Position numbers and translations under genes: made by a program. Shown piece after piece: positions 1-64,000 of a stretch of 64,000 nucleotides of DNA. This stretch comes from Imperialibacter roseus (lineage in GTDB: Bacteria > Bacteroidota > Bacteroidia > Cytophagales > Cyclobacteriaceae), in NCBI RefSeq assembly GCF_032999765.1, contig NZ_CP136051.1:1898417-1962416 (forward strand), read 5' to 3'. Every line of letters begins with the position of its first letter. Within the stretch, counting starts at the first letter, position 1. Under the pieces are notes generated by a model. The model made no database searches, had not been told where the DNA came from, and worked only from the letters and a program-made list of their open reading frames with translations.

Positions 1-627
1 AATGCAAAGGAGAGCTACAGCATTGTCTCTTATAACCTTACTAACTCCCAAATCAGGGCTGGCTTTGATGGCGTAGTGCTAAAAAAATGGGCCAACGAAG
101 GCGAGATGATCAGTGGTGGCAATCCAGTCTTTTCGCTTAGTGCCAGGAACCAGTCGACCTGGGTGCTAAAGGCGGGTGTGGCCGACAGGGATTGGGCCAG
201 GCTTAACATCGGAGACAAAGCGGTTGTGCATTTCGACCACCTGGGAGACCAGGTCGTTGAAGCTTCCGTCATCAGGTTGGCGCAGGGGGCCGATCCAATG
301 AATGGCACCTATCAGGCGGAACTTCAGCTGGAAGTTGGAAAAGATCAGTTACTAGCCAATGGCCTTGTGGGGAGTGTTGTGATTTCTCCTTCAAAAACCC
401 ATCAGGTAAACCTGATACCGATCGAATCGATTATAGAAGGAAACGGCAGCCAGGCTTTTGTTTATGTGCCTGCAAAGGGCAATACGGTTAAAAAGCAGCC
501 TGTGAGCGTTGCCTATTTTACCGAAAAGGATGTGGCTATCAGCAGCGGTCTGGAGCATACTGCTCAGGTAGTTTCGGCTGGATCTGCCTACCTCAATGAG
601 GCGTCAACCATCATGGTAGTTCAATAA
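1..627 (+). CDS. RND efflux periplasmic adaptor (membrane fusion protein), 5'-truncated
   Basis: The reading frame is open to base 1, so only the C-terminal part (about 208 residues) is present. Members of this family bridge an inner-membrane RND pump and an outer-membrane TolC-like channel in the periplasm. The visible part begins in the lipoyl/barrel region (a GFDGVV stretch followed by KKWANEGEMISGG, the usual lipoyl-half pattern), continues through a beta-barrel and ends in a membrane-proximal domain with VNLIPIESI and YVP. A GTG at 76 lies inside the conserved region and is not the start. The permease gene follows after 30 bases, so the two are surely co-transcribed. No outer-membrane channel gene is visible in the window; it may lie upstream. 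Confidence 0.88.
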   Translation, partial: NAKESYSIVSYNLTNSQIRAGFDGVVLKKWANEGEMISGGNPVFSLSARNQSTWVLKAGVADRDWARLNIGDKAVVHFDHLGDQVVEASVIRLAQGADPMNGTYQAELQLEVGKDQLLANGLVGSVVISPSKTHQVNLIPIESIIEGNGSQAFVYVPAKGNTVKKQPVSVAYFTEKDVAISSGLEHTAQVVSAGSAYLNEASTIMVVQ

Positions 628-657
628 TTTTTTACGGGAGAGCAAAGAACAACAAAA

Positions 658-3600
658 ATGAAGATATCAGAATTCTCAGTAAAAAATTACCAGTTCACCC
701 TTATCGTTTTTGCCATGGTTATAGGGTTAGGGCTGAACTCCCTGTTCAACATGCCCAGAGGTGAAGACCCGGAGTTTGAGTCGCCCAGTTTTGCACTGGT
801 AGTGGTTTATCCTGGCACGAGCCCCGTGGACATGGAAGAGCTTGTGGTTGACCCCATCGAAAAGAAGATGAGCGAGCTGGAGGACGTAAAGAAAATCGTC
901 AGTAATGTAGACGATGGACTGGTAGTGATGCGCATCGACTATAAGTACGAAATTGACCCCGACGATGCCTACCAGGAAGTAATCAGGGAGATGAACACGG
1001 TGCAGCAGGAGTTGCCGGCCGACATATTCAGCATAGAAATTCGCAGGTTTACGCCTACAGATGTTAATATTCTGCAAATCGCTTTAGTATCCGAAACAGC
1101 TACCTACCGGCAGCTGGAAGCCCAGGCTGACGAATTGAAAGAGCGGCTGGAGGAGGTAAAAGCTTTGAAGAAAGTGGAAGGTTGGGGTTTCCCCGAAACA
1201 GCGGTGAAAATCTCGTTGAACCTGGAAAAAATGGCGGCGGCTCACATTCCATTGAACAATGTCCTCGGCGCCATTCAAAGTGAAAATGTAAACATGCCCG
1301 GAGGGAGCGTCAACGCTGGTACGAGAAGGTTCAATATCAAAACCAGCGGGAGCTATACCAGCCTGGAGGAGGTGCAAAACACGATAGTTTACTCAGCCGC
1401 CGATAAGGTGGTGTACCTGAAGGACATCGCCGACGTGGCTTTTGACTACGAGGAAGAAAACCACCTGACCCGGCTCAACGGCAAGAGAGCAGTGCTTGTG
1501 ACTGCGGCCCAGAAGGAGGGACAAAACATTTTCAAAGTGCAGGCGGTCTACCAGCCTGTGGTAGATAAGTTTAAGGCAGAGCTCCCATCGAACATGGAGC
1601 TGGTTCAAAACTTTGACCAGGCTACCAGCGTCGATCGTCGACTCAGCCGTTTTGTGAAAGATTTCATCATCGCTATCCTTTTAGTGTCAATCACGTTGCT
1701 GCCACTTGGTTACAGAGCGGCCATAGTGGTGATGGTTTCTATTCCTCTTTCTCTCGCCATTGGCCTTTTCATGCTCGATACGCTGGGCTACACCATCAAT
1801 CAGCTGAGCATTGTCGGTCTTATTGTGGCGCTGGGGATTCTGGTTGATGACAGTATCGTGGTAGTGGAGAATATTGAACGGTACCTTCGTGAAGGATATG
1901 GTAAAAAAGAGGCCGCCATTGAAGCCACCAAACAGATTGGTCTGGCAGTGGTTGGATGTACGGCTACGTTGATTTTCGCCTTTTTGCCTCTACTTTTCCT
2001 CCCTGAGGCGGCTGGCGACTTTATCCGTAACCTGCCCATGGCAGTGGTTACTACGGTGATTGCATCCCTTTTCGTATCGCTCACCATTGTGCCCTTCCTT
2101 TCCAGCAGGATATTGAAAACCCACACTTCTTCAGAAGGAAACATTTTTTTCCGTGCTTTGAAAAGATTGATTAGCGGCTCATACTCAAAGTTGCTGGACA
2201 AAGCACTCATGCGACCATGGGCTACCCTGGGCATTGCCTTTCTGATCTTTCTGGGTGCGTTGGCTTTGGTGCCATCAGTTGGCTTTAGCTTATTCCCGGC
2301 TTCAGAAAAGCCCCAGTTTCTGGTGAATATTGAAACGCCAGTGGGTACCAGCTTGCAGGAGACTGACAATGTGGCCCGGTACGTTGAAAAGGCGCTGGCG
2401 GAAGAGCCGACTATTACCTTCTACACTACCAACGTCGGCAAGGGTAATCCGATGATCTACTACAACGTGGTGCCAAAGGCCGAAGCTTCCAATTTCGCAC
2501 AGTTCTATGTGCAACTCGAAAACGATATCAGGCCAGAAGAGAAAATTAAGACCATCGATGGATTGCGTGAACGCTTTCTATATTACCCCAATGCTAAAAT
2601 TGAAGTGAAGGACTTCGAGCAAGGTCCCCCAATTGAAGCGCCCATTGCCATCAGAGTGTTTGGAGAAAACCTGGATACTTTAAGGAGCCTGACGCTACAG
2701 GTGGAGAAAATATTGAAGGATACTCCGGGAACCATTTATGTGAACAACCCGCTGGCCACTTTGAAAACTGACCTGCGATTCCGTATCAACAAGGACAAGG
2801 CGGGCATGCTTGGCGTGCCACTTGCTGAGGTAGATAAGGCTATTCGCATGGCGGTAGCTGGCCTTACCGTTGGTGACTTTACGGACGATAACGGCAAGGA
2901 ATATAATTTGTTGGTGACCGTGCCGAAAGGCAGCATTACTGACATGTCAGTATTTGACAGGGTGTATGTGAATAGCTACAAAGGAGCATCGGTGCCCCTC
3001 AGTCAGCTGGCTTCGCTGGAGTTTGAAACGAGCACCAACCTGGTGAAACACTATGATAAGGAGCGGTTTGCCACGGTGACAGCTTTTGTGGAAAGTAACT
3101 ACCTGGTGGAAGCCGTAACCCAGGAGGTAGTTGCCGATATGGATCAGTTTGATTTTCCTCAGGGCTACACCTACAAAGCCGCAGGTGAGCAGGAGAGCAA
3201 AGAGGAAAGCTTTGGAGGACTCGGTACCATTATTCTTATCACAGCCTTCGGCTTTATGGGCATTCTGGTGCTGGAGTTTGGTACCTTCAAAAGTTCACTG
3301 ATTGTGCTGTCGGTCATTCCTTTGGGAATTATAGGAGCAATACTCATGCTGTTGATAACAGGCTATACTTTCTCTTTTACAGCCACAGTAGGCTTGATTG
3401 CCCTTGTGGGCATAGAAGTGAAAAACTCAATCCTACTTGTTGACTTCACCAATCAGCTAAGAAGGGAAGGTATGGAACTCAATAAGGCCATTCGGGAGGC
3501 AGGCGAGGTAAGGTTTGTGCCTATTGTGCTCACCTCACTTACGGCCATTGGTGGTTTGACTCCCCTGGCTTTGGAAGGGAATCCTTTGTACTCGCCGCTC

Positions 3601-3750
3601 GCTATTGTACTTATTGGCGGATTGATCAGCTCAACGATCCTGTCACGAATTGTGACGCCGGTACTTTATAAATTACTGCCTCCAAGCATTGTGGTGGAGA
3701 AGAGGCCAACTCCGGAAGAAGGAATGGGGATGGTGCCAGTACCAGTATAA
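658..3750 (+). CDS. RND family efflux transporter permease subunit
   Basis: A 1030-residue inner-membrane proton antiporter of the AcrB/HAE class, the usual length for the family. The N-terminal helix is followed by a porter domain beginning RGEDPEF and YPGTSP. TM4 carries the paired acidic residues in GILVDDSIVVVENI, which belong to the proton relay, and TM10 carries the partner lysine in VGIEVKNSILLVDF. Both halves of the duplicated fold are intact. It sits directly behind the adaptor and is followed by a terminator, so the transcript ends here. The substrate cannot be read from the sequence. The short soluble loops and the PRGEDPEF motif suggest a drug-type rather than heavy-metal-type pump, but this is inference. 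Confidence 0.93.
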   Translation: MKISEFSVKNYQFTLIVFAMVIGLGLNSLFNMPRGEDPEFESPSFALVVVYPGTSPVDMEELVVDPIEKKMSELEDVKKIVSNVDDGLVVMRIDYKYEIDPDDAYQEVIREMNTVQQELPADIFSIEIRRFTPTDVNILQIALVSETATYRQLEAQADELKERLEEVKALKKVEGWGFPETAVKISLNLEKMAAAHIPLNNVLGAIQSENVNMPGGSVNAGTRRFNIKTSGSYTSLEEVQNTIVYSAADKVVYLKDIADVAFDYEEENHLTRLNGKRAVLVTAAQKEGQNIFKVQAVYQPVVDKFKAELPSNMELVQNFDQATSVDRRLSRFVKDFIIAILLVSITLLPLGYRAAIVVMVSIPLSLAIGLFMLDTLGYTINQLSIVGLIVALGILVDDSIVVVENIERYLREGYGKKEAAIEATKQIGLAVVGCTATLIFAFLPLLFLPEAAGDFIRNLPMAVVTTVIASLFVSLTIVPFLSSRILKTHTSSEGNIFFRALKRLISGSYSKLLDKALMRPWATLGIAFLIFLGALALVPSVGFSLFPASEKPQFLVNIETPVGTSLQETDNVARYVEKALAEEPTITFYTTNVGKGNPMIYYNVVPKAEASNFAQFYVQLENDIRPEEKIKTIDGLRERFLYYPNAKIEVKDFEQGPPIEAPIAIRVFGENLDTLRSLTLQVEKILKDTPGTIYVNNPLATLKTDLRFRINKDKAGMLGVPLAEVDKAIRMAVAGLTVGDFTDDNGKEYNLLVTVPKGSITDMSVFDRVYVNSYKGASVPLSQLASLEFETSTNLVKHYDKERFATVTAFVESNYLVEAVTQEVVADMDQFDFPQGYTYKAAGEQESKEESFGGLGTIILITAFGFMGILVLEFGTFKSSLIVLSVIPLGIIGAILMLLITGYTFSFTATVGLIALVGIEVKNSILLVDFTNQLRREGMELNKAIREAGEVRFVPIVLTSLTAIGGLTPLALEGNPLYSPLAIVLIGGLISSTILSRIVTPVLYKLLPPSIVVEKRPTPEEGMGMVPVPV

Positions 3751-3757
3751 ATCAGGT

Positions 3758-3793
3758 AAGCCTCCCGGTTCGTCAGAGCCCGGGGGCTTTTTA
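3758..3793 (+). terminator. Rho-independent terminator of the RND operon
   Basis: A G+C-rich hairpin (aagcc, one unpaired base, cccgg; then ccggg ggctt) is followed by a short T run. It lies 8 bases after the permease stop and just before the end of the convergent STN-protein gene. The T run is on the plus-strand side only. Confidence 0.75.
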
Positions 3794-5695
3794 CTAATCC
3801 ATGAACTCCAAACTCATGGTCAAGCTGGGCCAGAATTTCCACACGTAGTTAGGCTCGCTGATGGTGGCCACTTCCAGGTAGGAGAGTTTGTAGCTATTGA
3901 AGTTAGGCGTCCACCAGGCGTTTACGCCTGCACCAATCACAAAGTACATCGACCAATCCATTTTTCTTCCATATACCAGATGGGGATTAAGCATCAGATT
4001 GAACGGCTGCTTGTCCACTCCATCAAAATTGACCCACGATACATTGATCCTGTAGTCTTTGAATGCCAATTTTTGAAAGTCGTGTGGGTTGAACAATAAG
4101 CCTTTGCTCACACCATAGCCCCAGGCTTGCTTTGGCCAGATCGATTGGTTGCCGGGAATAAAAAAGTTGCGGCTATAGAAAACCGTGTTGGCTATTCTCT
4201 CAGAGCCAGTGGCGATTCCAGCGTTAGCCTGAAACGTTTCGTTGGCCCAAACACGACCTGTAATGCGGGGACCAACATTGACCAGTCCAAAGGCCCACCC
4301 TCTATTTTCTCCAAAAACGTTGACCAATCCAAATTGATGGCCAGCTGATTCCTTCGACACATTGACGAGGGCAAATTGCAAGCCATTGGATTTTTGAGCC
4401 TTGTTGAACAAACCGATTTGGTAGCCGCCCATTCTGTTTGAGAAATTGACAGTACCAAATTGTAGCCCATGGGTTTCGGAATCGACGGAATTGGGACCGT
4501 TCATGCTTTTGTTTCTGTTCACCACGCCAATCTGCGCTCCAAAGAGGTCTCCCCGGGCGTAGTTCACAGCTGCCAGCTGCACGCCGGTGACAAAGCGACC
4601 TGTGTAATTGAAAAAGCCGGCCGTCTGCAGCCCGTGGAGATTATTGGCCGTCATATTCGCCACACCACTCAGCTGCCAGCCAACAACGCCGCTGCCCGCC
4701 ATGTTGATGAGAGACGATGCCTGGAAGCCAGTGACCGAGCCGGTAACCAGGTTAGCAAGTCCTGCTGCTTGTATACCAAGAAACGGGGATTTAAGCGCTT
4801 CGAGCTCTGCCCTGGTATAGCGTTTTTGCTGCTGCATGTCGCCGCCTACCACATTTAGTACGCCAGCCAGTTGAAAGCCATAGGTATTGCGCTTGCTGAA
4901 GTTGGAGAATCCGGCCAACCCAAAAATGTTGCTGCCAGCGGAATAGTCGACAGTAAGGTTGACGGAAATACCGTTGTAAGAATTTCCCGGATTGAGGCCG
5001 TTGGTACCAAGGCCCGGGGCCAGCGATACGTTGAAAAGCCGGTATTTAAAAAGTGCCTGGCTTTCCACAAGCTGCGACGGCTCAGCACTAGCCAGCAGCG
5101 TATTAGTTGAGTCTTTGGAAGCTTCCGGTTGTCCCATAAAAGCGTAGGGCATTGGTTCGTCAGCATAAACCGGAGTCAGTTGAACGGGCCTTCTTACGTC
5201 GGGCATGCTTTCATCGGACTCAGCTTGTTTTTCGATTGGAAAGAAATCGGGGTGTAACCGAAGTGTTGTATATTTTTGCTTGTCAAACAGCGAGTGGGAG
5301 GGGATGCTCTTTTTTCTGAAGTTGAGGTCTTTGTAGCCAAATGGCCAATCATAAGGATTCGGAGCAGGTTGCGTCTTAGGTTTGCCCGCTGTCACAGCTT
5401 TCGTCTTGTCCTCTGATTTTGGCCTGAGCAGCACGGTGCTGCCACTTATTGTGTATTCCAGGGATGTTTCAATGCTCAGCTTGTCCAGTGCTTCTGTGAG
5501 GGAGGCTGCTGTTTCTACGTTGCCTATTTGGCGAGTGGGCAAGAAGTTTTTGCTATAGAGGAAATTTACCTGAAACCGCTTGCTGATGTGCGTAAGAGCG
5601 GAATCGATTGAGACAGACTGCCCCATGGCTCTGAATTGAAACAGCATCAGAGCGAGAAAAATCAGGGCCCAGTCTATAAGCCTTTTAGCAACCAC
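3794..5695 (-). CDS. STN-domain protein with repeated surface beta-strand motifs, third gene of an ECF sigma/FecR operon
   Basis: A 633-residue exported protein. Residues 1-25 form a signal peptide. Residues about 26-92 are an STN (secretin/TonB short N-terminal) domain with SALTHISKRFQVNFLYS and LTEALDKLS, ending in STVLLRP. After a proline/charge-rich linker (95-215), residues about 240-480 hold a dozen copies of a roughly 20-residue repeat of pattern G-x-Q-x-(A/G)-x-x-N, for example GLQFGTVN, GYQIGLFN and GHQFGLVN. The repeats resemble the LA_2272-type surface repeats known from Leptospira. A beta-rich tail (500-633) follows. The start overlaps the FecR stop by 11 bases. STN domains normally sit in front of TonB-dependent receptors and talk to FecR; there is no plug or TonB barrel here. 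The function is unknown; a surface sensor or adhesin is my inference. Confidence 0.8.
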   Translation of the reverse strand: MVAKRLIDWALIFLALMLFQFRAMGQSVSIDSALTHISKRFQVNFLYSKNFLPTRQIGNVETAASLTEALDKLSIETSLEYTISGSTVLLRPKSEDKTKAVTAGKPKTQPAPNPYDWPFGYKDLNFRKKSIPSHSLFDKQKYTTLRLHPDFFPIEKQAESDESMPDVRRPVQLTPVYADEPMPYAFMGQPEASKDSTNTLLASAEPSQLVESQALFKYRLFNVSLAPGLGTNGLNPGNSYNGISVNLTVDYSAGSNIFGLAGFSNFSKRNTYGFQLAGVLNVVGGDMQQQKRYTRAELEALKSPFLGIQAAGLANLVTGSVTGFQASSLINMAGSGVVGWQLSGVANMTANNLHGLQTAGFFNYTGRFVTGVQLAAVNYARGDLFGAQIGVVNRNKSMNGPNSVDSETHGLQFGTVNFSNRMGGYQIGLFNKAQKSNGLQFALVNVSKESAGHQFGLVNVFGENRGWAFGLVNVGPRITGRVWANETFQANAGIATGSERIANTVFYSRNFFIPGNQSIWPKQAWGYGVSKGLLFNPHDFQKLAFKDYRINVSWVNFDGVDKQPFNLMLNPHLVYGRKMDWSMYFVIGAGVNAWWTPNFNSYKLSYLEVATISEPNYVWKFWPSLTMSLEFMD

Positions 5696-6629
5696 TGCCT
5701 TTAAGAATCACTTTACCGTTTTGCATTTCGTAGCTAATATTGAGTACGTATTTTAAAGCATCCAGCAGCTGTTCCAGGGTTGGGTGGTCAAATGTACCGC
5801 TAAACCGGCAATTGGAGATGACCGCCTCTTCGAAGGCAAACTCAACATCAAAGTATCCTTCTGAATCCTCCAAAAGCTTCTTCAAAGGTGCATCTTCGAA
5901 CTGGAGCTGCCTGGTCTTCCAGGCAATCAGGTTGGGGTCAAACGACTCAAAACGCCGAATGGTATTTGACTGCTCATCATATACTGCCCTTTCTCCTGCC
6001 ACCACAAAGACCCGCTCATTCAAATTCCGGTCATGCGATGAAAAAGCGACTTTCCCTTCGCTCACTTCCAGTTCGACTTTGGCTGAGCCGGGGAGCCATC
6101 TGAGGTAAAAGGACGTGCCCAACACCTCCGTTGTTGCCTTACCGGTAAACACCTTGAAGGGACTGGCTTCATCCCTTTTCACGTCAAAAAAGGCTTCCCC
6201 TTCTAGGTAGACTAATCGGTCTGCAAAACCTTCCTGATATTTCAGACTGCCGCTTTTGTTTAGTGTGACAATGCTGCCGTCGCTGAGGTTGATTATTTTT
6301 TGATCAGTTTCAGTTTTGACCTCTACCCACCGAACAGGTTCAGCGTCTTTCGAAAAATAGTTGAAAAACACGTAGCCGAACAAAACAAGCAGGGCCAGTG
6401 AAGCTGCAATTTTGGCTGCAAAAAGAAAGGAGTGCCTTCCCTCCAGCTTTTCCAGAGGAAAGGAGGGAGGCGCCACTTTTCTTTCGGACTCAAAGAACCT
6501 AAATAAATCCTTTTCAGGATTTAACTGATTATCGCCAGTTTCCAGCAACTTTTCTTCATCCAGCGAAGTTTCGCCGTTGTAGAATTTTTCGAGCAATTCT
6601 TTTTGGTCGGTTTTATTGGTATTTTTCAT
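5685..6629 (-). CDS. FecR family anti-sigma factor
   Basis: A 314-residue single-pass inner-membrane regulator. The cytoplasmic N-terminus (1-68) would hold the sigma factor. One membrane helix lies at about 69-92. The periplasmic FecR domain (about 100-200) has the typical IINLSDGSIVTLNKSGSL and VYLEGEAFFDV stretches. The C-terminal DUF4974 module (about 235-312) has WKTRQLQFEDAPLKKLL and ends ISYEMQNGKVILKG, the usual Bacteroidota arrangement. Its start overlaps the sigma gene by 17 bases and its stop overlaps the STN gene by 11, so the three are translationally coupled. In this family the signal comes from an STN domain in the periplasm, which fits the next gene. Confidence 0.93.
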   Translation of the reverse strand: MKNTNKTDQKELLEKFYNGETSLDEEKLLETGDNQLNPEKDLFRFFESERKVAPPSFPLEKLEGRHSFLFAAKIAASLALLVLFGYVFFNYFSKDAEPVRWVEVKTETDQKIINLSDGSIVTLNKSGSLKYQEGFADRLVYLEGEAFFDVKRDEASPFKVFTGKATTEVLGTSFYLRWLPGSAKVELEVSEGKVAFSSHDRNLNERVFVVAGERAVYDEQSNTIRRFESFDPNLIAWKTRQLQFEDAPLKKLLEDSEGYFDVEFAFEEAVISNCRFSGTFDHPTLEQLLDALKYVLNISYEMQNGKVILKGSGC

Positions 6630-7104
6630 ACTGCTCTTTCAGTTTTTTCCTTGCCCTGGAAAGCACCACACGCACATTGTTGGGAGTCATGTCGGCTACT
6701 TCGGCAATTTCGTCAATTTCCAACTCTTCCACACCCCTTAGCTGCAGCACAAGCTGCTGGCTCTCAGGTAGCTGCCGGATAAGTTGTCTTACAAGATTCA
6801 GATGATCGGAGGCCTCAATTCTATTTTCATCAGTAGAATGTCCGTTGTCGTGAGACGCCTGAAACTCCACCGAATTGCGGCCCTTTTTTTTCAAGTGATC
6901 CAGGCACAAATTGCGGGTCATCTTCAACCCAAAAGCTTTTATGTTGTTGTAGTCGGAGACTCGGTCACGCATTTTCCATAGCCGCAGAATGATTTCCTGG
7001 GAAATGTCCTCGGCATCTTCATCGTTGTTCATAAGCCACCTGGCAAGCCTGTAGAAGGGCTGCTGCAGTGGTACAATAGCTGATTTAAATTCCTCCCGGG
7101 TCAT
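6613..7104 (-). CDS. ECF-subfamily RNA polymerase sigma-70 factor
   Basis: A 163-residue sigma factor with only regions 2 and 4. Region 2 covers about residues 10-80 (NNDEDAEDISQEIILRLWK, then LCLDHLKKK). Region 4 covers about 105-160 with a helix-turn-helix ending VRVVLSRARKKLKE. It is the first gene of the sigma/FecR/STN operon and should direct transcription of that operon or of a distant target once FecR is relieved. The upstream gap to the DUF3179 gene holds the inverted repeats at 7218-7333. I could not identify a promoter sequence with confidence. Confidence 0.93.
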   Translation of the reverse strand: MTREEFKSAIVPLQQPFYRLARWLMNNDEDAEDISQEIILRLWKMRDRVSDYNNIKAFGLKMTRNLCLDHLKKKGRNSVEFQASHDNGHSTDENRIEASDHLNLVRQLIRQLPESQQLVLQLRGVEELEIDEIAEVADMTPNNVRVVLSRARKKLKEQYEKYQ

Positions 7105-7217
7105 TCGATAAAATGACGACTAACTAATACGATAATTACAGGTTGTTAAAAAGAATTTCTGTTTTGTGCGCACTGAAGGTTATGGATACAGAGCAAACGC
7201 ATTTAAAACTATTCAAC

Positions 7218-7333
7218 TTTGAAATTCTTCTTTTTTACCCTAATCCGCCGATTGGCGGAAAAGAAGAATTTCAAAGCTGTTACGGCCGGTCAGGCTCACC
7301 CTTTAGGGATGGGGTGGAAAAACAGCTTTGAAA
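7218..7333. repeat. Two overlapping inverted repeats able to form alternative hairpins
   Basis: A perfect 17-base inverted repeat pairs 7218-7234 (tttgaaattcttctttt) with 7259-7275. An inner GC stem (ccgcc/ggcgg, 7245-7258) lies at its tip. A second 13-base perfect inverted repeat pairs 7269-7281 with 7321-7333. The segment 7269-7275 is shared by both, so the two stems exclude each other. Read on the minus strand, the second stem is followed by a T-rich run and could end the DUF3179 transcript. The CCCTTTAGGG-type core resembles repetitive intergenic elements of Bacteroidota. Confidence 0.75.
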
Positions 7334-7338
7334 ATAAT

Positions 7339-8550
7339 TTATCTAATTTGTTTTAAATGCGCTTGTCCTGGTTTTCGATAACGATAGGTTCGGGTTCGAT
7401 GATGAAAAGTTTTCCAGGAATGCCAGAACTCCTGATAAGCCAGAACCCATTTCAGTTGAGCACCAGAAAGCATGCCACGCACACACTCACCCTTCCAATT
7501 CCATTCTGAACCAGTGTTTTTGTCTACTATAAAGTTCGTAGTGTCGCTGAGCGAAAATACCAATGTGTCACGTTCCCAGGCGTGAAACGAAAGACTGTCA
7601 GGCTCCAGGGCAATAAGCAGGCTCGTGGAGGAAATGGTGTCGTTGATCAGTCTGGTTTTAATCAATTCATTCCAGTCATAAGCCTTTGCTTTCTCATCCA
7701 GCGTCACGCCAATAACCCAGGACTTATCGGCCCACGAAGCCGTATCTCTCCCGGTCAACTTGCTCTCTGAGGTGCCTTCATCGTAGTTTTTTAAATTTTC
7801 ATACTTCTCCAGAAAGGCTGTGTCGGGTTGAAGCACCAGTGATTCTGGGTATTTATTTAGCCAGGCACCTAGCGCCATTTGTTCGGAAGGAAGCTCGGGG
7901 AGGGTGGTGCCTGTAAGTGGCCCTGCAACGGCCTCTCCGTTTACCTGTCGCCACCATGACCGGGTGCGGCTGTCTTCAAACATGGCGTTGAAGTGATCCA
8001 TGCCAACTAAACGAAATGTTTCAGGAGTCCCATTAACTTCGGGAGAGAAGATGCGTCCCGTTCTACAGACGGTACAATAGGTGACAATAACGGGCGTGCC
8101 ACCAACTGTGTCTCTCACCTGATGATGGTAACCAATGTTCTCTATGGGGTAAGCTTTGGACTCGCCATTGATTTCTACGCCGAGCACCAGATCAGTCATC
8201 TCATAGCCCGTTTGGCTGGCGGGCACAAATGAAACGGTATTGGGTTGGTAGAATATTTTATCAGCCAGCATTCGAAAGTTGACGGCATAAAAAACGCCCA
8301 GGTACAGAACTATGAAAGTACCAATCAGCAACTTGACTCTTTTTTTGCCTGTTTTGAGAAAATGCCAGGCAGGATAAGCGATCATTAAAAGCCCCGCTAA
8401 GCGAAAATAGCCAATGTTAAAAAACATGAAATAAGCGAAGTCAATACTGTTCATCTGCTGACTCCCAGGAAATGGCATGATGAGGTATACTTTCAATATT
8501 TCGGCTACGATAAGCGTAAAAAATCCGAGAACAAGCAGGAGGGTTTTCAT
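7339..8550 (-). CDS. DUF3179 domain-containing membrane protein
   Basis: 403 residues from the ATG at 8550, which is preferred because it begins a hydrophobic segment (MKTLLLVLGFFTLIV); the longer open frame to 8658 would run into the divergent Uma2 gene. Three membrane helices occupy roughly residues 1-25, 40-65 and 75-95. A DUF3179 domain follows, recognised by ESKAYPIENIGYHHQVRD and the cysteine pair in TYCTVCRTGRIFSP, and by a late SEWNWKGECVRG stretch. The two cysteines look like a thiol or metal site. The biochemical role of the family is unknown. It is transcribed alone; the next minus-strand gene is the sigma factor, about 235 bases downstream. Confidence 0.82.
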   Translation of the reverse strand: MKTLLLVLGFFTLIVAEILKVYLIMPFPGSQQMNSIDFAYFMFFNIGYFRLAGLLMIAYPAWHFLKTGKKRVKLLIGTFIVLYLGVFYAVNFRMLADKIFYQPNTVSFVPASQTGYEMTDLVLGVEINGESKAYPIENIGYHHQVRDTVGGTPVIVTYCTVCRTGRIFSPEVNGTPETFRLVGMDHFNAMFEDSRTRSWWRQVNGEAVAGPLTGTTLPELPSEQMALGAWLNKYPESLVLQPDTAFLEKYENLKNYDEGTSESKLTGRDTASWADKSWVIGVTLDEKAKAYDWNELIKTRLINDTISSTSLLIALEPDSLSFHAWERDTLVFSLSDTTNFIVDKNTGSEWNWKGECVRGMLSGAQLKWVLAYQEFWHSWKTFHHRTRTYRYRKPGQAHLKQIR

Positions 8551-8614
8551 AACTGCATCGGTTAATAAAAGCTTTAATTTGATTAACTTAGTTGAACCAA
8601 ACAAATGTGGCTTT

Positions 8615-9199
8615 ATGCTTAGCGAGTACACTATAGGCGGAAAATGGGTTGAATCCATGACAGACGAGGAGTTTTACACCTTTTGTGTGGAAAACGAGAA
8701 TATTAAGTTTGAGCGTGAGCCCGATGGTCAAATTGTCATTATGTCACCTACAGGATTCAACACGGGGCGCAGGAATGCCAAAATTATTGTCCAATTGAGT
8801 AATTGGAATTCAACGCACAGTTTGGGGGAAGTTGTTGATTCAGATACCGGCTTTTACCTCCCAAACGGGGCTATGCGTAATCCTGACGCTGGCTGGGTTA
8901 GTAATGAAAGGTTAGCCTCAATATCCAAAGCTGAACTGGAAAAATTCCCTCACCTCGTGCCAGATTTCATCATAGAGCTGGTGTCAAAGAGTGACTATCC
9001 TAAAAACCTCGACGCCAAGATGAAGGAGTGGATTAACAATGGCTGCCGCCTTGGCTGGCTGATTGATCCCTTTAATGAGACTGTGACTATTTACTCTCCC
9101 GGCCGGGAACCAGAAGTTATTAAAGGATTTGATAAAAGTGTGAGTGGGGGAGCGGTACTGCCAGGGTTTGAGCTCGATTTGAAGGAATTGAAGGTATAA
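8615..9199 (+). CDS. Uma2 family (DUF820) restriction-endonuclease-fold protein
   Basis: 194 residues from the ATG at 8615; earlier in-frame codons would overlap the divergent DUF3179 gene. The PD-(D/E)XK-type core is visible: MSPTG near residue 43, PDAGWVS near 90, PDFIIELVS near 117-124, a lysine in LDAKMKEW near 135 and WLIDP near 148. Proteins of this family are abundant and multi-copy in cyanobacteria and some Bacteroidota and are presumed nucleases, perhaps mobile, but their target is unknown. The gene is single and lacks a restriction partner. A 64-base divergent promoter region separates it from DUF3179. Confidence 0.85.
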   Translation: MLSEYTIGGKWVESMTDEEFYTFCVENENIKFEREPDGQIVIMSPTGFNTGRRNAKIIVQLSNWNSTHSLGEVVDSDTGFYLPNGAMRNPDAGWVSNERLASISKAELEKFPHLVPDFIIELVSKSDYPKNLDAKMKEWINNGCRLGWLIDPFNETVTIYSPGREPEVIKGFDKSVSGGAVLPGFELDLKELKV

Positions 9200-9200
9200 A

Positions 9201-9232
9201 AATGGAAACTGGCCTGGTTACCAGTTTCCATT
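9201..9232 (-). terminator. Hairpin terminator between uxuA and the Uma2 gene
   Basis: A perfect 12-base stem (AATGGAAACTGG with CCAGTTTCCATT) encloses an 8-base loop. On the minus strand the stem is followed at once by TTTTTATA, so it should end the uxuA transcript. On the plus strand there is no T run, although the stem could still help stop the Uma2 transcript, which ends 1 base earlier. Confidence 0.75.
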
Positions 9233-9249
9233 AATTGATCAAAATGAAC

Positions 9250-10422
9250 TTATTCCAGATTTCTGGAAACACCAAGTTCTAACCCCCTCAATTCAGCCAG
9301 GCCTCTTAACCTGCCAATGCCAGTGTAGCCAGGGTTGGTTCTTTTGTGCAGGTCGTCCAGCATCTGGTGACCATGATCCGGCCTCATAGGAATCGATACT
9401 TTCCGCCTTTTCATCACCTGAACGATTTCCTTCACCACGGCATACATGTCTACGTCGCCATCGAGGTGATCTGCTTCAAAGAAGTTGCCTTCTTCGTCTC
9501 GTCTGGTACTACGCAGATGCAGGAAGTGGATGTGGTCGCCCAGCCTCTGCACCATGCCAGGAAGGTCGTTGTCGGGGCGAACGCCGTAGGAGCCCGTGCA
9601 GAAGCACAGCCCATTCGCAGGAGATGGAGCTGCGGCAATCAGGTCCAGGGCATCTTGTTCCGTGCTCACAATCCTTGGCAGGCTCAGAATAGGGTATGGG
9701 GGATCATCAGGGTGGATGGCCATTTTCAATCCTTCGGCTTCCGCCACAGGTACCACCTGCTGGAGGAAGTAGAAAAGATGTTGTTTCAGTTTGGCCCTGT
9801 CAATTCCCTGGTAGGTTTTCAGAGCATTTAGTATCTGAGGCACGGTGAAGCTTTCTTCACTGCCTGGTAAGCCCTGTAGCGCATTGCTGAAAAGCATGTC
9901 TTTTTCAGTTTCGGACATCGAGCTGAAACGCTTCTTGGCTTTGCTGATTTCGTCCGCCGTGTAATCTTTCTCGGCGTTGGGCCTTTTGAGCATACAAAGG
10001 TCGAAGGCGATGAAGGCTGACTTTTCAAACCTCAGTGCCTTGCTGCCATCGGGCATAGTATAGGCCAGGTCGGTTCGCATCCAGTCGAGGATGGGCATGA
10101 AGTTGTAGGTGACGACTTTCAGTCCGCACTTGGCTACGTTCTTAAGGCTTACTTTGTAGTTTTCGATATGCAGCTTGAAGTCGCCTGTATGCTTTTTAAT
10201 GTCTTCCGACACAGGGAGGCTTTCGATCACTGTCCAGGTAAGACCAGCTGCTTCTACTTCCTTGCGGCGCCTGGTGATTTCTTCCACCGTCCAGATGTCA
10301 CCAACTGGTACATGATGCAGGGCCGTTACCACGCCCGTGCATCCGGCTTGTCTGATATCTGATAAGCTAACCGGATCTTTGGGCCCGTACCAGCGCATCG
10401 TTTGTTCCATTAAGTAGGCCAT
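9250..10422 (-). CDS. uxuA: Mannonate dehydratase
   Basis: 390 residues, close to the usual length of UxuA. The enzyme converts D-mannonate to 2-keto-3-deoxygluconate in the glucuronate catabolic path. The start shows the family pattern [19 protein letters not shown] and [12 protein letters not shown]; later [37 protein letters not shown] and the C-terminal MRPDHGHQM carry metal-binding histidine, cysteine and aspartate residues. A second in-frame ATG four codons in is an equally good start. It lies downstream of the GH67 alpha-glucuronidase and the acetylesterase on the same strand, which fits breakdown of glucuronic acid released from xylan. Genes for uronate isomerase, mannonate oxidoreductase and KDG kinase are not in the window. 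Confidence 0.95.
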
Positions 10423-10513
10423 AACAGTATTTTAGCGTTCAAATGTATTAGGGTGTGAAGATGATAAAATAACGAATAACAAGCTCCAAAAAAGAAGAAA
10501 ATCCTAACCGCAA

Positions 10514-10558
10514 TGTCAGACTGAGCCTGTCGAAGTCCTGTCGAAGTCCTGTCGAAGC
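10514..10558. repeat. Repeat arm and three 11-base tandem units, left of the GIY-YIG gene
   Basis: The 22 bases 10514-10535 (tgtcagactgagcctgtcgaag) match the reverse complement of 10896-10917 at 20 of 22 positions, giving an inverted-repeat pair around the GIY-YIG gene. The end of this arm is expanded into three tandem copies of cctgtcgaagt at 10526, 10537 and 10548. Confidence 0.8.
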
Positions 10559-10569
10559 TCCATTTCTCA

Positions 10570-10863
10570 TCATTTACCAGAGCTGTTTTTGGAAAGCTCT
10601 TTTAAAGCTCCCCAATCCTGTTTCATAAGGGCTTCTTTTTTAGCCCTGCTCCAACCTTTTATCTGTTTCTCAAAAGCGATGGCCTTGTTGACATCGCCAA
10701 AGTGTTCAGTAAACACCAACTCGACTGGCCGTCTTTTGAATGTATATGATTTGGTGTCGTATCCAATTTTATGTTCGTAAAGCAGCCAGTCGATATCATT
10801 CGTTACGCCTGTGTAGTAGCTACCGTCAGCACATTTAAGAATATAGACAGTGTATTGATTCAT
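10570..10863 (-). CDS. Small GIY-YIG nuclease-family protein
   Basis: A 97-residue stand-alone GIY-YIG domain. The N-terminus YTVYILKCADGSYYTGVTND contains the two GIY-YIG-like strands; an RR pair follows near residue 44 and the metal-binding glutamate lies in AIAFEKQIKGW near residue 65. Short proteins of this kind (YhbQ/UPF0213-like) are numerous in Bacteroidota and bind or nick DNA; their role is not settled. The gene separates uxuA from the xylan hydrolases. It is bracketed by an inverted pair of a dispersed repeat (10514-10535 and 10896-10917), which suggests it moved in as a unit with those repeats. Confidence 0.88.
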   Translation of the reverse strand: MNQYTVYILKCADGSYYTGVTNDIDWLLYEHKIGYDTKSYTFKRRPVELVFTEHFGDVNKAIAFEKQIKGWSRAKKEALMKQDWGALKELSKNSSGK

Positions 10864-10895
10864 GATACTCGTTTTCTATAACCGCTCTTGTCGCC

Positions 10896-11060
10896 CTTCG
10901 ACAGGCTCAGGATGACAAGAGCTACTATTCGATAATAAGTCAACGATCCGCTCAGGATGACAAGAGCTACGATCCGATAATGACCCAACGATCGGCTCAG
11001 GATGACAAGAGCTGCTATTCGATAATAAGTCAATGATCGGCTCAGGATGACACTAGCGAT
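10896..11060. repeat. 45-base tandem repeat array, right of the GIY-YIG gene
   Basis: The word gctcaggatgaca starts at 10905, 10950, 10995 and 11040, an exact 45-base period with about 3.5 copies. Between them the unit reads agagct, then a variable part with attcgataataagtcaa, then gatc. The first copy is preceded by cttcgacag (10896-10904), completing the inverted partner of the repeat at 10514. A degenerate copy (actcagtgtgataaca) lies near 11062. There are no unique spacers, so this is not a CRISPR array. Confidence 0.9.
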
Positions 11061-11096
11061 AGACTCAGTGTGATAACAGCGGCATCACCTTATTGT

Positions 11097-13361
11097 CTAC
11101 CCCCTCCCTGGTGCATAAGGAAACTTCAAGTCCATATAATACTCCAGCGTTTTGTCACTTTTCTCAACGCCTTTTGGTAAAGGCCTTTTCGAGAATGTCT
11201 GAAAGTACAGCAGGCAGGAATTTCTCCACCACACCGCTTCCTGCTCCTGAATGGACAGCAGCATATTCACATGGTCCCACCGCTCTTTGTCGACGATAGC
11301 CTCCTGCTCTTTCCATTTTTGCTGCATTTGCCTCACCTCGTCAACGCCTTGCTGATAATGAAGAGCGATTTCGTCCCACAGTGTTTTACCCGACTTCATT
11401 TTGAAGTCCCAGGGCAAATGGTGAAACCAAAGCAGGTCGATGTCGGGGCAGGTTTTTGGGTCAGCCCAAACTTTCGCTGCCAACGGCGCATATTGCTCGA
11501 GTGCATTGCTGCCGGTTGCGGTACGGTCGAAGCCGATGCCTGCCGAGTCGGCCTTGTGATAATAAACAGACGTCCAATCGGCACGAGACATCTTGCTCAC
11601 CCAGGGGCCTGGCCCGTAGTGATGCCCTGCTCCCATGATGTGGTGCAACCCAAGTGGCGTGCTGTAATTCACTACAGTCTCCCTTGAGGTCAACATCATT
11701 CCTCTCATGGTCTCTACGAATGTTGGGTCGTTGGTGAATGTCATTTTGAGCCACTCGTTGGCAATGTGGGCCGAGCTGAGCTCGTGGTTCCACGCAAGGC
11801 GACCGAAGGCAAACCAATTGGCTTGATGGAATGGATGCCCCGTCCAGTTGCGGTCGTTGCCAATATTGGTAACGCCTGCAATGCCTGAGATTGCTTGCCC
11901 GTCAAGCGTGCCATCTACCACTTTGGCGACCGTGGCCACTCGTACCGGTTCCACCTGGCTGGCAGGAACAGGCGGCCGGTCGGTGGGTCTGGGATTTCTG
12001 AGGTCGGGTGCTTTTAGTGATTGAGAGGGAGTTGGGTTTGGACCTTTGGCGTAGGTATCTGCATCAAGGGTTTCTTTGAAAAGTGGAGCGAGGTAGCAGA
12101 GGTTAGTGGCCTGGCCAAGGTATTCCTGGGTGATCTGAAACTCTGCCATAATCGGTGTCTTCGGCATGGCACCAAACAAGGGATGGAATGGCTCTCTTGG
12201 CTGAAAGTCAATGGCACCGTTTTTTACCTGCACCATCACATTCTTTCTGAAAGTACCGTCCAGTGGCTTGAACTCGTCGTAGGCCTGTTTGGCCCTGTCG
12301 ACAGGCTGCTCATTGCTATAAACGAATGCCCGCCACATCACGATGCCGCCATGAGGTGCCACTGCATCTGCCAGCATATTAGCGCCGTCGGCATGGCTGC
12401 GTCCGTAGTTCTGTGGTCCCGGTTGCCCCTCAGAATTGGCTTTCACCGTGAAGCCGCCGAAGTCGGGGACATAAGTCATAATTTCTGTTACTTTGTCTTT
12501 CCACCACTGCCGCACTTTAGGGTCGAGTGGGTCAGCAGTTTCGAGGCCGCCAATTTCTATGGGGGCACTGAAACGGGCGGTGAGGTAGACTTTTAGGCCA
12601 TATGGGCGGAATACATCTGCCAGCGCCTTTACCTTTTCGAGGTACATAGGAGTGAGCACTACCGCTTTGGCGTTGACGTTGGTAATGGCTGTGCCATTGA
12701 TGCCAATGGAAGCGCACGCACGGGCGTAGTCCACATAGCGGGGGTCGATATAGCCCGGCAGGAGGTGCCATTTCCAGAGCGAAAACCCAGCATAGCCACG
12801 CTCTACAGTCTGATCCAAATTATCCCAGTGATTGAGGATGCGGTGCTGGATTTTTGGCGAGTCAGTGATTGTGAACTCATTATCGAGCGGCTGATGCGTC
12901 TGGATCAATCTTAGCAGGTGAAACGTGCCGTAGAGCACGCCCACTTCTGAGTTGGCGGCGATGACCAGCGCATTAATCCCTCTAACCTTCCTGTTAGAGA
13001 TCAGGTAGCCTTCCTGGCCCACGCTTTTCAGCTCTTCTGTCAGGTTGAGCCCAGCCACAATGCTGGAACCTTCTGGCGTGCCAGCGATGATCCAGCCCGT
13101 TTTTCCGAAAGGGCTGCCAAAAGCGATTGGCTTATCGAGAAGTCTCGATAGCCCGTTGTTGAGCTCGGTTTTGATCGCTTCAAGCGTAGGGGAGTAGCCC
13201 TCCACTACATAGCCGCTGATTTGTGCCCGATAATTGTCCAGCACAGCCTGGTTCTCTATGGTTTTGTATCGCAGCCACAAATCGTAGCCATCTTCAGCTT
13301 GCCCTGCAAAGCTCAACAGTACAAACGTCAGTAGTAGGTAAATTTCTTTTTTCAACTTCAC
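11097..13361 (-). CDS. Alpha-glucuronidase, glycoside hydrolase family 67
   Basis: A secreted or periplasmic enzyme that removes (4-O-methyl)glucuronic acid from xylo-oligosaccharides. I choose the GTG at 13361, one base after the acetylesterase stop, because it begins a signal peptide (VKLKKEIYLLLTF, then LLSFAGQAEDG) and gives 754 residues; an in-frame ATG at 13409 would overlap the upstream gene. A GH67N-like domain is followed by the catalytic barrel with ILNHWDNLDQTVERGYAG, SIGINGTAITNVNAK and the signature VKANSEGQPGPQNYGR holding an acidic catalytic residue. The C-terminal part has NATNLCYLAPLFKE-like and HHIMGAGHHYGPGPW segments. It is co-transcribed with the acetylesterase; uxuA downstream would use the glucuronate. 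Confidence 0.93.
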   Translation of the reverse strand: MKLKKEIYLLLTFVLLSFAGQAEDGYDLWLRYKTIENQAVLDNYRAQISGYVVEGYSPTLEAIKTELNNGLSRLLDKPIAFGSPFGKTGWIIAGTPEGSSIVAGLNLTEELKSVGQEGYLISNRKVRGINALVIAANSEVGVLYGTFHLLRLIQTHQPLDNEFTITDSPKIQHRILNHWDNLDQTVERGYAGFSLWKWHLLPGYIDPRYVDYARACASIGINGTAITNVNAKAVVLTPMYLEKVKALADVFRPYGLKVYLTARFSAPIEIGGLETADPLDPKVRQWWKDKVTEIMTYVPDFGGFTVKANSEGQPGPQNYGRSHADGANMLADAVAPHGGIVMWRAFVYSNEQPVDRAKQAYDEFKPLDGTFRKNVMVQVKNGAIDFQPREPFHPLFGAMPKTPIMAEFQITQEYLGQATNLCYLAPLFKETLDADTYAKGPNPTPSQSLKAPDLRNPRPTDRPPVPASQVEPVRVATVAKVVDGTLDGQAISGIAGVTNIGNDRNWTGHPFHQANWFAFGRLAWNHELSSAHIANEWLKMTFTNDPTFVETMRGMMLTSRETVVNYSTPLGLHHIMGAGHHYGPGPWVSKMSRADWTSVYYHKADSAGIGFDRTATGSNALEQYAPLAAKVWADPKTCPDIDLLWFHHLPWDFKMKSGKTLWDEIALHYQQGVDEVRQMQQKWKEQEAIVDKERWDHVNMLLSIQEQEAVWWRNSCLLYFQTFSKRPLPKGVEKSDKTLEYYMDLKFPYAPGRG

Positions 13362-13362
13362 G

Positions 13363-15363
13363 TTACTTTGTTTTAGAGTTAAATGGAACGGCAGGTAGGC
13401 CTGCTCCATTGAATAAATTCGGCTCGCAAGCTTCACACCAGCCGTAGCGAACGGCTGCTGGAGTGGTAACTTTGGCAGACCAGGCAATCAACTGGCTGTC
13501 TTTTACTTCCGTTTTTGCTTCAACGAAATTACCATCGGCACCGGCCACCTCTACAAAGCCGGACTCTCCTTTAAACTGAAGCCCCTCTGCATGGCTGAAA
13601 TTAACACTCACTTTATTTCCTTCAATTGTCATCGACTCATACATCGGGCCGGAATATTCAGTGCCGATGCCATAATCCTTTGCTAAGGCCAACAAAGCGA
13701 GCCTTTCTCCAACATCCTTCTTGTTGGCAGGATGAATGTCCGTCGGGTTGCCTACATCCATAATGACGGCCATCCCGGTATTTTCTAACGAAAGCGTACT
13801 TGTTTGCGCATCTCTCAGCTGTGCTGCCAGGTCATCATTTCTGCCGTATTTGTAAGGTGCAATTTGCACGAAATAAAAAGGGAAATTGCCCAATCCCCAG
13901 GCATCTCTCCAGTTTTTGATCATAGCAGGGAAGAGGGTACGATATACTTCCGCCGCACCTACGTTCGATTCGCCCTGGTACCAAATAGCTCCTTTGATGC
14001 CATAAGGTACCAGCGGATTGATCATGGCATTGTACAAGGTGGTGGGAGAGTAGGCTGTCAGCTGCATGGCTGGCTTTTCCGACGGTTCAAGCACATCTTT
14101 AGCGATGGGAACAACACTGCCACTGAAAATGCTCTCGGCCACGGGCTTGGCTTTCCATTCACCTTTCAGGCTGATGAGGAATTTGTCAGCAGCTACCGGC
14201 CTGATCCCGATATCATCTGAACTGTAAATACCGCCGCCGCCTGCTGTGTCAAACACTTTTACAGCCACCACGTTTGTTCCTTCTTTCAAAAGTCGGTCTG
14301 GAATGGCATAGACTCTTGCTTCCTGGTACTTGCCAGTTTCTTCAATCGCCCCAATCTTAGTGCCATTGACATACGTAATGTCCATATCGTCGATACTTCC
14401 AAGATACAATTCCAGCGATTTGGAGGATGCTTGCTCTGCCGTTAGCTGAAATGATTTCCTCAACCAGGCCACACCGTCAAAGTTACCCATCCACTGGCTC
14501 TCCCAAAGACCGGGCACACTGAGGCTTTTCCATGCGCTGTCATTAAAGTCAGGTGCTTCAAATCCACTGTCGTCGAAAGATACGTTCGCAAATGGATTAC
14601 TGGCCGAGAGGTCAATGGTTGTCTTTTCCAGCTTGTCGTAGGCTGTTTTTACAGAGTCATAATAAGCGGCATAACCTTGCAGCGTTTTCGATGTGCCTTC
14701 ATAAGTTGGCACCTTGTCGAGGTAGGCAGCCGTAGTCCAGGCCTGAGCGGGGGTGCCTCCCCAACTGGTATGAATGATGCCAATCGGAACGCCGGTATCA
14801 GCATTGAGCTTTTTGGCAAAGAACCAGGCGGTAGCTGAAAAATCACCAGCATTTTGTGGGGTAGCTACTTTCCAGGAACCTGACACAGTATCAAGAGGTG
14901 TAAATGAAATGTTTCTCTTCACAGTGAACATCCTTATTTCCGGGTAATTTGCCGCAGCTATTTCGGCTTCGCTGTTGTCGATGGGGTTGTGCGTCCAGCC
15001 TTTCAGTGGCATTTCCATATTGGACTGCCCCGATGCTACCCAAACTTCGCCTGAGAAAACATCATTCAGCGTAATCACCGAATCACCTCTGGAAATGGTT
15101 AGCTGGAAAGGGCCGCCTGCTTCTGGTGTAAGGAGTTTGGCCTGCCATTTGCCATTCTCGTCGGATATGGCACTGACTTCCTCCCCCCAACTACCTGCCA
15201 GCCTCACTTCTGACTTCGGATTGGCAATGCCCCAAATGGCGTTTTCTTTTTTCTGCTGTAGCACCATATGGTCTGAGAACAGGGGTATCAGCTGAAGAAC
15301 AGGTGGTTCCTGGGTGCATGAGATGGCAATTACGGCCAGCAGAAGTAGTTTAACTTGTTTCAT
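13363..15363 (-). CDS. Sialate O-acetylesterase-like SGNH esterase, lipoprotein; probable xylan acetylesterase
   Basis: 666 residues. A lipoprotein signal ends in AISC (Cys16). The SGNH nucleophile is in GEVWVASGQSNMEMPL (Ser114) and the catalytic Asp/His pair is in PTDIHPANK near residue 540. Further family signs are HTSWGGTPAQAWT and KGAIWYQGESNVGAA. Between about 270 and 370 an inserted jelly-roll resembling the GH2 sugar-binding domain is visible (WESQWMGNFDGVAWLRKSF, YLGSIDDMDITYVNGTKIG), a common arrangement in this family. Since the next gene is a GH67 alpha-glucuronidase, the true substrate is more likely acetylated glucuronoxylan than sialic acid; this is inferred from context. The stop and the next start are one base apart. 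Confidence 0.88.
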   Translation of the reverse strand: MKQVKLLLLAVIAISCTQEPPVLQLIPLFSDHMVLQQKKENAIWGIANPKSEVRLAGSWGEEVSAISDENGKWQAKLLTPEAGGPFQLTISRGDSVITLNDVFSGEVWVASGQSNMEMPLKGWTHNPIDNSEAEIAAANYPEIRMFTVKRNISFTPLDTVSGSWKVATPQNAGDFSATAWFFAKKLNADTGVPIGIIHTSWGGTPAQAWTTAAYLDKVPTYEGTSKTLQGYAAYYDSVKTAYDKLEKTTIDLSASNPFANVSFDDSGFEAPDFNDSAWKSLSVPGLWESQWMGNFDGVAWLRKSFQLTAEQASSKSLELYLGSIDDMDITYVNGTKIGAIEETGKYQEARVYAIPDRLLKEGTNVVAVKVFDTAGGGGIYSSDDIGIRPVAADKFLISLKGEWKAKPVAESIFSGSVVPIAKDVLEPSEKPAMQLTAYSPTTLYNAMINPLVPYGIKGAIWYQGESNVGAAEVYRTLFPAMIKNWRDAWGLGNFPFYFVQIAPYKYGRNDDLAAQLRDAQTSTLSLENTGMAVIMDVGNPTDIHPANKKDVGERLALLALAKDYGIGTEYSGPMYESMTIEGNKVSVNFSHAEGLQFKGESGFVEVAGADGNFVEAKTEVKDSQLIAWSAKVTTPAAVRYGWCEACEPNLFNGAGLPAVPFNSKTK

Positions 15364-15560
15364 ATTATGTAGGTAGGTTCCAAAATATGAAGATAGGATA
15401 TTCTTCTACAGCTTCACAAACAATGGAGCACAACGGTTAAGAAAGAGAAAGGCAGGCAAATGGGTAAAATATGCTTACAAGGTCAGCGAGCTGTCTTTTG
15501 CCAGGAGAGTCAATGAGAAGTATATCCGAACCCTACTATGACTTTTGCTCAATTAAGTAG

Positions 15561-15587
15561 GTGGCTCTTCATTAGCAAAAGAGCCAC
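15561..15587 (-). terminator. Hairpin after the RND operon
   Basis: A perfect 9-base stem (gtggctctt with aagagccac) and 9-base loop lie 22 bases beyond the permease stop on the minus strand. There is no good T run behind it, so its role as a terminator is plausible rather than certain. The rest of 15364-15608 shows nothing I can name. Confidence 0.5.
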
Positions 15588-15608
15588 TGGAGAAGGGCAA
15601 ACTTTACA

Positions 15609-18600
15609 TTATAAATTAGCTGCGATCTTGCGATGTCTCTCCATTCTTTCGGCAGCCTTTACCTCGGGGTCAAATGTCCGTTTGCTGGAAATGTAGGAGT
15701 AGATGGCTGGGATGATGTACAATGTAAGGAAGCTGGAGATAATCATTCCGCCTACAACGGCCACACCCAGACTTTGGCGGCTGCCCGCAGCTGATCCGAT
15801 AGAAAGAGCGATGGGTAGAATGCCGAGGATGGTGGCAAAGGTTGTCATCAATATGGGTCTGAAACGGGCATGAGCCGCTTCAATTACCGAATCGAGCCTG
15901 GTGACGCCCTCAGCTTTTCGCTGGTTGGCGAACTCCACAATCAGGATGCCGTTTTTGGTCACCAGGCCCACCAGCATAATGATGCCAATCTGGCTGAAGA
16001 TGTTCAACGTAAGATCCATGACGTAAAGGCTGAGCAAGGCCCCCGCCATAGACATAGGCACGGTAAAAAGGATGATCAGAGGATCGACGAAGCTTTCAAA
16101 CTGAGCAGAAAGCACGAGATAAATTAGCACCAGGGCCAGCATGAAAGCGAATAACAAACTTGACGAGCTATCGGCATATTCTTTCGATTGCCCGGCAAGC
16201 TCTGTTTTGAAGTTGGCTGGTAATATTTCAGCGGCCACTTCATCCATGGCCTTGATGCCATCTCCAAGTGTTTTTCCGTCGATGATGCCAGCCGATACTG
16301 TGGCAGACACATAACGGTTATACCGGTAGATGGCCGCAGAACTCACCGATTCCTCATAGTAAATCAGGTTGTCGAGCGATACCATTTCGCCTAGGCTGTT
16401 TCGTACATTGATCGCTTTTAGATCAACCGGCTCGTTTCTGTTCTCTCTTGAGAGCTGCCCTATCACCTGGTATTGCTTGCCTCCCATGATGAAGTAGCCG
16501 TAGCGCTGCCCGCTGTACGCAAGCTGAATGGATCTGGCAATATCAAACACTGGCACATGCAGCTCATTGGCCTTCTCACGGTTGATGCGCAGCTTCAGCT
16601 CGGGCTTGTTTACTTTGAAGTCGCTGTCCACAAACTTTAGGTCAGGGTGCTCCTGTGCGGCATTGAGAAACTTCGGCAGCATCTCAATCAGGCTTTCTAC
16701 GTCAGGAGCCTGAATAACATATTGTACTGGTAGTCCGCCGAATCGGGCTCCGATGGTTGGCGGCTGCGCAGGGAAAGCCCTCACGGCCGTAAACTGTTCA
16801 AAGCCTTTTGATATTTGCTTGAATATCTCGTCCTGCGACCGTTCTCTCTCACTTGCATCCACCAGGAAGATGTTTTCAGCGCCGCTGTTTACCGGACTGA
16901 AGGCACCGCCTCCGGGGATCACGGCCGTAAGAGCAACAGTAGTTCTCACCTCCGGTACGTTGTCCAGCACCCAGGCGTCCAGCTCTTCCATGTACTTGTC
17001 CATGTACTCAAACGAAACTCCCTCGGGAGCCTTTACCGAGGCACGAATGATACCCCTGTCTTCCAAAGGTGCCAGTTCTGACTTCAATTGAGTGCCAAAG
17101 AAAGCGATCATGCCAAACATCAGAGCAACTACGACGAACGATAGCCACCGATACTTCATAAATGCCGCCAGACTTTTGGCATAACCTGCACCCAAGCCCT
17201 CATAAAACTTCTCAGTTACAGCATAGAAACGGGAAGGCTTGCTGTGTTTTTTCAGCAAAACTGCACACATCATCGGCGACAGCGTGAGCGCCACGAGTGC
17301 CGACACAAGAATGGAGCCCGCCAGCACCACACCAAACTCCAGGAACAAACGGCCTGTCAATCCCTGCATGAAAATGATCGGGATGAATACTGATACGAGC
17401 GTTATAGTCGTGGAAATAATGGCGAAGTAAATTTCCTTTGATCCCTGTATGGCCGCCTGGAAAGGAGGGATGCCTTGTTCTACTTTGGCAAAGATGTTCT
17501 CCAGTACCACAATGGCGTCGTCGCACACAAGGCCGATGGCCAGTACAATTGCTACCAGGGTGAGCACATTGATGGAGAACCCGGCAATGTACATGATGAA
17601 GAACGACGAAATAATGGAGATGGGGATGGCGATTACCGGAATGAAGGTCGACCGCCAGTCACGCAGAAAGGCGAAAATCACCATGGTCACCAGAATAAAG
17701 GCGATAAGCAGCGTTTCCTCTACTTCCTCAATGGACTTTCTAATGGGCTTGGTATAGTCGTTGGCTACCCTTATTTCAATGTCGGCGGGTACCTCGTCCT
17801 TCATGGCATCCAGCCTTCTGTAAATCTCGTCGGCAATCTCAATTTCATTGGCGTTGGGCTGCGGCTGTATACTCAGCAGCAGGCCTTTAGCGCCATTGCC
17901 CCGAAAGTTGGTTCGGTCATCTTCGCTGCCTAGCTCCGCAAACCCTAAGTCCTTGAACCTGATCTGTCGGCCACCTTCCGATTTGATGATCATGTTGTTG
18001 AACTCTTCAGGTGTTACCAGTCTGCTATCGGTGCGGATGGTTAGTTCTGTTTTGTCCCCCTCAATCCTGCCTGTGGGCAAGTCGATATTCTCTCTTTTCA
18101 AGGCAGCCTCAATATCCTGGGGCACAATGCGGTAGGCCGACATTTTTACCGGATCAATCCAAAGCCGCATGGAGTACTTTCTGGCACCCCTCACATAGGC
18201 GCCACTCACGCCGGGAACTGTCTGGATTCTTTCTTTCAGTACATTCTCCGCAAAATCGGTCAACTCCAGCATGTTGCGGCTGTTGCTGATGATGGTAAGA
18301 AACATCACCGACTGTGAGTTGGCGTCGGCTTTGTCTATGATAGGTGGATCAGCTTCTGGAGGAAGGCTCCTTACCGCCCTCGATACCTTGCTGCGGACGT
18401 CATTAGCTGCCGCTTCTATGTCTACATCGAGATTGAACTCAACAGTGATGATACTTGCCTGCTCTCTTGAAACCGATGAAATGGTGCGCACACCTGCTAT
18501 ACCGTTAATGGCTTGCTCCAGCGGCTCGGTGATCTGAGATTCGATCACGTCGGGACTGGCACCAGCATAGGTGCTGGTAACAGTGACAATCGGGGGATCG

Positions 18601-18722
18601 ACTGCGGGAAATTCCCTCGTGCCAAGAAATGAGAAGCCAACCACTCCAAAGAGCAAAAGCAAGATGGAGAGCACTACAGCTAGTACAGGCTTACGAATAC
18701 TGGTTTCAGAAATACTACTCAT
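15609..18722 (-). CDS. RND multidrug efflux transporter permease subunit
   Basis: A 1037-residue AcrB/MdtB-like inner-membrane pump. The start SISETSIRKPVLAVVLSILLL, the GTREFPAVDPPIVTV segment and YAGASPDVIESQ are typical. TM4 has the acidic pair in AIGLVCDDAIVVLENI and TM10 has the lysine in VGLVTKNGILIVEFANQ. It starts 5 bases after the adaptor stop, so the two genes form one operon. It is clearly more AcrB-like than the permease at 658-3750; the two are not recent duplicates. No outer-membrane channel is encoded nearby. The substrate range cannot be read from the sequence. Confidence 0.94.
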   Translation of the reverse strand: MSSISETSIRKPVLAVVLSILLLLFGVVGFSFLGTREFPAVDPPIVTVTSTYAGASPDVIESQITEPLEQAINGIAGVRTISSVSREQASIITVEFNLDVDIEAAANDVRSKVSRAVRSLPPEADPPIIDKADANSQSVMFLTIISNSRNMLELTDFAENVLKERIQTVPGVSGAYVRGARKYSMRLWIDPVKMSAYRIVPQDIEAALKRENIDLPTGRIEGDKTELTIRTDSRLVTPEEFNNMIIKSEGGRQIRFKDLGFAELGSEDDRTNFRGNGAKGLLLSIQPQPNANEIEIADEIYRRLDAMKDEVPADIEIRVANDYTKPIRKSIEEVEETLLIAFILVTMVIFAFLRDWRSTFIPVIAIPISIISSFFIMYIAGFSINVLTLVAIVLAIGLVCDDAIVVLENIFAKVEQGIPPFQAAIQGSKEIYFAIISTTITLVSVFIPIIFMQGLTGRLFLEFGVVLAGSILVSALVALTLSPMMCAVLLKKHSKPSRFYAVTEKFYEGLGAGYAKSLAAFMKYRWLSFVVVALMFGMIAFFGTQLKSELAPLEDRGIIRASVKAPEGVSFEYMDKYMEELDAWVLDNVPEVRTTVALTAVIPGGGAFSPVNSGAENIFLVDASERERSQDEIFKQISKGFEQFTAVRAFPAQPPTIGARFGGLPVQYVIQAPDVESLIEMLPKFLNAAQEHPDLKFVDSDFKVNKPELKLRINREKANELHVPVFDIARSIQLAYSGQRYGYFIMGGKQYQVIGQLSRENRNEPVDLKAINVRNSLGEMVSLDNLIYYEESVSSAAIYRYNRYVSATVSAGIIDGKTLGDGIKAMDEVAAEILPANFKTELAGQSKEYADSSSSLLFAFMLALVLIYLVLSAQFESFVDPLIILFTVPMSMAGALLSLYVMDLTLNIFSQIGIIMLVGLVTKNGILIVEFANQRKAEGVTRLDSVIEAAHARFRPILMTTFATILGILPIALSIGSAAGSRQSLGVAVVGGMIISSFLTLYIIPAIYSYISSKRTFDPEVKAAERMERHRKIAANL

Positions 18723-18726
18723 TTAC

Positions 18727-19785
18727 TTAATCGTTAGCAACAACAGGATCAATCACCAGACCTTCTTTCACTCGCAGCAAGTTGGTCGTCATCACCGTGT
18801 CGCCTTTGCTCAGGCCGGAAGTGATTTGTACCGAATTGCTGGTCCTCAAACCAACAGTCACCGTGGTTTGCACCGACTTCCCGTTCCTTACTGTGTACAC
18901 AGTATAACCCGAAAGGTTAGGGATAAGCGCCTGAGAAGGCACCAAAAGTGTGTTTTCTTCGCCACCTATGGGCACAGTCACCGACGCAGACGAACCTGGC
19001 ACCAGCATAAAATCTTTGTTTTCGGCAACGGCTCTTACAAAGAGACTTCTCGTTGTCTGGTCAATTTTTGGGTCAACCACGTTAACAGTGCCCTCATAGG
19101 TGCGGCTATCATTTTCGACCGTAAATGTGACCTTGTCACCCGACTTTATCTTGCTCGCATATTTTTCCGGAAGCGGAAACTCTATTTTCACTTTGCCCAT
19201 GTCCTCCAGGTGGACGAGCGTTGTGTTTGGGTTCACGTAGGCGCCCGGACTAATCCTTCTTATCCCTGTTTTGCCATCAAAAGGTGCCAAAATGCCTGTT
19301 TTCCCTATTTGAATTTGAATCAAATCGATTTCTGCATCAAGCACTTCCTGGGAGTTCAATTCGTTTTCGTATTCCTCACGACTCACCGCCTCTGCTTTGT
19401 AAAGCGCTTCCATCCGCTTTACAGATGAGCTTACAAAGTTCTTACGAGCTTCCAGTATTTTCAATCGCCCCTGTAGCTCCGAGTCGTCGAGTTTGAAAAG
19501 GAGTTGTCCTTTCCTGACCAACTGGCCTTCTGAAAAGTTGATCCTTACCAACCGACCTGCCACTTCACTGGCAACCTCTACTTCTTCATTGGCATATATG
19601 GTCCCCAACACGTTGACCATTTCTTCCAGCGTGGTGTCTTTCACAAGAATTACCTCAGCCGCCAATCCTTTGCTTGGCGAGGTGACGGCAACAGGCGTTA
19701 CTGCCTCTCCATTTCCGTTACGTGTGAGAAAGAATACCAACCCTCCGGCCACTACAATAACTGCGATTATTAGAATTTTCTTCAT
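18727..19785 (-). CDS. RND efflux periplasmic adaptor subunit
   Basis: 352 residues. An N-terminal membrane anchor (MKKILIIAVIVVAGGLVFFL) is followed by a lipoyl half (NEEVEVASEVAGRLVRINFS, GQLVRKGQLLFKLDD), an alpha-hairpin (about residues 105-150), the second lipoyl half (GKTGIRRISPGAYVNPNTTL), a beta-barrel and a membrane-proximal domain ending GDTVMTTNLLRVKEG. It is the first gene of the pump operon. The 358-base gap upstream separates it from the divergent transglutaminase operon. Confidence 0.93.
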   Translation of the reverse strand: MKKILIIAVIVVAGGLVFFLTRNGNGEAVTPVAVTSPSKGLAAEVILVKDTTLEEMVNVLGTIYANEEVEVASEVAGRLVRINFSEGQLVRKGQLLFKLDDSELQGRLKILEARKNFVSSSVKRMEALYKAEAVSREEYENELNSQEVLDAEIDLIQIQIGKTGILAPFDGKTGIRRISPGAYVNPNTTLVHLEDMGKVKIEFPLPEKYASKIKSGDKVTFTVENDSRTYEGTVNVVDPKIDQTTRSLFVRAVAENKDFMLVPGSSASVTVPIGGEENTLLVPSQALIPNLSGYTVYTVRNGKSVQTTVTVGLRTSNSVQITSGLSKGDTVMTTNLLRVKEGLVIDPVVAND

Positions 19786-20143
19786 TACCCCGATTAAAAC
19801 AACTTGAGCACAAATAGACGAGAAATTGGGGCCAGTTTGTTAAGAAATTTTAAGGATGGTAAAATATGGTAAGCGATAGCAAAATATTGTGATGAGTATC
19901 CATTGTGATTGCTTGCACTCAAATCCATCTCACTTTATGAAGTTTTCAATAAAATAACAATTTAGTTATTTATTTCCGTGTAAAATGTCTATTTTTAGTG
20001 ATAAATTTAAAAATTAGCAATCCCCTTTTTCTTCTTCTGCCAAGGCCTGTAAAAGCGCAGGTGCTCAGCAAAACATTAAATGAGAGATTTGCCTTTTATT
20101 AATGGTTTCAGCCACTAAATTGAGCCAAACTTAGGTGTAAAAT
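19786..20143. other. A+T-rich divergent intergenic region
   Basis: 358 bases between the start of the efflux operon (minus) and the start of the transglutaminase operon (plus). It must contain both promoters. It is A+T-rich around 19940-20010. I see no gene, strong hairpin or operator here, and no promoter match that I would stand behind. Confidence 0.6.
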
Positions 20144-23100
20144 ATGTCCGTAAGAGTTGCCATCCGCCACTATACTAGTTACAAGTACGAAAGACAGATC
20201 GAACTTTCGGCACAGGTGATCAGGCTCAGGCCTGCCCCGCATTCCCGCACAATGATCAAAGGATATTCCCTGAACATTGAGCCAAAAAACCATTTTATCA
20301 ACTGGCAGCAAGACCCTTTCGGTAATTACCTGGCCAGGATCGTTTTTCCTGAAAAGGTGGATCATTTCATTGTCGACGTGGAAGTGATCGCTGAAATGGT
20401 GGTCATCAACCCGTTCGATTTTTTTGTTGAAGAATATGCAGAGAAGTTTCCTTTTCAATATGAGGCGTCGCTTCAAAAGCAGCTGCAGCCTTATTTGGAG
20501 GTGACTGAGAATGATGCAGTTCTGAACGACTGGATAGCGAAGGCGAAGCAGAAGATCACAAAGGACATGATCACTGTTGACGTGCTGGTGATGCTCAATC
20601 AAATGCTCAGCCAGGACATCGCCTACCGGATCAGGATGGAGCCCGGCGTGCAAAGTTGCCAGGAGACACTAACGCTAAAGTCTGGCTCCTGCAGGGATTC
20701 CGCATGGTTGCTCGTTCAGATTTTGCGCCACCTGGGGCTGGCTTCACGCTTTGCTTCCGGTTATCTGGTGCAGCTGAAGGCTGATCAAAAGTCGTTGGAG
20801 GGCCCATCCGGGCCTGAGGAGGATTTCACCGACTTGCATGCCTGGACAGAGGTGTATATACCCGGTGCCGGTTGGGTAGGGCTGGATCCCACATCGGGCT
20901 TATTTGCTGGCGAGGGCCATATTCCCCTGGCCTGCACCCCTGACCCACAAAGTGCTGCACCAATTTCTGGTGCTGCCGAGTCAGTGAAGACAGAGTTTCA
21001 CTTCGAAAACAAAGTAACCCGCATTCACGAAAGCCCGAGGGTGACCAAGCCGTACTCTGATGCGCAATGGGAGCAAATACTGGCCATTGGCGATCAGGTC
21101 GATGCAGAGTTTGTAGCCAACGATGTGCGGCTGACCATGGGAGGGGAGCCCACCTTTGTGGCCATGGACAACAACGAAGCGCCCGAGTGGAACACTGACG
21201 CCGATGGAGAACACAAGCGTAAGCTGTCCAATGAGCTTTTTCACAAGCTGAAAGATCAGTTTGGCAATGGTGCGCTCATGCAGTACGGGCAGGGCAAGTG
21301 GTACCCCGGGGAGCCTTTACCCCGCTGGAAACTGGCTTGTTTCTGGAGGAAGGATGGCCTTCCGCTCTGGCACAACGACAAGCTTATGGCTGACCTGAGC
21401 AAAGACTACAAGCTCACCCATGAAGATGCCGGCAAATTCATTAACACGTTAACAGAGTCGCTCCACCTGGATCCTGAGAAGATTCACCCGGGCTATGAAG
21501 ACCCCTTCTATTTCGCCTGGGAGGAAAGTCAGGTGCCGGTAAATGTTGATCCGTTAAAGAAAGACCTGAAGTCGTCACTGGAGAGACAAAAGCTGGCTGA
21601 ATTGCTCAGCCAGGGAATGGACAACCCCGTGGCGTTCACTGTGCCGCTTCAGTGGGATTTTGAGAGCCAAAACTGGCAGAGCTGCCGGTGGGAGTTCAGA
21701 CGGAAGCATTTGTTCCTTATCCCGGGCAATTCGCCGGCGGGGCTTCGGCTTCCGCTAAAATCGATTCAACACTTTGATGAGGACAAGCTGGAAGTGAGGC
21801 CTGAAAGAAGCCTTTTCGAAGAAGTAAATGCACTACCAGCTATTGGTGATGTGAAAGCGGAGTTTGTAAAAGAAGAAAAGGGCTTTAACAACGATAAAGT
21901 AATTTTTAAAACTGCGCTCGGTGTGGAAATCAGGCAGGGAAAGCTGTTTGTGTTTCTTCCTCCGGTGACTCACTTTGAGCATTACATGCTGCTGGTTTCG
22001 GCCATCGAGCAAACGGCCGAAAAGCTACAGCTACCCGTGCTGATTGAGGGGTACGACCCGCCGTCCGACAATCGAATTCAAAAGCTCATGATTACGCCAG
22101 ATCCTGGCGTAATTGAAGTGAACATTCATCCGGCGTCTTCATGGAAGGAGCTCAAGGATAATTACGACATCCTGTACCAAAAGGCGGCAGAAACCAAGTT
22201 GGTGACTGAGAAATTCAATCTCGATGGTCGTCACACCGGTACCGGCGGAGGTAATCACGTCACCCTTGGTGGGGTAACGCCAGCCGACAGCCCCTTGCTT
22301 CGCCGCCCCGACGTGCTCAAAAGCTTTATCACTTACTGGCAGCACCATCCGGCACTTTCATACCTTTTTTCTACACAATTTATTGGGCCAACCAGCCAGG
22401 CACCGAGGGTGGATGAGGGCCGGGACGAAATCCTTTACGAGCTGGAGTTGGCCTTTCAGCAGGTGCCCGACATGAAAGAGGACGATGTACCCTATTGGCT
22501 GGTAGACCGAATCTTCCGCAACCTGCTGGTAGACATCACAGGCAACACCCATCGGGCGGAATTTTGTATTGATAAGCTCTATTCACCGGACTCCTCATCC
22601 GGCAGGCTGGGTATTTTGGAATTCCGTGGCTTCGATATGCCTCCCCATTACCGCATGAGCATGGTTCAGTTCCTTTTGATCAGAACGCTGCTGAGCTGGT
22701 TCTGGAAGACGCCCTACAACCACAAGCTGGTGCGCTGGGGCACATCGTTGCACGACAAGTTTATGCTGCCTCACTATTGTTATAAGGACATGACGGAGGT
22801 GGTGAACGACCTCAAGAATGCCGGGTACAACTTCGATGTGTCCTGGTTCGATCCGTTCTTTGCCTTCCGCTTTCCCTTCCTGGGCGAACTGCAGGTCGAC
22901 GATATTCATGTGGAGCTAAAAATGGGCATCGAGCCGTGGCATGTGTTGGGTGAGGAAATGTCCAACTCCGGCACCGCTCGTTTTGTCGATTCTTCATTGG
23001 AAAGGCTACAAGTGAAAATTACCGGATTGACCGAGTCCCGCTACAAGCTGCTTTGCAATGGTTTTGCCATTCCGCTGAAGAATACTGGTACTCAGGGCGA

Positions 23101-23491
23101 GTATGTGGCAGGCATCCGCTATCGGGCCTGGGCACCTCCATCGGCACTGCATCCCACGCTGGGAGTCGACACTCCTCTGGTGATCGATATCTACGACACA
23201 TGGACGAAAAAGTCGGTGGCGGCTTGTCAGTACCACGTGGCTCATCCTGGCGGCAGAAACTATGCGACCTTCCCTGTGAATAGCTATGAGGCGGAAGCGA
23301 GAAGGGTTTCCCGCTTCTTCGACTTTGGGCATTCTATCAATATGGTGGAGCCCACAGTGATGCAGCCTCAGGCGGCTGGCCGGTTTGTGACCAAAATCAA
23401 CATCCTGCCCACTTATGATATAAAAATAGAGGAAGTTAATCAGGATTATCCTAACACTATGGATCTGAGAAGGTACAAAGGGCGAAAATAA
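20144..23491 (+). CDS. Transglutaminase-like / DUF2126 fusion protein
   Basis: A large 1115-residue cytoplasmic protein (no signal or membrane segment). The N-terminal beta domain of bacterial transglutaminases (1-90) precedes the cysteine-protease-fold core, with Cys183 in SGSCRDSAWLLV, His232 in DLHAWTEVYIP and Asp248 in GLDPTSG, an intact triad. From about residue 320 to the end lies DUF2126, with LTMGGEPTFVAMD, GKWYPGEPLPRW, GTGGGNHVTLGG and RVSRFFDFGHS. This architecture is known from operons with circularly permuted ATP-grasp and alpha-E proteins, predicted by comparative genomics to make or modify a peptide. The next two genes complete that set. The substrate is unknown. Confidence 0.92.
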   Translation: MSVRVAIRHYTSYKYERQIELSAQVIRLRPAPHSRTMIKGYSLNIEPKNHFINWQQDPFGNYLARIVFPEKVDHFIVDVEVIAEMVVINPFDFFVEEYAEKFPFQYEASLQKQLQPYLEVTENDAVLNDWIAKAKQKITKDMITVDVLVMLNQMLSQDIAYRIRMEPGVQSCQETLTLKSGSCRDSAWLLVQILRHLGLASRFASGYLVQLKADQKSLEGPSGPEEDFTDLHAWTEVYIPGAGWVGLDPTSGLFAGEGHIPLACTPDPQSAAPISGAAESVKTEFHFENKVTRIHESPRVTKPYSDAQWEQILAIGDQVDAEFVANDVRLTMGGEPTFVAMDNNEAPEWNTDADGEHKRKLSNELFHKLKDQFGNGALMQYGQGKWYPGEPLPRWKLACFWRKDGLPLWHNDKLMADLSKDYKLTHEDAGKFINTLTESLHLDPEKIHPGYEDPFYFAWEESQVPVNVDPLKKDLKSSLERQKLAELLSQGMDNPVAFTVPLQWDFESQNWQSCRWEFRRKHLFLIPGNSPAGLRLPLKSIQHFDEDKLEVRPERSLFEEVNALPAIGDVKAEFVKEEKGFNNDKVIFKTALGVEIRQGKLFVFLPPVTHFEHYMLLVSAIEQTAEKLQLPVLIEGYDPPSDNRIQKLMITPDPGVIEVNIHPASSWKELKDNYDILYQKAAETKLVTEKFNLDGRHTGTGGGNHVTLGGVTPADSPLLRRPDVLKSFITYWQHHPALSYLFSTQFIGPTSQAPRVDEGRDEILYELELAFQQVPDMKEDDVPYWLVDRIFRNLLVDITGNTHRAEFCIDKLYSPDSSSGRLGILEFRGFDMPPHYRMSMVQFLLIRTLLSWFWKTPYNHKLVRWGTSLHDKFMLPHYCYKDMTEVVNDLKNAGYNFDVSWFDPFFAFRFPFLGELQVDDIHVELKMGIEPWHVLGEEMSNSGTARFVDSSLERLQVKITGLTESRYKLLCNGFAIPLKNTGTQGEYVAGIRYRAWAPPSALHPTLGVDTPLVIDIYDTWTKKSVAACQYHVAHPGGRNYATFPVNSYEAEARRVSRFFDFGHSINMVEPTVMQPQAAGRFVTKINILPTYDIKIEEVNQDYPNTMDLRRYKGRK

Positions 23492-23558
23492 TGGTGTGCC
23501 TGCCACCGCTATAATATCTTCACAAATCAACTTTGGAATCACAAAAAATTGGTGAGAT

Positions 23559-26102
23559 TTGGCGATGATTAAATCGTACCTGGCAGACAGAACGAATTCC
23601 AATGAGCCGTTCTTTGATGAGATGACCACGCCCGATGGCAAGGTGTGGCCTCACTGGGAAAAGCTGGCCAATGCCTATGAAAAGCTGGGCATTGAGCGGA
23701 TGGAGCAGCGGAACAAGGAAGTGGGGCAGCAGCTCAGGGAAAATGGGGTGACCTACAATGTGTATGGCGACCCCAACGGGATGAACCGCCCGTGGAATCT
23801 CGACCCGGTTCCCATGGTGTTCAGTCAGAGCGAATGGGAGGTCATAGAGAAAGGCCTTTCTCAAAGAACCGAGCTATTCAATATTATCCTTTCAGATATC
23901 TACGGTGAAAGAAAGCTGATCAGAGACGGGTTGATTCCTTTCGAAATGATTTATAACCACCAGGGTTTTCTCCGCCAGGCAGATAAAATTCGCATACCCG
24001 GGCCCCAACAGCTGGTGCAATACTCGGCCGACCTTGCCCGTGGCCCCAATGGAAAAATGTGGGTACTCCACGACCGAACCGATGCTCCTTCCGGAGCAGG
24101 GTATTCCCTGGAAAACAGGGCTGCCATGACCAGGGTGTTCCCCGACATGATCAGGGAAAACCAGGTAAGGAAAATCTCGTCTTACTATCAAACGCTCAAG
24201 AACACGCTCTCAACACTGTCGTGGAAAAACAAGGAGAACCCGAGGATTGTGATGCTTTCTCCCGGCCCTTCGAACGAGACATTCTTTGAGCATGCCTACC
24301 TTTCTTCTTTCATGGGCTTCACCCTGGTGTTTGCTCAGGACTTGACCATGAGCGACGGCTACATCTGGCTGAAAACGCTGAAGGGCCTGGAGAAGGTGGA
24401 TGTGATTGTAAGGAGGGTGGACGACGTATTTTGTGATCCGCTTGAATTCAGGGCCGACTCGCACTTGGGGGTCGTTGGGCTTATGGAGGCGGTGAGGCAG
24501 AAAAACGTGATGGTGATCAATCCCCTTGGCTGCCGCATCCTCGAAAACCCTGGTTTGATGGCGTTTTTGCCAAAACTAAGCAGGAACGTATTGCAACAGG
24601 AGTTGATACTGCCGTCGGTAGCGACCTGGTGGTGTGGACAGGAAAAGGAAAAGAAGTACGTCCTGGAGAATATCGATAAGCTGATCATCAGGATGATCTA
24701 CCGAAATGACAAAAATAAGTCGGTGTATGGAGGGGAGCTGAGCAAAAGGGAAATTGAGCAGCTAAAAGAAGAAATCAAGGTCAGGCCGTACCTCTTCGTT
24801 GGGCAGGAAATGGTTGATTTTTCAACTACCCCGTCGCTCATTGACGGAAAGCTGGAGGCTAGAAATGCTGTATTCAGAAGCTATGTAGTCGCCGATTCTG
24901 AAAACGAAACCTACTACGTCATGCCGGGAGGGCTGTCACGCAGCTCACCTAAAAAAGGTGTTTTTATTGTTTCTAACCAATCGGGAGGTATTAGTAAAGA
25001 CACCTGGGTGCTGGGTCATGCCAAAGAGCAGGTGCAGGTGAATAGGCCGCCTGTCATTGTGCAGCAAACGGAGAACATATTACCAAGCCGAACCGGAGAA
25101 AATCTGTTTTGGCTGGGGCGCTATTTGGAGCGGACTGTCAGCACCATCAGGCTGATGAGGATTGTGCTGCGAAAGTTCAATGAAACGGACGATGAGGTCA
25201 ACATCGAGCATGATCAAACCCTCGTTACACTGCTGAAGGGGCTTACTTCCCTCACAAGTACGCAGCCGGGCTTTCACGACAAAAGGGTACTCAAAGACCC
25301 CGAAAAGGAGCTCTATTCATTGGCCATTGATCAAAACCGATTTGGGTCACTCGCTCATTCGCTAAAGTCTTTCCTGTCTAATGGCTATGCCATCAGGGAC
25401 CGACTCAGTCTGGATACCTGGCGTATCCTGGATTTGATTTCTGAGGAATGGGAGATTATGAAAATGAATGGCACCAACCTGAGAGGAATCTATCACCGCC
25501 TTGATCATTTGATTGTGCATATGATGGCCTTCAACGGCCTCAATATTGACAACATGACCAGGGAGTCTACCTGGAGGCTGCTTAATATAGGGCGTTTCAT
25601 TGAGTCGTCTATTGGTACCTGCCTGATGCTGCAGGCTACTTTGTCGGCCAAATCCACTTCTGATCAGGAAAAATCGCTCATCGAGCTGATTCTGATGAGC
25701 AACGAAAGCCTGGTGACCTACCGGTACCGCTATCGGTCCAACCTGGAAGTGCTGGGAGTACTGAACCTGTTGCTGGCCGACGACAGAAATCCCCGGGCCA
25801 TTGTGTACATGATTGAACGTATCGATGATCACCTGAAGCAATTGCCGTCTTTGGGCATTGGCACCGGTTTAAGCCCGGCCCGAAAGAAGCTTTTGGAAGC
25901 CCTATCAAAAGTCAGGCTTGTTGATCTCGATGAGTTAGCCGAACTGAAGCCCGACGCTGACACACGCAAGGAATTAAAGCAGTTCCTGGGCGATATCATT
26001 CAGCTCTTGCAGCAAGCTTCCACTTTGATATACGAAAGCTATTTCAGTCACACCCAAAGCCAGTATGGTTTTGTTAAAGCCAACAGGTTGCCAGAGATTT
26101 AA
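23559..26102 (+). CDS. Circularly permuted ATP-grasp (DUF404/DUF407) fused to an alpha-E (DUF403) domain
   Basis: 847 residues. Residues about 20-490 form the type 2 circularly permuted ATP-grasp region, with GMNRPWNLDPVPMV, LSDIYGERKLI, HDRTDAPSGAGYSLENR, SPGPSNETFFEHAYL and RPYLFVGQEM. Such enzymes are predicted to form amide bonds using ATP. From about residue 510 (GENLFWLGRYLERT) to the end the all-helical alpha-E domain follows, with IYHRLDHLIVHMMAFNGL. In many bacteria these are two adjacent genes; here they are one reading frame. It lies 67 bases after the DUF2126 gene and 24 before the second transglutaminase, so the three genes form one operon. The product of the pathway is not known. 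Confidence 0.92.
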   Translation: MAMIKSYLADRTNSNEPFFDEMTTPDGKVWPHWEKLANAYEKLGIERMEQRNKEVGQQLRENGVTYNVYGDPNGMNRPWNLDPVPMVFSQSEWEVIEKGLSQRTELFNIILSDIYGERKLIRDGLIPFEMIYNHQGFLRQADKIRIPGPQQLVQYSADLARGPNGKMWVLHDRTDAPSGAGYSLENRAAMTRVFPDMIRENQVRKISSYYQTLKNTLSTLSWKNKENPRIVMLSPGPSNETFFEHAYLSSFMGFTLVFAQDLTMSDGYIWLKTLKGLEKVDVIVRRVDDVFCDPLEFRADSHLGVVGLMEAVRQKNVMVINPLGCRILENPGLMAFLPKLSRNVLQQELILPSVATWWCGQEKEKKYVLENIDKLIIRMIYRNDKNKSVYGGELSKREIEQLKEEIKVRPYLFVGQEMVDFSTTPSLIDGKLEARNAVFRSYVVADSENETYYVMPGGLSRSSPKKGVFIVSNQSGGISKDTWVLGHAKEQVQVNRPPVIVQQTENILPSRTGENLFWLGRYLERTVSTIRLMRIVLRKFNETDDEVNIEHDQTLVTLLKGLTSLTSTQPGFHDKRVLKDPEKELYSLAIDQNRFGSLAHSLKSFLSNGYAIRDRLSLDTWRILDLISEEWEIMKMNGTNLRGIYHRLDHLIVHMMAFNGLNIDNMTRESTWRLLNIGRFIESSIGTCLMLQATLSAKSTSDQEKSLIELILMSNESLVTYRYRYRSNLEVLGVLNLLLADDRNPRAIVYMIERIDDHLKQLPSLGIGTGLSPARKKLLEALSKVRLVDLDELAELKPDADTRKELKQFLGDIIQLLQQASTLIYESYFSHTQSQYGFVKANRLPEI

Positions 26103-26126
26103 GGCAGCACATTCCTAACGAATGAA

Positions 26127-27002
26127 ATGAAATACAGAGTCACCCACATTACGAAATACGATTACCAAACGCCTACGGCGCTGTGCCACAATATTGTGGT
26201 TCAAAGTCCGGCCCGGCTTCCTTTTCAGCAGGTGAAATCGTATAGGTACAATATTTTCCCCGAGCCCAATTACCTGGCTACCCGCAAAGACTTTTTTGAC
26301 AATGAGTTCATGTATTTTTCGGTGCAAAAAACACATCAGAAGCTGCTGGTGGAGTCGAAAAGTGAGGTGGAAATAGGGATGCCTGCCTGGGCAAACCTTG
26401 ACTCAAAGCAAACCGAACCCTGGGAAGACGTGGTGAGCTGGTTGCAAACCACCGATGCCATGAACGATATTCGCCAGTTTTACCTGGAGTCTACACATGT
26501 GAGCTTTATACCCGGGGTAAAAGAATACACGCTGGAGTCGTTTACACCCGGCAGGCCTGTGATGGATGCCATGCTTGATCTCAACAAGCGGATCAATAAA
26601 GATTTTAAATTCACGCCTGGCTTTACCGACATCAGCACCCCTTTGGAAGAAGTATTCAAACACAGAAAAGGTGTTTGTCAGGACTTTGCCCACTTTTCCC
26701 TTGCCTGTGTGCGGTCTCTTGGTTTGGCCGCAAAGTATGTGAGCGGTTATATCGAAACGATCCCCCCTCCCGGCAAACCCAAGATGGTGGGTGCCGATGC
26801 CTCCCATGCATGGAATGCAGTCTACATTCCCAGCATTGGTTGGGTAGAGTTCGATGCTACCAACAATTTGCTTGTTAAAGATCAGCACATCAGAGTGGCT
26901 TTTGGGCGTGACTTTGCCGACGTGGTGCCGCTGAAGGGCATTGTTTATAGCAATGGAGGCCAGAAAATGGTGGTGACGGTAGATGTGAAACGCTTGGATT
27001 GA
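26127..27002 (+). CDS. Transglutaminase family protein
   Basis: 291 residues, cytoplasmic. The N-terminal bacterial transglutaminase beta domain (1-85) begins MKYRVTHITKYDYQ, the same pattern as the first gene of the operon. The core shows Cys184 in KGVCQDFAHF, His227 in ADASHAWNAVYIP and Asp243 in EFDATNN, so it should be active as a protease, transglutaminase or amide hydrolase. It is the last gene of the ATP-grasp/alpha-E operon. In the predicted system one transglutaminase may cleave or trim the peptide that the ATP-grasp enzyme builds; this is inference from gene association. Confidence 0.92.
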   Translation: MKYRVTHITKYDYQTPTALCHNIVVQSPARLPFQQVKSYRYNIFPEPNYLATRKDFFDNEFMYFSVQKTHQKLLVESKSEVEIGMPAWANLDSKQTEPWEDVVSWLQTTDAMNDIRQFYLESTHVSFIPGVKEYTLESFTPGRPVMDAMLDLNKRINKDFKFTPGFTDISTPLEEVFKHRKGVCQDFAHFSLACVRSLGLAAKYVSGYIETIPPPGKPKMVGADASHAWNAVYIPSIGWVEFDATNNLLVKDQHIRVAFGRDFADVVPLKGIVYSNGGQKMVVTVDVKRLD

Positions 27003-27344
27003 ACCTGCATTTGAATTGCTTTTGCAACTAGATTGCTTGCTTCGGAATTCTCCTGTAGGGCCGTTGTCATTTTTGCAAAATTAAGCCAGGTCGACCCAAA
27101 CCGGTTGGTACACAGCATGTATAAGAATTAACTCTCAGTAAGTATTTTCCTGCTTTTATCGAAGAGTTGATATATAGGAAACTACCATTCTGGTCATAGT
27201 TTTAACGACGTCTATTTTTTTTCAGTTAGATATGAATTTTTCAGGTAAATATTGTAATTTTTACTGTTGTAATTATTGAGTGTTTGCTTTTTCTGGTCTT
27301 ACAACAAATGCATCTTAATCTTTATCATGTAAAACCATTGTAGC
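27003..27344. other. A+T-rich intergenic region before an orphan histidine kinase
   Basis: 342 bases without a credible gene. The region from about 27190 is strongly A+T-rich and likely holds the kinase promoter. No strong hairpin with a T run was seen after the transglutaminase gene. Confidence 0.55.
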
Positions 27345-28958
27345 TTGATAATACTGAAACGTTCATATTTGTTGGTTGTTTTGCTCACCTGCCTGGTACT
27401 TCTGGGTTGGGTGGCGGATATCGAGTTTCTTAAAGGAGTTTTGCCGGGGCTCGAGACCATGAAACCAATCACGGCGTTTTGTTTCCTTCTCTGCGTGGCC
27501 GCTATTCACTTTGGTGGATTCACGTCAATTGTTGGCATGCCCTTCGTTTTCATCATTTCCGGCATGCATCTAATCGAAGTCATAGCCGGCAGGATGTTGT
27601 TCCCAGAGATATCAAGTATAGTATTACGGATGTCTGGCGCCACTTCGTTTTTATTTATGGCGATTTCATTAGCCATAGGGATGTCTGAATGGAAAAGCGA
27701 CAGAGCTACTGTTAGAACGGTCGAACTGATCTTGTTGGCAGGGCTTTTCATCTGCTTCACAGCCCTGCTTGGGTTTATACTGGACTATGAGTCGTTGCAT
27801 CGTGTGACTTTCTTTTCTACGATGGCCATTCATACAGCCATTTGTTTTATGCTGATTTACGGAAGCTTCCTGCTGTCGCAAATAAGTAACAAGGACAGCA
27901 GGTTTCACCTCGTGTTTTCAAAAAACCTCGGAGGCCGGGTAATTTTAAGAAGATGGCTGGTGACCATTACCATTCCGGCTGTCGCCAGCGGCACTATTTT
28001 GCTGGGAGCTATTTACGATTTTTATGACATAGGCTTTGCGTTCATCCTTTTGGCATCATTCTCATCGGCTTTTACAACTATCTTTTTGTTCAGAAAAGCG
28101 AGGGTGATTGAAACAATCGACCTTGAGAATCAACGCCTTCTTTACGAGAAGCAAAAGATAAATGAGGACCTCGAGATACTCAATGAAGCCATTAATGTGA
28201 GTAAGCATGAGCTGGAAATTAAGAATAAGGAATTAGTGAAGGCCGTAGAAGCACTCTACAAGAAAAACAGAGAACTGGATCTCTTCACTTACCATACCTC
28301 GCACGACATCCGTGCCCCTGTTGCCAGTATACTCGGCATTGCGGCCATCGCTATGTCCGAAAGTGACATAGAGAAAATGAAAGAGTATTTTCGTGTCATA
28401 GAAGGCAGAGGCAAGCGGCTGGATAAATTTATTCACCAAATGATCATGTTTACCAGGAATGACAGAACCGCCCTGGAATTGGAGAGAATCAATGTAGAGG
28501 AGGTGCTTGATGACTGTTTGAATGATATAAGGGTAGATCCGCTTTACAGAGGGCTGAAGGTAGAAAAGCAAATAATGCTCGACAACCCCGTGATGATTTT
28601 TGACCGGATCAGGCTAGGTGAGATTTTTGGTAATATTTTGCATAATGCCATCAAATTTCAAAATACCCAGGTGGCTGAAAGCTACCTGAAAATAGCCGTC
28701 ATGGAGGGAGGAGATTATTTGCGGATAATTTTTGAAGACAACGGCATCGGCATTAAAAAGGAATATCAGCCTAAACTATTCCAGATGTTCCAAAGAGCTA
28801 CCGACCAGGTAGAAGGGTCGGGATTGGGGCTTTACATAGTAAAGCAGATGGTGACCAAGTTGGGCGGTAACATAAAGCTGACAAGTGAATATGGCAAGGG
28901 TACAAAAATTGAAATCGATCTGGCCATTAACAAGTTGCAGTTTAATGGTAACAAGTAA
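27345..28958 (+). CDS. Membrane-bound sensor histidine kinase without a linked regulator
   Basis: Up to 537 residues. The frame opens at 27333; the first usable start is the TTG at 27345, just ahead of a membrane segment, so the exact start is uncertain. About eight membrane helices (residues 7-250) form the sensor, with almost no periplasmic domain. A coiled coil (255-315) leads to the H-box TSHDIRAPVASILG (His320), then the N-box GNILHNAIKF, G1 box EDNGIGI, F-box LFQMFQRA and G2 box GSGLGLYIVKQM. The kinase core is complete. No response regulator lies nearby, so the partner is elsewhere. The signal is unknown; a purely membrane sensor suggests a membrane or light/redox cue, but nothing fixes this. 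Confidence 0.85.
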   Translation: MIILKRSYLLVVLLTCLVLLGWVADIEFLKGVLPGLETMKPITAFCFLLCVAAIHFGGFTSIVGMPFVFIISGMHLIEVIAGRMLFPEISSIVLRMSGATSFLFMAISLAIGMSEWKSDRATVRTVELILLAGLFICFTALLGFILDYESLHRVTFFSTMAIHTAICFMLIYGSFLLSQISNKDSRFHLVFSKNLGGRVILRRWLVTITIPAVASGTILLGAIYDFYDIGFAFILLASFSSAFTTIFLFRKARVIETIDLENQRLLYEKQKINEDLEILNEAINVSKHELEIKNKELVKAVEALYKKNRELDLFTYHTSHDIRAPVASILGIAAIAMSESDIEKMKEYFRVIEGRGKRLDKFIHQMIMFTRNDRTALELERINVEEVLDDCLNDIRVDPLYRGLKVEKQIMLDNPVMIFDRIRLGEIFGNILHNAIKFQNTQVAESYLKIAVMEGGDYLRIIFEDNGIGIKKEYQPKLFQMFQRATDQVEGSGLGLYIVKQMVTKLGGNIKLTSEYGKGTKIEIDLAINKLQFNGNK

Positions 28959-29021
28959 ATGAGCAAGTTTCGGGTTTCTATACAGATGGCTTTACTGTTT
29001 TTTTGAGTAAATTTTGAAGCC

Positions 29022-29870
29022 ATGAACGATTACCAAAGAATTGCCAAAGCCATTGAGTTCATCAGTGAGCATTTCAAAGAGCAGCCTAAGCTCGAAGCAG
29101 TAGCCGATGCTGTGCATCTGAGCCCCTTTCATTTTCAACGCATGTTTACCAGCTGGGCTGGCATAAGCCCCAAGAAATTTCAACAGTTTCTCAGTCTCAA
29201 CCTCTCCAAGGAGCTGATGAAAACTGGCGATGTGCCGCTGAGCGAGGTCGCCTACGAAGCAGGTTTCTCTGGCTCCAGCCGCTTGCACGATCTCTTTGTG
29301 ACCATTGAAGCCATGACGCCCGGCGCTTATAAAAGCAAAGGCAACAGCCTGAACATCAATTACAGTTTTCACGAATCTCCCTTTGGTGGGCTGATCGTTG
29401 CTTCTACCGACCTGGGCATCTGCAAGCTCGAGTTTGTGCCCACGCCCGAAGAGGGACTGGCCCTGCTGAAATCAGAGTGGCCCGAGGCGGTATTGACAGA
29501 GAACGCTGATGCTAATCAAGCCGCTGTGAATCAAATTTTCGGAGTCGGTGAGGCGAGCCAGCAGGCCATTCAACTTAATTTGAAAGGCACTCCATTTCAG
29601 GTCAAAGTGTGGGAAGCATTGCTCCGCATTCCCGAGGGCCAGCTGAGTACTTACCAGCAAATTGCCGACTATATTGGCAACCCAAAAGCATCAAGGGCAG
29701 TAGGGTCTGCCATAGGCAGCAACCCAGTGGCCGTACTGATCCCCTGCCATCGGGTGATCAGAAGAGATGGCGGCATTGGCGGCTATCATTGGGGCAACGA
29801 CCGCAAGCTAAGCCTGATTGCCCGGGAGAAGGTGCGAACCATGGCAGAAGAGGAGATGCATGCCGCTTAG
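29022..29870 (+). CDS. AraC-type regulator fused to methylated-DNA cysteine methyltransferase (Ada-like, without the N-terminal zinc domain)
   Basis: 282 residues. Residues 1-100 are an AraC helix-turn-helix pair (AVADAVHLSPFHFQRMF, EVAYEAGFSGSSRLHDLF). Residues about 110-280 are an O6-alkylguanine-DNA methyltransferase with the acceptor Cys242 in LIPCHRVIRRDGGIGGYHWG. E. coli Ada has in addition an N-terminal Ada zinc domain that senses methylphosphotriesters; that part is missing here, and a stand-alone Ada zinc domain is encoded at 32207-32479. The alkA gene overlaps the stop by 11 bases, so the two repair proteins are made together. Self-regulation by alkylation would need a different activation route from E. 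coli Ada. Confidence 0.93.
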   Translation: MNDYQRIAKAIEFISEHFKEQPKLEAVADAVHLSPFHFQRMFTSWAGISPKKFQQFLSLNLSKELMKTGDVPLSEVAYEAGFSGSSRLHDLFVTIEAMTPGAYKSKGNSLNINYSFHESPFGGLIVASTDLGICKLEFVPTPEEGLALLKSEWPEAVLTENADANQAAVNQIFGVGEASQQAIQLNLKGTPFQVKVWEALLRIPEGQLSTYQQIADYIGNPKASRAVGSAIGSNPVAVLIPCHRVIRRDGGIGGYHWGNDRKLSLIAREKVRTMAEEEMHAA

Positions 29871-30744
29871 TCTTTCTATTCCAACACCAGAAAACTTTAG
29901 TTTCAAAGAATGCCTGTGGTTTCTCGACAGGGGCTTCGACGACTGCCTGCACAAGGTGAAGGGTGGGTCGGTTACCAAGCTTTTGAGAATTGGAAGTCAC
30001 GGTCATTCTCTTTTAAGCATCAGCGAATCGGGAAACGCACTTCGGGTCGATTTGCTGAAAGGTGAGGCCAGGGAATCGGAGATTGTCAATTACATTACCG
30101 AGTGGCTGCATTTGAAAGGGGACGTTGCGCCGTTGAAAGCCATTGCCCGACAAGATGCTGACCTTGAGCAGTTGGTTGAAAAATATTGGGGGCTTCGTTT
30201 GATCTCCATCCCCGATCTTTTTGAAGTGCTTTGCTGGAGCATTATTGGCCAGCAGATCAACCTGACATTTGCCTACAAGCTCAAAAGAAGCCTGGTGGAA
30301 GCCGTTGGCGAAAGTGAAACTTATGAGGGCGAGGTCTACCATGTTTTTCCCACACCGAAGCAGGTGCTTGAGCTGTCTTTCGACGACTTGAAAGCCATGC
30401 AGTATTCTTCGCAAAAGGCCAGGTACCTGCACATCGTGGCCGAAGCCTTTCTGGCTGGCGAGATCTCTGTTGAAAAGCTTTCTTTGATGGAGAGCACACC
30501 GGAAATGCTGAAATGCCTCATGAGTCTGAAGGGCGTAGGGGAGTGGACAGCCAACTACGTGGCCATGAAATGCCTGCGCAGGCCCGATGCCATCACCTAT
30601 GGCGACGCCGGACTGCTCAACGGCTACAAGTACCTCAAGGGAATGGACAGGAAGCCAACCCGACAGGAGCTGGAGGCTTTTTTTGAGCAATTTCCAGGAT
30701 GGGAGGCCTATATTGTGTTTTATATCTGGAGGTCGCTGGCGTAG
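29860..30744 (+). CDS. alkA: DNA-3-methyladenine glycosylase II (AlkA-like)
   Basis: 294 residues from the ATG at 29860, which overlaps the end of the Ada-like gene by 11 bases; an in-frame start at 29818 would extend it further into that gene. An N-terminal AlkA beta domain (1-95) is followed by the HhH-GPD fold: IIGQQINLTFAYKLKR, QYSSQKARYLHIVAEAF, the helix-hairpin-helix SLKGVGEWTANYVAMKCL, and the catalytic aspartate in ITYGDAGLL. It removes alkylated purines from DNA. Overlap with the methyltransferase gene points to a coupled adaptive-response operon. Confidence 0.93.
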   Translation: MPLSLSIPTPENFSFKECLWFLDRGFDDCLHKVKGGSVTKLLRIGSHGHSLLSISESGNALRVDLLKGEARESEIVNYITEWLHLKGDVAPLKAIARQDADLEQLVEKYWGLRLISIPDLFEVLCWSIIGQQINLTFAYKLKRSLVEAVGESETYEGEVYHVFPTPKQVLELSFDDLKAMQYSSQKARYLHIVAEAFLAGEISVEKLSLMESTPEMLKCLMSLKGVGEWTANYVAMKCLRRPDAITYGDAGLLNGYKYLKGMDRKPTRQELEAFFEQFPGWEAYIVFYIWRSLA

Positions 30745-30807
30745 CCAGTTTCTTGTTTTATACTTTCCTTTTTGGTAGATTGATAACAGGAATAATGGTG
30801 AAAGGAT

Positions 30808-31389
30808 ATGAACCCCAACTACAGATTGTATTCAATAGTAATTTTAATTGCTGGAATATTCACCTCTTTGATCTTCCTTCTTTTCCAAAATGCCCTTCAC
30901 ATTATGTATGAAAGCCCCGGCGAGGCATCGAACTTTAAACGATTCATTTTTCCCATCGCTTTATTAGCGATCATTCCTGGTCTTTTTATTAAGGCAAAGT
31001 CGCTGACCAACAAAATACTAGTAACAGGAGGGATGCTTTTGCTGCTGGCCACTGTGCTGTCAGTCGTTACCGGGTTGACTTTTGGCCATGCAGCGAAGAC
31101 TGAGACCTTCTTGTTTTATTTCCTTTCCTGTGGCCTGTCTTTTATAGTTTTGGCCTTTACAGTTGCACTGCTTTTACGTTTTTTACTCTATTCCTGGGTG
31201 GTGGATGGACAGGGAATCCTGAAACTCGCTGCATTTTTCACTGCCGGTGTAGCCATGGGCTATTTGGTTTTTAAGGGAGTAGGCACCTTGAGCACCGTCA
31301 ACGTTTTTGCCCTCTGGTATCTCGTATTGATATTAATCGGCTCCGCTTTCTTTATTGCCAGGAAAGAACAGCCACTAGCAGCAGGCTGA
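30808..31389 (+). CDS. Small membrane protein of unknown function
   Basis: 193 residues with about six hydrophobic segments (roughly 8-30, 47-62, 70-90, 100-125, 140-160 and 168-185). I do not recognise the family. It begins 63 bases after alkA on the same strand and might be co-transcribed, but nothing in it points to DNA repair. Base composition and codon use look like its neighbours. The ATG at 30808 directly precedes the first membrane helix. Confidence 0.7.
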   Translation: MNPNYRLYSIVILIAGIFTSLIFLLFQNALHIMYESPGEASNFKRFIFPIALLAIIPGLFIKAKSLTNKILVTGGMLLLLATVLSVVTGLTFGHAAKTETFLFYFLSCGLSFIVLAFTVALLLRFLLYSWVVDGQGILKLAAFFTAGVAMGYLVFKGVGTLSTVNVFALWYLVLILIGSAFFIARKEQPLAAG

Positions 31390-31407
31390 GTTAGCCACGA
31401 GGGCGGG

Positions 31408-31500
31408 ACTACAAAAGTTTGGTGTCTCAGCCGGTTTACGCTTTCCCAAAGTGGCTGCCAGCCGATCAGCTTTGCTGTTGACAAGCAAAACTTTTGTAGT
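31408..31500. mobile_element. MITE-like element, copy 1
   Basis: 93 bases with 13-base perfect terminal inverted repeats (actacaaaagttt at 31408-31420 and its complement at 31488-31500). The interior (ctcagccggt, then tttccca, gtggctgcca and cgat) matches copy 2 at 31909-32000 over most of its length, in the same orientation. It has no coding capacity, so movement would need a transposase from elsewhere. Confidence 0.8.
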
Positions 31501-31646
31501 CTGGGCGTCACCGGCTCCCCCTCCCACGGGGTTAAAAAACCACTCTCCTCTTCCCCCAAAACTGGCCTGATTTTCGTATATTCATACACACAGGAGCGCT
31601 TACCCCAATTTTTGCCTCTTTCACACCAAACTCTTCCGTCTTCAGT

Positions 31647-31866
31647 TTGGTGCGCACCAATCACTTCTATGGTGCCCAGCACTCACTACCTATGCTGCCT
31701 AGCACTCGCCAGGTGTGGTGCGCACCACAGCCTCCTGTTAAGCCCTTATCACACCTATCATAAGCGCTTATCCCGAACGAAACAACGCCTTTACTCCCTA
31801 TGTGATAAGCGCTTATGAGGTAGTGAGACAAGCCCTTGTCTACCACTTGGATAAGCGCTTAACAGG
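31647..31866. repeat. Cluster of perfect palindromes (GGTGCGCACC and TAAGCGCTTA types)
   Basis: Two palindromes centre on ggtgcgcacc: 31647-31660 (14 bases) and 31714-31729 (16 bases). Three more centre on aagcgctt: 31761-31770, 31805-31816 and about 31851-31860, with variants at 31734-31750 and 31827-31840 (gacaagcccttgtc). The outermost pair, 31734-31750 and 31850-31866, is a 17-base inverted repeat with one mismatch. No convincing gene lies in 31390-32206. The block is flanked by the two MITE-like copies. Confidence 0.85.
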
Positions 31867-31908
31867 AAGCCGGATAGGGACTTTGCAAATGGCCGTGTAG
31901 CTGGGGAA

Positions 31909-32000
31909 ACTACAAAAGTTTGTTACCTCAGCCGGTGTACGGTTTCCCAGAGTGGCTGCCAGGCGATGAACTTTACTGTTAGCAGGCAAACTTTTGTAGT
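31909..32000. mobile_element. MITE-like element, copy 2
   Basis: 92 bases with the same 13-base terminal inverted repeats as copy 1 (31909-31921 and 31988-32000) and a closely similar interior. It is in direct orientation to copy 1, with about 400 bases between them. 32001-32206 holds a common ccgccaaatggtcgggcagg-type hairpin and no gene. Confidence 0.8.
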
Positions 32001-32206
32001 CTCTATTAAATAGCTGGAAAAAGCCTCCATACGTTGAAATTCAGTCGTTTGGCGATAGCAAACATAGATTGGGCATTGATTTACTTCCTCCCGCCAAATG
32101 GTCGGGCAGGCAGCAATGACGTGCAGGTGGTGTTTTTTAGCTCCGGCATAATAGACGACTGAACGTGAATGTTAGGTGCTTCGGAATGCGGGTGGATTAA
32201 CGGTTG

Positions 32207-32479
32207 TCATCCTGTTTCGCCGCCATTCTCCTTCCACCTTCCATACTCCTCCCGCATACAGTGCCCGCAGGGCCGGAAGCCGAGCTGCTGGGCTTCTGTT
32301 GCATCCAAAAAGAAGATCCTGTTTGCTGGTTTCATCCTTTTGCCTGACGGGCAGCTAAGCTGGCCGTAGATTTTCAGTTGGGCGTTGCCACCCAGCGTTA
32401 CTTTGCCTTGCCTGATGAGAGCAGAAAGCTGACGGCTCCGGGCGAAGCGGGTGCTTCCCAGGTCTGTATGCCTGATCAT
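32207..32479 (-). CDS. Stand-alone Ada metal-binding domain protein
   Basis: 90 residues. The last 50 match the Ada zinc-binding domain: YGQLSCPSGKRMKPANRIFF, then DATEAQQLGFRPCGHCMREEY. Canonical Ada uses four cysteines (C-x3-C and C-x2-C); here the second pair is intact (PCGHC) but the first site has one cysteine followed by SGK, so the methyl-accepting pair is incomplete. Short proteins of this shape recur in Bacteroidota, so the change is probably a family trait and not decay. It overlaps the oxygenase gene by 4 bases and is co-transcribed with it. The role is presumably DNA binding or a structural zinc site. Confidence 0.8.
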   Translation of the reverse strand: MIRHTDLGSTRFARSRQLSALIRQGKVTLGGNAQLKIYGQLSCPSGKRMKPANRIFFLDATEAQQLGFRPCGHCMREEYGRWKENGGETG

Positions 32480-33177
32480 TTGGCGTCGTGCAAAGGAATG
32501 CCCAGCGTCATCCGGTGGCCGGAGTGCACCGTGCTCACCCCGTGCCGCATCTGTACCCGGTAATACCCTTTGCTGCCCATCACCGGGCGCTGGCTGGTAG
32601 CAAATATGATCAGGTCGCCTTGTTTTGGCGTAAGCGACACGGCCCTCGATTGCGCCCTCGGCCTTTGCTCCACCAAAATAAACTCACCCCCCTCATAATC
32701 CCAGCCGGGCTGCTTGAGAAAAAAGACCGGCTGAAACGGGAAGTACACATCGCCATACAAGTCCTGATGAAGGGTGTTGTAGCCACCGTCGCCGTAAGTG
32801 AGCAGCAGGGGAGTAGGCCGGCGCTGGCCTTTGTCGTGACAAAGCGTAAGGAAGTCGCTGTGGCTGTCAGGGAATACCAGATTAAGCCGCAAAGCTTTGC
32901 TCCACAGGTTGGCCGCAGGCACCAGCATTTCGTACAGTTGTTGGCGAAGTGACTGTAGCTGGTCAGGCAAAGGATAGCTGAAGTACTTGTACTCGCCCTC
33001 GCCAAACCTGTAGCGGGCCATGTTGATGGTGGTTCGGAACCGTGCCGGCTCGGCATACCAGGCCATTATTGCGTCACACTCCTCGGGGGTCAGCACACTT
33101 TCGAGGTGGACAAATCCCTGCGAAAGGAGAGTGGTTTGTAGTTCGTCGGTGGCGGTTGCTAAAGTGATCGCTGACAT
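32476..33177 (-). CDS. 2-oxoglutarate/Fe(II)-dependent oxygenase (DUF2086/PF09859 type)
   Basis: 233 residues, cytoplasmic. A double-stranded beta-helix with the iron ligands His and Asp in NTLHQDLYGDVYFP, and a distal His in MRHGVSTVHSGHRMTLGIP, where the final Arg could bind 2-oxoglutarate. The GYYRVQMRHGVSTV stretch is typical of this family. It shares an operon with the Ada zinc-domain protein (4-base overlap) and lies near the Ada-like/AlkA operon, so a role in repair of alkylated nucleic acid is a fair inference; it is not an AlkB of the classical sequence type. It reads away from the plus-strand esterase gene, with about 190 bases between the starts. Confidence 0.88.
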   Translation of the reverse strand: MSAITLATATDELQTTLLSQGFVHLESVLTPEECDAIMAWYAEPARFRTTINMARYRFGEGEYKYFSYPLPDQLQSLRQQLYEMLVPAANLWSKALRLNLVFPDSHSDFLTLCHDKGQRRPTPLLLTYGDGGYNTLHQDLYGDVYFPFQPVFFLKQPGWDYEGGEFILVEQRPRAQSRAVSLTPKQGDLIIFATSQRPVMGSKGYYRVQMRHGVSTVHSGHRMTLGIPLHDAK

Positions 33178-33369
33178 TTAAAAAAGGGATAAATGAATGA
33201 TTTCGTTTCTACGGTGCAAAACTACCGGGGCCCGGGGCAGGCGGCAATCCGATTCTTGCGCTCTTTGATTTTAGCGGGCATTGGTGGGATACAAGTCTAA
33301 CCTTTGTCTCAAAGAACTCAGGTTGGAATCCATCTGTATTTATCTTTTCTTCACATAAAAACACATCCT

Positions 33370-34665
33370 ATGTCACTTTTCAAGCATCTTCGCACCGGCC
33401 TCACTTGCCTCGTTTTTTTGTGCGCCAGCGCCACTCTGGCGCAAAAAGTTGTCGTTACACCGGATAAGGCCGACGGTGTTTATAAAGTAGGTGAAACCGT
33501 TACCTGGGATCTCGCTTGCTCCGAAGGTTGTGACTCTGTTCGCTATATATTGAAAAAAGGAGGCCTGACCGATATCAAGCATGGCGATGTTTCCTTTAAT
33601 AGCAGTACTCCGCAAGTGAGCTATACCTTCGATGCGCCGGGCACCATGCTGCTGGAGGTAAGCTGGGGAAAAGGTGGCTGGGGAAACAGGAGTGTGGGTG
33701 GTGCTGTAGCCAATCCGGATCAGATTGCCCTGTCTGCTCAAAAACCAAAGGACTTTGATAGTTTCTGGAACAAGCAGCTCAAGCAGCTTAAAAAAGTACC
33801 TGCAAATCCTGTGCTCGAAAAAGGAGAAAGCGGCGTAGACAATGTCGACTACTGGAAGATTTCCATGGACAATATCAATGGCAGCCACATTCAGGGGCAG
33901 CTGGCCAAACCATCGGCAGGCGAGAAGTTCCCTGCATTGCTCATTGTGCAGTGGGCGGGCGTGTATCCACTCGACAAAGGCTGGGCAGTGAACCGGGCGA
34001 AGGACGGATGGTTAACGTTGAACATAGAAGCCCACGACCTGCCCATCGATGAACCCAAAGAATTTTACAAAGAGCAGTCAGACGGGCCGCTAAAAAATTA
34101 TCCTGCCATTGGCAACGACAGCCGTGAAACAAGCTACTTCCTGCGCATGTACTTATCCTGCTACCGGGCGGCGCAGTACCTCACCAAACGCCCCGACTGG
34201 AACGGAGAAACGCTGGTGGTGATGGGCGACAGCCAGGGTGGGCAGCAAACCCTGATGACCGCCGGGTTCCATCCCGCTGTCACGGCGGCCATTGCGCTGG
34301 TGCCTGCCGGCTTCGATATGTTGGGCCCTGTTGCTGGAAGAAAAGGAGGCTGGCCTCAGTGGTATGGCAGCACCGAAGGCAAGGATGCGGCAAAAGTGCA
34401 CGAAGCCAGTCGGTACTATGATGTGGCCAACTTTGTGACGAATATCAAATGCCCGGTGCTGGTGGGTATCGGACTGCTGGATGAGACCTGTCCGCCCGAG
34501 GGAATTTTGGCAGGCGTCAACCAGCTCACCACCCACAAGCAGGTGATGATCCTGCCCACCTCCGGCCACCAGGATCGCAATGGCTCGCAGGAGCCGTTCA
34601 GGAGTGAGCGGGACAAGGTGTGGCTGCCGGCGTTAAGGGATGGCAAGGGAGCGCCTGTGCACTGA
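33370..34665 (+). CDS. Acetylxylan esterase/cephalosporin-C deacetylase-like alpha/beta hydrolase (CE7 type)
   Basis: 431 residues from the ATG at 33370, which starts a signal peptide (MSLFKHLRTGLTCLVFLCAS, cut after ATLAQ). An N-terminal Ig-like domain (about 25-130) is followed by the hydrolase: the nucleophile Ser in VVMGDSQGGQQTLM, an Asp in GIGLLDETCPPEG and the His in TSGHQD. The first ATG-like codon upstream (33304) lacks such a signal and is less likely. Enzymes of this family remove acetyl groups from xylan side chains or antibiotics. It is a single gene; the xylan set at 9250-15363 is on the other strand some 18 kb away. Confidence 0.87.
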   Translation: MSLFKHLRTGLTCLVFLCASATLAQKVVVTPDKADGVYKVGETVTWDLACSEGCDSVRYILKKGGLTDIKHGDVSFNSSTPQVSYTFDAPGTMLLEVSWGKGGWGNRSVGGAVANPDQIALSAQKPKDFDSFWNKQLKQLKKVPANPVLEKGESGVDNVDYWKISMDNINGSHIQGQLAKPSAGEKFPALLIVQWAGVYPLDKGWAVNRAKDGWLTLNIEAHDLPIDEPKEFYKEQSDGPLKNYPAIGNDSRETSYFLRMYLSCYRAAQYLTKRPDWNGETLVVMGDSQGGQQTLMTAGFHPAVTAAIALVPAGFDMLGPVAGRKGGWPQWYGSTEGKDAAKVHEASRYYDVANFVTNIKCPVLVGIGLLDETCPPEGILAGVNQLTTHKQVMILPTSGHQDRNGSQEPFRSERDKVWLPALRDGKGAPVH

Positions 34666-34704
34666 GGCTACGCCGAAGTGGCTTGTGCTATGTAGCGCCG
34701 TTCA

Positions 34705-34742
34705 CCAGGTTTGTAACCTGGAGGCCGGGATGTAATCCCCGG
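34705..34742. repeat. Pair of adjacent hairpins (CCAGGTT and CCGGGAT types)
   Basis: ccaggtt/aacctgg (34705-34721, 3-base loop) is followed by ccgggat/aatcccc (34725-34742, with one unpaired base). This double hairpin, with its tgtaa core in both loops, is a familiar intergenic repeat type in Bacteroidota. It follows the esterase by 39 bases and could stop transcription, although there is no clear T run. Confidence 0.6.
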
Positions 34743-34892
34743 GGTACTTAGCTGCACTCCATGCCTTTTTGTTATCAGGGCAGCAGTAGCAGGTTATCGA
34801 CTGGCTCTTGAAATTACCTATCTGCATTCTCTCTTTTATTAGCCGATTATTCGTAAATCGCTCTCTTATTTTTTCGGGCTGCGGCCTCAACA

Positions 34893-35816
34893 ATGAAAAC
34901 ACAAACCAAAGCCTACCTGGCACTTGCCTTTATCTGCATCGTTTGGGGCACCACTTACCTGGCGATGCGGGTGGGTGTGTCCCAATTTCCTGCGTTTGCT
35001 TTTTCGGCCATCAGGCAAACAATCGCAGGAGGTGGGTTGCTGCTGTTTGTTTGGTTGTTGGGCAAGGGTGGCACCATTAACATCGCCTATCTCAGAAAGC
35101 ACGCCTTTATCGGGTTCATGATGATCACGATTGGCAATGGTTTGGTGGGCTGGGCCGAAATGTTTATCCCAAGCGGCCTGGCGGCACTTATTTGTGCCAT
35201 GATGCCGGTGTGCGTGGTGCTGATCAATCTGGCCAGCAAAGCCGAGGAAAAACCCAATGCGCTGATTTATGCCGGCCTCGCATTTGGCGTAGCAGGACTG
35301 ATGCTTGTTTTCAGGGAGCATGTGGCCGACCTGGTAAACCCCGACTATAGGATGGGTATTTTACTCACATTTGTCGCCATTATTGGCTGGTCGTATGGCA
35401 GTGTGAGCATCAGGCGGTATGGTAAGCCTGAAAGCCCACTCATGAATGCCGGTTTTCATTTGTTTTTTGGCGGCATTGGCATCTGGCTGCTCAGTTTCGT
35501 ATTCGACGACTATACCCGCTTTGCCAGCGTTGACTGGCAGGGGCTGTCGGCCCTTTTGTATGTGACCATATTCGGTTCTCTCGGGGCATTTGTCTGCTAT
35601 CTGTATGTGCTGCAGCATTTGCCCGTTGGGCTGGCGTCTATTTATGCTTATGTCAATCCGTTAGTTGCCGTGTTGCTTGGCTGGTGGATCCTGGACGAAA
35701 AGCTGAACCTGCTGATCGGCGGGGCCTTTGTTATCACCGTTGTTGGTATTTTTATGGTGAACAAAGGCTACAAGGTGAAGGCCTACAAGGCGCTTTCAAA
35801 ACCATCGGCTACTTAG
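34893..35816 (+). CDS. EamA/DMT family transporter
   Basis: 307 residues with ten membrane helices in two EamA halves. The first half begins LALAFICIVWGTTYLAMRVG with the family's WG(T/S)xY pattern; the second half has GSLGAFVCYLYVLQHLPVG and IYAYVNPLVAVLLGWWILDE, the conserved closing motif. Members export amino acids, drugs or metabolites; the substrate cannot be told here. It stands alone, with 85 bases to the next plus-strand gene. Confidence 0.92.
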   Translation: MKTQTKAYLALAFICIVWGTTYLAMRVGVSQFPAFAFSAIRQTIAGGGLLLFVWLLGKGGTINIAYLRKHAFIGFMMITIGNGLVGWAEMFIPSGLAALICAMMPVCVVLINLASKAEEKPNALIYAGLAFGVAGLMLVFREHVADLVNPDYRMGILLTFVAIIGWSYGSVSIRRYGKPESPLMNAGFHLFFGGIGIWLLSFVFDDYTRFASVDWQGLSALLYVTIFGSLGAFVCYLYVLQHLPVGLASIYAYVNPLVAVLLGWWILDEKLNLLIGGAFVITVVGIFMVNKGYKVKAYKALSKPSAT

Positions 35817-35901
35817 TGCAACTGACCAAATCGTCATTTAGGCTGGAAAAGAAGCTCAGGTTGATTAATTTGCTGCTTTGAGACAACGGGAACACACCGA
35901 C

Positions 35902-36342
35902 ATGGAAATACGAAAAGCCAAACTGAATGACCTTCAGCATCTCACGGTTCTTTTTGATGGCTACCGGCAGTGGTATGGCCAGGAGGCTGCCCTTGAAGCA
36001 GCGGGGCAATTCCTGGAGGAACGACTGCTAAATGGAGAAAGTGTTATTTTCATCGCCTATGTGGAAGGCGTGGGTGCCGGGTTTACGCAGCTTTATCCGT
36101 TGTTCAGCTCGGTGAGCATGGAGCGCCTTTGGTTGCTCAACGATTTGTATGTAGACAAAAAATTCCGGCGTATGGGCATAGGCGAGGGACTGCTGAAAGC
36201 CGCTCAAGCGTTCGCCCAAGAAACGAGGGCCAAAGGACTTACACTGGAAACGCAAGTGAGCAACCTGTCGGCACAGCGGCTGTACGATAGCACGGGGTTT
36301 AAGAAAGAAGAGGACTTTTATCATTATTTCTGGAAGGCTTAG
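35902..36342 (+). CDS. GNAT family N-acetyltransferase
   Basis: 146 residues from the ATG at 35902. The acetyl-CoA binding motif A is in LYVDKKFRRMGIGEGLLKAA (R-R-x-G-x-G), followed by LTLETQVSNLSAQRLYDSTGF, the motif B region. The first strand MEIRKAKLNDLQHL is typical for the fold. The substrate is unknown. Start 35878 in the same frame is possible but adds eight residues without any family match. Confidence 0.9.
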   Translation: MEIRKAKLNDLQHLTVLFDGYRQWYGQEAALEAAGQFLEERLLNGESVIFIAYVEGVGAGFTQLYPLFSSVSMERLWLLNDLYVDKKFRRMGIGEGLLKAAQAFAQETRAKGLTLETQVSNLSAQRLYDSTGFKKEEDFYHYFWKA

Positions 36343-36471
36343 CCTTGTCACTAAATTGAGTCTGCTTTGACACATTCGAAAAATCTGGCTGTTTTTACCG
36401 GGAACCCCAGGCCTGGCGTTGTAGCTCATGATGCGGATGGCAACTGATTTGAATACTGCTATATTTGTCTT

Positions 36472-37047
36472 GTGAAGAAAATGTACATCATAGCGGGGCC
36501 AAACGGAGCGGGTAAGACAACTCTGTCTTATTCTATTCTACCTGAAATCTTCCATTGTGACGAGTTCATTAACGCTGACGAAATCGCAAGAGGTATTTCC
36601 CCTCTGAACCCCGAAAAAGCTGGCATCAGAGCTGGCCGTATCATGCTTGAACGTATAAATGAACTCGTTTCAAACGGAGAGTCGTTTGCATTCGAAACAA
36701 CTCTTTCCACCAGGTCATACGGTAGCTTTATTAAACAGGCAATGTCGCAAGGCTATGACACAACACTAGTTTTTCTTTCTTTGGATTCTATTGAACTTGC
36801 AAAACAGCGTGTAAGAACAAGGGTGCTGGAAGGTGGACACAATATACCCGAAGATACTATTGAAAGGCGTTTTTTGAATGGTCTTTCTAATTTTTTCAAA
36901 ATATACAGGTCGCTTGTCACCAGATGGATCTTAGTTGATAACTCGACAGAGAATTTTGAATTTATTGCTGAAGGAGCTGGGGCGGATATCATTATTCGAA
37001 GTGAAGCAAAGTGGTCACAGTTAAAAAACGCATACGATGGGAATTAA
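36472..37047 (+). CDS. Zeta-toxin-like P-loop kinase
   Basis: 191 residues from GTG 36472; the ATG at 36481 is an equally good start. The Walker A motif is at the N-terminus (YIIAGPNGAGKTTLS). It is followed by CDEFINADEIARGISPLNPE and ESFAFETTLSTRSYGSF, which match zeta toxins that phosphorylate UDP-N-acetylglucosamine or related substrates. The arginine-rich stretch KQRVRTRVLEGG would form the lid. A small gene overlaps its end by 11 bases and is the likely partner. The pair is visibly richer in A+T than its neighbours, which suggests transfer. Whether it is a toxin or a metabolic kinase cannot be told from sequence alone. Confidence 0.85.
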   Translation: MKKMYIIAGPNGAGKTTLSYSILPEIFHCDEFINADEIARGISPLNPEKAGIRAGRIMLERINELVSNGESFAFETTLSTRSYGSFIKQAMSQGYDTTLVFLSLDSIELAKQRVRTRVLEGGHNIPEDTIERRFLNGLSNFFKIYRSLVTRWILVDNSTENFEFIAEGAGADIIIRSEAKWSQLKNAYDGN

Positions 37048-37231
37048 CGAACAACTTCGTGAACTAGAAGAGAAAGTAAACCTCGGACTGAAAGAAGCAT
37101 ATCGAAAAATGGCTGAGTTCAAAAAAAAGAACAATAGTCCTTTGGTCGTATCTCGGAATGGAAAGGTAGTCTCAATACCTGCTGATGAAATACTTCCCAC
37201 GACAAATGCTAAAAATGAATATGTGAAATGA
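37037..37231 (+). CDS. Small protein, likely antitoxin partner of the zeta-like kinase
   Basis: 64 residues. The first half is a charged amphipathic helix (NEQLRELEEKVNLGLKEAYR), the second a short strand segment (PLVVSRNGKVVSIPADEI). It is unlike classical epsilon antitoxin, and the order (toxin first) is reversed relative to epsilon-zeta. Overlap with the kinase gene by 11 bases and similar A+T-rich composition support a two-gene module. Pairs with this order are seen in other Bacteroidota with zeta-like proteins, so a genuine antitoxin is likely but not shown. Confidence 0.7.
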   Translation: MGINEQLRELEEKVNLGLKEAYRKMAEFKKKNNSPLVVSRNGKVVSIPADEILPTTNAKNEYVK

Positions 37232-37306
37232 GTCCTTTGGGGAAGGGGTAAATCAGGAGAAAAATCACACGTTACTAAATCTGTCAAAGTAGAATTATCA
37301 CTCACG

Positions 37307-37825
37307 ATGAGTTACTTAACTTCTGTAAAAAAGGAATTTCTGCGTTACAAAGGCCTGGGCGACAAGGCCATGGCTCAGGTACCGGACGAAGCGCTGCACT
37401 GGCAGTACAACGAAGAAAGCAACAGCATTGCCACAACCGTGAAACACATCTGGGGCAATATGCTTTCCCGCTGGACCAATTTCTTAACCGAAGACGGCGA
37501 GAAGGAATGGCGGCAGCGAGACCAGGAGTTTGAGGAAGACAAAGCCACCAGGGCTGAGGTGCTTGCCAGGTGGGAGGAAGGCTGGGCCTGTCTTTTCACA
37601 GCTCTGGAAGCATTGAAGGAGGAAGACCTCAATCGTACGGTATACATCAGAGCAGAAGCTCATACGGTGATGGAAGCCATTAACAGGCAGCTAGCGCATT
37701 ATCCTTACCATGTGGGGCAAATCGTGTACCTGGCCAGGATGCAGGCTGGAGACAAATGGACAAGCTTATCCATTGCCCGAAATAAGTCGGATGAATTCAA
37801 TAGAGAGAAATTCGGGAGAAAATAA
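37307..37825 (+). CDS. DUF1572/DinB-like metal-binding protein
   Basis: 172 residues forming a four-helix bundle of the DinB type. Two of the three metal-binding histidines are visible in TVKHIWGN and in AHYPYHVGQIVYLARM. The DinB superfamily includes thiol-dependent transferases such as bacillithiol S-transferases; the reaction here is unknown. It stands alone between the toxin-like pair and a secreted protein. Confidence 0.85.
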   Translation: MSYLTSVKKEFLRYKGLGDKAMAQVPDEALHWQYNEESNSIATTVKHIWGNMLSRWTNFLTEDGEKEWRQRDQEFEEDKATRAEVLARWEEGWACLFTALEALKEEDLNRTVYIRAEAHTVMEAINRQLAHYPYHVGQIVYLARMQAGDKWTSLSIARNKSDEFNREKFGRK

Positions 37826-37926
37826 AGACCTAAAATTCTATCTTTCAGCGAATTCCCTGTGACGCAGCGGTCATAATTCGTATCTGGGAATTTTTACTTT
37901 TCCCTTGTCGGCGCTATTTTAGAATA

Positions 37927-38802
37927 ATGGAACGCCAAAGGTTTCTTTCGCTTTCAATCTGCATCATCCTTGGCAGCTACGGACTTTTTGCCCAGCAAAC
38001 GGGTGTGGTCGACTACCCAACGCTTGGTATCAGGTTCACCATTCCTGATGGCTGGAAGGGAGCGGAATCGGGAGAGGTGTTTCTGATGGGTTCAGATACC
38101 AAGCCGGGTCTCTTGATACTGATGACCCATCAGGAGTCGCAAATCCAAAACCTTAAAGCACAAGCAGAAGCAGGTCTGGTAGATGAGGGCATTAACCTGC
38201 AGAAGTCAGGAGATTTTGAAAAAGTGGGATCGGAAGGGATAGGTGCGGAGTTTTCCGGCAATATCCAGGGAACACAGGCCAAAGCCTATATTGCGGCAGT
38301 TGTCAATCCGTTTGGGACGGGCGTGACAGTGGTAGCTGCTACTGATGTGCCCAACTATTCTTCTCTTTACAAACAACTGGCAAAGGAAATTGCCGGAAGT
38401 CTGCAGTTTTCTCAGCCCAAAGAGCCTCCGGTCACTGAAGAGTGGCGACAAACGCTCCAGGGTGCCAAACTCACCTATCTCAACTCCTACTCGAGCTCCG
38501 GGTATGACTCCTACGGTGGCTACAGCGATCATGAGGAGATTTTGCTTTGTGGCAACCGCTTTACGTTTTATAAAAGCAGCAGCATGTCCATCGACACTGG
38601 CGGGGCCTATGCCAGCAGTGCAGGCAATAGCAACAATGCAGGAAACTGGACAGTGGCCACAAGTGGGGCTGGCGTGCCACTGCTCCGTCTTCAGTACGAC
38701 AATGGAACGATATCGGACTACGAGCTGGAGTACAAAGAGACGAAGACCTACCTGAATGGCTATCGGTACTTTCGCACCTATGACCACGGGGAGTGCAGGT
38801 AG
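37927..38802 (+). CDS. Secreted protein of unknown function
   Basis: 291 residues. A signal peptide (ICIILGSYGLFAQ, cut after AQ) precedes a PsbP/DUF1795-like region (TLGIRFTIPDGWKG to AKEIAGSLQFSQ, about 27-165). The C-terminal part (175-291) has many Ser, Gly and Tyr residues (SYSSSGYDSYGGYSDHEE) and then a small beta domain with WTVATSGAGVPLLRLQYDNG. This tail resembles a lipocalin-like or calycin fold found after such domains, but I cannot name it firmly. It is transcribed alone. Confidence 0.7.
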   Translation: MERQRFLSLSICIILGSYGLFAQQTGVVDYPTLGIRFTIPDGWKGAESGEVFLMGSDTKPGLLILMTHQESQIQNLKAQAEAGLVDEGINLQKSGDFEKVGSEGIGAEFSGNIQGTQAKAYIAAVVNPFGTGVTVVAATDVPNYSSLYKQLAKEIAGSLQFSQPKEPPVTEEWRQTLQGAKLTYLNSYSSSGYDSYGGYSDHEEILLCGNRFTFYKSSSMSIDTGGAYASSAGNSNNAGNWTVATSGAGVPLLRLQYDNGTISDYELEYKETKTYLNGYRYFRTYDHGECR

Positions 38803-38935
38803 GGTGCACCGTCGCAACACACAGACCTTCTGTCATTCGCTATCAACCTTTCGAATATTTGACCGGCAAAAATTCTTCAAAGAGATAATATCTGGGTAGA
38901 TTAGTTCACTTGATTTATGGTTTTTCAAAAATGCT

Positions 38936-38980
38936 GTTGCTGTTCCCGAAAGAGTTAGGGCTTTTCCGGGAACAGGCAAC
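38936..38980. repeat. Long intergenic hairpin
   Basis: gttgctgttcccg (38936-38948) pairs with cgggaacaggcaac (38967-38980) with one bulged base, giving a stem of at least 13 pairs. It lies midway between the secreted protein and the Tat-exported dehydrogenase subunit. There is no T run after it. Confidence 0.6.
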
Positions 38981-39057
38981 TTGCTCGCCTGAGTAGCACT
39001 GATGTGCGGTTTTTGAAATTGTATGGTTTATTATATTTCCCTTTAAGATACCTACTT

Positions 39058-39603
39058 ATGAACAGACGAAGCACCCTCAAGGGTCTGCTTGCCGCTGGCG
39101 GTGCCATTGCGGGCCTTTCCCTGGTGGAATGGAAATGGCATATTGTGGAAGATGCCCTCCACCCCAGGTTCTACACTCGCAAAGAAGAGGAGCTTTTTAG
39201 CTCAATTGCGGATACCATTATTCCTGCCGGAACCCCGCCTTCAGTGCCAGGTGGCCCAGCCGAGCCCATCGGTGCGCTCTCAACCGGTACCGATAAATTT
39301 CTAATGAAGCTTCTCGAAAAATGCTACGAGAAAGAAGACCAGGACAAACTGCGGCTTCAGATGGCAGCGCTAGAAAAGTCGGCCGAGGATACTTACGGGG
39401 AGTCGTTCGCTGACTGCACACAGGAGCAGCGGGTTGAACTGCTAATGACAAGGTCGAATTCGGAAGTGGAGGAAGAGAAAGAATTCTTCGACTTTATGAA
39501 AGACCAAACCATCCGTGGCTTTACCACCACACAGGTAGTTATGACCAACTACCGAGACTACAAAGTGGCACCGGGTCATTTCTATGGATGCGCCAGTGTT
39601 TGA
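39058..39603 (+). CDS. Gluconate 2-dehydrogenase subunit 3 family protein (Tat-exported small subunit)
   Basis: 181 residues from the ATG at 39058. The N-terminus MNRRSTLKGLLAAGGAIAG is a twin-arginine signal with the RR-S-T-L-K pattern. The mature part (about 45-181) matches the small-subunit family, with FSSIADTIIPAGTPPSVPGG, and ends GHFYGCASV. In FAD-dependent glucose or gluconate dehydrogenases this chaperone-like subunit escorts the catalytic subunit through Tat to the periplasm. The GMC oxidoreductase gene follows after 138 bases and has no signal of its own, which fits. In-frame codons from 39004 do not yield a better start. Confidence 0.9.
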   Translation: MNRRSTLKGLLAAGGAIAGLSLVEWKWHIVEDALHPRFYTRKEEELFSSIADTIIPAGTPPSVPGGPAEPIGALSTGTDKFLMKLLEKCYEKEDQDKLRLQMAALEKSAEDTYGESFADCTQEQRVELLMTRSNSEVEEEKEFFDFMKDQTIRGFTTTQVVMTNYRDYKVAPGHFYGCASV

Positions 39604-39741
39604 TTCTAAAATTCCAAAAGACAAAAACCAAAACACAAATAAATCTCAAAAAGCAAATCACCAATACCAATTCGTTTCGAATTTGACCTTTGGTGCTTAA
39701 TTGAATTTTGATGCTTGCGATTTGTGATTTAACCAACAGTT

Positions 39742-41436
39742 ATGTTACAAGATTCTAAGGATAAACGTACCTACGACGCCATTGTGATTGGCTCAGGAGC
39801 CAGCGGAGGCTGGGCTGCCAAAGAGCTGTGTGAAAAAGGATTGAAGACACTGGTGCTTGAAAGAGGCCGGGACGTAAAACATATCAAAGACTATCCCACA
39901 GCTTCCAAAGCCCCCTGGGACTTCGAATTTCGTGATAGTGTACCCATCGAGAAGCGCATAGGTTATGGCAATGCACGGTTCCTCAGAGAATCATCGCTGC
40001 CGTTTGCGCTGAAGGACGATGAGCAGCCCTTTATTCAGGAAAAGCCTTTCCGCTGGTTCAGGGGATACCATGTAGGCGGCAAATCGCTGCTGTGGGCTCG
40101 CCAAACCCAGCGCTGGAGTGATTTTGACTATGAAGGCCCGGCCAGAGATGGCTTTGCGGTCGACTGGCCTATCCGGTACAAAGACGTGGAGGAATGGTAT
40201 ACCTACGTGGAGAAATTTGCAGGTGTTTCGGGCAATAGGGATGGCCTGGCTGTGCTGCCCGACAGCGAGGTAATGCCGGCTTTTGAGCAAAGCTGCATAG
40301 AGCAATACTTTCAGGAAAGCATTAAGAAAAACTATAGCGACAGGGTGATGATCCAGGGGCGGTGTGCTCATCTCACCGACCCTCAGCAAATCCATATCGA
40401 TCAGGGCAGAGGCAAGTGCCAAAACCAAACCATGTGCAACAGGGGCTGCATTTACGGAGGCTACTTCAGTAGCAACGCTTCCACTATTCCCTGGGCCATG
40501 AAAACGGGCAATATGACCATGAGGCCCAACGCCGTGGTGCACTCGGTTATTTATGATGATGCGAAAGGCAAGGCCACCGGTGTGCGTGTGATCGACGCTG
40601 AATCGAAGGACATCATAGAGTTTTATGCCCGCATTATCTTTGTGAATGCGTCCACGCTGAACAGCAACGCCATTCTGCTGAACTCCACGTCGTCAAGGTT
40701 CCCCATGGGACTGGGCAACGACAATGGCATCATGGGCAAGTACATTGCCTGGCATAACTATCGAGGCAAAGGCAATGCTGAGTACGAGGGCTTTCAGGAC
40801 AAACGTACCGATGGGCGCAACCCAGATCACTCTTATATTCCACGATTCAGAAACGTGCACAAGCAAGAAACCGACTTCCTGCGTGGCTATGCCATAGGCA
40901 TTGGCGGGGGCAGGGGGCAGCGCTCCGACACCAGCATGATTGGCGATGAGCTGAGAGACAACCTGCTGGACAGGGAATATGGCAACTGGAACATCAGCAG
41001 CTGGATGATGGGTGAAACGGTGCCTGTTGAAAGCAACCACGTGCGACTGAGCCGGGACATGAAGGACAAATATGGCATTCCTCAGCTCATTGTGTCTGTG
41101 GAGTGGCAGGAAAACGACGACAAAATGGTGCAGGATTACCTGGAGCAGCAGCAGGAAATGTTCGAAAAGGCCGGCTTTATCAATGTGAGAGTGAATGACA
41201 GCCATTCGCTTCCCGGCTCGGATATCCACGAAGTGGGCGGCGTGCGCATGGGAAGAGACCCTAAAACGTCGCTCCTCAACGAGTGGAACCAGCTTCATGC
41301 ATGCAAAAACGTATTTGTATCAGACGGTGCCTGCATGACTTCAACTGGCACGCAAAACCCTACACTTACCTTCATGATGCTGACTGCCCGTGCCGCTAAC
41401 CATGCAGTAGATGAGTTGAACAAACTGAATTTGTAG
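39742..41436 (+). CDS. GMC family FAD-dependent sugar oxidoreductase with an apparent Fe-S cysteine motif
   Basis: 564 residues. The FAD-binding Rossmann motif is at the start (AIVIGSGASGGWAAKELC, LVLERGRD). A cysteine motif C-x5-C-x3-C (Cys226, Cys232, Cys236 in CQNQTMCNRGC) has the same spacing as the [3Fe-4S] ligands of bacterial FAD glucose dehydrogenase. The GMC C-terminus carries the catalytic His in GSDIHEVGGVRMGRD and the second conserved site in TSTGTQNPTLTFM. No signal peptide is present; export with the Tat small subunit upstream is likely. The acceptor cytochrome is not encoded here. By neighbourhood, oxidation of a sugar or glycoside (for example at C3) is more likely than gluconate oxidation, but this is inference. 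Confidence 0.92.
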   Translation: MLQDSKDKRTYDAIVIGSGASGGWAAKELCEKGLKTLVLERGRDVKHIKDYPTASKAPWDFEFRDSVPIEKRIGYGNARFLRESSLPFALKDDEQPFIQEKPFRWFRGYHVGGKSLLWARQTQRWSDFDYEGPARDGFAVDWPIRYKDVEEWYTYVEKFAGVSGNRDGLAVLPDSEVMPAFEQSCIEQYFQESIKKNYSDRVMIQGRCAHLTDPQQIHIDQGRGKCQNQTMCNRGCIYGGYFSSNASTIPWAMKTGNMTMRPNAVVHSVIYDDAKGKATGVRVIDAESKDIIEFYARIIFVNASTLNSNAILLNSTSSRFPMGLGNDNGIMGKYIAWHNYRGKGNAEYEGFQDKRTDGRNPDHSYIPRFRNVHKQETDFLRGYAIGIGGGRGQRSDTSMIGDELRDNLLDREYGNWNISSWMMGETVPVESNHVRLSRDMKDKYGIPQLIVSVEWQENDDKMVQDYLEQQQEMFEKAGFINVRVNDSHSLPGSDIHEVGGVRMGRDPKTSLLNEWNQLHACKNVFVSDGACMTSTGTQNPTLTFMMLTARAANHAVDELNKLNL

Positions 41437-41589
41437 CATGTGGTGTGCACGGGTGGTGCCCACACCGTGTCATATCGCCCGATGAATTAATGGAGCAAGT
41501 CGAAGGCTGAGATTCTTGAGCGGTAGACGTAATATCAGGTGGTGGCATCACATTTATGGAATTGAAAACGAATAGTAAATACACTTAAA

Positions 41590-42456
41590 ATGAAAAAACA
41601 CCTGATAGCTTTCATTATTCTTTTTGTCGCCTGGCAACTGCCACACCCAACGCAAGCCCAGAAAAAGGGCGATCCGTTGTACACCGAACCGCTGGGCGTG
41701 CAGGCCTACACGTTCCGCAAGAGCTTCCCTAAGGGAGTAGAGGCTACTCTGGACACCATTGCCTCGCTGGGCTTTACCGAGCTGGAAGGCGGAGCGCCTG
41801 CTGGCATGACAGGCGAAGAGTACAGAAAATTGTGTGAAGCGAGGGGCATCAGCATTCCCGGCACTGGCACGGGCTATGAGCAACTGGTGAAAGACCCTCA
41901 GGCCGTAGCCGACAACGCCAAAGCCCTGGGCGCCAAGTTTGTGATGTGCGCCTGGATCCCCCACAAAAGGGCTGAATTTAACCTCGAGAATGCCCAAAAG
42001 GCAGTGGAGGATTTTAACAGAGCAGGCAAAGTGTTGAAAGAAAATGGCCTTACTTTCTGCTACCACGTGCATGGCTATGAGTTTCAACCTTACGGAAAAG
42101 GCACGCTGATGAACTATATCATTGAGAACACTAATCCTGAGTACGTGTCTTTCGAAATGGACATTATGTGGACACATTTTGGCGGAGGTGATCCTGTGAA
42201 GCTGCTGAAGAAATACGGTGACCGCTGGAAGCTGTTGCACGTAAAAGATCTGAAAAAAGGCACGCCGAAAGACTTGACAGGTGGTACGGGTCAGGAGAAT
42301 GACGTAACTCTTGGACAAGGAGAACTCGACATTCCGGGAATACTCAGGGAAGCTAATAAAATAGGCATCAAGCACATGTTCATTGAAGATGAGAGCCCCA
42401 ATCCAATGCTACAAGTGCCTCAAAGCATTGCCTACCTGAAAAGCCTGAAGTATTAG
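41590..42456 (+). CDS. Secreted sugar phosphate isomerase/epimerase-like TIM-barrel protein
   Basis: 288 residues. A signal peptide (HLIAFIILFVAWQLP, cut after AQA) is followed by a xylose-isomerase-like/AP endonuclease 2 barrel: GVQAYTFRKSFPKG, SLGFTELEGG, FCYHVHGYEF, SFEMDIMWTHFGGGDP, LLHVKDLKKG and MFIEDES. The glutamate, histidine and aspartate ligands for a divalent metal are present. It follows the GMC oxidoreductase and ends at a strong terminator. Secreted proteins of this family often accompany GMC enzymes in Bacteroidota and may process the keto-sugar formed. Confidence 0.9.
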   Translation: MKKHLIAFIILFVAWQLPHPTQAQKKGDPLYTEPLGVQAYTFRKSFPKGVEATLDTIASLGFTELEGGAPAGMTGEEYRKLCEARGISIPGTGTGYEQLVKDPQAVADNAKALGAKFVMCAWIPHKRAEFNLENAQKAVEDFNRAGKVLKENGLTFCYHVHGYEFQPYGKGTLMNYIIENTNPEYVSFEMDIMWTHFGGGDPVKLLKKYGDRWKLLHVKDLKKGTPKDLTGGTGQENDVTLGQGELDIPGILREANKIGIKHMFIEDESPNPMLQVPQSIAYLKSLKY

Positions 42457-42486
42457 CTTTTTTATAGATAATTGATTCAAAAAAGG

Positions 42487-42510
42487 GAGGCGGTTTACGC
42501 CTCTTTTTTT
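42487..42510 (+). terminator. Terminator of the sugar-oxidation operon
   Basis: gaggcg/cgcctc with a 5-base loop is followed by seven T, 30 bases after the stop. An A run precedes the stem, so it may also act on the minus strand. Confidence 0.9.
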
Positions 42511-42514
42511 GTTC

Positions 42515-42544
42515 CATCAGTGTCTCCCGAAAGCGACACTGATG
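42515..42544 (-). terminator. Hairpin after floA
   Basis: A perfect 10-base stem (catcagtgtc with gacactgatg, loop of 10) lies 11 bases after the floA stop on the minus strand. There is no T run at once behind it; together with the neighbouring bidirectional hairpin it probably stops floA transcription. Confidence 0.6.
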
Positions 42545-42555
42545 TATGATACAAT

Positions 42556-43500
42556 TTATTTTTTAGCGGTTGTGCTTTTCTTTGCTGGCTGGTCTTTCTT
42601 AAAGTCGATGCCCGCCACCAAATTACCTGTTCTAAATGCTCCGGAAAGGGCTGCCGGGATTTGTGCTTCCGCCAGAATCACTTTAGCACGTGCTTCCTGA
42701 ATACGGGCAATCATTTCCTGCTCGTTGGCGACGGCCATGGCCCTGCGCTCTTCAGCTTTGGCCTTGGCAATGCTCAGGTCGGCAGAAGCCTGGTCGATTT
42801 GCAGCATGGAACCAATGTTTTGTCCAATATCGATGTCGGCAATATCGATTGAAAGGATTTGAAAGGCTGTACCAGCGTCAAGGCCATTTTCCAGTACTTG
42901 TCTTGATATGCTTTCGGGGTTTTCAAGAATGAACTTATAGCTGGTGGCCATACCAATTCTTGAGATGATTCCCTGGGCCACTCTTGCTTTGATGGTTTCT
43001 TCACCAGCACCACCCACAAGCTGCTGCAGGTTGCTTCGTACTGTAACACGGGCCACAGCAATGAGCTGAATGCCATCCATTGACACAGCTGTGATGGCAG
43101 GCACAAGCACCATATAAGGCGTTACAGATACCTTTACCGCATCCAACACGTCTCTACCAGCCAGGTCAATGGCAGTAGCTTGCTTAAAATCAAGTTTGAG
43201 GTTGGCTTTGTCGGCCATGATCAACGCCTTGATAACAGCGACCAGGTTGCCTTTGGCCAGGTAGTGCGTTTCCAGCATTTCGACGGAAATATCGGGAATG
43301 CCAGCTTTTGCAGCCAATATCATCGATTTGACGATTAGCCCCGGCGGCACCTTGCGGAATCTCATAAAAACAAGCGTCATCAGATTAACTCTGACACCCG
43401 AAAACTGCGCTGTAATCCACAGACTAATAGGGAAGATGTATAAGAGCAGCCAGAGGCCGACAATAATAACACCGATGGTAATGAGTAGTTGAACAGGCAT
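42556..43500 (-). CDS. floA: Flotillin-like protein FloA (SPFH domain)
   Basis: 314 residues. An N-terminal membrane hairpin ([19 protein letters not shown]) is followed by the SPFH domain, with [55 protein letters not shown] and [18 protein letters not shown]. Ala/Glu-rich helices (about 245-290) and a lysine-rich tail (KKSTTAKK) close it. It matches the YqfA/UPF0365 family, which organises membrane microdomains. The NfeD partner that often accompanies FloA is not adjacent here. It is preceded by a hairpin at 43554-43589 in its leader. Confidence 0.93.
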
Positions 43501-43553
43501 TTGAGTTGATAGATGGGGTTGAGCGGTGGCGACTATTAGCCAACTGCCTTTTT

Positions 43554-43589
43554 AATAAATGATACCCTGAAAGATAGGTATTATTTATT
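43554..43589. repeat. Hairpin in the floA leader region
   Basis: A stem of 13 pairs (one a G-T wobble) joins 43554-43566 to 43577-43589 with a 10-base loop, 54 bases before the floA start. It is A+T-rich. It could shape the floA leader or just be an intergenic repeat. Confidence 0.6.
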
Positions 43590-43665
43590 GGCTACTCCTT
43601 TCAGTAGAGTTAAATAGTTTCTCTCCGGCCGTATAAAAATCGCAGCGACCTAAAAAATAGAAGCA

Positions 43666-43693
43666 GGGACGCCTTTTCAGAAAAAAGCATCCC
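43666..43693 (-). terminator. Probable terminator of the GH3 gene
   Basis: On the minus strand GGGATGC pairs with GCGTCCC (one G-U pair) about 28 bases after the beta-glucosidase stop; a run of six T follows nine bases later. Confidence 0.5.
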
Positions 43694-43720
43694 GGCCCAT
43701 TATGACGGAATCGTGATCAT

Positions 43721-46000
43721 TTACTTCTCAGTGAACCTTGTGGAAAGTCCACCGACGGAGCTTCCACCCACTGTTACTTCATATTCTCCTGGTTCCACAA
43801 TGAAGTTACCTTCATTGTCATAGAAGCCTAATTCCGCCTCTCCCAGCGTAAAGCTAATCTGTTTGCTTTCTCCAGCCTTGATCATCAGTTTTTCAAACCC
43901 TTTCAGCTCTTTCACCGGTCGGGTAACGCTGGCAGCAATGTCATGGAGGTAAAGCTGTACTACCTCTTCTCCATCTAGCTGGCTGGTGTTGGTTACCTTT
44001 AAATTAACGACCACCTTACCCTTTTCGGGCTGGCTTACTTGTAAGTCGGCATAGTCGAAGTCGGCATAGCTCAGGCCATAACCGAATGGATAAAGCGGGT
44101 CATTGGCCTCATCGGAGTAGTGCGACCAGAACACGATGCCATTGCCAGCGTCATTGGGTCGGCCGGTACGTTTGTGGTTGTAGTAAATGGGTACCTGGCC
44201 AACACTGCGGGGGAAAGACATGGGCAGCTTTCCGCTGGGGTTGTAGTCGCCGTAAATCACCTGTGCTATAGCATTGCCACTTTGGCTGCCTAAATGCCAG
44301 GCCTGTACAAGTGAGGGCACTAATTTAGACTCCCTGCTGAGGTCGAGAGGACGGCCGCTCATGGTAACGAGCACCACGTTTTTGTTTGCTTTTGCAACAG
44401 CTTCAAGTAGTTCGGTTTGCACTCCCGGCAGGGTAATATCAGTGCGGCTGCGGCCTTCGCCCGATTGAAAGCCATTCTCGCCCAATACAATGACAACCAC
44501 ATCGGAGTTTTTAGCAGCCTGTACTGCTGCCTGGAATCCGCTTTTGTTAGTTTCGTTGATTTTCACTTCCATCAGAAAGGTCGCAGGCTCGGTCACAAGT
44601 TCAGCGCCTTTGGAGTAATTATACTGGTTGCCGGTATATTGCTGCAGGCCTTCCAATACCGACACTGCCGAGTTGGCATCGGCTCCACCTCTCCAGCTGC
44701 CAATGGGGCTGTCTTTATCCGTGGCCAGGGCACCAATCACGGCGATTTTCTGACCAGTCTTTTTTAGCGGCAGTAAGTTGCCATCATTTTTGAGCAGCAC
44801 GACGGACTTTTTCGCCATGTCCAACACGCCCGCCACGTGGTCGGGGTGCCCGGTCAGGTCTTTCTCTCTTTGCTCGTCGCAGTAGCGGTAAGGGTCATCA
44901 AAAAGCCCTAGCTCAAATTTCACTTTCAGTATTCTCCTCGCAGCGTCATTGATCAGTGCCACGTCTACTTTGCCAGCGTCAACCAGCCCTTTCAGTTCTT
45001 TGACGTACAGGTACGACTCCATGTCCATATCTGAACCAGCCAGCGCAGCCAGTCTGGCGGCCTCGGAGCCATTGGCAGCATAGCCATGAACGATCATTTC
45101 ACCTATAGAGCCCCAGTCGGAGACAACAAAGCCCTCGAAGCCCCACTTGCCTTTGAGGATGTCTCTCTGGAGCAGGCTGTTGCCAGTGGCGGGAATGCCA
45201 TTGAGTACGTTGAACGCATTCATGAAAGTGCGTGCCCCTGCATCGGAAGCCGCCTTGAATGGGGGAAGCACCATGTTGTAGAGTGTGGAGGTGCCAATGT
45301 CAACGGTGTTGTAGTCACGGCCACTTTCGGAAAAGCCGTAACCGGCAAAGTGCTTAACGCACGCCGCTATCGTTAGCGGATCGGCCAGGTTATTGCCCTG
45401 GAAGCCATTGACCCGTGCCACCGCTATTTTGCTGCCGAGGTAGGGGTCTTCGCCTGCACCTTCCATCACCCGGCCCCAGCGGGCGTCCCGGCCAATGTCC
45501 ACCATGGGGGCAAAGGTCCAGCTTATTCCAGCTGCCGCTGCCTCTACGGCGCCGATGTGGGCCGCTTTTTCGATGGCCGCTAAGTCCCAGCTCGCCGCCT
45601 CGGCCAGCGGTATGGGGCTCATGGTTTTGTAGCCATGGATCATGTCGAAGCCGATGATGAGGGGAATACCCAGCCGGGTTTCCTCCACCGCTATCTTCTG
45701 TACTTTCCTCACTTCAGCCACGCCACGCACGTTTAGCATCGAGCCGACGAGGCCTTTTCTGAGGTTCTCGTATTTCATGGCGGCATCGCCTTCGGCGGGC
45801 ACAGGGCCCGTTACGTCCCAGAAGCCATTGTACTGATTCATTTGCCCTATTTTTTCTTCCAGGGTCATCAACGCCATCAGGCTATCGACTCGCTGGTCGA
45901 CTGCGCTTGAAGGTTTTGACGATGAGGTGGAGGAATTGTCGGGTTGGTTGCAGGCCACCATCGCCGTTGCGACAATGACCATGAGTATTATCGTTCTCAT
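43721..46000 (-). CDS. bglX: Glycoside hydrolase family 3 beta-glucosidase, lipoprotein
   Basis: 759 residues from the ATG at 46000, chosen because it starts a lipoprotein signal (MRTIILMVIVATAMVACNQ, Cys at 16-17). The N-terminal barrel has EEKIGQMNQYNGFWD, GIPLIIGFDMIHGY, PMVDIGRDARWGRVMEGAGEDPYL-type segments and the nucleophile Asp in GFVVSDWGS. The second domain has VVLLKNDGNLLPLKK, and a fibronectin-type domain closes the protein (LYLHDIAASVTRPVKELKGF). It is a periplasmic or surface enzyme that releases glucose or xylose from oligosaccharides. An in-frame extension to 46114 is not needed. Confidence 0.93.
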   Translation of the reverse strand: MRTIILMVIVATAMVACNQPDNSSTSSSKPSSAVDQRVDSLMALMTLEEKIGQMNQYNGFWDVTGPVPAEGDAAMKYENLRKGLVGSMLNVRGVAEVRKVQKIAVEETRLGIPLIIGFDMIHGYKTMSPIPLAEAASWDLAAIEKAAHIGAVEAAAAGISWTFAPMVDIGRDARWGRVMEGAGEDPYLGSKIAVARVNGFQGNNLADPLTIAACVKHFAGYGFSESGRDYNTVDIGTSTLYNMVLPPFKAASDAGARTFMNAFNVLNGIPATGNSLLQRDILKGKWGFEGFVVSDWGSIGEMIVHGYAANGSEAARLAALAGSDMDMESYLYVKELKGLVDAGKVDVALINDAARRILKVKFELGLFDDPYRYCDEQREKDLTGHPDHVAGVLDMAKKSVVLLKNDGNLLPLKKTGQKIAVIGALATDKDSPIGSWRGGADANSAVSVLEGLQQYTGNQYNYSKGAELVTEPATFLMEVKINETNKSGFQAAVQAAKNSDVVVIVLGENGFQSGEGRSRTDITLPGVQTELLEAVAKANKNVVLVTMSGRPLDLSRESKLVPSLVQAWHLGSQSGNAIAQVIYGDYNPSGKLPMSFPRSVGQVPIYYNHKRTGRPNDAGNGIVFWSHYSDEANDPLYPFGYGLSYADFDYADLQVSQPEKGKVVVNLKVTNTSQLDGEEVVQLYLHDIAASVTRPVKELKGFEKLMIKAGESKQISFTLGEAELGFYDNEGNFIVEPGEYEVTVGGSSVGGLSTRFTEK

Positions 46001-46138
46001 AGGAGTGTGTTTTGGAAACAAATGCTGAATGAGGCTGGTGCCTCTTTTTGTTTGTCCAAGGTACACTTTGATGAAAACGTAGGAACGTACGGACGTCAGC
46101 AAAAGAACTGACATTCATCACCTAATGTGGGTGTGGTT

Positions 46139-47395
46139 TTATTTCATTTTCTCAATAGGCGTGCTGGCTTTTGAGTTTGAAATCAGCACAGCATAGTCGA
46201 TGAACGCTGTGGTCGACTTTCCCTTTACGTCGTCGCCGTTCGATGCCTCATCCTTCATCACCACTTCGATCAAGTCGGGTATGCCGTTGGCGTAGGGAGT
46301 ACCCTGGCCATTGAGCTTGAACAGTGTGATGTCGGATATCCGGGTTTTCTTGAGGTTTTTTATTCCCAGAAAGTATTCCTTCCGGTAGTCGCCAATGCCA
46401 AATCCTCCTTCAGTTATATGGGTTTTGTATCCTTTGTCGTCGTATTCCACCTCCCAAAGCACCCGGCTTTTGGTAAGGTAGCCTATAATGGAAATGACTT
46501 CTTCCCTTGCGTAAATGCCGTTTTCGATGAGCATGGTGAAGAATGACGCATTTCCTTTCTCGCCTTCTCTGTCTTTCTCCAGGTGAAAGAAGCCAAAGCG
46601 AGCGAATTGTGGTTTGTTTTTGAAGTCGTACAAATCGCTTAGCCCGACATAGTTGTCGTAGATCGTTTCTCCCCTCTTCGACGAGAAAACCTCAAAAGTC
46701 ACTTTCAGATTGCGGATCAAGTGGTCAAATATGAATGGATCGTTGATGCCCTTGCTGAAATCATCCGGAGCTGCTTCATAAGCTGCCACAAATGCTCTGA
46801 GGATGGCTTTTGAGTCACTGTCATAATAGGGCGAATAGTCGGTGGTGTCGGCCGCCAGCATGTCTGCTACCCGATCCAAAGCAGGGCTTTCAACAACCTG
46901 TCGATCGATGACTTCGACCAGGAGCTTGCAAGTGTATTTGTAGGTGACCAGCAAGTCGATACCTACCACGGTCAGTTTGTGTTCTGCCGGGAGTTGGTCG
47001 TTGAGCTGCTTTAGCGCTGTCCACTTGCTGTAGGTTTCCACCGTTTTGTCCTGCGGCACCCTCACGCCGTAGTGAGTGACCAAATCCTTCAGTAAAGCAG
47101 TGTCACCGGAGGACAGGTAGCTGTTGAAATAGTGGGCGATGGCGAAGTCGGTTTCGGGCAGGTAGTAGCTGATACTGCCGGTTTTTGTGAGCGACTGAAG
47201 CAAGGCCATTTCAGTGGTTTCTGTCTTTACGCTGCCGTGGTAGGCCCCGAAGCCTATGATTTTGAAGTCTGCTTGTGGAAAATTGAATTCGTTAGTCAGT
47301 AAGTCATAACGATTTTCCTGTAAGTGCTCTTTTTTTGACTGAGCCGATAGGTTGAGTGTGATCACCAGCGCAAGGGCAGTTAACGTCTTGGTCAT
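46139..47395 (-). CDS. Secreted protein with distant resemblance to erythromycin-esterase-like enzymes
   Basis: 418 residues with a signal peptide (LTALALVITLNLSAQ). A GFGAYHGSVKTETTEMAL stretch near residue 50 and LPETDFAIAHYFNSYLSSGD near 80-100 recall the His-Gly and Glu pattern of the EreA/EreB superfamily, but the rest is too divergent for me to be firm. The C-terminal third has a KLNGQGTPYANGIPDLIE region. It precedes the GH3 gene on the same strand, about 140 bases from its start. Treat it as a protein of unknown function with a possible hydrolase core. Confidence 0.65.
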   Translation of the reverse strand: MTKTLTALALVITLNLSAQSKKEHLQENRYDLLTNEFNFPQADFKIIGFGAYHGSVKTETTEMALLQSLTKTGSISYYLPETDFAIAHYFNSYLSSGDTALLKDLVTHYGVRVPQDKTVETYSKWTALKQLNDQLPAEHKLTVVGIDLLVTYKYTCKLLVEVIDRQVVESPALDRVADMLAADTTDYSPYYDSDSKAILRAFVAAYEAAPDDFSKGINDPFIFDHLIRNLKVTFEVFSSKRGETIYDNYVGLSDLYDFKNKPQFARFGFFHLEKDREGEKGNASFFTMLIENGIYAREEVISIIGYLTKSRVLWEVEYDDKGYKTHITEGGFGIGDYRKEYFLGIKNLKKTRISDITLFKLNGQGTPYANGIPDLIEVVMKDEASNGDDVKGKSTTAFIDYAVLISNSKASTPIEKMK

Positions 47396-47525
47396 TCGAA
47401 CTTTTTTGTGCTAAGGACTCTGGTGTGTGTTTACCGTTGCATGGCACCGCTAAATTAATCTACAGTGCATTCTTTTCTAAAGCACTGCTAAAAAACTTCC
47501 TTTCTGGCTGGTTTTTGCACCCTAC

Positions 47526-47909
47526 TCAAGTCGTAATCTCAACCAAATTGCCATCAGGGTCGGCTACGACGCTTTCATAATAGCCATCGCCCGTTGTTCG
47601 TGGCTCGCCAATAATCTCAAAGCCGTCTTTTCTTAGCTGCTCAGTGAGTTGATCCACCTTTTCCTTCGAGCCGACACTCATGGCCCAGTGTATCAGCCCT
47701 TTTCTATAGGCATCTCCTGGGTGCTGTTCTACCTCTGGCCTGGCCATGATTTCGAGCCTGGCGCCTGAGTCGAAAGTAAGGAAGTAAGAAGTGAATTGCT
47801 TGGTGGGGTTGTGGTATTTTTCGCCAGCTGTAGCGGCGAAGTAGGTGGTGTAAAAGTCTTTTAGCTCTTCAAGCTTTGTCGTCCAAAGGGCGATGTGTTC
47901 TATTTTCAT
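47526..47909 (-). CDS. VOC (glyoxalase/bleomycin resistance) family protein
   Basis: 127 residues forming the usual paired beta-alpha-beta-beta-beta modules. Likely metal-ligand positions are His5 (MKIEHIALWT), His74 (IHWAMSVG) and Glu near the end (DPDGNLVEITT). Members are dioxygenases, lyases or isomerases, or bind drugs; the specific reaction cannot be read. It is transcribed alone. Confidence 0.9.
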   Translation of the reverse strand: MKIEHIALWTTKLEELKDFYTTYFAATAGEKYHNPTKQFTSYFLTFDSGARLEIMARPEVEQHPGDAYRKGLIHWAMSVGSKEKVDQLTEQLRKDGFEIIGEPRTTGDGYYESVVADPDGNLVEITT

Positions 47910-47980
47910 TAGAGATCAAGTTTTTGCGTTTCAACGCTTATCGGACTCGGTTGTTTCGCTACATGCCTTTGTTCGTGCTG

Positions 47981-48039
47981 AGGATCGGAGATCCTGCATT
48001 ATTTCTAGTTCGACATGTTAGCGCCAGCGCATGTCGAAC
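47981..48039. repeat. Intergenic double hairpin (GTTCGACATG type)
   Basis: aggatc/gatcct (47981-47995) and a perfect 10-base stem gttcgacatg/catgtcgaac (48008-48039) with a gcgccagcgc-like loop. This combination is a common dispersed repeat in Bacteroidota genomes. Confidence 0.65.
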
Positions 48040-48057
48040 AGCAGAAGCTTTAGTGTT

Positions 48058-48411
48058 TTATTCAATCCATAAATCAATTGACCAATCAAGCAGTTCGGGA
48101 ACGAATATGTATAAAAGGACACTGATGGTAGAATACCCATAAAAGATCAAGATAAATGTCTTTGTATATATCCTTGTCACTTTACTCGATTTATATGGCC
48201 TGATAAATAGTAATTCTCCAACCCAGGAAGTCGTGAATAACATATTCAGACCTAATCCAATAAATATGTAAATCACAGGAATTGAGACATAGCCAATGAA
48301 GAAACTCAAAAAGCCAATGATTAACATGTAGCAGTTGTAGAAAATCCTATTCAACTCCCACCAACGGATGGTTTTCAGAACAGTTGTAGTATTCCGTTTT
48401 AGTAGGTTCAT
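48058..48411 (-). CDS. Small membrane protein of unknown function
   Basis: 117 residues with three or four hydrophobic segments (about 25-65, 80-105). I do not recognise a family. It is markedly A+T-rich against its neighbours, like the VapBC-type genes beyond it, which suggests a transferred patch. The ATG at 48411 is preceded by about 190 bases without a gene. Confidence 0.6.
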   Translation of the reverse strand: MNLLKRNTTTVLKTIRWWELNRIFYNCYMLIIGFLSFFIGYVSIPVIYIFIGLGLNMLFTTSWVGELLFIRPYKSSKVTRIYTKTFILIFYGYSTISVLLYIFVPELLDWSIDLWIE

Positions 48412-48601
48412 TTCAAATGAATGCTAACAATTAGATATGGTATTGGCCACATACCCATTATAAATATTTTGGAACAAAGCTTCAAATTAGGTCCTTAAAC
48501 TTCTCAAAATCAGCTTGCCCGTTTGTAAGAGTTGCTTCTTGCTTTTGGGGTAGCCAGCCAACTACAATTCCGCCTAGTGTGTTTTGCCTAAGAGGAACTC
48601 G

Positions 48602-48840
48602 TTATTTATTCTTCAAATAAATATGCTTGATGTTTTTCTCACCTGATTCTCTGGCTTCAATGATGAAGGCATTCGTGCTTTTGATAAGGGGAGATAGCTT
48701 TGAAAACCCATAATTCCTTGGGTCAAAATCTGTCTTTTTCTTGATCAGGTAACTTCCCAGCGAGCCTAGAAAGGCCAAGCCGCTGTCGTCGGAGATTTCA
48801 TCCACACTTTCTATGAAGGCCTTTATCAGCTTTGCTCACC
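48602..48840 (-). pseudogene. Duplicated 3' fragment of the NYN-LOTUS gene
   Basis: The 67-codon stretch 48602-48805 (VDEISDDSGLAFLGSLGSYL, then IKKKTDFDPRNYGFSKLSPL) is nearly identical to the C-terminus of the gene at 49650-50396. Homology runs on to about 48840, with an 11-base deletion near 48830 relative to the parent. It carries only the OST-HTH/LOTUS domain, not the nuclease. In the same frame and directly upstream lies the VapC-like gene, separated only by its TGA; the stop codon itself lies in the duplicated sequence. A separate short protein starting at 48805 is possible but unsupported. Confidence 0.85.
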
Positions 48841-49222
48841 AAATCACCTCAATTCTACTATATAAACGGAAGTTAGGATCCTTGGATATCACTTTAAAGT
48901 TTTCTGAAATACCCTGAGCGATGATAACCCTGTCAAATGGGTCTTTGTGGTGGTTTTCCAATGTTGACAAGCCGATGGGGTGGTCGAAGTCAAGTGGTAG
49001 AATTTCAAAGCTGTTCTTTATAATTTCTTCTTTCAGATTTGAAAGAGGTATGCCCAAGTTTAGTTTCCCAAGGCTTATCTTAATTGCAATCTCCCAGATT
49101 GAAGCAATGCTAACGAATTTTTTTGTGGTAGAATCCTCAATGGTAGTGCGGGCAGTTGTTGAAAGTTGGTCGTCTCCACCCAAAAACCAAAGGAATGCAT
49201 GAGTGTCCAACAAATGACTCAT
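48836..49222 (-). CDS. PIN-domain ribonuclease toxin (VapC-like)
   Basis: 128 residues. The PIN acidic residues are visible: Asp6 in LLDTHAFLWFLGG, Glu in SIASIWEIAIKISLGKL, and Asp pairs in HKDPFDRVIIAQG and VISKDPNFRLY. It belongs to the HNTH-type VapC group that pairs with DUF2281 or Phd antitoxins. Its start overlaps the stop of the DUF2281 gene by one base (TAATG). The last codons and stop fall at the edge of the duplicated NYN-LOTUS sequence. A+T-rich composition supports transfer. Confidence 0.92.
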   Translation of the reverse strand: MSHLLDTHAFLWFLGGDDQLSTTARTTIEDSTTKKFVSIASIWEIAIKISLGKLNLGIPLSNLKEEIIKNSFEILPLDFDHPIGLSTLENHHKDPFDRVIIAQGISENFKVISKDPNFRLYSRIEVIW

Positions 49223-49434
49223 TACATGTAATCATTGAACACGTCCAAAGGAGCGTCAAAGTCTTCTGAGAGCTTTATTTTACCTCTGAGACTTCCAAAT
49301 ACAGGCTTGTGGCTTTTTCCCTTCTCTTTTTTTGATTTTTTCTGAATTAGAAAGTCTATAAAATCGGAAGCCTCCTTCTTTAAATCGGGGGGTAGCGTCT
49401 CGAGTTTTGTATATAGCGTTAAGGCTGCCATCAT
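49222..49434 (-). CDS. DUF2281 family antitoxin, partner of the PIN toxin
   Basis: 70 residues (an equally good ATG is one codon in). A helical half (LYTKLETLPPDLKKEASDFI) is followed by a lysine-rich linker and a toxin-binding tail ending FGSLRGKIKLSEDFDAPLDV, the classical DUF2281 pattern. It starts the two-gene operon with the VapC-like toxin (one-base overlap). The A+T-rich region 49435-49649 upstream should hold the promoter. Confidence 0.9.
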   Translation of the reverse strand: MMAALTLYTKLETLPPDLKKEASDFIDFLIQKKSKKEKGKSHKPVFGSLRGKIKLSEDFDAPLDVFNDYM

Positions 49435-49649
49435 TTATTTTTATAACACAAGTTAAATCATTCTAGCTAATCAGCCAATACTTTGTAATGGTGGATGATG
49501 CCCTATTTTCATCCAAAGTGACTTCAGTGATTTAACGTAATAATACTCAAACTGGTTAACTGTCTTGAGCCTCACTGTTGATCGATGAAGCTTCCTCGGG
49601 CTGATTCACCCAGTTGGATGCCGAGGGGTTGAGTTACCTCAATAGGCAA

Positions 49650-50396
49650 TTACTTATTTTTCAAATAAATATGCTTGATGTTTTTCTCGCCTGATTCTCT
49701 GGCTTCAATGATGAAGGCATTCGTGCTTTTGATAAGGGGAGATAGCTTTGAAAACCCATAATTCCTGGGGTCAAAATCTGTCTTTTTCTTGATCAGATAG
49801 CTTCCCAGCGAGCCCAGGAAGGCCCAGCCGTCATCGTCAGAAATTTCATCCACGCTTTCCTTAATCACTTTTATTAGCTCCTTATCTACTTTGCTGACCG
49901 ACGAAGGCTGAGCTTTTGGTTGACTCTTTTGATTGGGCTTTTCATGTGATTCAATTGCCTGCTCCTTCTTCAATATTTCGATGTAGATGAATTTGTCACA
50001 CGCCGTGATGAATGGGCGGGGTGTTTTCTTCTCCCCGATGCCAATGACAAACATGCCTGCTTCCCGCAAACGTGTGGCGAGCCTTGTAAAGTCGCTGTCG
50101 CTGGACACAATGCAAAATCCGTCGACTCTTTTAGAGTAAAGCAAATCCATGGCATCAATGATCAGGGCGCTGTCGCTTGAATTCTTGCCCTGTGTATAGC
50201 TGTACTGCTGGATGGGAGTGATGGCATTCTCGAGCAATACATTTTTCCATCCCGATACCGTGGGTTTTGTCCAGTCGGCATAAATACGCTTGATGGTGGG
50301 ATTGCCGTATTTGGCAATTTCGTCGAGCATTTCTTTGATGTGTGCATAAGGCACATTGTCTGCGTCAATGAGTACTGCAAGCTTGTCGTCCTTCAT
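49650..50396 (-). CDS. NYN-domain ribonuclease with C-terminal OST-HTH/LOTUS domain
   Basis: 248 residues from the ATG at 50396 (an in-frame start at 50426 is possible). The NYN/PIN-like nuclease (1-150) has the acidic active-site residues in LAVLIDADNVPYAHI, SSDSALIIDAMDLLYS and CIVSSDSDFTRLATRL. A linker rich in Lys, Pro and Gln (155-180) leads to a LOTUS domain (about 180-245) with SVDEISDDDGWAFLGSLGSY and DPRNYGFSKLSPLIKS. In bacteria such proteins are thought to act on RNA, perhaps in defence or RNA control. The last 80 codons are duplicated at 48602. Confidence 0.9.
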   Translation of the reverse strand: MKDDKLAVLIDADNVPYAHIKEMLDEIAKYGNPTIKRIYADWTKPTVSGWKNVLLENAITPIQQYSYTQGKNSSDSALIIDAMDLLYSKRVDGFCIVSSDSDFTRLATRLREAGMFVIGIGEKKTPRPFITACDKFIYIEILKKEQAIESHEKPNQKSQPKAQPSSVSKVDKELIKVIKESVDEISDDDGWAFLGSLGSYLIKKKTDFDPRNYGFSKLSPLIKSTNAFIIEARESGEKNIKHIYLKNK

Positions 50397-50631
50397 AGGG
50401 GATGTGTTTTTTTTTGTGATTGGCAAGGCTGCTGACTCCGACTAGTCTGCATTCGCAGGCTGCCGACGATCAGCTTTTGTTTCAGTTTAAGAATAGTGCC
50501 GGTGCGGAAAGATACCAATTTTTCACGGCGGTGGGTCATCAGCGGATCAAGCGAGGCAAACGCCTGATAGTAAGTAGAACCAAAAGAGATTGGTGGGCGG
50601 TATTTTACACTTTCCACACATTTTACTGGCT

Positions 50632-52161
50632 TCATTTTTTAGTGTTTACCAAATCCACCTCGTCAAAGAAGATGTCGCCGTTGGGTACGTCGAAGTGCAG
50701 GCCGGTTACTTTCATGTTGTTGTCGATTTTGAACTGGAGGGTGCCGAAGTCAAACCAGGCTTGTGGCTCCCGCCATTTGATCTCCCAGCTGTCGTAGTGC
50801 CAGTGCACCAGGTCGGCAGTTAAGCCCGGGTTGTCCTCCATGTAAAACCAGAGTTTATCGTCCTGTTTTACCACTACCACATTGCCATGCATGCCTGCCC
50901 AGTAGGTGCCAGCATATTTTTCAAGCGACAGGCTGGGTTTTGTACCGCTCACCCTTGCTTGCCTTCTTTGTGCTATGTCGTCGTAATGGCTCTTGTTGTT
51001 GTTGTTTCGTGCCAAAGCCTCTGCTGAAAAGTCTTTTGTTTCTGCCTTGATGTACTGGTTGATGATGTAGTAACACAGTGGAGAGGCAATCCCTTTCATG
51101 CTGTTGGTGAGCACCACCACCCCGAGGTTTTCATCGGGTACCATCATCACATAGGAGTACATGCCGTCGTAGCCGCCGCTGTGGGCTACCAATTGTTTGC
51201 CATAGTAATCGCTCACACCATAGCCAAGGCCATAGCCGGAAAAATGTCTACCTGGTGTGGCTGCTCTGGCCTGCTCCGACACAACGAAATTATTGTGCGG
51301 CGTCCAGAGCCTGTTTTGCTGTTCTTTAGCGATGATGGTTTTTTGGCTTGTTTTGCCGCCATTCAGGTTCATGATGGTCCATTTGGCCATGTCGTCGGCG
51401 CTGGAAATGATGCCACCGGCAGCGCCCATGTTGTCCCAGTTTACCCACGGAATGGGCTCGTTGTTGCCGACAGCATCAGGTTTATGTGGGGAAGCATAGT
51501 TGTCTTTGGCTTCTAAATCATCGGTGGATGTAACAGTGCGACTCATGCCCAATGGCGCAATGATTTGCTTCTTCACGTACTCATGCCATGGTAGACCTGA
51601 GGCACTTCTTATGACCTCGCCAGCTGCGATGAACATGAGGTTGGAGTAGCCGTATCCGTTACGAAACTCATAAGCCTGGGGCACATATTTCACCTTCTTT
51701 ACCACATCTTCGGCGGATAAGTTGGCCTTGTACCACATCAGGTCACCGCTGAATGTACCGAGGCCCAGCCTGTGGCAAAGCAGGTCTTCTACCGTAGCAT
51801 GCCGGGTGGTATAGTCGTCGTACAATTCAAAGAAGGGGAGGTGGTCAATCACTTTATCGTCCCAGTTGAGCTTGCCTTCTATAACTAGTTGCCCGATGGC
51901 CGTTGCCACAAACGCCTTGGTATTGGAGGCGATGGCGAACAGAGTTTCGCTGTCCACCGCCTCTTTGCCGCCTGCTTCTTTTACTCCGTAGCCTTTGGAA
52001 AGCACCACTTTGCCATCTTTTACGATAGCTACTGCAATGCCTGGCACATTCCAGTCTTTCTGCGCTTTAGCGATGTATTTATCAAGATCGGCAACCTTCG
52101 GCTGTGCGGTCGCAACAGAGCATGAGAAGACGAGTAGCAGGAAGATGTATTTGAATTTCAT
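50632..52161 (-). CDS. Serine hydrolase of the beta-lactamase/class C family
   Basis: 509 residues from the ATG at 52161 (a start four codons earlier is possible). A signal peptide (MKFKYIFLLLVFSCSVATAQ) precedes the beta-lactamase fold: the S-x-x-K nucleophile motif in AIASNTKAFVATAIGQL, the Y-S-N motif in GYGYSNLMFIAAGE, and the third box HSGGYDGMYSYV. The C-terminal part (about 395-509) is a DUF3471-like beta domain with YAGTYWAGMHGNVVVVK. These enzymes are esterases, D-amino-acid peptidases or amidases of peptidoglycan and are not usually true beta-lactamases. It is transcribed alone. Confidence 0.9.
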   Translation of the reverse strand: MKFKYIFLLLVFSCSVATAQPKVADLDKYIAKAQKDWNVPGIAVAIVKDGKVVLSKGYGVKEAGGKEAVDSETLFAIASNTKAFVATAIGQLVIEGKLNWDDKVIDHLPFFELYDDYTTRHATVEDLLCHRLGLGTFSGDLMWYKANLSAEDVVKKVKYVPQAYEFRNGYGYSNLMFIAAGEVIRSASGLPWHEYVKKQIIAPLGMSRTVTSTDDLEAKDNYASPHKPDAVGNNEPIPWVNWDNMGAAGGIISSADDMAKWTIMNLNGGKTSQKTIIAKEQQNRLWTPHNNFVVSEQARAATPGRHFSGYGLGYGVSDYYGKQLVAHSGGYDGMYSYVMMVPDENLGVVVLTNSMKGIASPLCYYIINQYIKAETKDFSAEALARNNNNKSHYDDIAQRRQARVSGTKPSLSLEKYAGTYWAGMHGNVVVVKQDDKLWFYMEDNPGLTADLVHWHYDSWEIKWREPQAWFDFGTLQFKIDNNMKVTGLHFDVPNGDIFFDEVDLVNTKK

Positions 52162-52420
52162 AGCAACGAGCATTGGTTGCTATGAAATTAGGAAAAAGTT
52201 TTCAGACCAGAATAGTAACACCCAGGCCATGGTTATTGAGGGCTCGGGTAATAGCTTTGGGTAACGCTAATGCTTGCTGAGCTCGTGGCAATCTGTTTTT
52301 TAGGATTCTGCTTCGTACCTCGCAATAACCGGCAGGTCGTGATTTTGAGAGTAACACCATTGCCACCTAGTTGGTAGAATGGCAATCTATCTTTTAGTGT
52401 TTACCATTCTCAAAAAAGGC

Positions 52421-53416
52421 TTACCTCAGGAACTTATCAATGATCTCGGCTGGGAAGATGCCCACGGGGCCTTCGTAGATGCCAGCGTTGCCACCAATGT
52501 CAGTAACTTCTACCGAAATAACATTCTCGCCCTCCCAGTTGATGAGTTCAGGGGGGATGGGGTAGTCCCGGTAAGTTTCCCATGAGTGCGACTGACCCAG
52601 AGGCCTGCCGTCGTTGGTAGCACCAATCAGCTTTCCATTCAGGTACACCTTATCGAAGTCGTCGATTTTACCCAGTAGGAGCACCAGCGGCTTGTCCTTT
52701 AACCTCGCATCCATTTTGAAGTGCTTGCGGTAGTAGAAGGTGCTTTCCCAGTGTTTTTTGCCTTTGGTGTGCAGGAAGCCAGGCACCATAATTACTCCCC
52801 ACTTTTTATCATCAAAGCTGGCGAGCTTCCATTGCGATTCGTAGCCTTCGGCAAACTTCCATACTCCTTCCAGCCTCATTCCCTGATCGAGCGAGCTCCA
52901 CGACGCAAAAAGACCGATGTCACCGCTGACAATGCCGCCGCTGTGGATGGTGTCAAATATCCGGACTGAAATGACATTCTCTCCATTCAGGTTCAGGAAT
53001 TCTGAAGGAATGTAATACCATCGCTTGGCATTGTAGGCGGTACTGAATTGAGGAGGGAAGCTACCAAAAAAACCGATAAGATGGCCATTGACAAATACCT
53101 GATCAACATCGTCGATATAGCCAAGGTTGAGGTAAATATTGTTGAATTTGGCTACTTCGCTGCCATCGAATTTCTTTCTATACCAGGCGTAGCCATCATA
53201 GCCGTTGAAGCCTTCCGACTCCCATTCCGACGGCGCATAGATAGTTTCCCACTGGCTGTCATCGTATTTGGGCTTTGCCCAATCCATATTGTCACCAATG
53301 TGAAATTTCCAGCTGCCTCGCAGCGATACCACTTTTTGCATGTTTCTTCCTTGCGAAAAAACTGAAGCAGAAAATAGCAGAAGGCAAATAGTAGAAATGT
53401 ATCTAGCGCTATGCAT
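52421..53416 (-). CDS. Secreted protein made of two GH2-like sugar-binding jelly-rolls
   Basis: 331 residues. A signal peptide (YISTICLLLFSASVFSQ) is followed by two copies of a galactose-binding-like fold of about 150 residues: one around WKFHIGDNMDWAKPKYDDSQ, GYAWYRKKFDG and YIDDVDQVFVNGHLIGF, the other around GVWKFAEGYESQWKLASFDD, FYYRKHFK and KIDDFDKVYLNGKLIGA. The repeated IDD-x-D-x-V-(F/Y)-(V/L)-N-G pattern is the GH2 N-terminal domain signature. No catalytic barrel is present. It probably binds carbohydrate; alternatively it is the remains of a larger enzyme. Confidence 0.8.
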   Translation of the reverse strand: MHSARYISTICLLLFSASVFSQGRNMQKVVSLRGSWKFHIGDNMDWAKPKYDDSQWETIYAPSEWESEGFNGYDGYAWYRKKFDGSEVAKFNNIYLNLGYIDDVDQVFVNGHLIGFFGSFPPQFSTAYNAKRWYYIPSEFLNLNGENVISVRIFDTIHSGGIVSGDIGLFASWSSLDQGMRLEGVWKFAEGYESQWKLASFDDKKWGVIMVPGFLHTKGKKHWESTFYYRKHFKMDARLKDKPLVLLLGKIDDFDKVYLNGKLIGATNDGRPLGQSHSWETYRDYPIPPELINWEGENVISVEVTDIGGNAGIYEGPVGIFPAEIIDKFLR

Positions 53417-53554
53417 CAGGTGATCTGTTTACGGTTCACGAACATACCAGATGTTCATTTTTCTCACCCAGGACGAGCAATATCTATGCGTTTTTCTTTT
53501 TTTCAAAGAAATTGACCCTGGCTTTCAATGGATTGTTGTAAAACTTTGTCATCT

Positions 53555-53581
53555 AAAAAATCCCGCTTGAGACTAGCGGGA
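53555..53581 (-). terminator. Terminator of the repeat-containing secreted protein gene
   Basis: tcccgct/agcggga, 7-base stem with a 7-base loop, followed on the minus strand by six T. It lies about 40 bases after the stop of the gene at 53622-54188. Confidence 0.9.
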
Positions 53582-53621
53582 CTTTCTCCAAACAACTATT
53601 AAACTAAATTTTTAGAAAATG

Positions 53622-54188
53622 TTACATCGATACCCTCTTGGAGCTGTTGCTGGAAGAGACTTCGAACGTAAAGCCTTTAGAGCTGATGCCTGAAAGGTCG
53701 AATACTTTGCTGAAGCCCTTATTGAAAGTGATGCTTTCGCTATGTACCAGTTCACCGGTTTGGTCAAATATGCCTATAGTGGCACCATGACTCTTCGGGT
53801 CTTTATACACCAACTGGTATTTGCTGCCACCTAGTTGGTTAACGCCCATCTCTTCAAGCTCTTGCACCCTGGCCATGAGAGTAAATTCGCCATCTTTGTC
53901 GGACACTACTATCTGATAAGTGCCAGGGCCGAGATCTTTCATATTATATGGGCGCTTAAAGCCTCTTTTGTTGTCTATGCGATCTACCCGGAGTACATGC
54001 CCCGCTTCGTCAAGTATTTTTACTTTGACGATGCCTGGAGTGGCGTCGGCGTAGATCAGGTTATACCTGCCTTCAACTTGTGAAGGAATGAGAGCGGCTT
54101 TGGATGACTTGTCTCCATTGCCTTCTGCCAATGTCGCTGTGCTCATAGCTGCTACGAGCATTGCGCTTAAAATGATAGTTCTTTTCAT
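53622..54188 (-). CDS. Secreted beta-strand protein with an internal duplication, unknown function
   Basis: 188 residues. A signal peptide (MKRTIILSAMLVAAMSTATL, cut near AEG) precedes two similar segments of about 75 residues: VKVKILDEAGHVLRVDRIDN with GFKRPYNMKDLGPGTYQIVV, and TIGIFDQTGELVHSESITFN with GFSKVFDLSGISSKGFTFEV. Both follow the plan strand, turn, strand, G-F, L-x-x-L/I, F/Y-x-x-x-V, which is reminiscent of T9SS-type or carboxypeptidase-like domains. A strong terminator follows. I do not recognise the family further. The clean leader and terminator suggest a well-expressed single-gene unit. Confidence 0.7.
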   Translation of the reverse strand: MKRTIILSAMLVAAMSTATLAEGNGDKSSKAALIPSQVEGRYNLIYADATPGIVKVKILDEAGHVLRVDRIDNKRGFKRPYNMKDLGPGTYQIVVSDKDGEFTLMARVQELEEMGVNQLGGSKYQLVYKDPKSHGATIGIFDQTGELVHSESITFNKGFSKVFDLSGISSKGFTFEVSSSNSSKRVSM

Positions 54189-54768
54189 GAGTTTCTGAAT
54201 TTAATTGACTTGTTGTTGAATCAGTTATACATAAATACGGGCAACCCGGGCAGGGTTTGTCATAGCTCAGTCAAGGGCTGTCACGAAATGTCATAAAGTT
54301 GTTGAGAGATGTAAAAAAGGGGGCGGGAAGAGTTTGAAGACCGCAGTCGGGAGACCGGAGATTGCCGGGAGGCGTCGGTACGGCAAGTGGGCTTGCTGCG
54401 GTGGGGCCGTCAGCCGCCGGAAGAGAGGCGGAAGACAGAAGACCGGAGCTTTCTACGGTTAGTTGCAGTACCGACCCTATCGTAACCCCTTAGCCGGCAA
54501 GCCCTGAAAGGGCGTCATACCTTCAGGATGGCGGTGAAGCCCCATCCGATAAGAAGATTGGAAAACAGAAGCCAAGTACACCCCGGTGTCTGACGGCTCT
54601 TTCTCTGTGGCCAGTGGTCGCACCGACACCTACCCTTCAAGCCTTGAAAGGGCGATACACCTTCAGGATGGTGGTGCAGCCCCATCCTCCTCTGCGATAT
54701 GGGTGGAAGCCCCATCCCAATAGCCATACGCCAATTAGCCAATTTCAAATCACCAACTCCTCAACTCC
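54189..54768. other. 580-base G+C-rich intergenic region with repeats
   Basis: No credible gene. From about 54300 to 54480 the sequence is rich in G and purine runs (ggaagacagaagaccgga-type), then it holds the 47-base repeat pair at 54501 and 54641. It separates two minus-strand units (secreted protein and response regulator). Confidence 0.6.
54501..54687. repeat. Two copies of a 47-base intergenic repeat
   Basis: 54501-54547 and 54641-54687 share gcc(c/t)tgaaagggcg, ccttcaggatgg and agccccatcc in the same order and spacing, in direct orientation 140 bases apart. A shorter third piece (ggtggaagccccatccc) lies near 54700. The gccctgaaagggc part forms a small hairpin. Confidence 0.8.
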
Positions 54769-55476
54769 TCAATCAATAATCATCTTATACCCAATGCCAT
54801 GCACTGTCAGGATAATCTTTGGCTCATTGGGGTTGTCTTCTACTTTCTGGCGGAGCTTCAGTATGAAATTGTCGACGGTTCGGGTGGTGGGCTGCGCCTC
54901 GTAACCCCACACATCTTCGAGCAGCTTATAGCGACTCACAATGTCGTTCTTGTTAGCAAGGAGAAACTTCAGGATATCAAACTCCTTGTGCGATAGCTTT
55001 ACCTGCTCGCTCCCCTCGTGGGCCAGGTAGTGCTTAAAGTCGATAGTTAGCCTGCCAATGGAGGCTTTCTCGATATCGTCTGCGTTTCCTGCTGCCCCAG
55101 CTCCTGATTGCCCATCGGTTCTTCTAAGGATGGCCTTTATCCGGGCAATGAGCTCCCTCAGACTGAACGGCTTCGTCATATAATCGTCAGCGCCGATCTC
55201 AAGCCCTACCACTTTGTCGATTTCCTCTCCTTTGGCGGTCAGGAAAATGATAGGCGTTTTGATGCCGAGCTTGCGAGTCTGCCTGCACACATCAAACCCT
55301 GACATTTTGGGCATCATCGCATCGAGCACAATCAGGTCGTACGAAGCCTGCTGAATTTTCTGCAAGCCTTTTTCACCGTCTTCTGCCAGCTCCACGGCAT
55401 AGCCTTCAAACTCCAGGTTGTCTTTCAGTCCCATCCGCATGTGCAGCTCATCTTCAACTATCAATATCTTGGCCAT
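54769..55476 (-). CDS. OmpR/PhoB-type response regulator
   Basis: 235 residues. The receiver domain (1-118) has the acidic pair in LIVEDELH, the phospho-acceptor Asp52 in YDLIVLDAMMPKMSG, and the switch Lys102 in DDYMTKPFS. The winged helix (about 140-235) ends PTTRTVDNFILKLRQKVED and IILTVHGIGYKM. It starts 7 bases after the stop of the histidine kinase, so the two are one operon, kinase first. The target genes are unknown. Confidence 0.95.
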   Translation of the reverse strand: MAKILIVEDELHMRMGLKDNLEFEGYAVELAEDGEKGLQKIQQASYDLIVLDAMMPKMSGFDVCRQTRKLGIKTPIIFLTAKGEEIDKVVGLEIGADDYMTKPFSLRELIARIKAILRRTDGQSGAGAAGNADDIEKASIGRLTIDFKHYLAHEGSEQVKLSHKEFDILKFLLANKNDIVSRYKLLEDVWGYEAQPTTRTVDNFILKLRQKVEDNPNEPKIILTVHGIGYKMIID

Positions 55477-55483
55477 GGTGTTG

Positions 55484-57040
55484 TTATTTCTTTACTAAAA
55501 TAGGAAACATCAGTTTAAAGGTACTACCCTTTCCCGGCTCGCTTTCTACGGAAATTTGCCCGCCATGCGCTTCCATAATGTGTTTCACTATCGACAGCCC
55601 GAGCCCCGCTCCCTGGGTGTTGTAGATATCGCCCTGCGTCACCCGGTAAAACTTGTCGAAGATCTGTTTTAACTTTTTTTCTTCAATGCCCACGCCCTGG
55701 TCTTTAACGGCCACCACGACCCATTGCTCCATCCGTTCTGTAGATATATCCAGGTGTTTGGTGTCGGGGCTGTATTTGATGGCATTGTCGAGCAGGTTGA
55801 TAATGGCTTCCATCACCGACTCCGTGTCTGCCATCATGTTGGGTAAGTCATCCGTGAAGTGGACCTTGTAGGTAAATCCCTTGTTTTCCAGATGAAACGA
55901 ATAGGTGTGGAGCACCTCTCTCACAATGTCGTTAAGCAAAACCGACTCCAGGTGATACGTCTTTTTATTGGCCTCTATCTGAGAGAAATTCAGGATCTTA
56001 TTCACAATATTGGTCAGCCTGCCCGTTTCCTTTACAATGATCTCGTAGTACTCTTTCTTCCTTGTTTCCGTAGTTACCCGCCCCAGCATCAGGGTTTCTG
56101 CGAACATGCTGATGAGCGACAGTGGTGTTCTGATTTCATGAGACACGTTGCTGACAAAGTCCGACTTGGTTTGCGCCAGCTGCATTTCTGCCCTGATGTT
56201 CCTGAAAACCATCGCAAAACCCAATAGCAGCACCATCGACACCATGCCTATCATGATCATGTTGGTGTTGGATCGTTCCTGCATCACCATCTCAATGGAG
56301 TTGCCGGGAATGTAGATCTCCAGTTCGTACTCAGGCAGCAACCAGATGGTTTTGGAGCGTGCCTTGTTGTTCATTAGTGAGTCGGTGGTGTAAATAAGCT
56401 CGCCGGTCACCTTGTTGGATGCCGCCAGCACAAACTCCTCGCCTGCCACCTGTTCCATTTTAGGTGCAATTAGCTCTTCAATGAAGTCGGAAGGGCGAAT
56501 GATCATCACACAGAGCGAATAAGTGTCGGGATTTTCTCCCAGCACCATCAGCAGGGTGTTGAACCGCTCGCCCTCTATAGCCAGCACCTTGTAGGGTTCA
56601 ATTTTCCGAAAGCCAGCCGACCGGTAGCCAGTCATTTTTTTAACCAACGCTGAGTCTTCCCGGATGTGGTTTTCAAGCAGGGTTATGAGTTGTTGTTGGG
56701 GGATTTCGTCTTTGGCGTAAAAGGCCAGCTTTTGGCTTTTTTCCAGCGGAAAGAAAAAGATAGCCGACACCCCCGGGTAACCTTCAAGGATCTCTTTTGG
56801 AAACTCGCCTGCCCCTTTTCTGCTCCAGGCATCGTCAATGCGGGTGGTCATGCTGTTGACCACGTCGTCGGAATATTGATTGATGGAGAACAGGAAGGTG
56901 TCGATTTGCTTGTCGTAGATAGCCTGCATCATGGCCACGCTCTGATTGAGGCTGCGGACTTCGAATATCACTAGTACGCTGATGGGCAGCACAATGACCA
57001 GCACCAGGATAAATGATATTTTAGCAAAAGATGTCCTCAT
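55484..57040 (-). CDS. Sensor histidine kinase, partner of the OmpR-type regulator
   Basis: 518 residues. Membrane helix 1 (about 8-28), a large extracytoplasmic sensor (29-258) of no family I can name, helix 2 (261-279), then HisKA with His301 in VSNVSHEIRTPLSL, the N-box EAIINLLDNAIKYSP, G1 VKDQGVGIEE, F-box IFDKFYRV and G2 GAGLGLSIVKHI. All catalytic boxes are intact. There is no HAMP domain of usual length between helix 2 and HisKA. It is the first gene of the two-component operon; about 180 bases separate it from the divergent gene region. Confidence 0.94.
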   Translation of the reverse strand: MRTSFAKISFILVLVIVLPISVLVIFEVRSLNQSVAMMQAIYDKQIDTFLFSINQYSDDVVNSMTTRIDDAWSRKGAGEFPKEILEGYPGVSAIFFFPLEKSQKLAFYAKDEIPQQQLITLLENHIREDSALVKKMTGYRSAGFRKIEPYKVLAIEGERFNTLLMVLGENPDTYSLCVMIIRPSDFIEELIAPKMEQVAGEEFVLAASNKVTGELIYTTDSLMNNKARSKTIWLLPEYELEIYIPGNSIEMVMQERSNTNMIMIGMVSMVLLLGFAMVFRNIRAEMQLAQTKSDFVSNVSHEIRTPLSLISMFAETLMLGRVTTETRKKEYYEIIVKETGRLTNIVNKILNFSQIEANKKTYHLESVLLNDIVREVLHTYSFHLENKGFTYKVHFTDDLPNMMADTESVMEAIINLLDNAIKYSPDTKHLDISTERMEQWVVVAVKDQGVGIEEKKLKQIFDKFYRVTQGDIYNTQGAGLGLSIVKHIMEAHGGQISVESEPGKGSTFKLMFPILVKK

Positions 57041-57278
57041 AGAGCGATGTCAATTGGGAGATACGCAAGTTTCGAACTAAGGTAGCACAATGATGACATT
57101 TTTTTACGATTGAGCTCAGTAGGCATTGGCTTTCGATCATCCTGGCCCAGGGTTCAAACGCTGGACTATGATGATGGAAAGGGAGAAGGGCGGCTAGGCG
57201 GGTGCCAGAATTTCAAGGCGTTTCATGCATTCATTTGGGGTTATCCTTATCTTGGCCGTTTATCCATCGAAACCTATC

Positions 57279-58373
57279 ATGAGCCCATTGAACATTGACC
57301 CAAATATTAAAAGAGCTACCACACTGCCCGCTTCCTTTTACCGAGACAGCCATGTGTTCGAAAGCCTCAGGGAGAAAGTCTTCGCCCGGTCGTGGCAGTG
57401 GATAGGGCAGGAGAGTCAGGTAAGCCTTTCGGAGAGTGTCTATCCGCTTACTTTGCTGGAAGGATATTTGGACGAGCCGCTTTTGCTGACAAAGGACAGT
57501 GACGAGCAAGTTCGTTGCCTGAGCAATGTATGCACACACCGGGGAGCACTGCTTTGCATGAACCCTGGTAGGGCAAAAAAGCTCGTTTGTCAGTACCACG
57601 GACGGCGGTTTGCCCTCGATGGCAAGTTTGAGCACATGCCGGAGTTTGGTGAAGCAGAAAACTTTCCCAGGGACTGCGATAACCTGCCTGCGTTAGAGCT
57701 GCGGAAGTGGTTTGGCTTCCTTTTCACCTCGTTGGCTCCGGCTTTCGATTTTCAGCAGGTGATTGATGTGATGCAGGAGCGGGTAGGTTTTCTTGACCAC
57801 ACGAAGTTCCGTTTTGCGCCGGAATTCAGCAGGGACTACCTGGTCAACAGCCACTGGGCTCTGTATTGCGACAACTACCTCGAAGGCTTTCACATCCCGT
57901 TTGTGCACAAAGACCTGAACGCTGTGCTCGACTACGGCACATACAAGACAGTGGTGTACGACCATTGCAACCTGCAGATAGGGTACGGCAAACCCGGCAG
58001 CGACTGCTTTGAACTGCCCGAGGGCCACCCTGACTCAGGCAAGATCGTTTCAGCCTGGTATTACTGGGTTTTCCCCAATATGATGTTTAACTTTTATCCA
58101 TGGGGGCTGTCTGTCAACATAGTGAAGCCTCTCTCCATTGGAAGAACCAAAGTGAGCTTCCTTACTTATATATTGGATGAGGAGCGCTACAAGCAAGGAG
58201 CGGATGTGATGACCGACAAGGTAGAACGGGAAGACGAGTTTGTGGTGGAGGCTGTGCAGAAGGGCATTCGGTCCCGGTTTTATCCGGGAGGCCGGTTCTC
58301 ACCAACACGAGAGAAAGGCGTGCATCATTTTCACACCTTGCTAGCGAAGTTTGTTCAAAATACCGAGAAATAG
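57279..58373 (+). CDS. Rieske [2Fe-2S] non-heme iron oxygenase, large-subunit type
   Basis: 364 residues from the ATG at 57279. The Rieske domain (about 30-140) has the C-x-H and C-x2-H ligands in NVCTHRGALLC and LVCQYHGRRF. The catalytic domain has the iron site in YCDNYLEGFHIPFVH (two histidines) and a late acidic ligand region in EREDEFVVEAVQKGI, as in the carnitine/choline-type oxygenases. The C-terminus ends GVHHFHTLLAKF. The usual reductase partner is not encoded next to it, so electrons must come from an enzyme elsewhere. The substrate is unknown. It is transcribed toward the peptide/kinase operon, 71 bases away. Confidence 0.92.
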   Translation: MSPLNIDPNIKRATTLPASFYRDSHVFESLREKVFARSWQWIGQESQVSLSESVYPLTLLEGYLDEPLLLTKDSDEQVRCLSNVCTHRGALLCMNPGRAKKLVCQYHGRRFALDGKFEHMPEFGEAENFPRDCDNLPALELRKWFGFLFTSLAPAFDFQQVIDVMQERVGFLDHTKFRFAPEFSRDYLVNSHWALYCDNYLEGFHIPFVHKDLNAVLDYGTYKTVVYDHCNLQIGYGKPGSDCFELPEGHPDSGKIVSAWYYWVFPNMMFNFYPWGLSVNIVKPLSIGRTKVSFLTYILDEERYKQGADVMTDKVEREDEFVVEAVQKGIRSRFYPGGRFSPTREKGVHHFHTLLAKFVQNTEK

Positions 58374-58444
58374 GTATGTAGCGATCATGGTAAACCGGTA
58401 CCTTTCGATGTAACTAATATTTTCACTTACTAACCCTTATTATT

Positions 58445-58573
58445 ATGAAAAAGCTGCCGATCAATGATTTATTTATTTACAGTGCTGAATTCCGGTCTAG
58501 TAGTTCTTTGGGAGGAGGCGATCCGCCCCCGCCGCCGCCGCCAGAACCAGATCCTGATGACGATAAAAAATAG
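58445..58573 (+). CDS. 42-residue peptide with Gly3-Asp-Pro7 and acidic tail, upstream of a TPR kinase
   Basis: ATG at 58445, stop TAG at 58571-58573. The peptide runs MKKLPINDLFIYSAEFR, SSSSLGGGD, seven prolines, then EPDPDDDKK. It has a charged leader, a hydrophobic stretch (DLFIYSAEF), a Leu-Gly-Gly-Gly junction and a rigid acidic tail, and no known domain. The kinase GTG at 58574 abuts the stop directly and its ATG at 58580 lies 6 bases on, which suggests coupled translation. The layout recalls leader/core peptides of signalling or ribosomally made natural products, but no maturation enzyme is adjacent. An alternative is that the G/C-rich stretch is only an RNA hairpin (ggaggaggcg with cgcc runs). 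Confidence 0.6.
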   Translation: MKKLPINDLFIYSAEFRSSSSLGGGDPPPPPPPEPDPDDDKK

Positions 58574-58579
58574 GTGCAA

Positions 58580-60535
58580 ATGACTCGACGAATCGTTACT
58601 TTGTTACTATTCTCTTTTTTTTATTTTAACACGAATAGTCAGAGAATTGAGAAAAGGGCTGATGTAGACAGCCTTTTTTTGGTTTTTGACAATCTTAGTG
58701 TGACAAATCCGGATTCAGCGCTCGAAATGTCAACCAAACTTGAAATGTTATTCGCTGACCGTAATGACACAGTCAAACTTGCTCAAATGTACCGGAGTAT
58801 TTCCATGATACATAGAGCTAAATCTGACTATTTAAAGCTCATAGAGTTTGGGAACAAATCCATAGAGCTTTATCGTCAGCTGGGTGATTCGCTGCGGGTG
58901 GCATTTAACTATAATAATGTGGCAACTGCGCATCAATACTTAGGCCATCGAAAGCAATCGTTAGAACTTCTTCTGCGTTCGTTGGAGCTAAGAAAACTAT
59001 ATGGTTCACCTGAACAGTACACTGTTGGCCTGCATTCGCTTGGTAACTACTTTATGGAGATAGGTGAATACGAAAAATGTGAACGATATTATATGGAAGC
59101 CATTGAAATTTTGGAAGAGCTAGATGACATCTCCAGACTTTCAGATATATATACGAGCATGGGCGTTCTTTCCGGACTAAAAAAGGACTACGAGAAATCA
59201 CTTGAGTTCTACGAAATAGCCTTGCGGATGTATGAAGAACTGGGAGAAGAGTCCCAGTTTCCAGGTATATGGTATGCTTTGGGCTACAATTTTTTCAAAC
59301 AAGAAAATTTCTTGAAGGCGAAGGCTTATTTTCTTCGTGCTGACGATAGTGATTTGAAACTGACTGACAGGTATAAATTCTGCTATAACCTGCTCATGTT
59401 ATCTATAACTGAGCTTAAACTGGAGAATTATCAAAGTGCCTTGAAATACGTCAGAGAAGCAGATGAGTTGGCTAGTGAGATAGGGGCTCTTTCATATAGT
59501 AGAGAAGCGCAAAGCATTTTAAATGATATTTTTTTAGAGTTAGGCGACTACAAACAGGCTTATCAAAGCTTGCGACTTTACCGTGAATTGTCGGACTCTC
59601 TTTATAGCATAGATAAAGAAAACACTGTCAAAGAACTCACCATCAAATACGAAACCGAACTCAAGGAACAAGAGATACAAAAACTCTCCTCCGAAAAAGA
59701 GCTTCAGGAAAAAGAAATACTTCTCGCCACCACAGAAAAGAATGCCTACATGATTGCCGTGGTGTTTGCGATTGCCCTGGCGCTGGCCATTCTGGCGTTT
59801 TTCACGCAAAGGCAAAAAGCCATGCAGCTACGAAGCGAAAAGGCGCTGGCGGAGCGAAATACGCAGATCAATTCACTGCTTCAGGAACAAGAGGTCAACA
59901 CACTCAGCGCCTTACTCGAAGGGCAGGAGAAGGAACGCCTTCGTATTGCTGAAGAGCTGCACGACAGGCTGGGGAGCCTGCTTTCTGCCATAAAACTCAA
60001 CTTTAACGGCTGGATAGGGAAGCGGGATCTGAGTCAGGACGAGGTGGAGGACTATTCTGCCAAAACCAGCGGTCTGCTCGATGAAGCCGTTACGGAGGTA
60101 AGGCGGGTGTCGCACAATCTTTCCACCGGTCAGGTGTCTCGCTATGGCCTGGTCGGATCCATGGAAGACCTGGCGGCCACCGTCAATCGCTCAGATAGCA
60201 TCAAAATGAAAGTATTGCATTTCAACCTCGGCGAGCGCCTGCCCATCGAGCTGGAAACTGGCATTTACCGTATCGTGCAGGAAATGCTGGCCAACGTGCT
60301 GAAGCATGCTAACGCCCAAGAATTCACTGTTCAGTTGAGCAAGACAGACAATAGCGTTATCCTGACGGCCGAGGATGATGGTAAAGGATTTGACTACAGG
60401 GAGGCCAGAAAGCGGGGAGGCATTGGCCTTCATAATATTGACAATAGGGTAAAGAAATTCGGCGGGCAGTTCAGCGTGGACTCCTCACCGGGAAAAGGGA
60501 CAATTTTCACATTTGAATTTCCATTAGAGGCATGA
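58580..60535 (+). CDS. TPR-containing sensor histidine kinase (HisKA_3 type)
   Basis: 651 residues from the ATG at 58580; a GTG at 58574 gives two more. An N-terminal signal or anchor (IVTLLLFSFFYFNTNS) precedes an array of TPR repeats (about 50-350: YNNVATAHQYLGHRKQSLEL, ALGYNFFKQENFLKAKAYF). A coiled coil (VKELTIKYETELKEQEIQKL) and one membrane helix (about 388-408) lead to the HisKA_3 box EKERLRIAEELHDRLGSLLS (His461) and the HATPase_c with LANVLKHANAQEF, DDGKGFDYREAR and GGIGLHNIDNRV. The sensor should lie in the periplasm. Its regulator overlaps its stop by 4 bases. A paralogue of the same length follows at 61618. Confidence 0.92.
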   Translation: MTRRIVTLLLFSFFYFNTNSQRIEKRADVDSLFLVFDNLSVTNPDSALEMSTKLEMLFADRNDTVKLAQMYRSISMIHRAKSDYLKLIEFGNKSIELYRQLGDSLRVAFNYNNVATAHQYLGHRKQSLELLLRSLELRKLYGSPEQYTVGLHSLGNYFMEIGEYEKCERYYMEAIEILEELDDISRLSDIYTSMGVLSGLKKDYEKSLEFYEIALRMYEELGEESQFPGIWYALGYNFFKQENFLKAKAYFLRADDSDLKLTDRYKFCYNLLMLSITELKLENYQSALKYVREADELASEIGALSYSREAQSILNDIFLELGDYKQAYQSLRLYRELSDSLYSIDKENTVKELTIKYETELKEQEIQKLSSEKELQEKEILLATTEKNAYMIAVVFAIALALAILAFFTQRQKAMQLRSEKALAERNTQINSLLQEQEVNTLSALLEGQEKERLRIAEELHDRLGSLLSAIKLNFNGWIGKRDLSQDEVEDYSAKTSGLLDEAVTEVRRVSHNLSTGQVSRYGLVGSMEDLAATVNRSDSIKMKVLHFNLGERLPIELETGIYRIVQEMLANVLKHANAQEFTVQLSKTDNSVILTAEDDGKGFDYREARKRGGIGLHNIDNRVKKFGGQFSVDSSPGKGTIFTFEFPLEA

Positions 60536-61173
60536 GTGATATTAAGGTGTTGATAGCAGATGACCATCATTTGATGGTAGATGGCATCAAGTCGTTGCTA
60601 GACGATGTGGAGGGGCTGGAGATTGTTGGTGTGGCCAATGATGGAGAGGAAACCATGGTGTTTGTTTCCAGAAGGCCCGTTGACGTGATTTTGCTCGATT
60701 TGCAAATGCCCAAGATGAACGGCTTTCAGGTAGCAGAGCAGATCAAAAAGAAGTACCCGAAAATCCGCATCCTCGTGCTGACCATGTACGACAAGCCTGG
60801 CTTTATCCGTGAGCTGCTGGAGTCGGGTGTGGATGGCTATGTGCTGAAAAACACCGGCAAAGAGGAGCTTGTGCAGGGAATTATGACCGTACACAAGGGT
60901 GAGAAATTCTTTAGTAAGGAGGTTTCCGGGATTTTCTATGACAGCTTCCGGAAGGAGAAGGATGAAAACACCTTTCTCACTAGCAGAGAGATTGAAATCA
61001 TCAAACTGATAGCGCAGGAGCTTACTTCTCAGGAAATAGCCGAAAAGCTATTCCTCAGCCACTTTACGGTAGACACCCACCGCCGTAATATCATCAACAA
61101 GCTGGGAGTGAAAAACACAGCTGGCCTTATCCGATACGCCTATGAGAATGGGTATTTTGATTTGCAGAACTAG
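60532..61173 (+). CDS. NarL/LuxR-type response regulator
   Basis: 213 residues. The receiver domain has VLIADDHHLMVDGIKSLL, the phospho-acceptor Asp56 in DVILLDLQMPKMNGF and the switch region YVLKNTGKEEL. The LuxR helix-turn-helix (about 145-205) reads LTSREIEIIKLIAQELTSQE then LSHFTVDTHRRNIINKLG. It overlaps the TPR kinase by ATGA. It may also serve the second TPR kinase, which has no regulator of its own in the window. Confidence 0.95.
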   Translation: MSDIKVLIADDHHLMVDGIKSLLDDVEGLEIVGVANDGEETMVFVSRRPVDVILLDLQMPKMNGFQVAEQIKKKYPKIRILVLTMYDKPGFIRELLESGVDGYVLKNTGKEELVQGIMTVHKGEKFFSKEVSGIFYDSFRKEKDENTFLTSREIEIIKLIAQELTSQEIAEKLFLSHFTVDTHRRNIINKLGVKNTAGLIRYAYENGYFDLQN

Positions 61174-61185
61174 GGGGTTGAAACT

Positions 61186-61505
61186 CCAAATAGCAAAAAG
61201 CAAACGTCAAATAAGTTCCAGGGCGCAAAACAGGAAATTTCAAACAGGCGCTTTATCGAGGCTGCATCTGATCGTTGCCTGATCGAAGCTATTTCATAGT
61301 CCTTCAGCTGGCGAAGAGAAATTCGCTATTTCATTTTCCTGTTCCCAGCTGTTACTTTTTCGTGATCCCCGTGGTCTGTCCCCCGACAGACCTTGAATCA
61401 ACTCCTTTGCGGTGCCTACGGGCCGTCAGGGGACAGCCCAAGGGATCGGAGCTTCAGCTATTTGAATTTGTGATTTACTTGAGATTTGACGTTTGCGATT
61501 TGTCT
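61186..61505. repeat. Intergenic repeat unit with inverted CAAAT-rich arms
   Basis: ccaaatagcaaaaagcaaac and onward (61186-61240) resembles 63820-63870 in the same orientation, and also, inverted, 61461-61504. The inverted arms enclose the hairpin repeat at 61369-61443. Such CAAATCTCAAAT-type tracts also occur at about 39630-39735. The 444-base gap 61174-61617 holds no gene; the A+T-rich end (61506-61617) should hold the promoter for the second kinase. Confidence 0.65.
61369..61443. repeat. Two-hairpin repeat, copy 1 (GGTCTGTC / GGCTGTC type)
   Basis: A 75-base unit made of ggtctgtc/gacagacc and a second stem near ggccgtcaggggacagccc. The left arm of the first stem (ctgtcccc) can also pair with the right arm of the second (ggggacag), giving an alternative long fold. 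It recurs at 63631-63705 and 63893-63967. Confidence 0.85.
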
Positions 61506-61617
61506 TTCTCAGTTTCAACTACCACTATTTTTACTAGTTTTAGTTTTGCCAGTTATTTCTGTTAAAACAGAGTATATAAATGGTGCATATTCTCCAGCAA
61601 GAAACCAATTGATTCAA

Positions 61618-63573
61618 ATGAAACTGAAGCATTTCGTTCTGATCGTTATTCTCGGATTTTGCTGCCAAACTCATGGGCAGGGGTTGGAAAAAAGCACTGA
61701 AATTGATAGTCTTTTTTCGCTAGTCATTAAACACCGAGTAAGAAGCCCTGATTCTTCACTAGAAGCAGCAAAACATCTCTTGCCATTGCTCGAGGGCATT
61801 GAAAGAAATGATCAACTTGCGGATCTATATTGGAATATGTCAACAGCGTATTTTTATAAGAATGAGTATTTAAATGTTATTGACTATGGGATTAAGTCGA
61901 TAGACATTTTTCGAAAATTAGGAGACTCCTTGCGGGTGGCTGATAATTACACCACTCTGAGTAGCGCTTATAAATATCTGGGACATAGAAAAGAGGCCCT
62001 TGAGTACAACTTACGTTCGGTCGAATTAATGAAACAATATGGAAAGCCGACTGATTATGCAACATCCCTCTATGCGTTGGGTAATTATTATATGGAAACT
62101 AAGGAGTACGACAAGTGCGAGACTTATTATTTAGAAGCTTTAACGATTCTTGAGGGAGCAGATTCACCTGGTAAGCTCGCTGACATGTACTTCAATATGG
62201 GAGTTCTATCAGCGGTTAAAAAAAGGATAGATGAGTCCTCCGGCTTCTATGAAAAGTCTCTTGGTTTATATCAAGCGCTTGGCGACGAAGCCAGCTACCC
62301 AAAAGTCTGGACAGCTATTGGGTACAATTTTTATGTGCAAGGAAAATTTACTAAAGCCAAAAGCTACTATTTAAAGGCAGAGCAGGGACTTTCAATATCA
62401 AGTAGTACCTACAGTTACTGTTATAATCTGGCGTCTTTGTCACGCACTGAGTACATGCTTAAGAACTATGGGTCGGCATTGAACTACGCAAAAAAAATGG
62501 AAAGAGTAGCTAGTGATGTTGGAGTTCTTAGGTTTAGTATAGATGCCCAAGTTCTTTTTCGACAAGTATATGATGCCCAGGGAGATTTACCCAAAGCCTA
62601 TGCAAGCCTGCAGCTCTTCCACATACTCTCCGACTCGCTGCAGAATATCGAAAAGGAAAAAGTTGTCAAAGAACTCACCATCAAATACGAAACCGAACTC
62701 AAGGAAAAGGAAATAGCGAAGCTCACCTCGGAAACGAAGGCGCAGGAGCAGGAAGTGCTGCTGGCTACATCAGAAAAGAATGCCTACCGGGTGGGTATTG
62801 TGTTGGCAGTGGCGCTGGCCATTGCGGTCTCGGCCTTTTTTGCACAACGGCAAAAGGCCAGCCAGCTCAGAAGTATGCAGGCGCTAACAGAACGCAATGT
62901 TCGCATCGATGCGCTTTTGAAAGAGCAGGAGGTAAGCTCGCTCAATGCCCTGATAGAAGGGCAGGAAAAGGAACGCATGCGAATAGCTGAGGAGCTTCAC
63001 GATCGTCTGGGGAGTATGCTGTCGGCGATTAAACTGAATTTTATTAGCAGCACTGTCAAAAAAGACGTAGAACAAAAAAGCCCCGAAAACGAGACAGTCA
63101 AAACCACCCAAATGCTGGATGAGGCGGTGACCGAAGTGAGGCGCATTTCTCATAACCTCTCTACCGGTCAGGTATCCCGGTATGGGCTGGTCAGCTCCAT
63201 GGATGACCTGGCAGCGAGGATCAACCAGTCGGACAGCGTGGCCATGAAAGTGATGCACTTTAACCTGGAAGAACGGCTGCCGGTAGAAATGGAAACAGGT
63301 ATTTACCGTATCACCCAGGAAATGCTGGCCAATGTGCTCAAACATGCGCATGCCAGCGAGTTCATTGTTCAGCTGAATAAGACAGAGAACAGCGTGATAC
63401 TGACTGCGGAAGACGACGGAATAGGCTTCGACTACAAAGAAGCCAGAAGAAGGGGTGGCATTGGCTTGCAGAATATTGAAAATCGGGTGAAGAAGTTCGG
63501 AGGGCAGTTCAGTGTTGACACCGCCCCGGGTAAAGGGGCTATTTTAACTTTTGAGTTTCCGCTGGAAGCCTGA
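61618..63573 (+). CDS. TPR-containing sensor histidine kinase, paralogue of the gene at 58580
   Basis: 651 residues from the ATG at 61618, exactly the length of the upstream paralogue, which supports this start over the open frame from 61486. A signal peptide (FVLIVILGFCCQTHGQ) precedes TPR repeats (YTTLSSAYKYLGHRKEALEY, AIGYNFYVQGKFTKAKSYY). The coiled coil VKELTIKYETELKEKEIAKL, a membrane helix (about 388-408), HisKA_3 with His461 in EELHDRLGSMLS and HATPase_c (LANVLKHAHASEF, DDGIGFDYKEAR, GGIGLQNIENRV) follow. The kinase halves are closely alike, whereas the TPR sensors differ much more. No response regulator follows before the window ends. Confidence 0.92.
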   Translation: MKLKHFVLIVILGFCCQTHGQGLEKSTEIDSLFSLVIKHRVRSPDSSLEAAKHLLPLLEGIERNDQLADLYWNMSTAYFYKNEYLNVIDYGIKSIDIFRKLGDSLRVADNYTTLSSAYKYLGHRKEALEYNLRSVELMKQYGKPTDYATSLYALGNYYMETKEYDKCETYYLEALTILEGADSPGKLADMYFNMGVLSAVKKRIDESSGFYEKSLGLYQALGDEASYPKVWTAIGYNFYVQGKFTKAKSYYLKAEQGLSISSSTYSYCYNLASLSRTEYMLKNYGSALNYAKKMERVASDVGVLRFSIDAQVLFRQVYDAQGDLPKAYASLQLFHILSDSLQNIEKEKVVKELTIKYETELKEKEIAKLTSETKAQEQEVLLATSEKNAYRVGIVLAVALAIAVSAFFAQRQKASQLRSMQALTERNVRIDALLKEQEVSSLNALIEGQEKERMRIAEELHDRLGSMLSAIKLNFISSTVKKDVEQKSPENETVKTTQMLDEAVTEVRRISHNLSTGQVSRYGLVSSMDDLAARINQSDSVAMKVMHFNLEERLPVEMETGIYRITQEMLANVLKHAHASEFIVQLNKTENSVILTAEDDGIGFDYKEARRRGGIGLQNIENRVKKFGGQFSVDTAPGKGAILTFEFPLEA

Positions 63574-63788
63574 AAGAGATGAGAGGGGGCGTCAGGCATT
63601 TGTTGAAATGTCAAAAACCAACCTCCAACTCCGTGGTCTGTCCCCCGACAGACCTTGACGAAAGCCTTTTGCGATGTGTTTGGGCTGTCAGGGGACAGCC
63701 CAAGGTCACAAGACGAGCCAAGGTGTGGAAGCCTGAAAGAGATGGTTGGGGTTGTCAGACATCTGTTGAAATGTCAAAAATCAACCTC
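63563..63788. repeat. 63-base direct repeat of the kinase gene's 3' end
   Basis: 63563-63625 (tggaagcctgaaagagatg through the stop and on to gttgaaatgtcaaaa and caacctc) is repeated with few changes at 63726-63788. The first copy includes the last codons and stop of the kinase gene. A copy of the two-hairpin repeat sits between them. Confidence 0.85.
63631..63705. repeat. Two-hairpin repeat, copy 2
   Basis: ccgtggtctgtcccccgaca with gacc, then gggctgtcaggggacagccc, both stems perfect. It matches copy 1 closely except for the linker. Confidence 0.85.
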
Positions 63789-63892
63789 AAATAAGCAGTT
63801 GAGCTGCTACAAGGAAACCCCAAATAACAAATGACAAATCTCAAATAAGCTCCAAGGCACAAAATGAGAAACCTCGAAAACAACCTCCAACT

Positions 63893-63967
63893 CCGTGGTC
63901 TGTCCCCCGACAGACCTTGACTAAACTCCTTTGCGATGCGTTTGGGCTGTCAGGGGACGACCCAAGG
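63893..63967. repeat. Two-hairpin repeat, copy 3
   Basis: Same unit as copy 2, preceded by the same caacctccaactccgtgg flank. Its second stem has a change (ggggacgaccc for ggggacagccc) that weakens the pairing. 63789-64000 otherwise holds only the CAAAT-rich repeat at 63820-63870, with no gene. Confidence 0.85.
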
Positions 63968-64000
63968 TCAGAGGACGGCCCAAGTGTCGGTGGATCTGAT

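Follow-up and report, generated by a model that had tools for sequence, protein, structure and literature searches.

What is the function of a short open reading frame of 42 codons that lies directly before a histidine kinase gene with a TPR sensor in Imperialibacter roseus? The frame is found in the stretch of 64,000 nucleotides analysed here (the window) and, as stated in the initial annotation, runs on the forward strand from an ATG at 58445 to a TAG at 58573; it encodes the peptide MKKLPINDLFIYSAEFRSSSSLGGGDPPPPPPPEPDPDDDKK, and its upstream neighbour is a Rieske oxygenase gene (57225-58373). The gene that follows (58580-60535, on the forward strand, as are the peptide segments, kinase domains, regulator and kinase 2 described below) codes for a protein of 651 residues, kinase 1, in which domain searches recovered HisKA_3 (59933-60127) and HATPase_c (60254-60529) domains. 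It is overlapped by 4 nt by a gene for a NarL-type response regulator with Response_reg and GerE domains (60532-61173), which shares 96.7% amino acid identity with its counterpart in the congener used for comparison, Imperialibacter sp. EC-SDR9. Residues 22-347 of kinase 1 (58643-59620) constitute a TPR sensor, whose predicted periplasmic location follows from an N-terminal signal-like segment and a transmembrane segment recognized by eye at residues 392-408 (59753-59803). The assembly of TPR sensor, transmembrane segment, HisKA_3, HATPase_c and NarL-type regulator is that of FimS-like sensor kinases, and the domain assignment and gene overlap had been described correctly at the outset. The stop of the small frame had also been said to touch the kinase start; only a possible GTG start at 58574, which has no counterpart in the congener, does so, and the ATG at 58580 lies 6 nt beyond the TAG.

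A frame of at least 40 codons ending at most 10 nt from the kinase start arose in 259 of 20,000 mononucleotide shuffles of positions 58374-58579. The orthologue in the congener (locus L058) has 40 codons and occupies the same place, with the frame intact across a net difference of two codons and the kinase ATG 7 nt past its stop. The two genes differ by 10.5 silent changes over 28 sites and by 14.5 amino acid changes over 92 sites (Fisher P = 0.016), so the expectation that the frame would be kept before the orthologous kinase is borne out, with relatively fewer amino acid than silent changes. Judged by its sequence, the 42-codon frame is thus more than a chance occurrence and appears to be a real, coding gene. 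Its first 17 codons (58445-58494), which fall inside a 72-nt run identical to the congener (58423-58494), specify a leader identical in both peptides, and codons 18-42 (58496-58573) specify a variable tail. The two features singled out at first fared differently: the proline run is kept (Pro7 in the window, Pro8 in the congener), but the triple glycine is not, SSSSLGGGD in the window being replaced by FGDPPAGDD. Trimming after Gly-Gly, as proposed in the initial annotation, is unsupported because the congener's peptide lacks the GGG, and we reject it; of the marks of a double-glycine leader, Gly-Gly is not conserved and no C39/PCAT-type exporter was seen next to the gene. The hydrophobic segment that had been noted proved short and mixed, and by eye is not a signal peptide; the peptide also contains no cysteine.

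The window peptide did not match any Pfam, NCBIfam or PHROGs model. When 59 relatives were searched for homologues, 13 gave a match of any kind with E no higher than 10, of which only that of the congener was convincing (7e-11), the runner-up (0.003) being a longer proline-rich frame. At E up to 0.05, a profile of the peptide (A1) returned 4 of 128: two from Imperialibacter and two weak ones, one of these with stops; a search of genome contigs found 1 locus, and a DNA search of 195 genomes contributed nothing beyond short chance matches. An RNA element was likewise ruled out: folding of the region gave z-scores of +1.21 and +1.08, indicating no structure beyond that of shuffles, and the one Rfam match was far under threshold (23.4 of 228.9 bits). 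The earlier suggestion that an RNA hairpin alone might be conserved thus does not apply.

Comparison with the congener, which gives two Imperialibacter alleles in all, revealed a sharp-edged divergent block at 58496-59610 (right edge approximate), with about 35-61% nucleotide identity in most 75-nt windows. This block of about 1.1 kb begins at codon 17/18 of the peptide and ends where the TPR sensor ends. The flanks are collinear at 94.8% (54638-58543) and 92.5% (59588-63964) identity, and within 54638-63964 only the peptide tail and the sensor interrupt the collinearity. In kinase 1 itself the sensor (residues 25-338) is 41.7% identical to its orthologue with silent sites saturated, the coil and transmembrane region 86.1%, and the kinase domain 98.8% with a dS of 0.33; the sensor is equally far from that of the paralogous kinase 2 (46.2%). 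Across the window, 41 of the 44 ORFs of at least 120 residues match the congener's contig, kinase 1 being the lowest (68%) and the next at 82%. The three without a match are at 7339-8658, 36481-37047 and 48836-49222, the second of which, by eye, starts like a P-loop ATPase and the third like a PIN-domain toxin.

Kinase 2 (61618-63573, identified by domain search) has no recognised peptide gene before it. Its sensor segment (61618-62660) shows a dS of only 0.009 relative to the congener amid values of 0.25-0.34 over the remaining gene (0.25 in the kinase domain), and has therefore been recently shared between both lineages. Related short repeats, partly GGTCTGTC...GACAGACC, flank kinase 2 at 61369-61443, 63631-63706 and 63893-63968; they cross-match the congener and could aid recombination. 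The genome encodes a third TPR kinase (L077/L140, G000:C1:2719500-2728500), which has no close orthologue in the congener (best 29-33% identity) and is preceded by a protein of about 134 residues without visible signal, upstream of which is a protease-like frame with GDSGS.

The structure model of the kinase 1 sensor (326 residues, mean pLDDT 92.8, pTM 0.82) shows a TPR superhelix made up of helices only. Its best folds are the TPR domains of LGN, with TM-scores of 0.68-0.83 for the better matches, and the matched LGN structures are mostly peptide-bound, with Frmpd4, Inscuteable or NuMA. TPR domains also sense peptides in the RRNPP receptors, such as Rap, which are cytoplasmic, whereas the TPR domain here lies between a signal-like segment and a transmembrane segment (by eye). 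Rap chains match the sensor's sequence profile at about 1e-14 to 1e-12, which reflects general TPR similarity, and Rap phosphatases are absent from the best 50 folds. A simple charge complementarity of tail and sensor was not seen: the sensor has a net charge of -14 and the tail of -4, so the sensor is negative like the tail and does not favour an acidic ligand.

We surveyed the kinase loci of relatives by eye for short upstream genes. These were clear at 4 of 12 loci in a first set (L071, L072, L075, L076) and 5 of 60 in a second (L081, L083, L085, L087, L119), and short peptides of these kinds were seen at none of the 28 loci of a phylum-wide set; some places recur under more than one locus id, and loci whose longest frame starts inside the kinase could not be judged (for example L074, L088, L091, L111, L187, L191, L200, L210 and L213). 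Since most of the surveyed TPR kinases, judged by eye, have no such peptide, the association is a minority feature and not the rule. The expectation of homologues before TPR kinases in the Cytophagales thus holds for position, which is occupied by different short peptides, but not for sequence, with none convincing outside Imperialibacter. A single TPR kinase at L071 (G114) is preceded by a tandem pair of related genes for lipoprotein-like peptides. Proteins of about 113-131 residues, without visible signal and in several cases with acidic C-termini, directly precede TPR kinases at L189, L201, L202 and L203 (f43, a different family of the phylum) and, in some relatives, at L093, L100, L159 and L160, and are a possible third type of ligand.

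The same anatomy was found in two other genera of the family, with unrelated peptides: proline-rich and acidic in g78, lipoprotein-like in g76. In g78 a kinase match is present in 15 of 19 genomes, and 11 loci have a peptide of 51-70 residues whose frame closes somewhere from 58 nt upstream of the kinase start used to 4 nt beyond it. These peptides share a plan: a leader some 22 residues long, in most of them a turn (D-P-x-P or similar), an acidic, glycine- and proline-containing tail and a group-specific end, which is PPPPVPPVSGN-like (L148-L150), PPPGSGT-like (L155-L157), GPGR/GPGK (L151, L152) or GPSR/GPSK (L153, L154). A profile built on 10 of the 11 peptides (alignment A3, L158 left out) matched 9 of 295 family genomes, all of g78, once each and always adjoining the kinase. 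All 13 loci checked have a regulator after the kinase, gene order agrees around two loci, and no exporter or protease was seen at the two loci read. Mean amino acid distances are 0.69 for the sensor, 0.24 for the kinase and 0.29 for the response regulator, and in the pair L151/L153 the kinase is 87% and the sensor 28% identical. In g76 all 10 genomes have the kinase, each with a peptide of 46-49 residues 35-81 nt upstream, of the pattern MKxLKxxKxx...[SA][AG]CE[LM][IV][ED]EP... followed by a variable tail, the lipoprotein signal being recognized by eye. One pair (G298/G282, loci L178 and L180) is about 96-100% identical around the locus, begins to differ at the first base of codon 37 in the 49-codon peptide gene, continues to do so across the sensor (55% amino acid identity), and agrees again downstream (coil and transmembrane region 98.9%, kinase 95.8%); a second diverged patch (75-82% nucleotide identity) lies inside the kinase domain. 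Silent changes exceed amino acid changes per site in both genera (P = 3e-7 in g78, 0.001 in g76), and no peptide of these genera matches a Pfam or NCBIfam model, that of ComX included.

Partial Mantel tests were used to separate the contributions of sensor and kinase; they are lenient for related sequences, and the tail and sensor sequences are neighbours on the DNA. In g78 the C-terminal 12 residues correlate with the sensor given the kinase (r = 0.54, P = 0.0006) and not clearly with the kinase given the sensor (0.19, P = 0.085); in g76 the tail likewise follows the sensor given the kinase (r = 0.42, P = 0.008; converse 0.22, P = 0.069). The leader follows the kinase given the sensor in both genera (0.66 in g78 and 0.83 in g76, both P = 0.0001), and additionally the sensor given the kinase in g78 (r = 0.51, P = 0.006; 0.07, P = 0.36 in g76). 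Leader and tail separate cleanly in g76, only partially in g78. These tests included all 10 g76 loci and 11 of the 18 g78 kinase matches, leaving out L159 and L160 (upstream genes of 119 and 131 residues), L161 (58-codon ORF, kinase more distant), L163 (start inside the gene) and L162, L164 and L165 (other paralogue group). The median ratio of sensor to kinase dN was 4.8 in 10 pairs with a peptide and 2.0 in 9 pairs without a recognised one (P = 0.0008), the pairs being hand-picked and non-independent, with many dS values saturated and 'without' judged by eye. Left out here were six paralogue pairs and, besides these, L148/L150, L149/L150 and L155/L157 with a peptide and L164/L162 without; two of the 'without' pairs, L121/L123 and L133/L135, share ORFs of 33 and 50 codons located 25 and 39 nt upstream. 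Variable sites of the g76 sensor were not enriched on the presumed concave TPR face (0.507 versus 0.499, P = 0.38, with a hand-set repeat register).

Tail and sensor, as far as sequences can establish it, form a sharp-edged block in Imperialibacter, the pattern recurs in two further genera with unrelated peptides, and tail and sensor covary beyond what the kinase domain accounts for; this is evidence of covariation and not of binding. To this extent the initial proposal that the TPR domain senses the peptide is partly supported, and the change of tail and sensor as one unit in three genera is what a ligand-receptor pair would be expected to show. We accordingly favour, with a probability of roughly 0.63, the reading of a pherotype-like locus that resembles agr and comQXP but is built of unrelated parts, with the tail as cognate ligand of the periplasmic TPR sensor. 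Peptide gene, kinase and regulator would form a single signalling unit, in which the conserved leader might serve delivery or processing (that of g76 looks like a lipoprotein route), the tail would bind the TPR superhelix of the kinase of the same allele, and the kinase would then signal via the NarL-type regulator. Tail and sensor would be inherited or exchanged as one cassette, replaced by recombination in the conserved flanks, and lineages would therefore carry different ligand-receptor specificities, as do agr groups and comQXP pherotypes. The roles of leader delivery and joint replacement are read from sequence patterns; we infer the direct binding of tail to sensor, the release of the peptide from the cell, its sensing by neighbours and the regulator's control, and the window peptide, which has no visible signal peptide, would presumably be exported.

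A rather unlikely alternative is that the peptide, instead of signalling between cells, binds the sensor of the cell that makes it and there acts as an inhibitor or reports on the export of lipoproteins. The lipoprotein signal seen by eye in g76, by virtue of which the peptide would stay anchored, and the lack of a visible exporter or protease at the two g78 loci read are in keeping with this, but a purely internal pair does not readily explain why alleles should vary so much between flanks that are about 99% identical. It is distinctly improbable that the sensor was swapped for other reasons, the left breakpoint falling by accident inside a small gene of other or no function: any recombination edge must fall somewhere, and the recent sharing of the kinase 2 sensor means that sensor segments move in any case, but in two genera whose peptides are unrelated the edge separates leader from tail, and the groups of g78 C-termini match the sensor groups. 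Least probable is a translational leader, in which ribosomes would stall on the poly-proline frame and thereby set kinase translation through coupling, the peptide itself being inert. In its favour, poly-proline stretches stall ribosomes, the Pro7/Pro8 run is kept and only 6-7 nt separate stop and kinase ATG; against it, the g76 peptides occupy the same place without poly-proline and 35-81 nt away, the tails covary with the sensor and not with the kinase domain, and there is no stable RNA structure.

If the ligand-receptor reading is correct, polymorphic peptide-receptor kinase loci, established in Firmicutes, also occur in Bacteroidota with a different receptor fold, and FimS and similar kinases of unknown signal become testable via the short gene just upstream. 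The paired alleles are ready-made swap experiments, and peptide ligands too short or variable for homology searches could be found in near-identical genomes as divergent blocks starting inside a small ORF. More tentatively, at somewhat below even odds, one may envisage a pherotype system of Gram-negatives, in which Bacteroidota secrete short lineage-specific peptides for periplasmic TPR kinases, the cassette of tail and sensor splits near-identical strains into signalling groups, and the peptide part was invented repeatedly (proline-rich and acidic, lipoprotein-like, perhaps proteins of about 115 residues) before the same type of receptor.

Among known systems, the double-glycine RiPP clusters of Bacteroidales have short precursors, one with a histidine kinase and response regulator and two with TPR-like genes, according to the portions of the report available (PMC10352776); they carry PCAT/rSAM genes and Gly-Gly, whereas here the GGG is unconserved and no such genes were seen adjacent. 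The FimS kinase of Porphyromonas gingivalis also has a periplasmic TPR sensor, and its signal is unknown, the authors suggesting a polypeptide; the sections of that paper at hand name no peptide gene for FimS/FimR (PMC11053733). The NCBIfam FimS model scores 61.7 bits here, far under its cut-off of 600. A full-text search of the open-licence literature on Bacteroidetes, Bacteroidota or Cytophagales, as far as its extracts extend, returned no account of a TPR kinase paired with a peptide. Allelic groups of agr are set by a hypervariable region spanning agrB, agrD and agrC, as excerpts of one account have it (PMC10482373); relative to staphylococcal agrBDCA, the locus here has no AgrB among the neighbours scanned, a linear proline-rich and acidic tail without cysteine, and another sensor fold. 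In comQXP the signal-encoding C-terminus of ComX is the most variable part and the N-terminal domain of ComP is substantially variable, as described in extracts of PMC4008528. The Bacillus ComQXPA system shares with this locus a short pre-peptide adjoining a membrane kinase and regulator (ComX, ComP and the NarL-type ComA), but this locus belongs to Bacteroidota and its sensor is a periplasmic TPR superhelix, and no ComQ-like gene was seen among the neighbours within 57225-63573, which holds the Rieske oxygenase, the regulator and kinase 2. By its parts the locus belongs to neither comQXP nor agr; what it has in common with their mode of working is a hypervariable block shared by peptide and sensor next to a conserved kinase domain.
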